45,281 nucleotides of DNA from Candidatus Methanoperedens sp. (GTDB taxonomy: Archaea > Halobacteriota > Methanosarcinia > Methanosarcinales > Methanoperedenaceae): assembly GCA_023249105.1 (NCBI GenBank), contig JAHFDG010000029.1, positions 1-45,281 of the forward strand, given 5' to 3'. A model generated the notes under the pieces. The model had not been told where the DNA came from and did no database searches. It saw only the letters and a program-made list of their open reading frames with translations. The position numbers and the translations under genes were made by a program. Within the stretch, counting starts at the first letter, position 1, and the number at the start of each line of letters is the position of its first letter. Positions 1 to 45,281 of the stretch are shown here, piece after piece.

Positions 1-4
1 CTGG

Positions 5-1429
5 ATGAAACCATTTCTTGAAAAGGGATTGCCAAACGAAAGCTGCATACTGGAAATCAGTCCGTGCAGTTTGATGAGGAGAGGGAGGTTGTTAAGACCT
101 CTCTTTTACTCTACCATAAAGGGGGCGCCTGAAGTTGTGCTGGGAGCATGCACGCACATCTATGATGGCGGCTCAGTCAGGCTTTTGAACGATGGTGACC
201 GGAAAAGGATAATAAAGGCAAATGAGAATATGGCGCAGGAGGCGCTTCGCGTTCTTGCTTTTGCAGAGAAAAACCTGGAAGGCGGGGGATGCAGCGAATA
301 TACAGCATCGTGTGTGGAGCAGGGGCTTGTTTTTGTGGGATTTATGGGAATGATGGACCCGCCAAGAGAAGAAGTAATAGACGCCATTGCCACATGCAAA
401 CGAGCCGGGATAAAAACCGTGATGATAACAGGGGATAACAAACTCACTGCCACAGCGGTAGGAAAAACCATAGGTTTGCTTGATGACGGGGATGTGCTGG
501 AAGGTGATGAGATAGAGAAAATGAGCGATGAGGAATTGGGCATAGCCGCTCGCTCTGTTTCCATCTATGCGCGCGCATCGCCTGCGCACAAATTAAGGAT
601 TGTAGACGCATTGAAGCGCAACGGGCATATCGTAGCCATGACAGGAGACGGGGTGAATGATGCGCCAGCACTTAAAAAAGCGGATATCGGGGTAGCCATG
701 GGGCTGGGCGGCACGGATGTTGCAAGGGAAGCCTCAGATATGGTCATTACTGATGACAACTTCGCGACCATCGTGCATGCTGTTGAAGAGGGAAGGCGGA
801 TTTATGATAATATACAGAAAAGCGCCAGTTATTTGCTGTCCATTACTTTCGCAGAAGTCGCGGTCATATTTGTATCTTTTGTTATAATGGGCTTCCCCCT
901 TCCACTGATTGCCATTCAGATATTGTATGTCAATCTGGTGACTGAAGAGTTTCCCGCGCTTGGTCTATCCCTGGAGCCCAAAGCTATGGATATTATGTCC
1001 CGCAAACCCCGCGACCCACAGGAGCAGATAATTTCGAGGCGGATATTATTTTTTACCCTGGCAATGGCGTCAATATTTTTCATTGGCACTTTTTCTTTGT
1101 TCGCCTGGACTCTTGAAAAATCGCAAAACCTTCAACTGGCGCAAACCACTGCGTTTGCCGCTCTTATTACCTGCGGGTTATTCAATGCGCTTAACTGCCG
1201 GTCGCTTGAGCAGTCCATATTCAGGACAGGGTTTTTTACAAATAAAAGGCTGCTCCTTGCACTCTTTGGGTCTGTTATTGCCATGATGCTTGCTATTTAC
1301 TGGCAGCCCATGGCTTCGGTGTTCAAAACAGTGCCACTTGACTTAGAGGCGTGGATAAGGATACTGCTGGTATCAAGCACTGTGGTTGTTACGGCAGAAA
1401 TAATGAAAAAGTTTGTTGGATTACGCTGA
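5..1429 (+). CDS. P-type cation-transporting ATPase, C-terminal part (5' truncated, early frameshifts)
   Basis: This is the C-terminal part of a P2-type (Ca2+/Na+/H+-like) ion pump in the membrane. The KGAPEVVL nucleotide-binding motif lies at about residues 39-46. It is followed by TGDN and the hinge TGDGVNDAPALKKADIG with its conserved Asp pair. About six membrane segments (M5-M10) then follow, with NLVTEEFPALGL in M6 where Ca2+ pumps usually have NLVTD. The DKTGT phosphorylation site and M1-M4 would lie left of the window. The first 35 residues do not look like the family, while another frame at 67-117 encodes QFDEEREVVKTSLLLYHKG, the expected PFDSERK-type segment. The frame changes at a run of five G near 121-125. 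A third fragment, LDETI, lies in that frame at positions 1-15. This is either contig-end sequence error or a decaying gene. The transported ion cannot be determined. Confidence 0.88.
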   Translation: MKPFLEKGLPNESCILEISPCSLMRRGRLLRPLFYSTIKGAPEVVLGACTHIYDGGSVRLLNDGDRKRIIKANENMAQEALRVLAFAEKNLEGGGCSEYTASCVEQGLVFVGFMGMMDPPREEVIDAIATCKRAGIKTVMITGDNKLTATAVGKTIGLLDDGDVLEGDEIEKMSDEELGIAARSVSIYARASPAHKLRIVDALKRNGHIVAMTGDGVNDAPALKKADIGVAMGLGGTDVAREASDMVITDDNFATIVHAVEEGRRIYDNIQKSASYLLSITFAEVAVIFVSFVIMGFPLPLIAIQILYVNLVTEEFPALGLSLEPKAMDIMSRKPRDPQEQIISRRILFFTLAMASIFFIGTFSLFAWTLEKSQNLQLAQTTAFAALITCGLFNALNCRSLEQSIFRTGFFTNKRLLLALFGSVIAMMLAIYWQPMASVFKTVPLDLEAWIRILLVSSTVVVTAEIMKKFVGLR

Positions 1430-1551
1430 AGTGGCGAAGTTAAGTTAATACATTCACCCCCTGATATTCGTGTGATTTGTTTATTCGTGCCATTCGTGAT
1501 TTTCATCATGCTGGAACTAAAAAAACACCTTTTTTCCATAACCATCTAAAC
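1430..1551. repeat. AT-rich gap with an ATTCGTG-type iterated word
   Basis: The spacer between the ATPase and the next gene contains ATTCGTG at three places between about 1467 and 1500, separated by T-rich stretches. Similar simple words are scattered in environmental genomes. No gene is seen here. Confidence 0.35.
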
Positions 1552-1564
1552 ATTTATCTATAAA
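1552..1564 (+). promoter_or_regulatory. Archaeal TATA-like promoter element
   Basis: An ATTTATCTATAAA box lies about 25 bp before the TTG start of the next gene, a spacing that suggests a nearly leaderless mRNA. The same core, AACATTTATCTATA, occurs before the aRF1 gene at 25243-25256. Confidence 0.45.
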
Positions 1565-1588
1565 ACAGGAATATCAGGCAAAATAACC

Positions 1589-2170
1589 TTGAAAGAAACA
1601 AAAATCTCAAGCCTTACGAAAGCCCTAGATAAAGCCGCCAGTATTGACGAAAAACAGCTTGCTCGTGAAATAAGAGCCATCGGCTTCAAATGCCGCAATT
1701 GCGCTCATTGCTGTCGGGCGGAATACGGCGATAACACAGTATTCATCTTTCCTTCTGAAATAAGGCGCATCTGTGAAAAAACAGGACTCAAACGCGATGA
1801 TTTCGCAATGCCCACACCGTCGCAGGACAGGGACTCAAAAGGGAATATCCATACCTTTGAGTGGGTTCTTGCGAAAAACGGGGATTGCATTTTTCTAAAA
1901 GACGGTTTATGCGGGATTTACGAATCAAGACCTTATATATGCAAAACGTATCCTTTTTATTTACTGGATGGGCGCCTCATGATTTCTGAATGTGAAGGCA
2001 TCGGGGGCGATATCACAGAAGAAGACTGCCGCAAACTCGCTGCTTTGCTCAAGGAAAGATATATCGCTGAGATTAAAGAATCGATTGCCCTCCTTGAGAG
2101 GTTCAGGGGATTTAATCCAACCGGCAGCGGAGTATGTATCCATGACAGCGAGGGCGAGCACTGGGTTTGA
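1589..2170 (+). CDS. YkgJ-family (UPF0153) Cys-cluster protein
   Basis: The protein has 193 residues and carries the family signature CxxCxxCC at C35, C38, C41 and C42 (FKCRNCAHCC). Further conserved cysteines follow in CIFLKDGLCGIYESRP and YICKTYPF. The family (PF03692) is predicted to bind zinc or an iron-sulphur cluster through these cysteines, and no reaction is firmly assigned. The start is TTG at 1589, and the upstream TATA box fits a leaderless message, so the lack of a ribosome-binding site is not a problem. It precedes the metallophosphoesterase-CooC-RadB group by 63 bp and may share its transcript. The family call is firm but the function is unknown. Confidence 0.85.
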   Translation: MKETKISSLTKALDKAASIDEKQLAREIRAIGFKCRNCAHCCRAEYGDNTVFIFPSEIRRICEKTGLKRDDFAMPTPSQDRDSKGNIHTFEWVLAKNGDCIFLKDGLCGIYESRPYICKTYPFYLLDGRLMISECEGIGGDITEEDCRKLAALLKERYIAEIKESIALLERFRGFNPTGSGVCIHDSEGEHWV

Positions 2171-2233
2171 GCTGCAAATTCCCGACCGGCTTTTAGCATT
2201 ACAATTATAAACATTGAACTGATATTACGTTCT

Positions 2234-2869
2234 ATGAAGCTGCTTGCACTATCAGACCTTCACGGTGATTATTCCCATGTGGAATCTATTTGTGAGAAGG
2301 CAGGGGATTTTGATGCTGTATTGATAGCAGGCGATTTAACGGATTTCGGACCTGATGAAAAAGCGCTTGAATTACTGGCAATGTTCACCACGCCGGTTCT
2401 TGCAGTGCCCGGAAATTGCGATAACCCCTCGCTCCTGGGGATAATGGATGAAAATGAAAATACCATAAATCTTCATAATTCAATTCATGAATTCGGAGGA
2501 CTCAACTTTATTGGTCTTGGGGGCTCAAACCCCACACCATTCAATACGCCGTTTGAACTCTCGGAAAAAAAGATAGGAGAATATGTTGGCCAATTATTAA
2601 GCGGATTAAACGGGAAAATTATTTTATTATCCCACGCCCCGCCGCGGAATACCACCGACAGGCTGCCGCACGGGAATGTGGGCAGCGAGGCGCTGGCGCG
2701 GTATCTGGGAAGATTTGACCTCATTGTTTGCGGGCATATCCATGAAGCGCGGGGAATTGTCCGTGTAAACGGAACCCAGGTGGTTAATCCGGGTATGGCT
2801 TCCAGGGGCCATGGAGCATTAATTACGATAAATGAACATATAAGCACAGAGTTTATTGATGCTAAATGA
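2234..2869 (+). CDS. Calcineurin-like metallophosphoesterase
   Basis: This 211-residue phosphoesterase shows all the two-metal motifs in order: DLHGDY near residue 8, GDLTDFGP near 34, GNCDN near 61, SHAPP near 134 and CGHIHEARG near 165. The length fits the YfcE/MJ0936-like group of small archaeal enzymes. The substrate cannot be read from the sequence; phosphodiesters are typical for relatives. Its stop overlaps the start of the CooC-like gene by 4 bp (ATGA), which points to translational coupling. Confidence 0.88.
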   Translation: MKLLALSDLHGDYSHVESICEKAGDFDAVLIAGDLTDFGPDEKALELLAMFTTPVLAVPGNCDNPSLLGIMDENENTINLHNSIHEFGGLNFIGLGGSNPTPFNTPFELSEKKIGEYVGQLLSGLNGKIILLSHAPPRNTTDRLPHGNVGSEALARYLGRFDLIVCGHIHEARGIVRVNGTQVVNPGMASRGHGALITINEHISTEFIDAK

Positions 2870-3624
2870 TTAAAATCGCAATCTCAGGAAAGGGCGGCGT
2901 GGGGAAGACCACGCTATCAGGCACGCTTGCCCGGCTTTTTGCAAGAAAAGGTTACGATGTCCTGGCCATCGACGCCGACCCCAGCATGAACCTTGCTTCA
3001 GCGCTTGGAATAAAAAACCCGCCCAGGCCATTAACTGAATTCAAGGAACTCATTGATGAAAGAGCGGGAGGTCCTGCCGGTGTTTTCAAATTGAATCCGA
3101 AAGTGGACGATATTGTCGGGAAATTCGGGGTCACAGGACCCGATAATGTGAAATTGCTGGTCATGGGCACAATAGAACGGGGCGGGAGCGGGTGCATGTG
3201 CCCTGCAAGCTCTTTTTTAAAAGCCCTCATGCGCCATGTGATTTTAAAACTCAACAGCGTGGTCATCCTTGACATGGAAGCCGGCGTTGAACATCTCGGG
3301 CGCGGAACAACGAAAGGAATCGATTATATGCTTATTGTGGTGGAACCGGGGGCAAGGTCAATCGAGACTGCGGGAAGGATTGCCGAACTTGCCCGCCATA
3401 TCGATATTCACAAATTCGGCGCGGTTATCAATAAAGCCGGAAGTGAGGTAAAGGATATCGAGGACAAGCTTAAAGAATACGATATACCGGTGATAGGCGT
3501 TATACCGTTTGATACCGCCCTGGTGCAGGCGGATATGGATAATATTGCCCCTATTGACAAGAGCGGCCCGGCAATTCTTGCGATAAAAGATATTTTTGAG
3601 AAATTATCAGAAGGGTTACCATGA
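2866..3624 (+). CDS. cooC: CooC-type nickel-insertion ATPase (CODH maturation)
   Basis: This is a MinD/ParA-like P-loop ATPase of 252 residues. The deviant Walker A motif GKGGVGKTT is at residues 8-16, IDADPS at about 36-41, and the Walker B-like ILDMEAGVEHLGRG at about 133-146. A CMC motif at about 107-109 matches the CxC of CooC proteins that binds nickel at the dimer interface. CooC is known to load nickel into the C-cluster of carbon monoxide dehydrogenase, an enzyme Methanosarcinales use in acetyl-CoA metabolism. No CODH gene is in this window. It overlaps the gene on each side by 4 bp. Membership of the CooC subfamily is well supported; the exact client enzyme is inferred. Confidence 0.87.
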   Translation: MIKIAISGKGGVGKTTLSGTLARLFARKGYDVLAIDADPSMNLASALGIKNPPRPLTEFKELIDERAGGPAGVFKLNPKVDDIVGKFGVTGPDNVKLLVMGTIERGGSGCMCPASSFLKALMRHVILKLNSVVILDMEAGVEHLGRGTTKGIDYMLIVVEPGARSIETAGRIAELARHIDIHKFGAVINKAGSEVKDIEDKLKEYDIPVIGVIPFDTALVQADMDNIAPIDKSGPAILAIKDIFEKLSEGLP

Positions 3625-4304
3625 AAAAACAAGACAGGGTTCCATGCGGATGCAAATCCATCGATGAGATGCTTGGCGGAGGATTTGAGAGCGGCATAGT
3701 CACCCAGGTTTACGGCGCTTCAGGCACGGGGAAGACCAATATCTGCATCCAGCTCGCTGTGGAATGCGTAAGGACCGGGAGAAAAGTCATTTTCATAGAC
3801 ACTGAAGGCTTCTCGGCAGAAAGGTTCAAACAGATAGCGGGTGAGGATGCAAAAAAAATTGCAGGGGATATAATCGTATACGAACCCACAAGCTTTGAAC
3901 AGCAATATTCTGCAATTACGGATATTGAAAAATTAATGAACGAGAAAATCGGGTTGATAATCCTGGACTCTGCGGCGCTCTTTTACAGGCTGGGGCTAAC
4001 ACAGGATGATTCAAATGAAGAGAACATAGCGCTTCGGCGCGAACTTGTGAACCAGATAGGGATACTTCACGGGATTGCAAGAAAGCACGGGGTTGCCGTG
4101 GTAATCACAAACCAGGTTTATAAGGACGTGACCACAGGCGAACTGTGCCCGGTCGGCGGGAATGCAATGGAGCATCTCTCAAAAACAATTATACTATTTG
4201 AGAGGGCGGGCGTCAACAAACGGCGGGCAGCTTTGCGAAAGCACAGGTCAAAAAGCGAGGACACGTTCGCAGATTTCACACTAACCGATAAGGGCGCACA
4301 ATAA
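3621..4304 (+). CDS. radB: DNA repair and recombination protein RadB
   Basis: This is a 227-residue RecA-fold protein. It begins with CGCKSIDEMLGGGFESG, typical of the RadA/RadB core, then Walker A GASGTGKT at about residues 34-41 and Walker B LIILDSA near 114-120. It has no N-terminal helix-hairpin-helix domain, which separates RadB from the longer RadA. RadB is a euryarchaeal RadA paralogue that assists homologous recombination. It overlaps cooC by 4 bp. The gene ends just before a convergent membrane-protein gene. Confidence 0.93.
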   Translation: MKKQDRVPCGCKSIDEMLGGGFESGIVTQVYGASGTGKTNICIQLAVECVRTGRKVIFIDTEGFSAERFKQIAGEDAKKIAGDIIVYEPTSFEQQYSAITDIEKLMNEKIGLIILDSAALFYRLGLTQDDSNEENIALRRELVNQIGILHGIARKHGVAVVITNQVYKDVTTGELCPVGGNAMEHLSKTIILFERAGVNKRRAALRKHRSKSEDTFADFTLTDKGAQ

Positions 4305-4308
4305 CTCA

Positions 4309-4743
4309 CTATTTTGGCTTTGAATTCGGTTTTTCTCCCTTCAGGATTTTTCCCACGTTCTTAAGGAAATCCTTGGCCTGATTCACTAATGAACCTGCTC
4401 CCGGCTGTTCCCCTGTTGGCGCCTTGGGCGCTTGAGGCGCTTCTTTTTTACCGGGTGTTTCTCTTAAAAGGTACCACGTCAACACTTCAGCATATGCAAC
4501 AACCCCGATAAATGCTGACCAGATAAGAAGCAGGATATGGATATTATATACCGGCACAGTCCCGCTCACAAACGAGAATTGCTTTATTGAAAAAAATCCT
4601 ATGGCTTTAACAGGCAGGATATAAATAGACGCAACAGGAGCCAGAATCATTATGAATGCGGAAAGCAGTGGCGAGACGTAAACGAGAATAACCAGTATGA
4701 GCAGCGAGAATAAGAGAAAAATTAAAATTGAAAGAATATCCAT
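4309..4743 (-). CDS. Small membrane protein with charged Pro-rich tail
   Basis: I do not recognise a family for this protein. It has 144 residues, with three hydrophobic segments in the first 90, then a loop, then a soluble tail rich in Pro, Lys and Ala (about residues 95-144) that probably lies in the cytoplasm. Its start codon overlaps the stop of the surface-protein gene at 4743 by one base, so the two are likely co-expressed and may work together at the envelope. Confidence 0.7.
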   Translation of the reverse strand: MDILSILIFLLFSLLILVILVYVSPLLSAFIMILAPVASIYILPVKAIGFFSIKQFSFVSGTVPVYNIHILLLIWSAFIGVVAYAEVLTWYLLRETPGKKEAPQAPKAPTGEQPGAGSLVNQAKDFLKNVGKILKGEKPNSKPK

Positions 4744-6383
4744 TATCTTGACCTCGTTTTGAATCTTGTGATTAAATAAGCAGCTATTGCCACGCTGCCA
4801 ATTATTGCTGCAATTACAAGGAACGATGATACCATAAATATTATTATTTCATTTCGCCCTGCATTTATAGGTGATGTTTCACCGGTTTTATTGGAGGAAA
4901 CCGCTTTTTTGGTTTCGATATTATTTGACCGGGCCTGTCTTGTGGTGCCGCGAATATCGCGGTACGTTGCATTAGCAGCAGGAAGAGACTCTGTGTTCCC
5001 CTGCAATGAGTACCTGATTGAGACTTTATAGCCCCCTTCGATTTTACCCGACCATGTTGACTCTCCAAAGACCAGCGGATACGCATCAGGTATTTTGTCC
5101 GATACCGTTACCATCGCAGGCCTGTCGCCGGTATTGTTGATAACGAGTTCCACATCCGTCAGGCTCTGATTATTCTGCGCTTTTTTTATCATGGTGATAT
5201 ATGGCATATGCACTGTTGTTCCTGTCGCTCTGGATACCGAAGATTGCCCGTTCCATCTGGCTATTGCAGGCGGCAGTTCGTATCTCCCCGGTTTCTGGGG
5301 TGTAATATTATACATCAGGTTTGTTGATTTTTTGTATCCAAGTTCAATATTCCAATCCAGCTTCTGGTCAGCAGTAAACCCCGAAGGTATGGTGTCGTGG
5401 ATGCTGATTGATTTGTTCTCCTTTCCTGAATTATAGACATACAATTCAACAGGCACGGTTTCGTCATCTGTTTCTTCAGAAACACTTTTTGCAATAGATA
5501 TAACAGGAGTGATTGGAATATCCTTACTTACGGTCATCAGGCGGGAGTTGTTGTAATAATCGCGTGTCTCCACCTGTGCGGTTAATTTTATTGTTGAATT
5601 TGGAGGCGTCCGGGTTATCAGGGATTTAAAGGATTTTGTGCCATTAATGCCCGATATCGAAAACCTGTCGGGCTGGATTTCTATCGGGATTTTGCTTGAC
5701 AGGGTTATACCTGCAATATTTTGTGTCTCATCGCTTGTTAAATTTATTATAACCTCTACTGTTTCATCGGGATAATATTCGTCTTTATCTGTGAATATTT
5801 CGGCTTTGACCTGGGGAGGTTTAAATGTCAGGGCTTCAAGTTCTACAAAACCTGTCCTGTTTATGTTCCTCACAGCGATTCGCAGGTTCCCGAAATCCGT
5901 GTAGCCATCTTTTTGAAAAATCCCGATTTTACTCATGGTTTTATTTGATATTGTCAGGTTCACAGTACTGGTTCCCAGTGCATCAATACTGATTGAATAA
6001 TTTTGAATTGAATAGTTGTCTCCCCATTTTAATATCGTTGTTTCAAGAGGTGTCCAGATATCCCTGTCTTCAGGTTTGCTCAAGGCTATCCACGAATAAT
6101 CACCCCGTATCCCGAGCAGGGTTACCCCGATGTTATTATAAATTTTAAAATCATTTATTTTAAATTCGCCTGTCGCTATAAGGGATTGGTCATTGTATAT
6201 GGCCAAGGAGGCTTTTGAACCATCTAAAGCCGTTACTCTTACCAGGTAATTTTCATATGCGAGGGATTCGTTTAATTTGATATATCCCGAAGTTTTGGCT
6301 GCCCAGACACGGTCTGTTGTAACGGCGGACGCGGCTGGGAGAAAACAGATTATTATGAAACATATTACAATTTTTATGTTCAT
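4743..6383 (-). CDS. Exported, membrane-anchored beta-rich surface protein
   Basis: This 546-residue protein has a signal peptide (hydrophobic residues 4-20, then ASA). It has a large extracellular part rich in Asn, Thr and Ser with several N-glycosylation sequons, one C-terminal membrane helix at about 513-537 and a basic end (RFKTRSR). The middle, about residues 190-480, holds repeated Ig-like segments with phrases such as DTIPSGFTADQ and DKIPDAYPLVFGE, which resemble the DUF11/CARDB-type repeats of archaeal cell-surface proteins. No catalytic motif is visible. It sits directly upstream of the small membrane protein. The role is probably structural or adhesive; this is inferred only. Confidence 0.75.
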   Translation of the reverse strand: MNIKIVICFIIICFLPAASAVTTDRVWAAKTSGYIKLNESLAYENYLVRVTALDGSKASLAIYNDQSLIATGEFKINDFKIYNNIGVTLLGIRGDYSWIALSKPEDRDIWTPLETTILKWGDNYSIQNYSISIDALGTSTVNLTISNKTMSKIGIFQKDGYTDFGNLRIAVRNINRTGFVELEALTFKPPQVKAEIFTDKDEYYPDETVEVIINLTSDETQNIAGITLSSKIPIEIQPDRFSISGINGTKSFKSLITRTPPNSTIKLTAQVETRDYYNNSRLMTVSKDIPITPVISIAKSVSEETDDETVPVELYVYNSGKENKSISIHDTIPSGFTADQKLDWNIELGYKKSTNLMYNITPQKPGRYELPPAIARWNGQSSVSRATGTTVHMPYITMIKKAQNNQSLTDVELVINNTGDRPAMVTVSDKIPDAYPLVFGESTWSGKIEGGYKVSIRYSLQGNTESLPAANATYRDIRGTTRQARSNNIETKKAVSSNKTGETSPINAGRNEIIIFMVSSFLVIAAIIGSVAIAAYLITRFKTRSR

Positions 6384-6433
6384 TATACTTCAGATTGAAT
6401 TCAATTGGTTTAAACCTTTTCTTGATTTTATAA

Positions 6434-7672
6434 TTATATGTATATCCTATCCCCATTGGCAGGAGCAAATGATTGTACTCCGAGTTCTTCTTTTGCCCAG
6501 TTTGCAAAGCCAATAGTATTGTCCCCATGCACCATGATTACGGATTCAGTGCCGTTGTCAGCGAAATTCTTTACTACTTCTTTTAATTGCATCTCCCCGC
6601 AATGGGCTGAGAAATCATATAGTTCAAGCCTGCAATTAAGTTTGAGAGTGTCCCTTCCATCTACTATATACCCGCTTTGCAGCGCTTTTCTCCCGTTTGT
6701 ATCTTCTGCCTGGTAACCTGTGAGGTGGATTTTGGATTTGTGGTCGTTATGAATTTCGCTTAAATAATAAAGTACCGGGCCCCCGTTTAACATTCCGGCG
6801 CTAGTGACGATTATTGACGGCTCGTTGATAATCCTCTTGCGCTGCTCCGGTTCTACAATACTGGAACTTGGGAAGGCTTTTTTGAGTTTATCAATATCAC
6901 GCACATTTTCAGGCGACCTTGTCATGAGGTTGAAAACGTCAACACCCATGCCGTCCACATACGCAAAGAGTCCGTGTTTTTTAAGAATCAGCATTATTTC
7001 CTGCGTCCTCCCGATACTGAAAGCCGGAATTATGGCTTTTCCCCCGCTATCGATTGTCTCTTTTACGGATTCTATAAACCTTTCTTCTAGTATCTTGCGA
7101 GGCGTGTGGTTTTTCCCGAAATAAGTACTCTCGATGAGCAGTATATCGCTCTTGGGAACCTCTTTATCCGCTCCTTCCTGAAGTTCTGTCTGGATTGTGT
7201 TTATGTCTCCTGTATAGAAGAGGCTCTGCTTGTCTTTTTCAAGGTAGATAGAGGATGAGCCCGGAATATGTCCTGCATCGTAAAAAGTCGCATGATAACC
7301 GGATGTCTCGATTTCCTGTTTGTACTTGATTGCCCTGGCTTTTCGCTCAAATTCCTGTATCTCGTCTGTATAATAAGGAATGACATGACCTTTTTTCCCG
7401 GCTATTTTAAGGGTGTCCCTTGCAAGGAGCGCTGATAAGCGGGTTGTCATGTCTGTGCAATATATTTCAGGTTCAAGGTCCATGAGGTTGGGTGCAAGCC
7501 CGCAGTGGTCAAGGTGGCCGTGGGAAATTATTACGGTTTTGGGGCGAAGACCGTTTGAGGGATATTCGGGCGGGTCGGTGGGTTTTATCCCGTAATCAAG
7601 AAGAAGTTCCTCGTTTACCAGAATTGCAGACCTTCCTACTTCCCCTGCCCCTCCCAGGAATCGTAAATTTAT
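6434..7672 (-). CDS. MBL-fold beta-CASP ribonuclease (aCPSF2-like), apparent AUA start
   Basis: The beta-lactamase-fold metal site ISHGHLDHCG (HxHxDH) lies upstream of the first ATG in the frame, so the ATG at 7483 cannot be the real start. Reading back gives NLRFLGGAGEVGRSA, the usual N-terminus of this family, preceded by ATA at 7670-7672 where homologues have Met. A GAGG ribosome-binding motif sits about 7 nt before that ATA. No ATG, GTG or TTG lies between the upstream stop and this point. With this start the protein has 412 residues and lacks a KH domain, matching the short archaeal aCPSF2 group of RNA-processing nucleases rather than aCPSF1. Later motifs include ESTYFGKNH, the beta-CASP signature PAFSIGRTQE, and C-terminal DFSAHCG and VHGD. 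The exact RNA target is unknown. Confidence 0.87.
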   Translation of the reverse strand: MNLRFLGGAGEVGRSAILVNEELLLDYGIKPTDPPEYPSNGLRPKTVIISHGHLDHCGLAPNLMDLEPEIYCTDMTTRLSALLARDTLKIAGKKGHVIPYYTDEIQEFERKARAIKYKQEIETSGYHATFYDAGHIPGSSSIYLEKDKQSLFYTGDINTIQTELQEGADKEVPKSDILLIESTYFGKNHTPRKILEERFIESVKETIDSGGKAIIPAFSIGRTQEIMLILKKHGLFAYVDGMGVDVFNLMTRSPENVRDIDKLKKAFPSSSIVEPEQRKRIINEPSIIVTSAGMLNGGPVLYYLSEIHNDHKSKIHLTGYQAEDTNGRKALQSGYIVDGRDTLKLNCRLELYDFSAHCGEMQLKEVVKNFADNGTESVIMVHGDNTIGFANWAKEELGVQSFAPANGDRIYI

Positions 7673-7886
7673 GTTATCGCCTCGAATTATTTTTATTTAT
7701 TGGCGTAAATAGTTTACATCAGACATAAGTTTAACTATTGCTTGAAATTCATACTTTCCTGCCGGATTCACGATAAACCTCTGCTAATCGGCGCCGGTCT
7801 TTTTCTGAGAAAGAATTGCTGGTGTAGCTTGTGAAGGAGGAGGTCGGGGATAGCGGGTGGTAGGTGGGTCTAAATAAACGAAAAAT

Positions 7887-7908
7887 TGATATGATATCAA
7901 AATGATAT
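7887..7908. promoter_or_regulatory. Likely operator of the RHH/PIN pair
   Basis: The near-perfect palindrome TGATATGATATCA at 7887-7899 is followed by another TGATAT at 7903-7908, ending 6 bp before the antitoxin start. Ribbon-helix-helix antitoxins usually bind repeats like this to repress their own operon. The AT-rich site also overlaps the expected promoter. Confidence 0.5.
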
Positions 7909-7914
7909 AACACT

Positions 7915-8157
7915 ATGATGGCAGAAACCCAGGTGATATTCAGGTTAGATAAAAAAATCCTTAAAGAGCTTGATGAAAGTTTGAAGCTTTCGGGATTCAA
8001 GACAAGAAATGAGTGGTTCAGGGCAACTATCAGGGATTTCATGGCTGATATTGAGCGGAAGAGGGTTCTTCAGAAGCTTAAGAAGCTTGAAATTAAAGGG
8101 TTTGAAGATGGAGACTTCGCAGAGATGGTTGATAAATGGCGAACTAAAGAAGAATAA
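7915..8157 (+). CDS. Ribbon-helix-helix (CopG-like) antitoxin
   Basis: This 80-residue protein starts with TQVIFRLDKKILKELDESL, a typical ribbon-helix-helix DNA-binding core: the beta strand QVIFRL, then two helices with SGFKTRNEWFRATI. The charged C-terminal half (about residues 45-80) would wrap the toxin. The stop codon directly abuts the ATG of the PIN gene, as in VapBC operons. It probably neutralises the toxin and represses the operon through the repeats just upstream. Confidence 0.85.
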   Translation: MMAETQVIFRLDKKILKELDESLKLSGFKTRNEWFRATIRDFMADIERKRVLQKLKKLEIKGFEDGDFAEMVDKWRTKEE

Positions 8158-8580
8158 ATGATAATTATTGATACAAATGTTTTGCTTTCTTTTCTTCTCA
8201 CCGATGGCATAACGCGCCGAATCATTGCTGGAAACTCCGATGTTTTTATTTCTCCAGTCCACTGTTTTGAAGAACTGTGGGGGCATAGGGATCGCTGGAA
8301 TAAGAACAAGCTTCAGGATAGTGAGTTGATTGAAATTGTTAACGATGTAAAGAGGCTGTTCGTGATGCCTGTCCCTCGTGAGGTTTACAATCCATATTTA
8401 TCGGAAGCTGAAAAACTTACTGATGATAAGGATGATGCGCCTATTATCGCGCTTGCTTTATCGGTTGATAATGAGGGAATCTGGACACACAATACAAAAC
8501 ATTTCAGGCAGGAAATATTTGGGGAGCGCATAAGAGTGCTTTCGACAAAGGATGTAATCGAATTGTATCAATTGAGATAA
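8158..8580 (+). CDS. PIN-domain toxin (VapC-like ribonuclease)
   Basis: This is a 140-residue PIN protein. Acidic residues expected in the metal site are visible: IIIDTNVLL (D5), FEELWGH (about 41-47), and the DDKDDAPIIALAL cluster near 92-104, with the terminal HNTKHF after it. PIN toxins cleave RNA, often tRNA or rRNA, when freed from their antitoxin. It follows the RHH gene with no gap. The target cannot be predicted. Confidence 0.87.
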   Translation: MIIIDTNVLLSFLLTDGITRRIIAGNSDVFISPVHCFEELWGHRDRWNKNKLQDSELIEIVNDVKRLFVMPVPREVYNPYLSEAEKLTDDKDDAPIIALALSVDNEGIWTHNTKHFRQEIFGERIRVLSTKDVIELYQLR

Positions 8581-8623
8581 TGATGTGGTATCGGTAGAGA
8601 CATTTGCATTCTTGACGATTTAA

Positions 8624-8693
8624 GGCGCCGCAGATTTATCACTCTCTAAATATTAAATCCCCGGCGCCGATATGTTCCCAGAGCAACCTCCCC
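8624..8693 (+). repeat. Dispersed GGCGCC repeat, copy 1
   Basis: It starts with GGCGCCGCAGATTTAT, continues through AT-rich DNA to TTAAATCCCCGGCGCCGAT, then ATGTTCCCAGAGCAACCTCC. A second, closely similar copy lies at 9149-9212. The right half recurs at 43964-44010 and 44932-44974 in the defence island. Confidence 0.75.
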
Positions 8694-8731
8694 ACGTTAA
8701 AAACCGTGCAGCATAAACAACGAACTTGTAC

Positions 8732-8814
8732 GAGTTCGCGAACTCATAACATCTTTGACAGGATAACAGGATTTACGGGATTAAATTTATCCTGTCCATC
8801 CTGTAAATCCTGTC
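8732..8814. repeat. Palindrome and CAGGAT inverted repeat
   Basis: A perfect 14-bp palindrome GAGTTCGCGAACTC at 8732-8745 is followed by an imperfect inverted repeat at 8757-8814. The left arm is built from GACAGGATAACAGGATTTAC and the right arm from ATCCTGTCCATCCTGTAAAT. The words CAGGATTTACAGGAT are a common intergenic repeat in environmental genomes. No coding function is seen between 8581 and 9226. Confidence 0.65.
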
Positions 8815-8991
8815 TATGCAGTTAATCATCCCCGTAGTGCACGTCAAGGAATACAGATGCAGATTTTTTTTTCAAATGCCTGTCAGTGTGCCGATGGGAA
8901 TAAAGATGCCTTAGCTTTGCGCTCTTCGCGTCCTTCGCGGTGAACGGCGCCTGACATAGAACACAGATGACATGGATTTGACGGATTTCCA

Positions 8992-9099
8992 CGGATACGT
9001 ATCCGCGCGTATCTGTGCAAAACTTTGAGAAAGTTTTATCAAAAGAAGGGGTATGCTGCTGCATACCCCTATACCGCATAAAGCGAGGTGTCGCTTTAT
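8992..9099. repeat. Cluster of three perfect short palindromes
   Basis: CGGATACGTATCCG lies at 8992-9005. A stem GGGGTATGC/GCATACCCC with a 4-nt loop is at 9048-9069, and a stem ATAAAGCGA/TCGCTTTAT with a GGTG loop is at 9078-9099. They interrupt sequence resembling the CACAGAT/CACGGAT intergenic repeats. If transcribed they would form stacked hairpins. A similar cluster is found at 44994-45084. Confidence 0.65.
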
Positions 9100-9148
9100 C
9101 CGTGCGCTCCGTGTTCTATCGCAAAGTCATAGCTGTTTTTCGGTATCA

Positions 9149-9212
9149 GGCGCCGCACATTTATTACTTTGTAATTATTAAATCCCCGGCGCCGATATGT
9201 TCCCGATGCAAC
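9149..9212 (+). repeat. Dispersed GGCGCC repeat, copy 2
   Basis: This copy runs from GGCGCCGCACATTTATTAC through TTAAATCCCCGGCGCCGAT to ATGTTCCCGATGCAAC. It matches copy 1 at both ends and ends 14 bp before the left end of the insertion sequence. Confidence 0.75.
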
Positions 9213-9226
9213 AAATTTATTCTTGA

Positions 9227-9248
9227 TTAACAACAACAGATTGTGTGA
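9227..9248 (+). repeat. IS left terminal inverted repeat
   Basis: This is the 22-bp left end; it pairs with 10930-10951 with one mismatch (position 9 of the arm, A versus G). Confidence 0.85.
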
Positions 9249-9403
9249 AAACTCAAACTGAATTGCCCTCAAATTTACCTTTTTTCATTGATAATTTCAT
9301 TTTCCACTTGAAATAATCGTTATGCATCACAGCATTTATATGCTTTGCAGCTAATATATTACATAAAAAATCTAATTTAATTGTATTTTAAATAGGTAAA
9401 GAT

Positions 9404-10815
9404 ATGAAACACATTAAAGGAATAGAAAGAAGGCAGGTAATATTATTCCCAGAAATTATTGACGACTACATTACGGAAGAAAATCCTGTTCGCTTCATAG
9501 ATGCATTTGTGGATAGCTTAGACCTAATAGGGCTTGGTTTCAAACATGCTGAGCTAAACACCACAGGTAGACCCCCTTACGATCCTTCAGACTTATTAAA
9601 ACTCTATATTTACGGTTACTTAAACCGTGTGCGTTCCAGCCGGTCCTTAGAGAAAGAATGTAAAAAAAATGTTGAAATGATGTGGCTTCTCAAAAAACTC
9701 GCTCCAGATTTCAAGACCATTGCCGACTTCAGGAAGGATAACCGAGATGCAATAAAGAGAGTGTTCAAAGAATTTGTACTCTTATGCAAGAAACTTGACC
9801 TGTTTGGAGGAGAGCTTGTGGCAATAGACGGCAGCAAGTTTAAGGCGGTAAATTCGAAGAAGAGAAATTTTAACGAGGCAAAATTAAAGAAGAGGCTTAA
9901 GGAGATAGAAGAAATAATAGAGCAGTACCTTAAAGAAATAGAAGAAAACGATAACAGTGAAGCCCATGATAAGTCACCAGATAAAAAGGAATTAAAGCAA
10001 AAAATCGAACTGCTTAAAGGGAGAAAGAAGAATACCAGGAGCTTTCAAATAAGTTAACGGAAAGTGGGAAAACGCAGATTTCCTTAACAGATCCTGACAG
10101 TCGTGCTATGCTTAATAACCAGAAGATAGAGGTCTGCTACAATGTGCAGATTGCAGTTGATGAAAAGAACAAACTCATCCTCGATTATGAAGTGACCAAT
10201 GCGGTAGAAGATAGCGATCAGTTAAGCGAAATGTCAAAAAGAGCCAAGAATATTTTAGAGGTGGAAGAACTTAAGGTGACAGCAGATGCAGGTTATTACA
10301 ATCCAGAAGAAATAAAGGAATGCCTTGATAACGGCATAATTCCTTATGTTCCAGAGCGAAATGCTGATGGACGAAAAAATATCGATCCATCTTTTTACAA
10401 ACGTAAATTCACATACGATAAAGAGACTGATGTTTACATATGCCCTGCCGGTAACATGCTGAAACTCTGGGCTACATACAATGCTAGAACTGAAAAATGC
10501 AGTAGCTGTGAACACAGAACAAAATGTACAACTCACAAAAGAGGACGGATAGTAACAAGGCGGAGATATGAGGAAATCCTGGAAGATAATCGAAAGCGGG
10601 TCAAAGATAACATGGATATGATAAATAAAAGAAAAGAGCTTGTTGAGCATCCTTTCGGAACTATAAAAAGAGCATTTAATCAGAGCTATCTGCTGCTGAA
10701 AATGTTTCCTAAAGTTGGAGCCGAGATGAGCCTTACGATGCTTGCTTATGACATTACAAGAGTTATTAATATAGTGGGATTGAAGAAATTAATAACTGAA
10801 GTGGCTACAGTTTAA
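9404..10815 (+). pseudogene. IS1182-family transposase, split by a frameshift
   Basis: Two adjacent frames together make one transposase of about 470 residues. The first part (9404-10057) has the N-terminal DUF772-type region (TTGRPPYDPSDLLKLYIYGY) and the first catalytic Asp in VAIDGSKFKAVNSKKRN. The second part (ATG at 10108) carries NVQIAVDEKNKLILDYEVTN, the second catalytic region VTADAGYYN, and the C-terminal EHPFGTIKRAF with the catalytic Glu. The reading frame moves by -1 (or +2) close to 10015-10030; the second frame is already coding there (EKEEYQELSNKLTESGK). I see no classical slippery heptamer, so a disrupting indel or a sequence error is more likely than programmed frameshifting. 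The transposase is probably inactive unless the indel is an error. Confidence 0.85.
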
Positions 10816-10929
10816 TAATTTCTTTATTGGGTAGCTTCTGAAAACGATTCGGTATATAGAGGATTGTGAATTTTTGCCACTCGTTTGAGGTGATTTTAGG
10901 AATATTTATTAGAGATATTAATCTATTTA

Positions 10930-10951
10930 TCACACAATCTGTCGTTGTTAA
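10930..10951 (-). repeat. IS right terminal inverted repeat
   Basis: This is the 22-bp right end, the reverse complement of 9227-9248 apart from one base. Confidence 0.85.
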
Positions 10952-10976
10952 TGTTTGTATCCGTTTTCAACGCCGT

Positions 10977-10995
10977 CTATGAACTTCGTTCATAG
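10977..10995. other. Perfect short hairpin
   Basis: The arms CTATGAAC and GTTCATAG are separated by TTC. It stands alone between the insertion sequence and the threonine synthase promoter. It could end transcription from the IS, but there is no T-run after it. Confidence 0.4.
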
Positions 10996-11061
10996 CTGAC
11001 TTATGGAGATTTAACCACATATTGTTTTATTACCCCGGGTTATCTACTCGCATGGTAAATA

Positions 11062-11070
11062 TTATATATA
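11062..11070 (+). promoter_or_regulatory. TATA box before threonine synthase
   Basis: TTATATATA lies 31-39 bp before the chosen ATG at 11101. A GGTGA ribosome-binding motif follows at 11091-11095. Confidence 0.5.
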
Positions 11071-11100
11071 GTAATGTTGTATTATGCCTCGGTGAAGTTA

Positions 11101-12369
11101 ATGAGTCACGTTATCGGATTGAAATGCAGGGAATGCGGCGCTGAGTACCCTGCCGTTATCCAGAATACATGTTATGAGTGCTTCGGTCCACTTGAAGTAA
11201 ATTACGACTGGGATTACATTTCTGATCATATCAGCAAAGAGAAAATCGCAGCAGGCCCGAAATCCATCTGGAGATATGCAGACCTCCTGCCCCTTGAATC
11301 CGAGAAACGCATCGACCTCGGTGCGGGTTTCAACAAGCTTCATCACGCAGACCGCCTTGGCGCAGCGCTCGGGCTGGATGAACTTTATATTATTGATGAA
11401 TCCGTGAATCCCACCAACTCCTTTAAAGACAGGGTAACATCCGTAGCCATTTCAAAAGCCATCGAATTCGATGTAAAAGCCGTGGGATGCGCAAGCACGG
11501 GCAACCTTGCGGCAGCCGTGGGCGCGCATGCTGCAAAGGCAGGATTACCCGCTTATATTTTCATCCCTGCCACAATAGAGCTTGGCAAGATTGTCCAGAT
11601 GCTCATCTATGGCCCTAACGTCATCGCGGTGGAAGGCACTTACGACGACGCCAACCGCCTTGCAAGCGAGGTTGCAGACTCCCATCCCGACTGGGCTTTT
11701 GTGAACATAAATATCCGTCCTTATTATACAGAAGGTTCCAAGACGCTGGCGTACGAGACAGCAGAGCAACTGGGCTGGCAGGTTCCCGATCATATCGTGG
11801 CTCCAATGGCAAGTGGGGCGCTGCTCTGTGCAATTTCGCGCGGGTACAAGGAGCTTGAACGCGTTGGCCTCGTGGACAAAGCTGATGTCAGGATTTCAGG
11901 GTCGCAGCCTCTTAACTGTTCACCAATATCCTGCGCTGTCCAGCATAATAGCGAAGTAGTCCCTGTGAGGAACTTCGAAACTGTGGCGCACAGCCTTGCA
12001 ATAGGCAATCCGGCAGACGGATACTATGCCAAGAAGACCATCCTGGATTCAGGTGGCTATGCGGCTACACCTACTGATACCGAAATCATTGAAGCTATCC
12101 ATCTTCTTGCAAGGACTGAAGGCATATTCACAGAACCCGCAGGAGGCACTACCATCGCAGGTTTACAGAAACTTGTTGAAAGCGGACATATACAGCATGA
12201 TGAACGTGTCGTGGTCTATGTGACCGGAAATGGTCTCAAGGCGCAGGAGACTTTACTTAAATCATTGCAGCGCCCGCCTGTGATAAAACCAATGCTTAGC
12301 GAGTTTGAAAAACTCACCGCGCCCGGTCTTGATATTAATAAACAGCAAGTGGCTCTTGCACATTCTTAA
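11101..12369 (+). CDS. thrC: Threonine synthase
   Basis: This PLP enzyme converts O-phosphohomoserine to threonine. From ATG 11101 it has 422 residues. I prefer this start because GGTGA sits 5 nt upstream and the protein then begins MSHVIGLKCRECG. An N-terminal zinc-ribbon-like part (CRECG, CYECFGPLEV) is typical of archaeal enzymes. The PLP lysine lies in NPTNSFKDRVTS at about residues 103-114, and CASTGNLAAAVGAHAA provides the phosphate-binding loop. C-terminal TEPAGGTTIAG and YVTGNGLKAQ are also conserved. The MoaD-like gene follows 11 bp later with its own ribosome-binding site, suggesting one transcript. Confidence 0.95.
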   Translation: MSHVIGLKCRECGAEYPAVIQNTCYECFGPLEVNYDWDYISDHISKEKIAAGPKSIWRYADLLPLESEKRIDLGAGFNKLHHADRLGAALGLDELYIIDESVNPTNSFKDRVTSVAISKAIEFDVKAVGCASTGNLAAAVGAHAAKAGLPAYIFIPATIELGKIVQMLIYGPNVIAVEGTYDDANRLASEVADSHPDWAFVNINIRPYYTEGSKTLAYETAEQLGWQVPDHIVAPMASGALLCAISRGYKELERVGLVDKADVRISGSQPLNCSPISCAVQHNSEVVPVRNFETVAHSLAIGNPADGYYAKKTILDSGGYAATPTDTEIIEAIHLLARTEGIFTEPAGGTTIAGLQKLVESGHIQHDERVVVYVTGNGLKAQETLLKSLQRPPVIKPMLSEFEKLTAPGLDINKQQVALAHS

Positions 12370-12380
12370 AGGTGATACAA

Positions 12381-12656
12381 ATGGTCAAAATAAGATTTTC
12401 ATCTGCATTGAGCAATGTTACCCATGCTCGCGAAACGATTCTGGAACTTGGTGATACGACAGTAAAAACCGTGCTTGATAAACTGGTTGAACAATTCGGC
12501 CCGGATTTTGAGCGCCGTATCCTTGACAAAGGCGAAGTGAGGCGGTTTGTCAACCTGTATGTGAACGGCGAGGATATCAGGCATTTAAATGGCCTGGCAA
12601 GCCCGGTGAAGGATGCAGACGAGATATCGATACTTCCGGCCGTGAGCGGTGGATAA
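12381..12656 (+). CDS. MoaD/ThiS-like ubiquitin-fold protein (possible SAMP)
   Basis: This protein has 91 residues from ATG 12381, chosen because GGTGA lies 5 nt before it; a GTG nine bases earlier is less likely. It has the beta-grasp pattern VKIRFSSAL, then TVLDKLVEQFG, FVNLYVNGEDI and DEISILPAVSGG. The C-terminal Gly-Gly is the residue pair adenylated and thiolated in MoaD, ThiS and the archaeal SAMP modifiers. It could supply sulphur for molybdopterin or other cofactors, or modify proteins. No E1-like gene is nearby to decide. It follows threonine synthase. Confidence 0.85.
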   Translation: MVKIRFSSALSNVTHARETILELGDTTVKTVLDKLVEQFGPDFERRILDKGEVRRFVNLYVNGEDIRHLNGLASPVKDADEISILPAVSGG

Positions 12657-12659
12657 GAC

Positions 12660-12672
12660 TTTTTTATTTTTT
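12660..12672. terminator. T-rich convergent terminator
   Basis: Two T6 runs separated by an A lie at the end of the MoaD-like gene and overlap the stop region of the convergent protease gene. T-runs of this kind stop archaeal RNA polymerase. Confidence 0.45.
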
Positions 12673-14517
12673 ATTCAAACGTCTTACAATTAAGATTGCT
12701 GCGATTGCGGCAATCGCTTCAAATGCCGGGACTTCTATTTTTGTTTTTTGTTTCTTTGCAGTAGCTGTGGGAGCAGGCATTGCAGGCTCGGTCACGTAAG
12801 GAGTAATTGTAGGTTTTACAGGTTTTTTATCCGAGGCGACAGCGCGGGAATTAAGAACAACTGAGGTTTTCGCAATCATTTTCGCATATGAATACTGGGA
12901 TATTTTATCATAAGTATTTGTCATTGTTTCAGCGTATTCATACGCGCTCACCGCAAGCGTAGGTTCAATCCCTGCCAACCTGGCTTCGTTGATTGCCACC
13001 TTTGCGGCTTCCATGCCCTCTTCTATTTTTTTATCGGCGTCTGCATTGCCCAGTAATCCTATAGTGGTGCTTGCTTTTATCGTAGCCTGGAGCGAATCGA
13101 AAATCGCGCCTGCATAGTATCCCCGTTCCATCTCTTTCTGGGCATGATTTATATCATCATCTGAAGCAGTTATAATTTCAGTGTGAACCCCGCCGCTTTC
13201 TGCAATCAGCGTTTTCATGTATGTATTGATGGACTGCGCCTGGGAAAGGTACCACCCTGTGCGGTCTTTTAATACACTTCCCGGCACTATTTTATCATGG
13301 GGTGTAGCAAGCGTCAGCCACCACTGCGCTGTCCGCGCCCTCTCATTTGCAAACGCGAGAGAGAAGATCTTCTCATCCGCATTGTTGAGTTTTTTTGCCT
13401 CCTCAAGTTTTGCTCTTGCTGCGGTTATCCTGGATTCAGCAGCTCCCGTTGCTTCCACATCGCTTATCCCATACAACGTGAAATTGGAATGGTCGGACTC
13501 CGAGCTTTGTATCTGCTTCTCGACTTTATTTACAAGTTCTTCCAGGTATTGCTCTTTATCACCTGCCTTGCTGTAACCGTCATTCCACTGTGCAACACGC
13601 AGGTTAATCATTGCATTAAAATACGAAGAGGTTGCAGCGTAGTATTTTTTGTCATCGTACGTCTTGTCCGCCCTTTCCAAAATGTCTTTTGCCTGCTCCA
13701 CGAATTGGCTTTTTGGAACCGAAGTGGCGGTATTTTCATACATGCCCCTTGATTCGTTTTTCAGGTTGGAGGCAAGGGGTTCAAGAAGGTTGAGATAATC
13801 GGGGGTGAGAATCGCCCCTTTGTATACAGGTTTCGTAATTTCACGACCTGTAAAAGCTAACACAGCATCCTGGATTGTATTGACTTCTTTGACTGTAACA
13901 TTCAGTTTTTTCCCGAGTTTCACCACATCAACGGTTTCTTCCTTTTCCTCGGGGATTATGAGTGCTCCTTTAGATTTTGTAACCGTCTTTTTAATTGCAA
14001 CTGAACTCTGCCCCTCTGGTATCAGGAAAAGTGTGGCGTTCTTTGCTGCTGCGGCTTCAAGCTTGTAAGGAATACCACCCACAGGACCTATAGATTCATC
14101 CGGATTTATCATGCCGGTCATGACAACTCCAGGTTTTAAAGTCCATTTGTTTATAGCGGCAATTGTAGCCACGGTCAGCGCGCCGCCTGCCGAGGGGCCG
14201 CCGATAATCGGTGAACTTATATCAATAATATAATAAAAATCATACGACTTCTGGTCAACCCCGAGCACATCCGAAGCAACCATTGCCGCAAGTCTTGCCG
14301 ACCCCTGGAGGTCAACCTGTGTGTAAGGATTTGTGTCCACAAAAACATGACCTGTGCCATTAGTGACTATCACCAGGGCGCCTAGAAGAACCCCTTCATC
14401 GCCCTCATCCGTGCTTCTATCTGCCACGAGCGGGATTGAAACCCCATCTTCAAGTGCATGAACGCCGTTTAAAGTAACCAAAAACACTAAAAACAGCAAC
14501 AAGAATTTGTTAAACAT
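12664..14517 (-). CDS. Exported Lon-type (S16) serine protease with a sorting-signal-like tail
   Basis: From ATG 14517 this is a 617-residue protein. That start is chosen because AGGA lies 8 nt upstream and the protein then opens with a clean signal peptide (MFNKFLLLFLVFLV). The Lon proteolytic core follows at once. The catalytic Ser sits in GGPSAGGALT and the catalytic Lys in GPVGGIPYKLEAA, so the Ser-Lys dyad is complete. There is no AAA+ ATPase domain. A long helical region (about 270-560) follows. The C-terminus ends with VPAFEAIAAIAAIL then RRLNKK: a short motif, a hydrophobic helix and a basic end, as in archaeal PEF/PGF-CTERM proteins cut by an archaeosortase. It likely acts outside the cell membrane without ATP. 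It diverges from the marker-11 gene across 49 bp. Confidence 0.88.
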   Translation of the reverse strand: MFNKFLLLFLVFLVTLNGVHALEDGVSIPLVADRSTDEGDEGVLLGALVIVTNGTGHVFVDTNPYTQVDLQGSARLAAMVASDVLGVDQKSYDFYYIIDISSPIIGGPSAGGALTVATIAAINKWTLKPGVVMTGMINPDESIGPVGGIPYKLEAAAAKNATLFLIPEGQSSVAIKKTVTKSKGALIIPEEKEETVDVVKLGKKLNVTVKEVNTIQDAVLAFTGREITKPVYKGAILTPDYLNLLEPLASNLKNESRGMYENTATSVPKSQFVEQAKDILERADKTYDDKKYYAATSSYFNAMINLRVAQWNDGYSKAGDKEQYLEELVNKVEKQIQSSESDHSNFTLYGISDVEATGAAESRITAARAKLEEAKKLNNADEKIFSLAFANERARTAQWWLTLATPHDKIVPGSVLKDRTGWYLSQAQSINTYMKTLIAESGGVHTEIITASDDDINHAQKEMERGYYAGAIFDSLQATIKASTTIGLLGNADADKKIEEGMEAAKVAINEARLAGIEPTLAVSAYEYAETMTNTYDKISQYSYAKMIAKTSVVLNSRAVASDKKPVKPTITPYVTEPAMPAPTATAKKQKTKIEVPAFEAIAAIAAILIVRRLNKK

Positions 14518-14566
14518 ATCGATTTTCCTGCAAATACTCATATATTAGATAAAATACTTAAAACCA
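14518..14566. promoter_or_regulatory. Shared divergent promoter region
   Basis: Only 49 bp separate the protease start (minus) from the marker-11 start (plus). ATATATTAGATAAAATAC at about 14540-14557 can serve as a TATA region for either direction. Confidence 0.4.
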
Positions 14567-15457
14567 ATGTTTATGCACCTTCAAGACCCTTATACTATCC
14601 CCTACAAAGGTATTTACGCAGTAGCAGACCGCAAGAACGAACATGTGGAAATAATGGAACATTCCAATTGCTACGGAGGTTCTGCGTGGGCTTTATACCA
14701 TTATTCAAAGAGCCCGCTCGTCATGAAAAGCCGCGCTGTGGGAGACCTGATGCGTTACCTTGTAAAAGTGGGGACTTCGTCTCTTGCCCTGCGCTCTTCA
14801 ACTGCCGCCGCGGGTATTGAATCTGTTCTTGTAAATGATGACGAGATTGAAATAACCTACAGCGGTCTTGGCGGCGGCGGCGTGGGCGCAACAACATGCA
14901 GGGCTTATGCGAAGGGCGTCCTGCGATGCAATATTACAGAGTCAGGCGGAGGAAAACGTGCAAGCGGCACAATTGTTGTCCCACGGAGGGAGAGGGTGCT
15001 TATAGGAATCGATAATACCGACTCAAAAGAGGTTGGAGCGACGTGGACGCTGGCGCATAATATCGCAGACGCTGTCGATTCGAATGAGCATAAATATATC
15101 TCTCATACCCTTGTCCAGCTTTACCCTGTTCCTGATAAGACACAGAACTGTGTGGCTACAGTACTTGAATTTGCCTGTACCCGCGGCGCAAGGGAAGAAT
15201 TGCTTGATATGATAAAAGAAGGGCTCTTGGAATACAGCGTTTCGCAAGAGACAGGCATGGTGGCGTTATCGGATTTTGATGCTTCCGCACTCATGGAATA
15301 CAGCAGGCTTTGCAGAAGTAAAATGATTTCAAAAGAACTTACTTTAAAAACAGCACAGGAGAATGGTGTTGAGATTTGTATCGGGGGCAAAGGCATCATA
15401 GGCGCACTCGCGGCACTTCCCTGGTTTTCACGAAATGATGAATCGGTGGCGATATGA
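14567..15457 (+). CDS. Methanogenesis marker protein 11
   Basis: This 296-residue protein matches the methanogenesis marker 11 family, found almost only in methane-cycling archaea. Characteristic stretches are HSNCYGGSAWALYHYSKSP near residues 32-50, SGLGGGGVGATTCRAYAKG near 103-121 and IGIDNTDSKEVGATWTLAHN near 145-164. The last resembles the start of the TiaS-like nucleotide-binding domain and may bind ATP. The biochemical role of the family is not established. It overlaps the following TPP-enzyme gene by 4 bp (ATGA), so the two are translated together. It is strong evidence that the organism makes or oxidises methane. Confidence 0.88.
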   Translation: MFMHLQDPYTIPYKGIYAVADRKNEHVEIMEHSNCYGGSAWALYHYSKSPLVMKSRAVGDLMRYLVKVGTSSLALRSSTAAAGIESVLVNDDEIEITYSGLGGGGVGATTCRAYAKGVLRCNITESGGGKRASGTIVVPRRERVLIGIDNTDSKEVGATWTLAHNIADAVDSNEHKYISHTLVQLYPVPDKTQNCVATVLEFACTRGAREELLDMIKEGLLEYSVSQETGMVALSDFDASALMEYSRLCRSKMISKELTLKTAQENGVEICIGGKGIIGALAALPWFSRNDESVAI

Positions 15458-16929
15458 AAACCGCTGTATTGGGTATTGATGCGATAATTTCCGGTCTTCT
15501 TGACAGCGGCGTAAGAAAAGTGACAGGCGTCCCCGGATTCCCTGTAACCGGACTTATGGAGGCTCTCAAAGACCCTAAATACGGCGACTTACGTCACGAA
15601 TGGTCGGTCAATGAAAAGGTTGCGCTTGAAATAGCACTTGGTTCATCTGTGTGCGGGGAACGCAGCGCCGTGATTACAAAGCATGTGGGGATGAATATAC
15701 TTTCTGACCCACTTGTGACTTCGGCAACGCACACCATAGGCGCAGGCGTGGTTATAATTGCGGGAGACGACCCTGGCATCCAGAAATCCCAGAACGAGCA
15801 GGATTCGAGATTTTACGGGCTTCTTGCTGAGGCTCCTGTATTTGATCCTTCGACACCCGAAACTGCCTACCTTTGCATTAAAGAGGCATTTATTTTGTCA
15901 GAAAAAGTGAAAACTCCTGTAATCATCAGGCTTACAGACCGATTACTGGAAAAAGAGGGTAAAATTACGAGGAAGAAAAGCGCATTAAATACTGCGCTGC
16001 CTCTTGATAAGAAAATATGGCAGCTTACGATGCGGGGCAAACACGAACGATTCCACAGGGAGTCGTTTCCTGAAATGTGTGCGTATGCTGAAAATTCAAA
16101 ACTGAACACATATACAAAAAAAGGCGATATCGGAATAATCTCATCAGGTTTTCCCGCATCTCTTGTTGATTCCATCGTACCCCCCGATTTTTCCCGCCTT
16201 TCACTAACAATCGTTAATCCCCTGCCTCTTGATTTGATTAACCGTTTCATAAGCGGGCATAAGTGCGTCCTGGTTGTGGAAGAAACCGAACCCGTTATTG
16301 AAAAACAGCTTTCAGGAGAAGTATTGGGGAAACTGACCGGGCACCTGCCATACGGAATTATTGAAATAAAGGATATTCAAAAAGCGATGGAAACTATAAA
16401 GAAAGACAATGTCGCACGCAAAATAAATCCGGAGACCATAAAGAAACGTGGAGCCCGTCCATTATGCGAAGACTGCCCGTACCTGCCCCTGTATAAAGCT
16501 GTAAAAGAGCAAAACGTGCCAGTCGCAGGCGACCTCGGCTGCTCCATATTGACCTCGTCACCGCCGCTATCTCTTCTTGACGCAGCTTTCTCCCTTGGCT
16601 CATCTATTGGCACAGCCTGCGGTTTTAACAGGAAGGGGATTGCGATTATCGGTGATTTTGGTCTTGCGCATTCAGGAATCCAGGGGCTTATCAATGCAGT
16701 CCATAACGGGCATGAAGTGGTAGTGATTGTCCTGCAAAATGAGGTGGCTGCCATGACTGGTGGGCAGGCTGTTCCGGAATTGACAGGGATGATTAAAGCT
16801 TATGTTAGAGATACCGAAATCATATATCCAGAGGACAAAAATTTGAAGAATATACTTGATAAAAAACTTAAAAAGAAGGGCATATCAGTGCTTCTGGCAA
16901 AGGCATCATGTCCAAGATTCAAATCCTGA
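15454..16929 (+). CDS. IorA-like TPP-dependent enzyme, short form
   Basis: The protein has 491 residues. The N-terminal pyrimidine-binding domain begins DAIISGLLDSGVRKVTGVPG and contains the Glu region VNEKVALEIALG. The C-terminal TPP-binding domain carries IGDFGLAHSGIQGLINAVHN and then LQNEVAAMTGGQ, the GDG-N type motif with Phe in place of the second Gly-adjacent residue. A CEDCPYLPLY motif precedes it, as in the alpha subunit of indolepyruvate ferredoxin oxidoreductase. That subunit is usually about 600 residues with a C-terminal ferredoxin domain, which is missing here. The substrate may therefore differ. Coupling to marker 11 suggests a methane-pathway role, but that is inference. Confidence 0.82.
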   Translation: MKTAVLGIDAIISGLLDSGVRKVTGVPGFPVTGLMEALKDPKYGDLRHEWSVNEKVALEIALGSSVCGERSAVITKHVGMNILSDPLVTSATHTIGAGVVIIAGDDPGIQKSQNEQDSRFYGLLAEAPVFDPSTPETAYLCIKEAFILSEKVKTPVIIRLTDRLLEKEGKITRKKSALNTALPLDKKIWQLTMRGKHERFHRESFPEMCAYAENSKLNTYTKKGDIGIISSGFPASLVDSIVPPDFSRLSLTIVNPLPLDLINRFISGHKCVLVVEETEPVIEKQLSGEVLGKLTGHLPYGIIEIKDIQKAMETIKKDNVARKINPETIKKRGARPLCEDCPYLPLYKAVKEQNVPVAGDLGCSILTSSPPLSLLDAAFSLGSSIGTACGFNRKGIAIIGDFGLAHSGIQGLINAVHNGHEVVVIVLQNEVAAMTGGQAVPELTGMIKAYVRDTEIIYPEDKNLKNILDKKLKKKGISVLLAKASCPRFKS

Positions 16930-17005
16930 ATTTAAACTAACTAGCTGAATAGAACTAAAAACAATAATTGGGTGAAGTCACATGTTAGCCTTCAAGGAGT
17001 AAATA

Positions 17006-18514
17006 ATGAAGAAAATAATTTTATCTTTTTTTATTTTCATACTTTTAATTAATAACGCTTCAGCCCTTAAAACATTCACCAACATCGGAGGAGATTTTAC
17101 GATAGGATATTCAGCAGGCTGGAGTTATACTGAAAATTATGATGGTGCTGACCAGACTTTTACAAGCCAGACTGGTCGTGCCAAGGTAAGAATTATGGTC
17201 GTACCTTCGGATGAAATTAGTCTTACCCAGATAGTAGATAATAAAGAAAAAGATTTAAAAGATTCGAATATTGCTTTTGAGAGTAATTTGGTCGAAATCA
17301 ATGGCGTTAGCGGTGTCGAATGGACGTATAGTGAATATTCTACTGAACAGAAACTTAGAAAGAAACAGGTCATCCTCTTTCCACAGGGCGAGAAGTATTA
17401 TATTATAACAACAAGTGTTGCTGATTATCCATATTCTGATAATTATGCATTTTATTCAGGGGATTTTGATCAGATTATTAATTCTTTCAAGGTCATAACA
17501 AAACCAACTACAACAGCTTCTGTTTCAGGCTTTGAAATTCATAACGACCCATTGGAAAATTTCAAGATAAAATATCCATCAGGCTGGAAAATTTTTGAAA
17601 ACTATGGTGATAGATATTTGTATATAGCTTACCTTTATGGCGAAAGCAGAACTGGAATATATGTTGATGTCTTTTCTTTAGGTGGCAGGAGCTTTTCTCA
17701 ACTGGTGAATGATATCAAGAGCAATAAGAATCGGCAGGGCATATACCTATATAATGAAAAGAACATTACAATTAACAACCTAAAAGGAATTGAATGGGAG
17801 TTTAGATATACAAACCCCAGTACCTTTGAGGTTTTCGTTGAAAAAGAGGTAGTACTTCTTTTCGGCAATAAATATTATGTTATAACAGCATTTTCGGAGA
17901 GAGATACTTACCCACAGTATTCCTATTTATTTGACCGTATCATCAACTCTTTTGGAATAATACAATCTTCAACAAAGACCCAGATACCTATTGAGACCAT
18001 AACGACCCCCTCACCTACATCTCAACCATCAGCAAATATCCGGCCAAGTATCAATCTTCATGGAGAAAAGACCGATGTGGTGCGCGGAGAACCAATCTTA
18101 TTAACATTATCAGCAGTCACTGATATTACAAAAGGTCAGATGAACGTTCAGTTAACTTTGATTCCTCCTTCCGGGATGTCTGTGACTTCATCGGAATTCG
18201 TTACTTCAGGTCCCGGGCAATATACTGCTAATTATAAGGTTAATCCAGGTGACGGAAGACTTATTAGTATAAACTTACAGGCAAACCAGGAAGGAGATTT
18301 TGAGGTTAAAGGATGGACAGTATATTATTTTGGAGATGATAAGGCGAACGGAACAGAGAATACGTCAATTCTGCCAATAAAGGTAAGACCCAATGAAGCA
18401 CCTATAAGCCTAAATTCGAATCCTCAAATTTTTATAATTATATTTGTATCGTTATTGATTTTTATATTTATGATTTATATATTTATATTTGTAAAGTTTA
18501 ATAAAAAAATTTAA
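17006..18514 (+). CDS. Membrane-anchored surface protein with two PsbP-like domains
   Basis: This is a 502-residue exported protein with a signal peptide (MKKIILSFFIFILLI, then NNASA). Two related domains follow at about residues 28-165 and 175-325. Each runs from an F-x-I-x-Y-x-x-GW motif (FTIGYSAGWSY; FKIKYPSGWKI) to a closing INSFKVI or INSFGII, a pattern typical of PsbP/DUF1795-type folds. A Thr/Pro-rich linker leads to an Ig-like domain (about 345-465) and a C-terminal membrane helix (about 473-497). No enzyme motif is seen. It is preceded by a GGAG ribosome-binding site. The role is unknown, perhaps ligand binding at the cell surface. Confidence 0.75.
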   Translation: MKKIILSFFIFILLINNASALKTFTNIGGDFTIGYSAGWSYTENYDGADQTFTSQTGRAKVRIMVVPSDEISLTQIVDNKEKDLKDSNIAFESNLVEINGVSGVEWTYSEYSTEQKLRKKQVILFPQGEKYYIITTSVADYPYSDNYAFYSGDFDQIINSFKVITKPTTTASVSGFEIHNDPLENFKIKYPSGWKIFENYGDRYLYIAYLYGESRTGIYVDVFSLGGRSFSQLVNDIKSNKNRQGIYLYNEKNITINNLKGIEWEFRYTNPSTFEVFVEKEVVLLFGNKYYVITAFSERDTYPQYSYLFDRIINSFGIIQSSTKTQIPIETITTPSPTSQPSANIRPSINLHGEKTDVVRGEPILLTLSAVTDITKGQMNVQLTLIPPSGMSVTSSEFVTSGPGQYTANYKVNPGDGRLISINLQANQEGDFEVKGWTVYYFGDDKANGTENTSILPIKVRPNEAPISLNSNPQIFIIIFVSLLIFIFMIYIFIFVKFNKKI

Positions 18515-18586
18515 ATTATGATTTTAGTCAACAGCAAATGCTCTGAAATCACATTATGCTTTATGTATTGCAATTATAATTAATAA

Positions 18587-21070
<2,484 letters not shown>

Positions 21071-21072
21071 AA

Positions 21073-21510
21073 ATGAAAAAAATTACGGATTTTGATGAAT
21101 TCCTGAAACAATTAGAAGATGCCCTGGATAATATCATGCAAGAAATCGATGAAGCTGATATTCCTGAAAATATGCCTGTTAATATCAATATTTCGATTAA
21201 CCTGTTTCCGGTTATGATTCCAGGCGATGGGGATATTTGTGCCCAAAAGTACCCGAAAACGCCTGTGGATATACTCGAAACCGATGAAAAAGTCCATGCG
21301 ATAATCGGGATTCCAGGAATGGAACTGAAGAATGTTAAACTCGCAGGTTCGGGAAGGCTGCTTGAAATTATTGCGGACAATCCTGAAAAAAGTGTAATAG
21401 ATTCGATAGAATTGCCCGCAAGAGTTAATAAAACAGGCATGAAAGCAGCATTGAAGAATGGAATTCTTGAGATAGTTTTTAATAAATCAAGGAGATATTC
21501 TGATAGATAA
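21073..21510 (+). CDS. Hsp20/alpha-crystallin-like small chaperone
   Basis: This is a 145-residue protein with an acidic, helical N-terminus (about 1-40) and a C-terminal crystallin-like sandwich. The segments TPVDILETDEKVHAIIGIPG and LPARVNKTGMKAALKNGIL correspond to the start of the domain and to its conserved A-x-x-x-n-G-x-L motif. Hsp20 proteins hold unfolded clients. Here the gene is only 2 bp after CDC48, so the pair probably passes clients from holdase to unfoldase. It lacks the IxI tail of classic Hsp20, resembling the group that accompanies archaeal CDC48. Confidence 0.8.
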   Translation: MKKITDFDEFLKQLEDALDNIMQEIDEADIPENMPVNINISINLFPVMIPGDGDICAQKYPKTPVDILETDEKVHAIIGIPGMELKNVKLAGSGRLLEIIADNPEKSVIDSIELPARVNKTGMKAALKNGILEIVFNKSRRYSDR

Positions 21511-21572
21511 TATATATTACTTGGACATAAACGGCACTGTTCCAAAATCCAGTTATTTGCGTAAAGATAAGG

Positions 21573-21911
21573 TCATTTAATCTTAATTAATCCCGAAATA
21601 AGTGATACGATAGATATGATAATAGCCACCACAGCCAAAGGTTCTCTATAAACAATATCCTTTATCCATGAAATAAATTTGAGTTTTTCTATTCCTTCTG
21701 TGGTTATTCTTACATCTTTTTGAGATTTACCATAGGCAACTAAATTCTCTGCTGTTAAGCGTCGTATTTCGAGATAAATGTCACCAGGGTGATTTACTAC
21801 TCCTTCTTCTAATGCTTTTTCAGTTAGTTCCGCTATTTCAATACCTTCCATATACTCCCAGTCATTCAGTTTTTCAAGTATCCACTTTTGAAGTTTACTT
21901 AGTCTTTCCAT
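21573..21911 (-). CDS. Winged-helix-like protein with a C-terminal membrane helix
   Basis: I do not recognise a named family. The 112-residue protein has an N-terminal helical part resembling a winged helix (LSKLQKWILEKLNDWEYMEG, then DIYLEIRRLTAENLVAYG, then ITTEGIEKLK). A single hydrophobic helix at about residues 88-110 ends in KIK. It may be a membrane-tethered DNA-binding regulator. It is convergent with the CDC48-Hsp20 operon. Confidence 0.65.
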   Translation of the reverse strand: MERLSKLQKWILEKLNDWEYMEGIEIAELTEKALEEGVVNHPGDIYLEIRRLTAENLVAYGKSQKDVRITTEGIEKLKFISWIKDIVYREPLAVVAIIISIVSLISGLIKIK

Positions 21912-22218
21912 AATTTATAATTCATTCCCATTACTTTATTATTTCATTGACTCCTATATTTGTACTGACCGTTTCTTGTTCATAACTGGATTATAAGACA
22001 GTGCCACATAAACGAAGTGTAAATATTATTTCAATAATATTAAATTTACCTATCATCTACAAGGAAAGTTGAATAAATGAAATATTATGGCGAGTGCGGT
22101 GGTCTGGGGAGTGGGGTTAGTGGTTTAAAAAAGGTTTCGACCACCGCCAATGGACTCATTACCGCGTTCGTGTATATAAAGGTTGTGAAACAATTTGGTA
22201 GGCTATCTCAGTACTATC
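21912..22218. other. Gene-poor gap with a perfect 9-bp stem
   Basis: No gene is visible. The arms GCGGTGGTC (22096-22104) and GACCACCGC (22139-22147) form a perfect inverted repeat around a 34-nt G-rich loop (TGGGGAGTGGGGTTAG is part of it). A TATA-like GTATATAAAGG follows near 22172. The G-rich, stem-bounded segment stands out from its AT-rich surroundings and could belong to a small structured RNA. Confidence 0.4.
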
Positions 22219-22377
22219 TTATGCATCGTTCTGCCAATCAATTTCTAAAAATATGAAGTTATTTAGCAGAATATAGAGATTTTCTATCTCCTTTCCAGTT
22301 AAATCAGCTTTTAATAACTTTTTTCTTTCTTCTGAGGTTTTTAAATAAATATTTTTATTTTTATACATTAATCCCAT
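22219..22377 (-). CDS. Possible small protein of 52 residues
   Basis: An open frame starts at ATG 22377 and ends at TAA 22219. The product contains TSEERKKLLKADLTGKEIEN and then LYILLNNFIFLEIDW, a coding-like mix of charged and amphipathic helices, more orderly than the random frames around it. No known domain is recognised. It is divergent from the AbrB-like gene, with 79 bp between the starts. It could be its partner, for example as a toxin or antitoxin, but this is only suggested by position. Confidence 0.4.
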   Translation of the reverse strand: MGLMYKNKNIYLKTSEERKKLLKADLTGKEIENLYILLNNFIFLEIDWQNDA

Positions 22378-22456
22378 AGTTCTGTATCAATGTCTATATT
22401 TATTTTTGTTATACAATTCAGTATAACTAATCAGTACTCGGAAAAAATGATTACAC

Positions 22457-22687
22457 ATGGGCATTGTTACACATATCAGTGATACTACATTGATTGAAGC
22501 AAAAAGCAAACTTATGAACCGTCCCAGCAGAAGCAAAGGCAAGATGTATGATAAATATTTTGTTTACATTCCCAGTGAAGTTGCGAGAGATAGCAATTTT
22601 CCTTTTAAATCAGGTGATGAGGTTATCGTTAGAATTGACACTGAAAATAAATGTCTCATTATTAAAAAACATACTGAGAAGTCATAA
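22457..22687 (+). CDS. AbrB/SpoVT-like small DNA-binding protein
   Basis: This is a 76-residue protein. The part from YFVYIPSEVARDSNFPF through KSGDEVIVRID to CLIIKK has the looped-hinge pattern of AbrB/SpoVT antitoxins and regulators: a short strand, a helix, G-D/E-x-V-x-V, then a basic strand. An N-terminal extension of about 30 residues carries SKLMNRPSRSKGK. It is a probable transcription regulator or antitoxin. A TATA-like region (TTATACAATTCAGTATAAC) lies upstream at about 22409-22427. Confidence 0.6.
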   Translation: MGIVTHISDTTLIEAKSKLMNRPSRSKGKMYDKYFVYIPSEVARDSNFPFKSGDEVIVRIDTENKCLIIKKHTEKS

Positions 22688-22862
22688 GGTAGTGTAACAT
22701 CTTTTGCTGAAACGTCTATATCAAGAACATCAATTTTATGACGAAAATTCAGCCGCAAGATGGAGATAAGTGTTTATACTTTCCTATACGTCAAGAAAAG
22801 CAGGGAAGAACATTAAAAGTCAGTAAAGCTTTTAATCAGTGAATTCATGTTAAGGGGGTATT

Positions 22863-23735
22863 ATGATTGATATCGCTCTCCCAAAAGGCAGTCTTGAAGA
22901 ACAGACTCTTCTTTTATTCAAACAGGCTGACCTTGAGATTCGAAAGACTGACCGCGAGTATAACCCGACAGTGAAAGACCCAAGGATCAGGAAGGTTAAA
23001 ATCCTCCGACCGCAGGAAATCCCAAAATACGTTGAGGAGGGTTACTTTGACCTTGGCATATCAGGGAAGGACTGGGTGATGGAATCGGATGCCGATGTAG
23101 TTGAAGTCGCAGATATGTTTTACAGCAAAATGGGAGAGGGAATAGTGAAAATCGTGGTTGCGGTGCCGAATGAGCGGGACGTCAAAACAGCAAAGGATAT
23201 TAAACCCGGAAGCAGGGTCTCGACAGAGTATCCCAAACTCACCAGGAGATTTTTTGATAACCTTGGAATCCAGGTGGATATCCGCTATTCGTATGGCGCA
23301 ACTGAAGCAAAGGTTCCCGAACTTGTGGATGTGATTGTTGATTTGACAGAGACCGGTTCAACATTGCGCAAGAACGGTTTAAAAATCGTGGATATCATTC
23401 TTGAATCAAATACGAAGCTCATTGCGAATAAGAAATCATGGAAAGACCCGGTGAAACGCAGGGAAATCGAGGAGATTAAAATCCTCCTGCAGGCAGTACT
23501 TGAAGCGCGCGGCAAGGTTTATATTGTCATGAATGTCCCGGAGTCAAAACTTGACAGCGTTGTGAACGCCCTTCCTGCCATGAAAAAACCCACAGTTTCA
23601 AAACTTTATAAATCTGATTATTATGCTGTGGAAACCGTGGTGAGCAAGAGCGAAATCAATATACTTATCCCGAAACTCAAGAGTCTCGGCGCAGAGGATA
23701 TTCTTGAGATGGATATTGCAAAGATTGTGCACTAA
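22863..23735 (+). CDS. hisG: ATP phosphoribosyltransferase, long form
   Basis: This enzyme catalyses the first step of histidine synthesis, joining ATP and PRPP. It has 290 residues and starts IALPKGSLEEQTL. Diagnostic segments are GISGKDWVMES near residue 64, RVSTEYPKLTRRFF near 120 and the PRPP loop LTETGSTLRKNGLKI near 163-177. The C-terminal 75 residues form the ACT-like regulatory domain found in the long, hexameric form that histidine inhibits. A strong AAGGGGG ribosome-binding motif lies 4 nt before ATG. The beta-RFAP synthase gene follows 6 bp later, linking two PRPP-consuming enzymes in one operon. Confidence 0.95.
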   Translation: MIDIALPKGSLEEQTLLLFKQADLEIRKTDREYNPTVKDPRIRKVKILRPQEIPKYVEEGYFDLGISGKDWVMESDADVVEVADMFYSKMGEGIVKIVVAVPNERDVKTAKDIKPGSRVSTEYPKLTRRFFDNLGIQVDIRYSYGATEAKVPELVDVIVDLTETGSTLRKNGLKIVDIILESNTKLIANKKSWKDPVKRREIEEIKILLQAVLEARGKVYIVMNVPESKLDSVVNALPAMKKPTVSKLYKSDYYAVETVVSKSEINILIPKLKSLGAEDILEMDIAKIVH

Positions 23736-23741
23736 TCAGGT

Positions 23742-24737
23742 ATGTTAATAATAACCACCCCGTCTCGCCTGCATTTAACCCTTATCGACATGAACGCAAG
23801 CATCGGGCGCGTTGATGGGAGTATCGGTCTCACGCTTGATGAGCCTGTTATCAGTATCAAAGCCGAAAAATCTGACACGTTCGAAATAACAGGGAACAGC
23901 GAGCATCTTGAACGCATGAGAAATAGCGCCGCCTTGCTTCTTCCTGCTGGCGAGGGAATTCACATCAGCATAGAAAAAGATTATCCCTCGCATGTCGGTC
24001 TTGGCTCAGGGACACAGGCTGCTCTTGCGGCAGGCATGGCTGTGAACAGGATATACAACCTCGGTTTGAGCGTATTTGAACTCGCAATAAAAGTAGGGAG
24101 AGGTGGAACAAGCGGCATCGGCGTGGCTGCATTTGAAAAAGGCGGCTTCATACTCGACGGCGGGCATAAATTCAGCGAGAAAAAAGCGTTTCTTCCTTCA
24201 GCGGCAAGCAAGCTCCCCCCGGCGCCTGTTTTATTGAGAAAAGACTTCCCGGACTGGGATATTGTGGTTGCAATCCCGGAGCTGAAAGGAGCGTCAAGCA
24301 AAAAAGAGATAAATATATTCAAGGAAAAATGCCCTGTGCCGCTGCGGGAAGTGGAAGGGCTCTCTCACATCATCCTGATGCAGATGCTACCGGCGCTTGT
24401 AGAGGAGGACATAGTGACTTTCGGGAAGAGCATTAACTCTATCCAGGAGATTGGATTCAAGAAAAGAGAGGTGGAACTCCAGCCTGTTTCTTTAAAATTA
24501 ATGCAGGCGTTGAGGGAGGGAGGAGCTTACGGGACAGGTATGAGCTCTTTTGGCCCAACAGTGTACGCATTTGGTGAGGATGCTGGGGACATTGAGAAAA
24601 TAGCACAGGAATTTCTTGGGGAGAAAGGGAATGTCTTTATCACAAAGGCAAGGAACGAAGGCGCGAGAATAGAAAATAATTCATCGGTAAGACGTGATAC
24701 ATTTAATATCGGTGCTTCATATAAAGATGTGATATGA
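23742..24737 (+). CDS. Beta-ribofuranosylaminobenzene 5'-phosphate synthase
   Basis: This 331-residue GHMP-fold protein matches beta-RFAP synthase, which condenses PRPP with 4-hydroxybenzoate or p-aminobenzoate at the start of methanopterin synthesis. Family hallmarks are the opening TPSRLHLTLIDMN, the GHMP loop PSHVGLGSGTQAALA near residues 85-100, GRGGTSGIGVAAFEKGGF near 123-140 and GTGMSSFGPTVYAF near 265-279. It lies 6 bp after hisG and overlaps the next small gene by 4 bp. It supports an archaeon using tetrahydromethanopterin or a relative as its C1 carrier. Confidence 0.92.
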   Translation: MLIITTPSRLHLTLIDMNASIGRVDGSIGLTLDEPVISIKAEKSDTFEITGNSEHLERMRNSAALLLPAGEGIHISIEKDYPSHVGLGSGTQAALAAGMAVNRIYNLGLSVFELAIKVGRGGTSGIGVAAFEKGGFILDGGHKFSEKKAFLPSAASKLPPAPVLLRKDFPDWDIVVAIPELKGASSKKEINIFKEKCPVPLREVEGLSHIILMQMLPALVEEDIVTFGKSINSIQEIGFKKREVELQPVSLKLMQALREGGAYGTGMSSFGPTVYAFGEDAGDIEKIAQEFLGEKGNVFITKARNEGARIENNSSVRRDTFNIGASYKDVI

Positions 24738-25177
24738 GTAGAAAGCCTGAGTGTAATGAAATAACCGCTAAATTCATAGAAAAATTAAAACAAATTGGAC
24801 AATATGATATTATACCATATCGAAAAAGCCCTAAAATATATTTCATTGATGGGAAAAAAATTAACATTCGTTGTACTACCAAACTGGATTTATTTTATAG
24901 CGTGAACTTGAACGTTCTTCCAAAAGTCGATTATGTGGTATATCTTACCACCAGCCCAAAGCATAATCCCGAGCATTTTTTAATGTTCCCTTCCAAATTT
25001 CTAGAAGAATTAAAAGATGATATGTATCCAAATAATGAGCGACCTGAACAAAGAGTTTTCAATATCGATTGGGATGAAGGTTGCGCATTAATGCTCAAAA
25101 ATCATAAAGTTCTGTGCGTTACGAAATACGGTTATGATTTAGATTCTAAACAATATCCAGATTTTAAGAATTTTTAG
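24734..25177 (+). CDS. Unknown 147-residue protein
   Basis: I do not recognise this protein. It is soluble, with no signal peptide or membrane helix, and has an alternating beta-strand pattern (YDIIPYRKSPKIYFIDGKKI, then VDYVVYLTTSP) and the tail IDWDEGCALMLKNHKVLCVT. It overlaps the beta-RFAP synthase gene by 4 bp, so it is translated with it. Its base composition is more AT-rich than that gene, which hints at a later addition to the operon. Confidence 0.6.
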   Translation: MSRKPECNEITAKFIEKLKQIGQYDIIPYRKSPKIYFIDGKKINIRCTTKLDLFYSVNLNVLPKVDYVVYLTTSPKHNPEHFLMFPSKFLEELKDDMYPNNERPEQRVFNIDWDEGCALMLKNHKVLCVTKYGYDLDSKQYPDFKNF

Positions 25178-25242
25178 TTTTAGAAAAATATCCCATTCCA
25201 AATTTGTTCACTACAATTCAAATCTGCGTCTTTGAATTACTC

Positions 25243-25259
25243 AACATTTATCTATATTA
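25243..25259 (+). promoter_or_regulatory. TATA-like promoter of aRF1 gene
   Basis: AACATTTATCTATATTA lies about 50-65 bp before the aRF1 start and shares its core with the element at 1549-1564. Confidence 0.45.
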
Positions 25260-25308
25260 GCAAATATGAAAGAATAAAATCTCAATATTCAGTAGGTAAC
25301 ATAATCCA

Positions 25309-26556
25309 ATGGTCGAATCAGACGCACATAAAAAATACGAATTCAAAAGGACACTTGAGGTTCTGCGCAGCAAGCGCGGAAGAGGGACGGAACTCATCTC
25401 GCTGTATATCCCTCACGACAAGCAGATACATGAGGTAGCCGCACAGCTGAGGGAAGAATTCGGCCAGGCGTCAAACATCAAATCAAGAGTGACAAGACAG
25501 AACGTGACGGGCGCAATCGAGTCGCTGCTTTCAAGGCTCAAGCTGATACCAAAAGCCCCCGAGAGTGGCGTTGTGATTTTTTGCGGTGCCGTGGATATAG
25601 GCGCTAATAAGACCGACATGGAGACATACATAATCGAACCACCTGAACCACTTGTATCCTACAAGTACCACTGCGATTCATCTTTCCTTCTCACGCCGCT
25701 TGAAGAAATGCTCCACGAGCAAAAGACATACGGTCTTCTTGTTCTTGACAGGCGCGAGGCCACTGTGGGTATGCTGCGCGGCAAGCATATCGAAGAGATG
25801 GCTCATCTTACTTCTAATGTTCCGGGCAAGCAGAGAAAAGGCGGCCAGAGTTCTCACAGGTTCCAGCAGCTTCGTCTTATTGCAATCAATGAATTCTATA
25901 CGCGCATAGCTGATGTTGCAAGCGAGGTCTTCCTGGGGGTCAATCAGAAGGATTTCGAGGGTGTTTTCATAGGCGGACCATCACCCACCAAAGAAGAATT
26001 TGAAGCGGGTGAATTCTTTCATCATGAGATCCAGAAAAAAATACTTGGCCTTTTCGATGTGGCAAACACTGATGACTCGGGTTTGACCGAACTTTTCGAT
26101 AAACTCGGCGATGCTTTGCAGGATGTAGAAGTTGTCCAGGAAAAGAAACATATGGAGCGTTTCCTTAAAGAACTTGTGAATGAGATGGGTCTTGCCTCCT
26201 ATGGCGAGGAACAGGTGAGAAAGAATCTCCAGATGGGTTCAGTAGAGACGCTTTTGCTTTCGGATGAACTCCGCAAAGTGCGCCTCACGATAAAATGCGG
26301 CAATTGTGATTTTGAGGAGAAGAAAACCATTACAAAAAAACTGGGGGATGAGGAATACCAGCCCGGTAATTGCAAGAAATGCGGGTCGAGCCTTAAGGTC
26401 GCAGAATCCGTGGACATCGTAGAGGAGCTTTCAACCATAGCAGACCAGATGGGAACGAACACCGCTTTCATTTCCAGTGATTTTGAGGAAGGAAACCAGC
26501 TTCTCACGGCATTCGGCGGGATAGCGGCGATACTCCGGTTCAAGACAGGGATATGA
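25309..26556 (+). CDS. prf1: Archaeal peptide chain release factor 1
   Basis: aRF1 reads all three stop codons and releases the finished protein. At 415 residues it is full length. Domain 1 carries NIKSRVTRQNV near residues 57-67, the NIKS stop-codon-reading motif. Domain 2 carries GKQRKGGQSSHRFQQ near 173-187 with the GGQ that triggers peptide release. The C-terminal domain has a four-cysteine mini-zinc site (IKCGNCDF and GNCKKCGS). It ends only 6 bp before the distal end of the CRISPR array, which is transcribed towards it. Confidence 0.96.
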   Translation: MVESDAHKKYEFKRTLEVLRSKRGRGTELISLYIPHDKQIHEVAAQLREEFGQASNIKSRVTRQNVTGAIESLLSRLKLIPKAPESGVVIFCGAVDIGANKTDMETYIIEPPEPLVSYKYHCDSSFLLTPLEEMLHEQKTYGLLVLDRREATVGMLRGKHIEEMAHLTSNVPGKQRKGGQSSHRFQQLRLIAINEFYTRIADVASEVFLGVNQKDFEGVFIGGPSPTKEEFEAGEFFHHEIQKKILGLFDVANTDDSGLTELFDKLGDALQDVEVVQEKKHMERFLKELVNEMGLASYGEEQVRKNLQMGSVETLLLSDELRKVRLTIKCGNCDFEEKKTITKKLGDEEYQPGNCKKCGSSLKVAESVDIVEELSTIADQMGTNTAFISSDFEEGNQLLTAFGGIAAILRFKTGI

Positions 26557-26562
26557 AAATAA

Positions 26563-29500
26563 ATTTCAATCCCTCTAAGGGCTGATTTTAACAATCTATC
26601 ACGCGGTTGATGACAATTGCAGCCCCGATTTCAATCCCTCTAAGGGCTGATTTTAACACATTTTCGATATGTCACCTGACCGAGATACACAAGATTTCAA
26701 TCCCTCTAAGGGCTGATTTTAACCTCTTACCTTTAATTGACGTACCTACAATCATATCAATTTCAATCCCTCTAAGGGCTGATTTTAACCCGGAAAAAGC
26801 CTGTCTTTTTTGTTGAGAGCCGCATATTTCAATCCCTCTAAGGGCTGATTTTAACAGGTAAGGTGCTGGCAGCTGCAAGCATAGGAGCTGTGTTTCAATC
26901 CCTCTAAGGGCTGATTTTAACTCTTCTTGAACTTTTCTTTTATCACCGCAGTTCTTGGTTTCAATCCCTCTAAGGGCTGATTTTAACATAATGTTTCTCA
27001 AGTTTCTTTTCGTATTCAAACTTGTTTCAATCCCTCTAAGGGCTGATTTTAACACGCAGCGCACCGTATCAATTATAGCGCGAAAAGGTGTTTCAATCCC
27101 TCTAAGGGCTGATTTTAACGAGCATAGAATCATAGAAAAGTTAGTCCTTGCTATTGTTTCAATCCCTCTAAGGGCTGATTTTAACGTACTTGGAACTTTT
27201 TCACTTGCACTAGCAAAAGAAGTTTCAATCCCTCTAAGGGCTGATTTTAACTCCTCATGCTATTCGACACGATTATAGCCCTCATTAGTTTCAATCCCTC
27301 TAAGGGCTGATTTTAACATCGTCTAATCAATCCTTGCATTCCGTTCCTTTTAGGTTTCAATCCCTCTAAGGGCTGATTTTAACAGGCATACAAATCGGGA
27401 TTTGAGCAAGGGTTACTTCTGTTTCAATCCCTCTAAGGGCTGATTTTAACATACAATTATCTAAAATGTATATGAATCCTAAGCAAGTTTCAATCCCTCT
27501 AAGGGCTGATTTTAACTTCAATATTATCGTTCATCAAAGATTCATCTACAACGTTTCAATCCCTCTAAGGGCTGATTTTAACCACAGCCAAACTTCTTGC
27601 AGTAGATTATGGTTTGCAGTTTCAATCCCTCTAAGGGCTGATTTTAACCAGGTGGACAGGCAAAAGTTAGTTGACTCTATATATTGTTTCAATCCCTCTA
27701 AGGGCTGATTTTAACCGCCAGCAACCAGTGATAATATCTTCGTTGATAACTGTTTCAATCCCTCTAAGGGCTGATTTTAACTTCCCAGTATTGCCGGGGA
27801 ATTACACTTCAGATATTGTTTCAATCCCTCTAAGGGCTGATTTTAACCGGGCTTGACACTGCGATGAGAATCGCGCAGATAAGTTTCAATCCCTCTAAGG
27901 GCTGATTTTAACACTTCCGCCCAATGGTTGTAGTGATTTTCTCTTTCCCGTTTCAATCCCTCTAAGGGCTGATTTTAACGTATATAAAAAAAGAAATATA
28001 TTAAGAGGTAAAAATTGTTTCAATCCCTCTAAGGGCTGATTTTAACCAACTTAGGCACGCTTCTTATTGAACTCAAAACAGTGTTTCAATCCCTCTAAGG
28101 GCTGATTTTAACGTTTGATTAATATAACTTCCGCTTGCTGTTATCACTGTTTCAATCCCTCTAAGGGCTGATTTTAACATATTCTGGCGATAATAAACCC
28201 AGTGTTGTATAAATGTTTCAATCCCTCTAAGGGCTGATTTTAACACCCCATATATTCATATTAAAAGGGTTTCCTGCCTTGTTTCAATCCCTCTAAGGGC
28301 TGATTTTAACATTAAGGGTTCTACGGCATTGGTGTCTGGATTTACATGTTTCAATCCCTCTAAGGGCTGATTTTAACGAGCATTTCGGAGGTTTTCTGTT
28401 CAACACTTCCATGGTTTCAATCCCTCTAAGGGCTGATTTTAACGAACTATTTCCATGCCTCGACGACCCGAGAGTAGAAGTTTCAATCCCTCTAAGGGCT
28501 GATTTTAACGAGCGCAGGCATACGGAATATACCGACCATGCCAGCGTTTCAATCCCTCTAAGGGCTGATTTTAACAGGAAAATTACCCATTGTTCTGCCT
28601 GTAGCTAAAATGTTTCAATCCCTCTAAGGGCTGATTTTAACTCTCGCAATTTTTGGGACTGTGTTTGGTTACATAGCGTTTCAATCCCTCTAAGGGCTGA
28701 TTTTAACGATGTAAAATGAACTTTGGTGGAATGTCAACGCCACTGTTTCAATCCCTCTAAGGGCTGATTTTAACGTGACTACCTTAACGTTTCTTAATGG
28801 TTGCTTAAGTGTTTCAATCCCTCTAAGGGCTGATTTTAACATACAATAGCGATAACTATATAAGGATACATGATAAGTTTCAATCCCTCTAAGGGCTGAT
28901 TTTAACCAGTTTTTGCGCTTCAAGGACTGACATAAGTAAACCGTTTCAATCCCTCTAAGGGCTGATTTTAACCCTTTGATATTCGCTCATCATCAACCTC
29001 TTTTTCAACGTTTCAATCCCTCTAAGGGCTGATTTTAACAATTATTTCTGGAATGGTACAAAACAATTCGTAGCTAGTTTCAATCCCTCTAAGGGCTGAT
29101 TTTAACATGTAGCCATTCAGGGTCCAGCGACCGCAATAATCTGTTTCAATCCCTCTAAGGGCTGATTTTAACCATGGGCAACGATTGACCTGAGTGCTAT
29201 TGTTACCAGGTTTCAATCCCTCTAAGGGCTGATTTTAACTTTTTCGATGTCCTCTGTTTTCATGATGCCTCCTACGTTTCAATCCCTCTAAGGGCTGATT
29301 TTAACAATAGAATCCAAGCCCCTGATATCGTATATTGCTCTGTTTCAATCCCTCTAAGGGCTGATTTTAACCTATGAAAATGAAAACGGGAAAATAACTA
29401 TGTGGTCGTTTCAATCCCTCTAAGGGCTGATTTTAACTCCCGGGGCTTTAACTGCCTGTGTGGTTCCTTCGTCAGTTTCAATCCCTCTAAGGGCTGATTT

Positions 29501-30900
29501 TAACGGGGATTGGTTTATTCATTCCGGTGGGTTTTATTTTGTTTCAATCCCTCTAAGGGCTGATTTTAACAAGGAGATTTTGTCGGCAAATATGCCGTGC
29601 TTCTTGGTTTCAATCCCTCTAAGGGCTGATTTTAACTGCGCATTCAGTTCACCTTCGGATCCATGAGCTCATGTTTCAATCCCTCTAAGGGCTGATTTTA
29701 ACTATTCCTGCCCTTCTTTCCTGAGTTTGATGGGTCGAGTTTCAATCCCTCTAAGGGCTGATTTTAACCATACAAAGATTATCTCGCAGGGTATATATAT
29801 TTGAGTTTCAATCCCTCTAAGGGCTGATTTTAACCAATGAAATGTATATCCCGCTGCTTAAAAATATCATACGTTTCAATCCCTCTAAGGGCTGATTTTA
29901 ACAAATTGACCTGGTAATTGTCAATCGAATAGATCGCCGTTTCAATCCCTCTAAGGGCTGATTTTAACCTGTTAGGAGTGATTTTCATGTGTCGACACTT
30001 TCTGCGTTTCAATCCCTCTAAGGGCTGATTTTAACAAGATAGTAGATTTCCTAGTGGAGAAAAAGACGCCCGTTTCAATCCCTCTAAGGGCTGATTTTAA
30101 CCCGTTGCTGTCAAAATAAGGGCTGTTCTTGATGTAGTGTTTCAATCCCTCTAAGGGCTGATTTTAACGCATACATATATACGTTTTGGTACGATAGTAC
30201 AAACAAGTTTCAATCCCTCTAAGGGCTGATTTTAACCTGATGCTCTATGCCGGCGTCGTCTATGACCTTCGTCGTTTCAATCCCTCTAAGGGCTGATTTT
30301 AACTGTAACAACAGGCGAGGCAATCATGAGAACCGTCATGTTTCAATCCCTCTAAGGGCTGATTTTAACCGCTAACTGCATCGAGCTAAGGACCTTCTCA
30401 AAAGCAGTTTCAATCCCTCTAAGGGCTGATTTTAACGAAAGACATACATACATCGGTATCACATGTAAAAATGTTTCAATCCCTCTAAGGGCTGATTTTA
30501 ACGCGGAGTTAGGATATTCCGTGGGAGACGTCATTAAGGTTTCAATCCCTCTAAGGGCTGATTTTAACCTTTGGTGGGATGGCAGCGGTAGGCGGGTTCT
30601 TCGCAGTTTCAATCCCTCTAAGGGCTGATTTTAACATATGAGGGCGGGGTAACATACTCAACAACATACGACGTTTCAATCCCTCTAAGGGCTGATTTTA
30701 ACATTTAAACGAAGGCTGACATAACTAAACTGTCTGTTGTTTCAATCCCTCTAAGGGCTGATTTTAACGAAAGACATACATACATCGGTATCACATGTAA
30801 AAATGTTTCAATCCCTCTAAGGGCTGATTTTAACTTAACTTTCAAATATTAGAACAGGAGGCTCAAAAATGTTTCAATCCCTCTAAGGGCTGATTTTAAC
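26563..30900 (-). CRISPR. CRISPR array, 66 repeats of 30 bp, 65 spacers
   Basis: I counted 66 repeat starts. On the plus strand each repeat reads GTTTCAATCCCTCTAAGGG and ends GATTTTAAC. Spacers are 35-37 bp, so the period is about 66 bp. In the minus sense the repeat starts GTTAAAATCAGCCC and ends with the ATTGAAAC handle typical of crRNA, so transcription is leftward and the leader lies at 30901-31095. The five distal repeats (26563, 26628, 26694, 26760, 26826) all have A instead of G at their plus-strand first base, as expected for an old distal end; the rest appear invariant. Spacers at 30437-30472 and 30769-30804 are identical. The cas genes next to it indicate type I-B. Confidence 0.99.
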
Positions 30901-31095
30901 CAAGCTTTTTTCGGCCGTTTTTACGGTGGAATTAGTTTAGATAAATAGACAGTTTTTCAGATATTGTCTATTGATTTTCTCTCAAATCTAAATAGAACTC
31001 ATACCACAAAAACCTTTGTAAAAATAAGATTTTGAGTCGTGCATCTCAGGTTTTGTATTTCCTTTATAAAGATCCACGACTTTAAACCATCGACA
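30901..31095 (-). promoter_or_regulatory. CRISPR leader
   Basis: This AT-rich, gene-free stretch lies between the newest repeat and cas2. Near the array an inverted repeat AATAGACA/TGTCTATT (30944-30951 and 30965-30972) could guide spacer integration. The minus strand has ATTTATCTAA about 40 bp from the first repeat, a plausible TATA box. Farther out AGTCGTG/CACGACT (31035-31041 and 31075-31081) brackets TTTATAAA. Confidence 0.75.
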
Positions 31096-31371
31096 TCAGA
31101 TTATTGTTGTGATCTCAGCCTTCTTAGTACCTATTTCATCAATAGCGAGATACTTCCGGTCTCTCGACTTATAACATATAACATTATCCTGGGATTCATC
31201 GATCACATCCCTGAGACCATTCATTATCTTCATGTATTCAGGCTCTGTAAGCTCACCTTCCAGCACACTATTCTGCACCCAGTTAAGATACTGCTTCAGG
31301 TAAACCCTTACCTTATTCACCCTCTCCACCCCAACATCATAAACAATTATTACGTACAGGATTACCACCAC
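31096..31371 (-). CDS. cas2: Cas2, adaptation endonuclease-fold protein
   Basis: This is a 91-residue protein of the usual Cas2 size. It opens [20 protein letters not shown], with the conserved Asp of strand 1 in YDV, followed by [20 protein letters not shown]. Cas2 dimers bridge two Cas1 dimers to insert new spacers. A GTG start overlaps the end of cas1 by 10 bp. The stop is just before the leader. Confidence 0.95.
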
Positions 31372-32351
31372 ATAACAAGTGGCTTGTAATCCTTTTCACC
31401 GAGGCAGTGCTTCACAAGTTTATACAATTCAAGTCGTATGAGCCGCTTGAAAGAAACATTTTGATCCAATCCCCTGTGTTTAATGGTCGTGGAAAGTTTA
31501 TCATTATACTCACTCAGGAACAGTTTTTTCCCTTTATCGCTCAGCAGCATATCCCCGATCTCTCCCCTGAAACAATCATCATCAAGCATGTTCTTGTTCA
31601 CGAGCTTCAGGATTATCCTGTCGATAATAATGGGTTTGAATATCTCGCTCACATCAAGGGCAAGCGAGAATCTCCGTTCAAAAGGCTCATGGAGGAAAGA
31701 AATTGTTGGATTGAGCTGGGTATTGTATATTTCCGAAAGAGTTGTCGTGTACATAAGTGAATTCCCGAAGCTAATGAGCGTGTTCATCCTGTTCGCCGGC
31801 GGCATCCTTGATCTTTTGATTATCCTGTAATTCTCAGGGAATATCTCATCAAGCGCCGTATAATAAAGGTTCCTTATCCGCCCTTCCACATTCATAACTT
31901 CGGGGATAGTTGCTGTCCCCGGCAATCTTGCGATCTCGGATTCGATCCCGCCGATATGCGTTTCCAGGCTTTTCATCTCACGCGCGTAATAGTTAAGGTT
32001 TCGAAGGATATTTCCGCATGCGCCTTCCACAAAGGATTTCGCAAGGATCAGCCTCTTTGCGCTGTCAAGATAATTCGATGCCTGCTTCACTGTCAGGTCA
32101 CCGCTTATCAGGGTTTCGCGCGGATAGAAAGACCCTTCATAAAAGCCATAATAATTGAAGAAATGTATCGGTATCCCGCTCTTTGCAAGGTAATCCACTA
32201 CACCAGAGGAAAAACTTAGCCTTCCGTATGCGTAAATTGAATATATCTTATTTACCGGAAGGGCGCGTTTTGTGTTTTCGTTCTCGAAGTATACGGTATT
32301 TTCATGCCTTGTAAGCCCGCCGTCCTGGGTAATATAGTAATCTTCCTTCAT
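31362..32351 (-). CDS. cas1: Cas1, CRISPR integrase
   Basis: This 329-residue integrase fits subtype I-B. The metal-binding residues are visible: E156 in NVEGRIR, H221 in SFLHEPF and D233/E236 in [11 protein letters not shown]. The N-terminal beta domain has [11 protein letters not shown] and [10 protein letters not shown]. It overlaps cas4 by 4 bp and cas2 by 10 bp, so the three are one adaptation operon. Confidence 0.97.
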
Positions 32352-32914
32352 GTTTCATCTCCATAGCAGAACTCAAAGTAAGCGCACTTCGGGCATATTT
32401 TGATCCTTTTGGGTGAGGGCATCCTTCCCATTGCGATCTTCCTGATATCATTTATCACATTTTCCATATCAGATTCATCCTTTTCAAGGAGAGTTATCTC
32501 TTCTTTCTTGCTAACGAGAGGATAATTTATCTCTCCCGAGGCCTGGATGCCTTTTGATTTGAGGTAATACAGGTAATATAGCATTTGCCAGCGATGCGCC
32601 TCTTCCATGCTTTTTGTCTTTTTGATTTCATGGAGAACGATGGTATCTCCCTTCCTGATGAAATCGATGCTTATCGTCTGGTCGATGGTGATCTCTTTTG
32701 AGTCGCGCTTATAGCGGTCTTCATGCAGTTGTTTTCCGATATTCACATTGTCATGCTCTTTCTCAAGTGTGATGTTGTGCGAGAACAGCCAGAGTTTTGT
32801 ATGGCAGATGAAATAGTACGTTACCTTAACGCCAGTGATGCGCATGGCTCCGGTGATTATGTCCACAGGTTGCGTTTTTTCTTCTTCTTTCAATGCTAAG
32901 TTTGATATGACCAT
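32348..32914 (-). CDS. cas4: Cas4, Fe-S nuclease of spacer adaptation
   Basis: This is a 188-residue RecB-like protein. Cys37 (FICHTK) plus C174, C177 and C183 ([10 protein letters not shown]) supply the four ligands of the iron-sulphur cluster. The nuclease motif is in [15 protein letters not shown] (E-x-K type), followed by [14 protein letters not shown], the QxxxY helix. Cas4 trims prespacers and selects those with a correct PAM. It starts after a GGAG motif and is separated from cas3 by the toxin-antitoxin insertion on the right. Confidence 0.95.
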
Positions 32915-32979
32915 CCTGCTCCAGTATATTCATATTATCTTTACAAATATTAATAATGTTTTGCTGTATCAGAATAAGA

Positions 32980-33056
32980 GACGCGCAGTGTCCGCAACGA
33001 CTGCGCGGCGGGGAGCGCGGGCAGGAAGGGGCGGCGCTTTTTTGGTTTATGCGGTG
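32980..33056 (+). repeat. Partial GC-rich repeat unit
   Basis: CGCAGTGTCCGCAACGACTG and the following GCGCGGCGGGGAGCGCGGGC resemble the end of the units at 33180-33250, 34300-34390 and 34550-34580. It is the leftmost trace of the repeat block that interrupts the cas operon. Confidence 0.5.
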
Positions 33057-33236
33057 AAATTTTTATAAACACTTATCAATAATTTTCCGGCGCTTCTGTG
33101 GAAAACGAAACCGCAGATGAACACGGATGAACGCAGATTGGATGCATGGGATTATTTTGCGCTCGTCCGCCTCTTTATGCCGCGGCGCCGTCCGGGATAT
33201 GCGAGGGGCGCAGAGTCTGCAAAGGCTGCGCGGCGG
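33057..33236 (+). repeat. 180-bp direct repeat, copy 1 (left of TA module)
   Basis: It runs from AAATTTTTATAAAC through TTTTCCGGCGCTTCTG, AACGAAACCGCAGATGAAC, GGATGCATGGGATTAT and CCGCGGCGCCGTCCGGGA to GGCTGCGCGGCG. Copies 2 and 3 lie right of the toxin-antitoxin pair in the same orientation. Several long open frames here are artefacts of high GC. Confidence 0.85.
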
Positions 33237-33354
33237 CAGTCACATATTCGCGGGGAGGAGGAATGGATGCGGCGGGGGCGGAATCTTATTATTGTGGCGG
33301 TTGAAAGATCCGGGTATGCAAATGCTTATAATAAAAGAACTAAAATTAGTTATT

Positions 33355-33654
33355 ATGACAGTAGCTGCAAAAACCATCAAAACAGAGATACAATTACCTG
33401 TTGATATTTTATATTCACTTGGTATCGATAAAACTCGTATTGAATATTTTGTGAAGAAGAATTTCCTGCTGGAACTTTACAGGGAAGGGAGGATATCTCT
33501 TGCTAAAATGGCGGCTTTGCTTGGAGTGAGTCGAACTGAGATGCTGGGAATCATGAAAGATTCTAATATCCCTTTAAACTATGGTGTTTCGGAACTCAAT
33601 GAAGATATTGAAACAGCGAAAAGACTGGGAATATTGAATGAAAGTAGTAAGTAA
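33355..33654 (+). CDS. UPF0175-family antitoxin
   Basis: From ATG 33355 the protein has 99 residues. Longer frames run back into the GC-rich repeat and are not believable. It carries TIKTEIQLPVDILYSLGID, then YREGRISLAKMAALLGVSRT, the helix-turn-helix of UPF0175 proteins that accompany DUF3368 toxins. Its last 17 bp overlap the toxin start, so the two are coupled. It probably binds the toxin and controls the pair. It lies on the strand opposite to the cas genes. Confidence 0.8.
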   Translation: MTVAAKTIKTEIQLPVDILYSLGIDKTRIEYFVKKNFLLELYREGRISLAKMAALLGVSRTEMLGIMKDSNIPLNYGVSELNEDIETAKRLGILNESSK

Positions 33655-34102
33655 TTCTTCCCCTCTTATTTTCTTATCTGCTGTTGGCATGCTGGATTTG
33701 TTAGAAACTGAGTTCGGGGAAATCCTGGTGCCTGAAGCTGTATATGATGAGGTTACTTCAAATGAGCTTAAGGGCTCAAATGAGGTAAAGCATGCTGATT
33801 GGATCAAGGTTCTTCCTATAAAAAATATTGAGGCGCTTTCTTTTTTGCCAATTCTGGACAGGGGTGAAGAAGGGGCGATTGTTCTTGCTATTGAACTGGA
33901 TGCAGACCTTGTTTTGCTGGATGACCTTGCTGGAAGAAGGGCTGCCATGATGCAGGGACTTAATGTTATGGGAACTCTGGGGTTTTTGAAAGTGATGCAC
34001 CGCAAAGGGAGGATAAAAAATTTCAGGGATGTACTGGAGGGTCTTCAAAAGAATGGATTCTGGATGAATGCTGATATGTACAGGAGAATGCTGGAAGATT
34101 AG
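33638..34102 (+). CDS. DUF3368 PIN-like toxin
   Basis: This 154-residue PIN-superfamily protein begins VVSNSSPLIFLSAVGMLDLL, the DUF3368 form in which SNSSPLI replaces the usual DTN. ILVPEAVYDEV, LDRGEEGAIVLAIEL and ADLVLLDDLAGRRAA supply the remaining acidic residues. Such proteins are the probable ribonuclease toxins of UPF0175 pairs. It overlaps its antitoxin gene by 17 bp. The pair splits the cas operon and is flanked by direct repeats. Confidence 0.85.
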   Translation: MKVVSNSSPLIFLSAVGMLDLLETEFGEILVPEAVYDEVTSNELKGSNEVKHADWIKVLPIKNIEALSFLPILDRGEEGAIVLAIELDADLVLLDDLAGRRAAMMQGLNVMGTLGFLKVMHRKGRIKNFRDVLEGLQKNGFWMNADMYRRMLED

Positions 34103-34150
34103 GGGAAGGTGAAGAGCACCCTTTAACTCCCGGCGGCGCATTTATTGCAC

Positions 34151-34338
34151 AAAATTTTTTATAAATATATATAAATAAATTTCTGGCGCTGCTACGGAAA
34201 ACGGAACCGCAGATTAACGCGGATGAACGCAGATTTATTGCATCGGATTATATCGCGCTCATCCGCCTCTTTTTACCGCGGCGCCGTCCGGGAGATGGGT
34301 GGAGGCGCAGAGTACACGAAGATACGGCTGCGCGGCGG
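34151..34338 (+). repeat. 180-bp direct repeat, copy 2 (right of TA module)
   Basis: It has the same order of words as copy 1: AAAATTTTTTATAAATA, TTTCTGGCGCTGCTACGG, AACGGAACCGCAGATTAACG, TTGCATCGGATTATATCGCG, CCGCGGCGCCGTCCGGGAG, then GGCTGCGCGGCGG. Confidence 0.85.
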
Positions 34339-34400
34339 TGAGTGCGTATCGGCGGGGCGGGGAAGTGCAGGAGGGGGCGGCGCTCATGGCGATATTTCCG

Positions 34401-34580
34401 GTAAAATTTTATAAATAACAATCAATAAATTTCCGGCGCTTCTGCGAAAAACGAAACCGCAGATGAACGCGGATGGACACAGATTAGATGCATCGGATTA
34501 TATCGCACTCACCGCCTCTTTTTACCGCGGCGCCGTCCGAGAGATGCGGGGGGCGCAGAGTCCGCAAAGGCGGCGCAGTG
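34401..34580 (+). repeat. 180-bp direct repeat, copy 3
   Basis: It follows copy 2 after 62 bp, with GTAAAATTTTATAAATAAC, TTTCCGGCGCTTCTGCG, AACGAAACCGCAGATGAACG, CATCGGATTATATCGCAC, CCGCGGCGCCGTCCGAGAG and CCGCAAAGGCGGCGCAG. No gene is seen between 34103 and 34695. Confidence 0.85.
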
Positions 34581-34695
34581 GAGAGAGAGAAAATGGGCGG
34601 GGAACAGGACATGATCATACTTGTTGCGCCCTGTAAAGGGATAGTCAGGGGTACTCAGTTGATTCCAATGGAATCTTATAAATACATACAATATA

Positions 34696-37362
34696 TCAAA
34701 TAATAATGCCAAGTGATAAATTATCCATTTCTTCTTTAAATTTATCTGATTTTATGCCATCTATGAAATTATAACATTCTGAGAACTTTTGCGTAGATAA
34801 TATGATGTTGAATTTATCATCTCGCTCAATAAACCCTTCAGCTTCCAGATAATCGGAAAGGTTTGTTTTTTCATTTTTTAAGTTAGTTATTGTAATAATA
34901 AATTGGTTAAACAGGCTAGTAATTTTCCGTCTAATATAAACATCTTCAAATTTATTTGTGGATTCCATGATTTGTTTCCAGACAATATATACATTTTTTG
35001 TGAAGATTACCTCTCCAGATATAATCTTTTGAATCCCCTCAAATTTCATTATGATTGGATCAACGATAATGGATTCAATCTTATTTTTATCATATTCAGA
35101 CAAATATTTAAGTGGAATTTCATCACAAACGAAAATATCTATTTGATCCACTCTTTGGTCTATTACATTAAGTTTATCGTTTATTGTCTTAAAGTGTAAA
35201 TCTCCTATTTCACGACTAATAAGAGGAAAATTATCTCGTGCAATTTTTTTTAAATTTTTTGACAAAACATTATAATATTTATTGAATTTTTTATATGTTA
35301 AAATTTCTTCTATATCTTTTTGATTAAAATCAATATTTTGGATTTTATATCTATCATAAGAGCGATATATTTTCTCACTGTCTGATAAACTTCCATCTTT
35401 GTACATTATGATGAATAGTTTCGAAATATTTGATTTTTTTGCATTACATTCTCTATTAATTCTTCCAGATATCTGTTCTATGCTGTCTAATATTGAATAA
35501 TCCCTTACTCCAAAATCACAATCAATATCGACACCAGCTTCAATCGATTGAGTTGAAACAATTATTATTCTTTCTTTTTTTGATTTATCTTTTATTTCTT
35601 CAATTATTTTCTTTCTTCTTAAGCTCGATATGGTGCTATTTAATAAATAAATGGAATAATTCTTGAAATCACAATCCGATTTAATTTTATTATATACCTT
35701 TCTTGAAGTAGATATTGTATTAAATGTCAAAAGAATTTTAACTTCTCCAGATTGGTAATTCTCATCAATTTCTTTCATCAAAAGGTTTTTAATTCCATTC
35801 ATATCACTGATATCTTTTTTGAAAATAATAGTATTTCTTTTGAATAGAGCATGACTAAAATATTTTTCAGGTGAGTCAATAATTTGTGGAACTTTAACAT
35901 CGTCTAGAAAATCATTGATATCTGGAAGAGTAGCACTCATAATAATATAATAAATATTCAAATTTCTGCTGGTTTCCTTAATAAAATCATAAAACACTCT
36001 AAAATTTTTATCACTTAATGTCTGTATCTCATCAACAATAACTATGCTGTTACATAGGTTTGCAATCTTATACCGATTATTTCCTCCATTTTTAATAATA
36101 CCGTTGAAAAAATTCACATTTGTTATAACATTTACACAATTATTTAAAAAATTATCATCCCTAATTACCATCATTTTCTTTAAATTAGGTATTGAATCTC
36201 TATTTTCCACACCTTGGAACTTATTTACATATGCTCTTGAGTATATATCTGAAAGAAGACCCGTTTTATTATATGTAAATAGAGTTTTGTCAAATAATGC
36301 TTTATCGATTGCTTCATAGTTCTGTTCAATTATATTGATATATGGAAAAACATAAAATAGTCTTTTCACGCTCATATCATGCTCAAGAATATCCAGCGCC
36401 AGTTTCATGGAAATATTTGTTTTTCCGCCACCAGTTGGAACAGATAGCATAAATATTTTTTCATTTCCTTTAAGGAGTTTAGTTATGTTATTGCTGCATT
36501 CAATCAATATCTCTCGTCGTAAAGCATTTATGTCTTTGCATTGTGAAATATCTCTTTGCTCACTATAATTAATATTTTTATTATAAGGTATTTGTAAATA
36601 TGATTTTCTCATCTTCTCACGAATAACATCATCAATAATATTTAAAGGATACATGGCATCAAATGAATAGGTGAAATGCATTGTTGAATAGGAATCACTA
36701 AGAACAAGCAGTGAATATAGGAGCTTGACGAGTAAGAATATCTTTGGCCATTCAACATTATTTGAAAAGAAATCTTTTTTGAAATCTTCTGTTAGTATCT
36801 TCTCCTCGATATTCGTTAATTGAAAAATCTGATTGATTATTTCTATTTGTTCATTATCATAGAATTGATTTATTGTAGTAAAATCAGCTAATTTTCCATG
36901 ATGATTTCGAACAATATTTTCCATCAAATAAATTCCATCAACTGACTCATTAAATTTTTTTTGAAGAAAAGCACTTAGAACTCTTTCTGAAAAAAAACTA
37001 TGTTCAGTGTTACCCGAAAATGATTGTCCTTTTACTTTCTTTTTTTGAAATTTCGGATTCATTTTTCCGATATCATGGTAATAAATTGCATACGAAAGAA
37101 TTTGTTTGTTTTCATTTAGACATTTTTCTCCAAAAACGGCAGAAATCAGTTTGTCAGGTATTGGTTCAAGTCCTAATTTATCCACAATATGCAAGAAGTA
37201 ATTACTACAAAGCTCTGAGTGGTCTTCTAATAATTCAAAATCATTCTCTTTTCTATGAGCAGAATAGAATATATTTCGTGGTATTAGGCTTTTATCTAAA
37301 GTTTGAAAAATATCCTTAAAAGTATTAGAATATATAGTAGTAGTCATTATTTCTTGTGACAA
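34696..37362 (-). CDS. cas3: Cas3, HD nuclease-helicase of type I-B
   Basis: This 888-residue protein cuts and unwinds target DNA recruited by Cascade. The HD domain has H48, H96-D97 (YYHDIGK), H121 and H154-H155 (RNHHGK). The helicase has Walker A PTGGGKT at 309-315, the DEIQ box at 444-447, SATLP and the C-terminal motif with QISGRINRE. The start is TTG 37362 with AGGT 7 nt upstream; ATG 37347 is an alternative. Either overlaps the end of cas5. The gene is very AT-rich, like cas5, cas7 and cas8. Confidence 0.95.
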   Translation of the reverse strand: MSQEIMTTTIYSNTFKDIFQTLDKSLIPRNIFYSAHRKENDFELLEDHSELCSNYFLHIVDKLGLEPIPDKLISAVFGEKCLNENKQILSYAIYYHDIGKMNPKFQKKKVKGQSFSGNTEHSFFSERVLSAFLQKKFNESVDGIYLMENIVRNHHGKLADFTTINQFYDNEQIEIINQIFQLTNIEEKILTEDFKKDFFSNNVEWPKIFLLVKLLYSLLVLSDSYSTMHFTYSFDAMYPLNIIDDVIREKMRKSYLQIPYNKNINYSEQRDISQCKDINALRREILIECSNNITKLLKGNEKIFMLSVPTGGGKTNISMKLALDILEHDMSVKRLFYVFPYINIIEQNYEAIDKALFDKTLFTYNKTGLLSDIYSRAYVNKFQGVENRDSIPNLKKMMVIRDDNFLNNCVNVITNVNFFNGIIKNGGNNRYKIANLCNSIVIVDEIQTLSDKNFRVFYDFIKETSRNLNIYYIIMSATLPDINDFLDDVKVPQIIDSPEKYFSHALFKRNTIIFKKDISDMNGIKNLLMKEIDENYQSGEVKILLTFNTISTSRKVYNKIKSDCDFKNYSIYLLNSTISSLRRKKIIEEIKDKSKKERIIIVSTQSIEAGVDIDCDFGVRDYSILDSIEQISGRINRECNAKKSNISKLFIIMYKDGSLSDSEKIYRSYDRYKIQNIDFNQKDIEEILTYKKFNKYYNVLSKNLKKIARDNFPLISREIGDLHFKTINDKLNVIDQRVDQIDIFVCDEIPLKYLSEYDKNKIESIIVDPIIMKFEGIQKIISGEVIFTKNVYIVWKQIMESTNKFEDVYIRRKITSLFNQFIITITNLKNEKTNLSDYLEAEGFIERDDKFNIILSTQKFSECYNFIDGIKSDKFKEEMDNLSLGIII

Positions 37363-38035
37363 TTAAATTACCTGGATTCTTAAATGATATAACACATTCT
37401 TTTTGGGGAATTGCCATTAATCGATAAATATATTTGAAATTTTCATTGAAGTCTATTGGCAGCATTTCCAATTTCATGTTATTAACTCTGTTATCTTTAA
37501 ATTCATCAAATGGAAATATACTAGAGCACTTTACTTCTTCCAGCAAATTTATTTCATAGTCTTCCAAGGAAATATATTGGATGTTTGCAAAAAATTCATT
37601 TTTTCCTAAATATATAGGGAAAAAACTTTTATTATTCTTAATATATTCAATTATTCTATTATGTATAATGTTGTTTTCGTTCAGCAATATACCAATCTCA
37701 TAGTTTGGCTCCAGCAATATCTGTTCATTAATTATTACATTGGGCGGACCTGCATCAATGCGGTTATTCAAGTAACTGTTCATGCTATTATAGATTACAA
37801 CAAACTTTTTATCATGATAATTATTGGATTTTATATATACTTTTACATCTTTGAGTGTACGATAAAATTCAGGCTCTAATTCATTATTCTTATTTCCCCC
37901 AAGGCCAGCAATTGAACCGATAAGTCCTAGCAATTGAGGTTTTGGAATGATTGAATATGTATTCCTAAAGCGATTGCTAATAGGCTGATTAAAATGGGCA
38001 AAATCCCCAAATAATTTAAATTTTAGGAGTTTCAT
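37325..38035 (-). CDS. cas5: Cas5, Cascade subunit (Cas5b type)
   Basis: This is a 236-residue RAMP-like protein. The N-terminus KLLKFKLFGDFAHFNQPISN and the following SIIPKPQLLGLIGSIAGLGG match the Cas5 family, which binds the 5' handle of crRNA. The gene overlaps the start of cas3 and lies 52 bp after cas7. It lacks a Cas6 role here, since a separate cas6 is present. Confidence 0.93.
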   Translation of the reverse strand: MKLLKFKLFGDFAHFNQPISNRFRNTYSIIPKPQLLGLIGSIAGLGGNKNNELEPEFYRTLKDVKVYIKSNNYHDKKFVVIYNSMNSYLNNRIDAGPPNVIINEQILLEPNYEIGILLNENNIIHNRIIEYIKNNKSFFPIYLGKNEFFANIQYISLEDYEINLLEEVKCSSIFPFDEFKDNRVNNMKLEMLPIDFNENFKYIYRLMAIPQKECVISFKNPGNLIVTRNNDYYYIF

Positions 38036-38087
38036 TTACTATATTTTCCCTTTTTGAGCTTTCTTATGCAATCTCATGAAGTTTATG

Positions 38088-38957
38088 TCACGGTTTTATA
38101 TTATTTTCAAGTATAATATTCTTGACTTTGTTGCTATATTCTTCAAGTGAAGTTTTATCGATATCAGCATTAACCAATTTCATGACTTTAGAGTAATTAA
38201 TAACTATTTCATCATTTAAGTCGTAAATCTCAACAAGTGAATTTAAATTGTTAAATATTTTATCTTGTTCGTTCTTAAACCATAGCATACTTACAGTTTC
38301 ACAGCCAAACATTGTGGTAGAATTTACCCATCCCACAGCATATTTCATCGCTTTCTTTAATTTCTCAATATCTTCATCTTTTATTTTGATACCTTGTTTC
38401 TCTGCAGAGTTCATGTTTAGACAAACATCGTATACATAATAAACATCATCTGCTCTGGATTCTTCTCCTATTGTTGTCTGTTGAGCATCTTTACTTTTCT
38501 CATTTGAATTACGGTAAGGAGATAATATATTTGAAGAAAAGATACTGGATTTATTATATCTATTAACTCCATAATTTATTTGACACGGCCCAGTTAAAGA
38601 TATATTACTATCAACGGCAAATACGATTCCAAATAATCGAACATCTATGAATTTTAAAAGATCTTCAAGAATGACTTTTTCATCTTTAGGAAGTTCTTTT
38701 TTATTACATTTCTTTAGATAATTTTCTCTTAATGTGAGATATCGTTGCGTTACAGCTCCCTTTTCATCCGTATGAAATTCTTTAGATCTATGAACGAAGA
38801 TTGGTTCTTCCTTTGAGAGATATTCCCTTATGCAATATTTTAATGCTTTATCAGTTGCAAAAATTTTTCCAGTAGGTAATCTCCGTGGAAGTCCATCAAA
38901 ACCCGCATTGAAATTCGCATTTTTTGCATTCACAACAACTATTCCGTTATAATTCAT
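38088..38957 (-). CDS. cas7: Cas7, Cascade backbone (Csh2 type)
   Basis: This 289-residue protein forms the crRNA-coating backbone. It starts NYNGIVVVNAKNANFNAGFD, then LPRRLPTGKIFATDKALKYC, and continues with DVRLFGIVFAVD, SLTGPCQINYGVNR and the DVCLNM region, all typical of Csh2/DevR-family Cas7. It lies one base after cas8, so expression is coupled. Confidence 0.95.
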   Translation of the reverse strand: MNYNGIVVVNAKNANFNAGFDGLPRRLPTGKIFATDKALKYCIREYLSKEEPIFVHRSKEFHTDEKGAVTQRYLTLRENYLKKCNKKELPKDEKVILEDLLKFIDVRLFGIVFAVDSNISLTGPCQINYGVNRYNKSSIFSSNILSPYRNSNEKSKDAQQTTIGEESRADDVYYVYDVCLNMNSAEKQGIKIKDEDIEKLKKAMKYAVGWVNSTTMFGCETVSMLWFKNEQDKIFNNLNSLVEIYDLNDEIVINYSKVMKLVNADIDKTSLEEYSNKVKNIILENNIKP

Positions 38958-38958
38958 T

Positions 38959-40890
38959 TTATTCCTCCTCTTGTTGTTTAAATTCTAATTCTTCCTTTTC
39001 CTTCTTTGAAACATACAAATGATTATTGTCAAAATAACCAGTGTACATCGGTATTTTATTGTCCTCATAATTTTTCGTGAATTCAAATGCTAAAACATTG
39101 CTAATGAGTGAACGAAAACCACGGTTATTATCAATATATTCATTATGAGAATACTTTTCTAGCACCGCAATCAATTTCTGTTTTAAACCATCCATGTTAT
39201 GAACATTCATAGTATATTTGGTGAATAAGCTAAACCTATTTTCAGTTTTGCTAACCTGCAACAGATAATAAAATATCTGTCCCATCGAATAGCTTGCTTC
39301 AAAATCATTTTCCAGTTTGATATTTTCCAAGTCCTGTATTTTTTCTTTCAGTCTAAGATATTCCGTAATAATACCGCCTCCATTTGGTTCTAAATTCAGA
39401 TATTTGAAATAAATAGTTAAGAAAAATCGCATTTTATTATTTCCAATTTTCATCTGGTCGCGAAGATTTTGATTATCAACAAGTTCTGATAAAATCTCTA
39501 TAAAGAGTTTCGTAAAAATTTTATCCTCAAACAAAGAAGCATCTTGAAAATATATATAATTTCTAATAATTGAATTATATTCGATAATTTTTAATTTTAG
39601 GAATGGATGAAGAGACTTGATCAAATTCTTGGAATCAGTTTCAAATAAGGACGGGATAAGTGCATTGTTGAAGAGCAGATTTAATTCCATTGAAAATGTG
39701 ATTTTATCTCTATCATTTTGAATCAAAATTATTTCCTCATCTTTACCTTTGGAATCAAGTTCTTTTAATTTGGAACTTATCGGGATGTCTCGAACGTTTA
39801 CTTTAGGATTTTCATTTGGAAGATTGTAATTGAAGTTATTAACATATCTAAAATCTATATCTTCAATTTTCGGATCAGTCATCATCATTACATAATCGAA
39901 CTCATTAAAACGATTTCTATGATAGAGACCTTTTAACATTTTCAAGATGCCAAGCGGTTTAGAAGAGTAATCTTGATAATCAGTCTTGTCCACTGAAACA
40001 GTAGGAAATACATACCTATAAAATTTATTCTTTTTGATATATTCAAAAAAATTATAAATATTCTTGGCACATTTGCTACATATATTAAAATTTTCGGGGC
40101 TATCTGATTTCAAATTTGTTTTGTATCTTGTAGGATGTCTGAAAAGAAACTTCCGAGCTTTTTCTAAATCAAACATATTCCCCTGAGTTAACATATATAG
40201 CTGCTCAACCGCACCACAATTATCACAATTCCCTTTAAATGTTGGATATTTAAGAATTTTTGTATTGATATAATTATCAACAGCATCTAAATAATTATTA
40301 ATTTCTGATTCATTTACAAGAAAAACCACATAATCATTTTTTTGTAATCCAAATTTATTTTCTGGATTTATAAGGTCGAAATCCTTGAAAAAATTTGCTA
40401 CTTTATCAGAAAGCCAAGGAAATTTATTGAAATATTCAGTATTTTTAAAGGATGTTTTAAAAGCATCAACTTTTTTTTGAGGAAATTCTATAAATAAATT
40501 TTCATTGGGATATTTCTTGTCTTTATTAATAAACGTGTCAAAGATTTTAAAGTGAGCAGGAGAATGACTCATCAATGCAGCGTTTGATCCAATATTATTT
40601 GAATTATTATGAGTAGGATTTACGAATTTACTGCAATTGAAATAAGCAAGTAATTCCCTTTTTTTTTGTGAATATGTGGAAAATAGTGGATTTTCATTGA
40701 TTTCTTCTAACAAGTTTTTATTCTTTATTAGAAATGGTGAATCTAATATTTCTGGAGGAACAACCAAAATATTTGTATCTTTGGTTTTTGAATTCTCGCT
40801 ACTTTCCTCTAACAATTCGCTGTAATCATCTTCGGAAAACAAATTTACAATAAAGTTGTACAGACTATTCACCTCTATTGTTTTTTTCAA
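38959..40890 (-). CDS. cas8b: Cas8b, large Cascade subunit with a zinc finger
   Basis: This 643-residue protein is the large subunit that recognises the PAM and recruits Cas3. Sequence similarity in this family is weak, and the call rests on size, position and the four-cysteine site C222/C225 (NCDNCGAVEQ) and C271/C274 (CSKCAKN), which is usual for Cas8b/Csh1 proteins. The start may be TTG 40890 or GTG 40872. Either overlaps the end of the upstream Cys-rich gene. It ends one base before cas7. Confidence 0.88.
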   Translation of the reverse strand: MKKTIEVNSLYNFIVNLFSEDDYSELLEESSENSKTKDTNILVVPPEILDSPFLIKNKNLLEEINENPLFSTYSQKKRELLAYFNCSKFVNPTHNNSNNIGSNAALMSHSPAHFKIFDTFINKDKKYPNENLFIEFPQKKVDAFKTSFKNTEYFNKFPWLSDKVANFFKDFDLINPENKFGLQKNDYVVFLVNESEINNYLDAVDNYINTKILKYPTFKGNCDNCGAVEQLYMLTQGNMFDLEKARKFLFRHPTRYKTNLKSDSPENFNICSKCAKNIYNFFEYIKKNKFYRYVFPTVSVDKTDYQDYSSKPLGILKMLKGLYHRNRFNEFDYVMMMTDPKIEDIDFRYVNNFNYNLPNENPKVNVRDIPISSKLKELDSKGKDEEIILIQNDRDKITFSMELNLLFNNALIPSLFETDSKNLIKSLHPFLKLKIIEYNSIIRNYIYFQDASLFEDKIFTKLFIEILSELVDNQNLRDQMKIGNNKMRFFLTIYFKYLNLEPNGGGIITEYLRLKEKIQDLENIKLENDFEASYSMGQIFYYLLQVSKTENRFSLFTKYTMNVHNMDGLKQKLIAVLEKYSHNEYIDNNRGFRSLISNVLAFEFTKNYEDNKIPMYTGYFDNNHLYVSKKEKEELEFKQQEEE

Positions 40891-41323
40891 CTACCCTCAT
40901 CTTCTTCGCCTCCCGTGAAACCTCCTCCAACTGATCCAGCATCTCCGGCGGCATCTCCAGGCTTATCATCAGGAGCAGCATCGAAACCGCGCCCCGGTTG
41001 TAGAACTCCTTCGCGAGGGTTTCATGATCAAAATGTTCAATGCCTATTTCATGCACCTGTTCCCATGCATCATCAAAGGCAAGATACTGCATTTCCTTCG
41101 CGACCTTCTCACATCGTGGAATATGCTTCGCAATGTCCTGGGGTGTCATCTTCAGTTCTTCAGGAGAATAGCCCTTTTCCAGTAATTCCATACACCTGTC
41201 ACAGGTCAGCATGTCATTTTTGGGCTTCGGGTCAGGGCAGTCCATATCTATGCCGCAAATGGAGCAGGGAACGTTCACCATCCGGCTATTCTTTGCCTTT
41301 CCACCTCGTTTCTCCGCCTTCAT
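40865..41323 (-). CDS. Cys-rich protein at the head of the cas operon, unknown
   Basis: This 152-residue protein has not been recognised as a known Cas family. Residues 15-45 hold two CxxC pairs (PCSICGIDMDCPDPKP and LTCDRCMELLEK), which suggest a zinc ribbon. The rest is helical and acidic, with a C-terminal amphipathic segment (MISLEMPPEMLDQLEEVSRE). ATG 41323 begins a lysine-rich tail; ATG 41281 (MVNVPCSICG) is a shorter alternative. It overlaps cas8b by up to 26 bp, so it is translated with the interference genes. It could be a regulator or an accessory subunit. A TATA-like GTTTAATAATCC lies 20-30 bp upstream. Confidence 0.7.
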   Translation of the reverse strand: MKAEKRGGKAKNSRMVNVPCSICGIDMDCPDPKPKNDMLTCDRCMELLEKGYSPEELKMTPQDIAKHIPRCEKVAKEMQYLAFDDAWEQVHEIGIEHFDHETLAKEFYNRGAVSMLLLMISLEMPPEMLDQLEEVSREAKKMRVVEKNNRGE

Positions 41324-41442
41324 AGATTCTTTACATAATCTCCGGGATTATTAAACCTTTTGAAAGCGGGGTGAAACTAATTTTTTATCGCAAACATTAC
41401 GATAGTCAAGTTTTTAAACCAGTTCAATCAAAAGGGAATCAG

Positions 41443-41814
41443 ATGGCAGAACTCACAGTCAGGAAAATAATCGAAATCCATGACGAGATCATAAAAAAAT
41501 ATAGCGGGACAAATGGGGTATTAAGTGAAGCTACACTGGAAATGCTCGTCTATAAAGTGAATCGTGAGCATGATGTGTTAAAACAGTCATCTATGGTTCT
41601 GCACATAATAACGTCCCAACATCCGTTTTTTGATGGAAACAAAAGAACAGCCCTGGTGACGGCAGAAAAAATGCTTTACGATAAAGGATATTACATTCAT
41701 GCAGAAGCTGAAGAAAAAGTTGATTTGATGATAAAAATAGCAGAATACAAATGTTCGGTAAAAACAATAGAAAAATGGGTCAAAGAAACAATCAGAGAAC
41801 TACATCCGGGCTAA
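41443..41814 (+). CDS. Fic/Doc-family protein
   Basis: From ATG 41443 this is a 123-residue protein. A longer frame begins at 41371, but TTTTTAAA at 41411-41418 places a likely promoter inside it. The Fic/Doc active site HPFFDGNKRTA (about residues 56-66) is intact. Doc-type toxins transfer a phosphate or nucleotide onto targets such as EF-Tu. The gene is opposite in direction to cas6 and the cas operon and lies between them. No clear antitoxin with the inhibitory S/TxxxE/D motif is seen, though a small minus-strand frame overlaps its end. Confidence 0.82.
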   Translation: MAELTVRKIIEIHDEIIKKYSGTNGVLSEATLEMLVYKVNREHDVLKQSSMVLHIITSQHPFFDGNKRTALVTAEKMLYDKGYYIHAEAEEKVDLMIKIAEYKCSVKTIEKWVKETIRELHPG

Positions 41815-41973
41815 TATCTTGAGAGCTTTATCGTTCCTTTGCATTATTTCCAATACTTCTTCTTTTTCTTTTGATGTAAGCCCCTCTTCTTTTCTTACAA
41901 CTGTTCTGGGCTGTTTTGCTTGATATCTCATGCAAGCATCAATTAGTTTTATTCTATATAAACCATGCTTCAA
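41800..41973 (-). CDS. Possible small basic protein overlapping fic 3' end
   Basis: An open frame of 57 residues begins at TTG 41973 (43 from ATG 41931) and ends at 41800, overlapping the fic stop by 15 bp. The product includes LYRIKLIDACMRYQAKQPR, then KEEGLTSKEKEEVLEIMQRN, a coherent helical, charged sequence. No family is recognised. It may be a partner of the Fic protein or the remnant of a longer gene. Confidence 0.35.
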   Translation of the reverse strand: MKHGLYRIKLIDACMRYQAKQPRTVVRKEEGLTSKEKEEVLEIMQRNDKALKILARM

Positions 41974-42095
41974 TATTTCGCAAACTCAATAGATTTGTTT
42001 CATGCCCCCTCTGCCTTCCCTATCCTCTTCTTCGCTCCCCTATCGCCTCCTCCAGATCATCCAATGGCGGCGGCATCCCCGGCTTATCATAAATC

Positions 42096-42824
42096 TTACG
42101 GGAATATAACGTCAACACACCCGAACCCCATTGCATTCTTCTCCCCAAGACCAGCGTCATAAGCAAACTTCAAAAGTTCAGGACTTGCCTGGAGATGCAT
42201 ACTGAATAAGCTACAGCGCCTGTAGCCGTCAGCGACCCTGATCCGTTTGGGTTTCATGTCCTTTATCTCTAATATGTCAAAATGATCCTGCGGAGCTTTA
42301 TCATAGAATTCACTAAAACGCTCGATCAGGTTTTTATGAAGATTTTCGTAGAACTTCGGATCTTTCGGGTAAAGATCGACCTCTCTAAGACCCTCATTCT
42401 CCTTTCGCATCGTCTTTACATAAACCGGGGAAAGCGTCTTGAACCAGCACTCATCCCCAAAAGTTATTTCATTCAGTATTTCAATGCGCTCGATAACGAT
42501 ATCAACTTTCCCATCCGGCCCATCCAGGTAAAATCCCGGTTCCATGAGAAGCCCTTCTGCAAAACTTTTAATGAACCTGTCATCTGGAGATGATAGAATA
42601 AAATAAGCATTTTCAAAAAAGAGACCTGATTTGCTGAATTTTCTATTCAGTAAAACAAGATTTGAAAAAGTATAGAATTTAAATCCCTGGTGAGCATGCG
42701 TTTCGTTAGCCAGCCTGACGTCAGCTTCTGCAAGTTTAAAGTATAACATTGACGCCATGCCGTATTGATAATCGAAATTCACTGGACGGTTCGATATATT
42801 CCTGATCGTTATTTTGCTCCTCAA
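42096..42824 (-). CDS. cas6: Cas6, crRNA-processing endoribonuclease
   Basis: The protein has 242 residues with a TTG start; AGGAG lies 7 nt upstream. The ferredoxin-like fold ends with GLGEKNAMGFGCVDVIF, the glycine-rich loop of Cas6. HAHQGFKFYTFSNL near residues 43-56 and FILSSPDDRFIKSFAEGL are also typical. Cas6 cuts pre-crRNA in each repeat to leave the 8-nt ATTGAAAC handle. It is set apart from the other cas genes by the Fic gene and probably has its own promoter. Confidence 0.92.
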   Translation of the reverse strand: MRSKITIRNISNRPVNFDYQYGMASMLYFKLAEADVRLANETHAHQGFKFYTFSNLVLLNRKFSKSGLFFENAYFILSSPDDRFIKSFAEGLLMEPGFYLDGPDGKVDIVIERIEILNEITFGDECWFKTLSPVYVKTMRKENEGLREVDLYPKDPKFYENLHKNLIERFSEFYDKAPQDHFDILEIKDMKPKRIRVADGYRRCSLFSMHLQASPELLKFAYDAGLGEKNAMGFGCVDVIFP

Positions 42825-42862
42825 TATTGGACTCCTTTGATAATAATCAAGACCTTTAACGT

Positions 42863-42870
42863 AGTATAAA
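42863..42870 (-). promoter_or_regulatory. TATA-like element of cas6
   Basis: On the minus strand TTTATACT lies about 40 bp before the TTG start of cas6, with AGGAG between them at 42832-42836. Confidence 0.45.
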
Positions 42871-42875
42871 TCTAT

Positions 42876-43118
42876 TCATTTTAACTTCCTTAGCTTCCTT
42901 ATTTTCTCAATTCCACCTTCAGTTTTAGCAAGGCGCTCATAAAAAGTATTTGCCATAATTATCTGCGCATCTATTAGAGGCCCAACCTCCCTGATCCAGA
43001 TTGAGCGAGGATGTGTTTTTACAAATTCAGCCCATCGCTCGATATGCTCGGTATGAGTCCTGTCTCTTTGATGTTCCCGTTCAAATAGACAGAATAATAT
43101 TGGGAACATCAAACTCAT
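42876..43118 (-). CDS. Small partner protein of the nucleotidyltransferase
   Basis: This is an 80-residue protein of unknown family, helical and rich in Arg, His and Glu (LFEREHQRDRTHTEHIERWA, then IMANTFYERLAKTEGG). Its start overlaps the nucleotidyltransferase-like stop by 4 bp. Such a two-gene arrangement with an MNT-type enzyme resembles toxin-antitoxin modules. Which of the two is toxic is unknown. Confidence 0.65.
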   Translation of the reverse strand: MSLMFPILFCLFEREHQRDRTHTEHIERWAEFVKTHPRSIWIREVGPLIDAQIIMANTFYERLAKTEGGIEKIRKLRKLK

Positions 43119-43678
43119 GATAAGCGCAACCTGCGGATTTCAGCTTTTATTTTTGTGATCTCACTTTCATCAAGGACGTCCGAATAGATGATTCGCAAAT
43201 GCTTTGCATCATCCATGTCCTTTTCAGATCTGAGCAGTTCTTCCTTAAAAGCAATATTCATTTCAATACTTGAAAAATAAAGATCCAGCCCCGTAAGAGG
43301 AAGTTTTTTTCTTGTCCGGATTTGATAATCATCCAGTTCATCTTTGGCTAATTTCAATTCCATTTCCGGGATAAAATGTCCTTTTCTGACATATCGCACG
43401 CTGGTCTTGTCTTTTAAATAGTCATCATAAATTACTTCCGGATCTTTCGACTGTATGCATTCAAAACCTGCCATCAAAAGATCATTATGCATTTTTATGA
43501 ACGCGTCTTTTTTGATATTTTCAATGATTATATCCACATCTTCCGTTCCCCTGCTTCTTCCATGTGCAATCGCTACGAACCCTGATACAATGGCATATTT
43601 TGTATGCTTTTTTACTATATGGACAAAATCTTCTGCAAACGTATCAAGAATTGTCCGCTCTTTTATTTCTCGGCTCAT
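43115..43678 (-). CDS. Nucleotidyltransferase-fold protein (DUF6036/AbiEii-like)
   Basis: This 187-residue protein has a nucleotidyltransferase core: YAIVSGFVAIAHGRSRGTED then VDIII, with the GRSRGTEDVD acidic triad region at about residues 38-47. The C-terminal part is helical (FKEELLRSEKDMDDAKHLRI). It may attach nucleotides to a partner protein or tRNA. It precedes the small 80-residue gene with a 4-bp overlap and lies just beyond cas6. Confidence 0.75.
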   Translation of the reverse strand: MSREIKERTILDTFAEDFVHIVKKHTKYAIVSGFVAIAHGRSRGTEDVDIIIENIKKDAFIKMHNDLLMAGFECIQSKDPEVIYDDYLKDKTSVRYVRKGHFIPEMELKLAKDELDDYQIRTRKKLPLTGLDLYFSSIEMNIAFKEELLRSEKDMDDAKHLRIIYSDVLDESEITKIKAEIRRLRLS

Positions 43679-43729
43679 TCAGGTTATTCAATATATTTGC
43701 GGGATAATATGCCTTTCCACATACCCATA

Positions 43730-44160
43730 GCTGCAAGAACATGATGAATATGCGAACAGGAGCGGGTTTGCTGAAGGCGCCGTGCATGAATTATTACGAA
43801 TCCACCGCCAAAGCGCGCAGAGTCCGCGAAGTTCCGGCTGCGCGGCGTGGGATGGGCGGGGTCAGGGAAGCGCGTGCATGAGTAGCGGCGGGGTGAGCGT
43901 GAGGAGGCGCACGGGCTGGCGCAGGTGAAGCAGAGTTGAAGATCTGATAATAATTTAGACAGAGCGGCGCCTATATGTTACCGAAGCAGTCTCCTTCATA
44001 CATTGAATAAGAAACCGCAGATAAACGCAGATGAACGCAGATAACGTAAAGCGGCGCTTGTGTGCTGAGAGGCGGCGCCGTGCCGCTGGCGCGCATGGGG
44101 GTGCGGGGCGCGGGTACGTGGGGCGGAAGTGGGGTTAAATGTGAAGACGCTGGACTTCGA
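43730..44160. repeat. GC-rich repeat block without a gene
   Basis: It holds a partial relative of the 180-bp repeat at 43770-43900 (GCGCGCAGAGTCCGCGAAGT, then CGGCTGCGCGGCG). A GGCGCCTATATGTTACCGAA copy lies at 43964-44010, followed by AACCGCAGATAAACGCAGAT at 44012-44031. Apparent open frames here come from high GC. Confidence 0.7.
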
Positions 44161-44580
44161 TTATTTTTCTTCCAGTAACAGCGCATGGAAGCCCGCTTGC
44201 TGGAAATGCTCGTCTGTCGTTAATGCTTCCGTCAAACCATAGTCTTCCATTACAATAAATGAGATGCAGTCCGTCAATCCCCATTCCTTATCTTCACGAT
44301 TATTATAAAAATCTATAGCGCGCTTCAATAATGGGCTATCCACTGAAACAATCCTTACGTTAGGGGTAACATAACAACTGTTGATGAAGGCAACTGCAGC
44401 GGAACGATTTGAACGTGCAAGTGCGTTGCCTATTTCGATTAACACAGCTTCCGTTATCCAGACCTCTTGCGCTGATTGCATTGAGGATAGAAGCGCTGTC
44501 GCCTGCTTATGATAGATATCGTTAGAGTTGAGCAATGCCAGCACATAAGCTGTATCGAGGAAAAACCTGTTTGCTTTCAT
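44161..44580 (-). CDS. PIN-domain toxin (VapC-like)
   Basis: This 139-residue PIN protein has the acidic residues of the active site in FFLDTAYVLALL (D9), VLIEIGNALA (E48 area), EWGLTDCISFIVMEDYG (about D104) and ALTTDEHFQQAG. It is expected to cleave RNA. It overlaps the antitoxin-like gene by 4 bp. It is the last toxin module of the island on this side. Confidence 0.85.
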   Translation of the reverse strand: MKANRFFLDTAYVLALLNSNDIYHKQATALLSSMQSAQEVWITEAVLIEIGNALARSNRSAAVAFINSCYVTPNVRIVSVDSPLLKRAIDFYNNREDKEWGLTDCISFIVMEDYGLTEALTTDEHFQQAGFHALLLEEK

Positions 44581-44825
44581 GCAGTGCGCCTTTTTTCTCT
44601 TTTTGGAATGCCGTACAGGTAATGGTCGTGCTCTTTCGACCAGTCTTTCGGTCCCTCAACTTTCCCTGAGAATTTGCTGAGTATATCCCAGAGGCTCTGC
44701 TTGCCTGTTTCTTCTTTCCGTTTGATGGTTATAAGATAGCGAGCATTTGGCTCTAAGTCAGCAGCCTCCTCCGGTCTGAGCACGTCGCCGTCAAAAATTG
44801 CATGCAGTGTCTTTGTCCTGGGCAT
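44577..44825 (-). CDS. Antitoxin-like small protein (DUF104/AF2212-like)
   Basis: From ATG 44825 (AGGTG 6 nt upstream) it has 82 residues. The N-terminus TLHAIFDGDVLRPEEAADLE resembles the AF2212/DUF104 antitoxin group: a short beta hairpin with a conserved F-D/E-G-x-x-L-x-P motif. A C-terminal helical tail (LWDILSKFSGKVEGPKDWSK) likely binds the PIN toxin. The 4-bp overlap supports an operon. Confidence 0.78.
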   Translation of the reverse strand: MPRTKTLHAIFDGDVLRPEEAADLEPNARYLITIKRKEETGKQSLWDILSKFSGKVEGPKDWSKEHDHYLYGIPKREKRRTA

Positions 44826-44858
44826 GTTGCACCTCTTATATCTTTCATGGACTTTCAC

Positions 44859-45281
44859 ACATTTATAGGCTACTTACATAGATTCGTGGATCAAAACTGG
44901 AAATGCATCCTGCCCACCTCGGCACCAAGGCGGCGCCGATATGTTACCGAAGCAACCTCCTTCGTACATTGAATAATACAAACCGCAGATAAAGGCGCCC
45001 AGAGTCACGCCTCTGGAGGGCGTGTACACGTATTGCTCCGCAATACGTGGGCGCGGAGTCGAGAACCCGCAGGGTTTCGGCATTGATGAACGCAGATAAC
45101 GTAAAGCTGCGCCGTGACGGATTTCCAGTATCCAAACAAATGTGATAGAACACGGATTGGACGTCGCGACATGAAAGTCGCATCACAAATTGCAGAATAT
45201 GCTACCCCCTCCATTTGGGGCAATCCTACTGTAACATGCGTCGGCAGTAATGCCGGGGTCTGAAGCTTGCAGGACAATATG
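44859..45281. repeat. Repeat and hairpin-rich window end
   Basis: No gene is supported. A GGCGCCGATATGTTACCGAA copy lies at 44932-44974, then AACCGCAGATAAA, then a 91-bp insertion of palindromes at 44994-45084 (CACGTATTG/CAATACGTG at 45026-45048 is perfect). It ends in GATGAACGCAGATAACG. A GCGAC/GTCGC hairpin lies near 45166-45181. Confidence 0.65.

Follow-up and report, generated by a model that had tools for sequence, protein, structure and literature searches.

The small gene that heads the CRISPR effector genes in this DNA, called X here (ORF 40865-41323, minus strand), is best explained as a leader cistron confined to its genus and serving type I CRISPR effector operons. It would place the effector genes under a regulator shared with DNA repair, pass ribosomes on to them by re-initiation, mark with its 3' end a place of module exchange, and encode an accessory zinc-ribbon protein. 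We give this reading a probability of about 55%. In the proposed mechanism, a regulator common to DNA-repair genes would read a promoter box, causing X and the effector operon to be transcribed along with the repair genes. Transcription would begin at this repair-type promoter just upstream of X, X would be translated before the other genes, and ribosomes finishing X would start again at cas8 or cas10d. Exchange of effector modules would have the 3' end of X as one of its sites, and the X product would be an accessory protein of the zinc-ribbon type that the complex probably does not need. The window, meaning the whole stretch of DNA that was analyzed, comprises 45,281 nucleotides of a Candidatus Methanoperedens genome and contains the following features.

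34696..37362, minus strand: cas3 (PADLOC Cas3b, E 2.8e-282)
37325..38035, minus strand: cas5 (NCBIfam Cas5h, E 2.9e-25)
38088..38957, minus strand: cas7 (Pfam PF05107, E 2.4e-34)
38959..40872, minus strand: cas8b, a divergent large subunit, standing first among the effector genes behind X (PADLOC Cas8b, E 7.9e-16)
40865..40872, minus strand: overlap GTGAATAG, the likely cas8b start within the end of X (sequence; same start in the L024 homologue)
40865..41323, minus strand: gene X, a 152-aa Cys-rich (zinc-ribbon-like) leader cistron (ORF with ATG start; genus homologues; dN/dS)
41347..41355, minus strand: TATA-like element TTTAATAAT after the box, TTTATAATC in relatives (upstream alignment; read directly from the sequence)
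41363..41378, minus strand: promoter box AGTTTCACCCCGCTTT, 55 nt before the X ATG (0 mismatches; the sole match in the window at <=2 mismatches)
41371..41814, plus strand: Fic/Doc-type toxin gene between cas6 and X (TIGR01550 DOC_P1, E 5.1e-18; the true start is probably downstream of the listed GTG)
42041..42082, minus strand: possible 3'-end remnant of an older X copy, beside cas6 (15-residue tblastn match, 87% identity, E 0.004 among the gaps compared)
42096..42824, minus strand: cas6, the constant upstream neighbor of X in the genus (PADLOC Cas6, E 9.1e-80)

The effector operon runs in the order X, cas8b, cas7, cas5, cas3, and in the window the Fic/Doc-type gene on the opposite strand parts X from cas6. 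The sequence-only reading had already noted that X is encoded with the complex and overlaps cas8b. X is indeed the first cistron of the operon, and the overlap amounts to 26 nt with the long ORF that starts at TTG, or to 8 nt with a GTG at 40872, which is the likelier start because the L024 homologue begins there. An X stop codon that overlaps or touches the effector start is also found at L018, L019, L020, L022, L026, L027, L068, and L069. By codon overlap or proximity, X and the effector gene behind it qualify as a pair of the translationally coupled type, and the overlap suggests re-initiation. For overlapping archaeal genes, ribosome re-initiation has been shown in general (PMC6728339). 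The large subunits behind X are very divergent: the window's Cas8b (38959-40872) matches one PADLOC model only, and a 924-aa gene of a type I-D set (L026 1792-4566) matched no model.

That X is a real gene and no accidental ORF follows from its dN/dS, which lies between 0.25 and 0.54 over 21 homologue pairs. Intact copies are under moderate purifying selection; cas6 gives 0.07-0.12 at the three closest loci (the window, L018, and L019), the values from L020 and L023 (cas6 out of frame) and from L026 (saturated) being discarded. The two CxxC pairs pointed out in the earlier reading are present as C20xxC23 and C41xxC44, together with C29, and an alignment shows C20, C23, C29, C41, and C44 to be invariant across seven long homologues. 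With two conserved CxxC knuckles, the protein appears to be zinc-ribbon-like. Its N-terminus is positively charged, and the remainder is mostly helical and charged, in line with the helical body proposed earlier. In an AlphaFold model built from two sequences, the Cys region forms two short strands and helices come after it, but the pLDDT is 56, which is too low to rely on and makes the model unusable for comparison with the Cas11 fold. Searches of X, as a single sequence and as an alignment, against Pfam, NCBIfam, PADLOC, PHROGs, and PDB sequences returned nothing above noise; PADLOC gave no match at all, and the Pfam and NCBIfam matches were noise below the cut-offs. The earlier view that X fits no Cas family therefore agrees with the profile searches. 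X most likely encodes a zinc-ribbon accessory protein whose binding partner is nucleic acid or a Cas protein.

Homologues of X occur in 9 of the 31 Ca. Methanoperedens genomes, one of the carriers being Candidatus Methanoperedenaceae archaeon FeB_1; all genomes compared are drafts. Among 393 genomes of the phylum there was no convincing relative, as the weak matches (E 0.003-0.008) cover only part of the protein, and none was found in the viral contigs searched. X thus appears restricted to the genus. The sequence-only reading would have been contradicted by a housekeeping family living without cas genes; what emerged was a single orphan copy, at L021. This copy (L021 9366-9794) is full length, has a related promoter and no cas genes, and separates pcc1 from the next gene of a conserved cluster; the 204-aa gene on its other side is known from that genome only.

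Next to cas genes, X keeps its place while the effectors behind it change. The window's kind of cas6 is present at 14 loci in 12 genomes of the genus, and X or a remnant lies just downstream of it at 13 of them, the pieces at L067 and L068 being the weakest and recognized mainly by reading the sequence. At the lone exception, cas6 is broken and no other cas genes were recognized within the 18 kb fetched. Effectors of the Cst1 kind follow X at L018, L022, and L068, with a remote Cst1 kind at L067. Another Cas8b kind follows at L019, L020, and L023, and a further one at L027. A type I-D set (Csc2 and Csc1, behind the 924-aa gene) follows at L026, and L069 was assigned to I-D by similarity. L028 has a shortened X without cas6, then Cas3, a weak Cas8a match, and a DevR/Csa2-like Cas7. 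The earlier reading had suggested asking whether X accompanies cas8b in other I-B loci. X fronts several I-B sets and a I-D set that are unrelated to one another, and this synteny rules out a cas8b-specific partner.

These junctions point to exchange of modules. Between the window and L024, cas8b is 88.6% identical although the X copies come from separate lineages. L068 and L069 have one mini-X region in common yet carry a I-B and a I-D effector set, respectively. Modules have therefore been exchanged where X meets the effector genes. X also moves apart from cas6, since L026 and L020 share X at 81% identity but cas6 at only 69%. X appears to mark a point at which modules of unlike subtypes are swapped while cas6 stays. 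Remnants of X 3' ends stronger than the window's lie beside cas6 at L019, L022, L023, and L025. They look like traces of earlier exchanges, and positions 42041-42082 of the window are perhaps another. Two further features recur in this region. Toxin-type genes are repeatedly found between cas6 and X (window 41371-41814, L022 8303-8728, L023 8976-10615, L025 6645-7738, and the gap at L067); they are Fic/Doc genes, with the L022 homologue at a position matching the window, or paired small ORFs resembling a nucleotidyltransferase and a HEPN protein, the latter judged by eye. Intergenic repeats with CCGCAGATGAACGCGGATGAACGCAGAT (window 33057-33206, 34153-34302, 34403-34552, and 44005-44042) flank the cas operon and recur at several related loci, and they may help exchange.

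X itself often decays. It is intact at six cas6 loci and shortened at others: to 118 aa without the ribbon at L022, and to 75 aa at L027, 53 at L028, 51 at L068, 49 at L069, and 37 at L067. At L024 it is frameshifted, possibly by an error in a draft genome. The effector genes beside the shortened or frameshifted copies are all open, and because the body of X is so often deleted while they stay open, X is dispensable for the complex. The truncated copies at L022, L027, L068, and L069 have nevertheless kept a stop that falls at or within the effector start codon. Four of five changes are in frame (L022, L027, L028, and L068/L069 as one event), with L024 out of frame; chance gives about 5% for this bias, which is suggestive and only marginally non-random.

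The promoter of X suggests a link between the operon and DNA repair. The upstream regions of X align as one promoter, A[C/G]TTTCACnCCGCTnT followed by TTTATA. The box stands 53-55 nt before the ATG with <=2 mismatches at 10 of 13 cas-linked X loci, a level that shuffled X upstream regions reach in 0-1 of 1000 cases; L023, L068, and L069 have no box at X. When TATA is left out of the pattern, the window's genome has 11 matches to the box at <=1 mismatch vs 2 for a reversed control. A stricter pattern that includes TATA gave 20 sites in the 31 genomes of the genus and none for its reversed control, and the reversed control pattern had zero matches across 150 genomes. Those 20 sites precede X loci, replication factor A, RadA, and, in one case, a cas8b operon. 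Sites in the genus with few mismatches that were fetched include 23 before replication factor A and 21 before RadA, with single or few cases before a Mre11-like phosphoesterase, Bro-N genes, DUF763, and others. Other genera of the order again have the box before RadA and replication factor A, and also before RecQ and Hef. It holds a fixed place before TATA and, apart from the CRISPR operons, stands mainly before repair genes; the X promoter accordingly falls in a repair-type group. Four cas8b operons of the genus that lack X also carry the box, but there it stands some 200 nt ahead of the annotated cas8b start, a greater distance than at X. As the X promoters are homologous and were counted as one event, independent support for the link between box and CRISPR comes from the X family and from these operons without X.

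This distribution suggests, short of proof, that CRISPR effectors are co-regulated with DNA repair. Joint expression is plausible because Haloferax Cas3 (type I-B) has been linked to homologous recombination repair with Mre11-Rad50 (PMC10117719); that link is a genetic phenotype, whereas the one here is a promoter element in common. In Halobacterium, the UV-B-induced genes radA1, top6B, vng17, and vng280 share the promoter box TTTCACTTTCA; Methanospirillum radA is reported to have a box like it (PMC2556686). The Halobacterium box resembles ours in its TTTCAC core and in lying upstream of a TATA box, some 50 nt ahead of the radA ATG. However, the likeness is limited to this core and position: the box here reads TTTCACnCCGCTnT and also precedes replication factor A, recQ, hef, and CRISPR effector operons. 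The two boxes could be read by related regulators, and by analogy the Methanoperedens box may confer induction by DNA damage. An earlier report of the box in Methanosarcinales may exist beyond the open-access literature. In its widest form, which we hold tentatively and at somewhat below even odds, the Methanoperedens effector operons would be members, alongside RadA, replication factor A, RecQ, and Hef, of a DNA-damage regulon in archaea, and a dedicated zinc-ribbon leader that evolved within the genus would carry the promoter and dock swapped effector modules of different subtypes. Control of CRISPR effector genes in archaea is known for few species, and whether Cas proteins are tied to DNA repair is a long-standing question that has been reopened; a box common to radA, rpa, and CRISPR effector operons makes it simply testable.

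Some genes behind the repair-type box fall outside these groups. Bro-N genes carry it at L205, L217, and L218 and could be mobile-element genes using the host's repair promoter. A DUF763 gene (a family of unknown function; L210 114-1211) stands behind the same box and may be repair-linked. The X promoter was also considered as a CRISPR-repeat-like CreA guide. CreTA RNA guards beside cas6 or cas8 (PMC8501985, PMC9458426) likewise fill the intergenic space by cas6, but they are RNAs with degenerate repeats, whereas X is a protein gene. Upstream of X there is a single repeat-like match, above chance in few loci only, and we set this candidate aside since the repair box explains the region better.

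Position and promoter could also mean that X is a zinc-ribbon transcription factor that binds its own promoter and autoregulates the cas operon, like Csa3 of Sulfolobus (PMC4333418, PMC7480081). A first place in the operon, the Cys ribbon, the positively charged N-terminus, and the conserved promoter would all suit such a role, and Csa3 regulators are likewise small genes beside cas genes. However, Csa3 combines a CARF domain with a MarR-like winged helix, and X is zinc-ribbon-like and lacks such a match. X cannot be the general reader of the box, because the box precedes radA and rpa in genomes without X as well, and the shortened copies at L022, L027, L028, and L067 keep the box with the ribbon partly or wholly gone. 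We consider autoregulation unlikely. Equally improbable to us is a structural role, with X assisting the interference complex or Cas6 as, for instance, a protein akin to a small subunit or one that handles crRNA. Direct encoding with the complex, the helical prediction, and the close link to cas6 speak for it, and Cas11 small subunits are also short helical products of type I effector operons. Nevertheless, X resembles no PADLOC Cas11 or Csa5 model, is common to several I-B kinds and I-D, and is cut to 49-118 aa beside the same effector sets. The small subunit proposed in the sequence-only reading is unsupported on the same grounds, as X leads several subtypes and its body, including the zinc ribbon, is lost where effector genes are open; nothing was found in support of the anti-CRISPR sensor that it also named.

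Slightly less credible still is the view that X plays no part in immunity and travels with effector modules as a small gene of selfish or addiction type, or as a passenger undergoing decay. What fits this view is that only 9 of 31 genomes have X, in a patchy pattern, that it often decays and leaves tandem remnants, that toxin-type genes occupy the same gap, and that an orphan copy lies beside pcc1. Against this, X holds the same position, promoter, and junction in front of effectors that are unrelated, and it is under purifying selection. The leader cistron remains our preferred explanation.

One further observation concerns the CRISPR array of the window, where two identical repeat-spacer units lie at 30407-30502 and 30739-30834, so that the same spacer appears twice, 332 bases apart.
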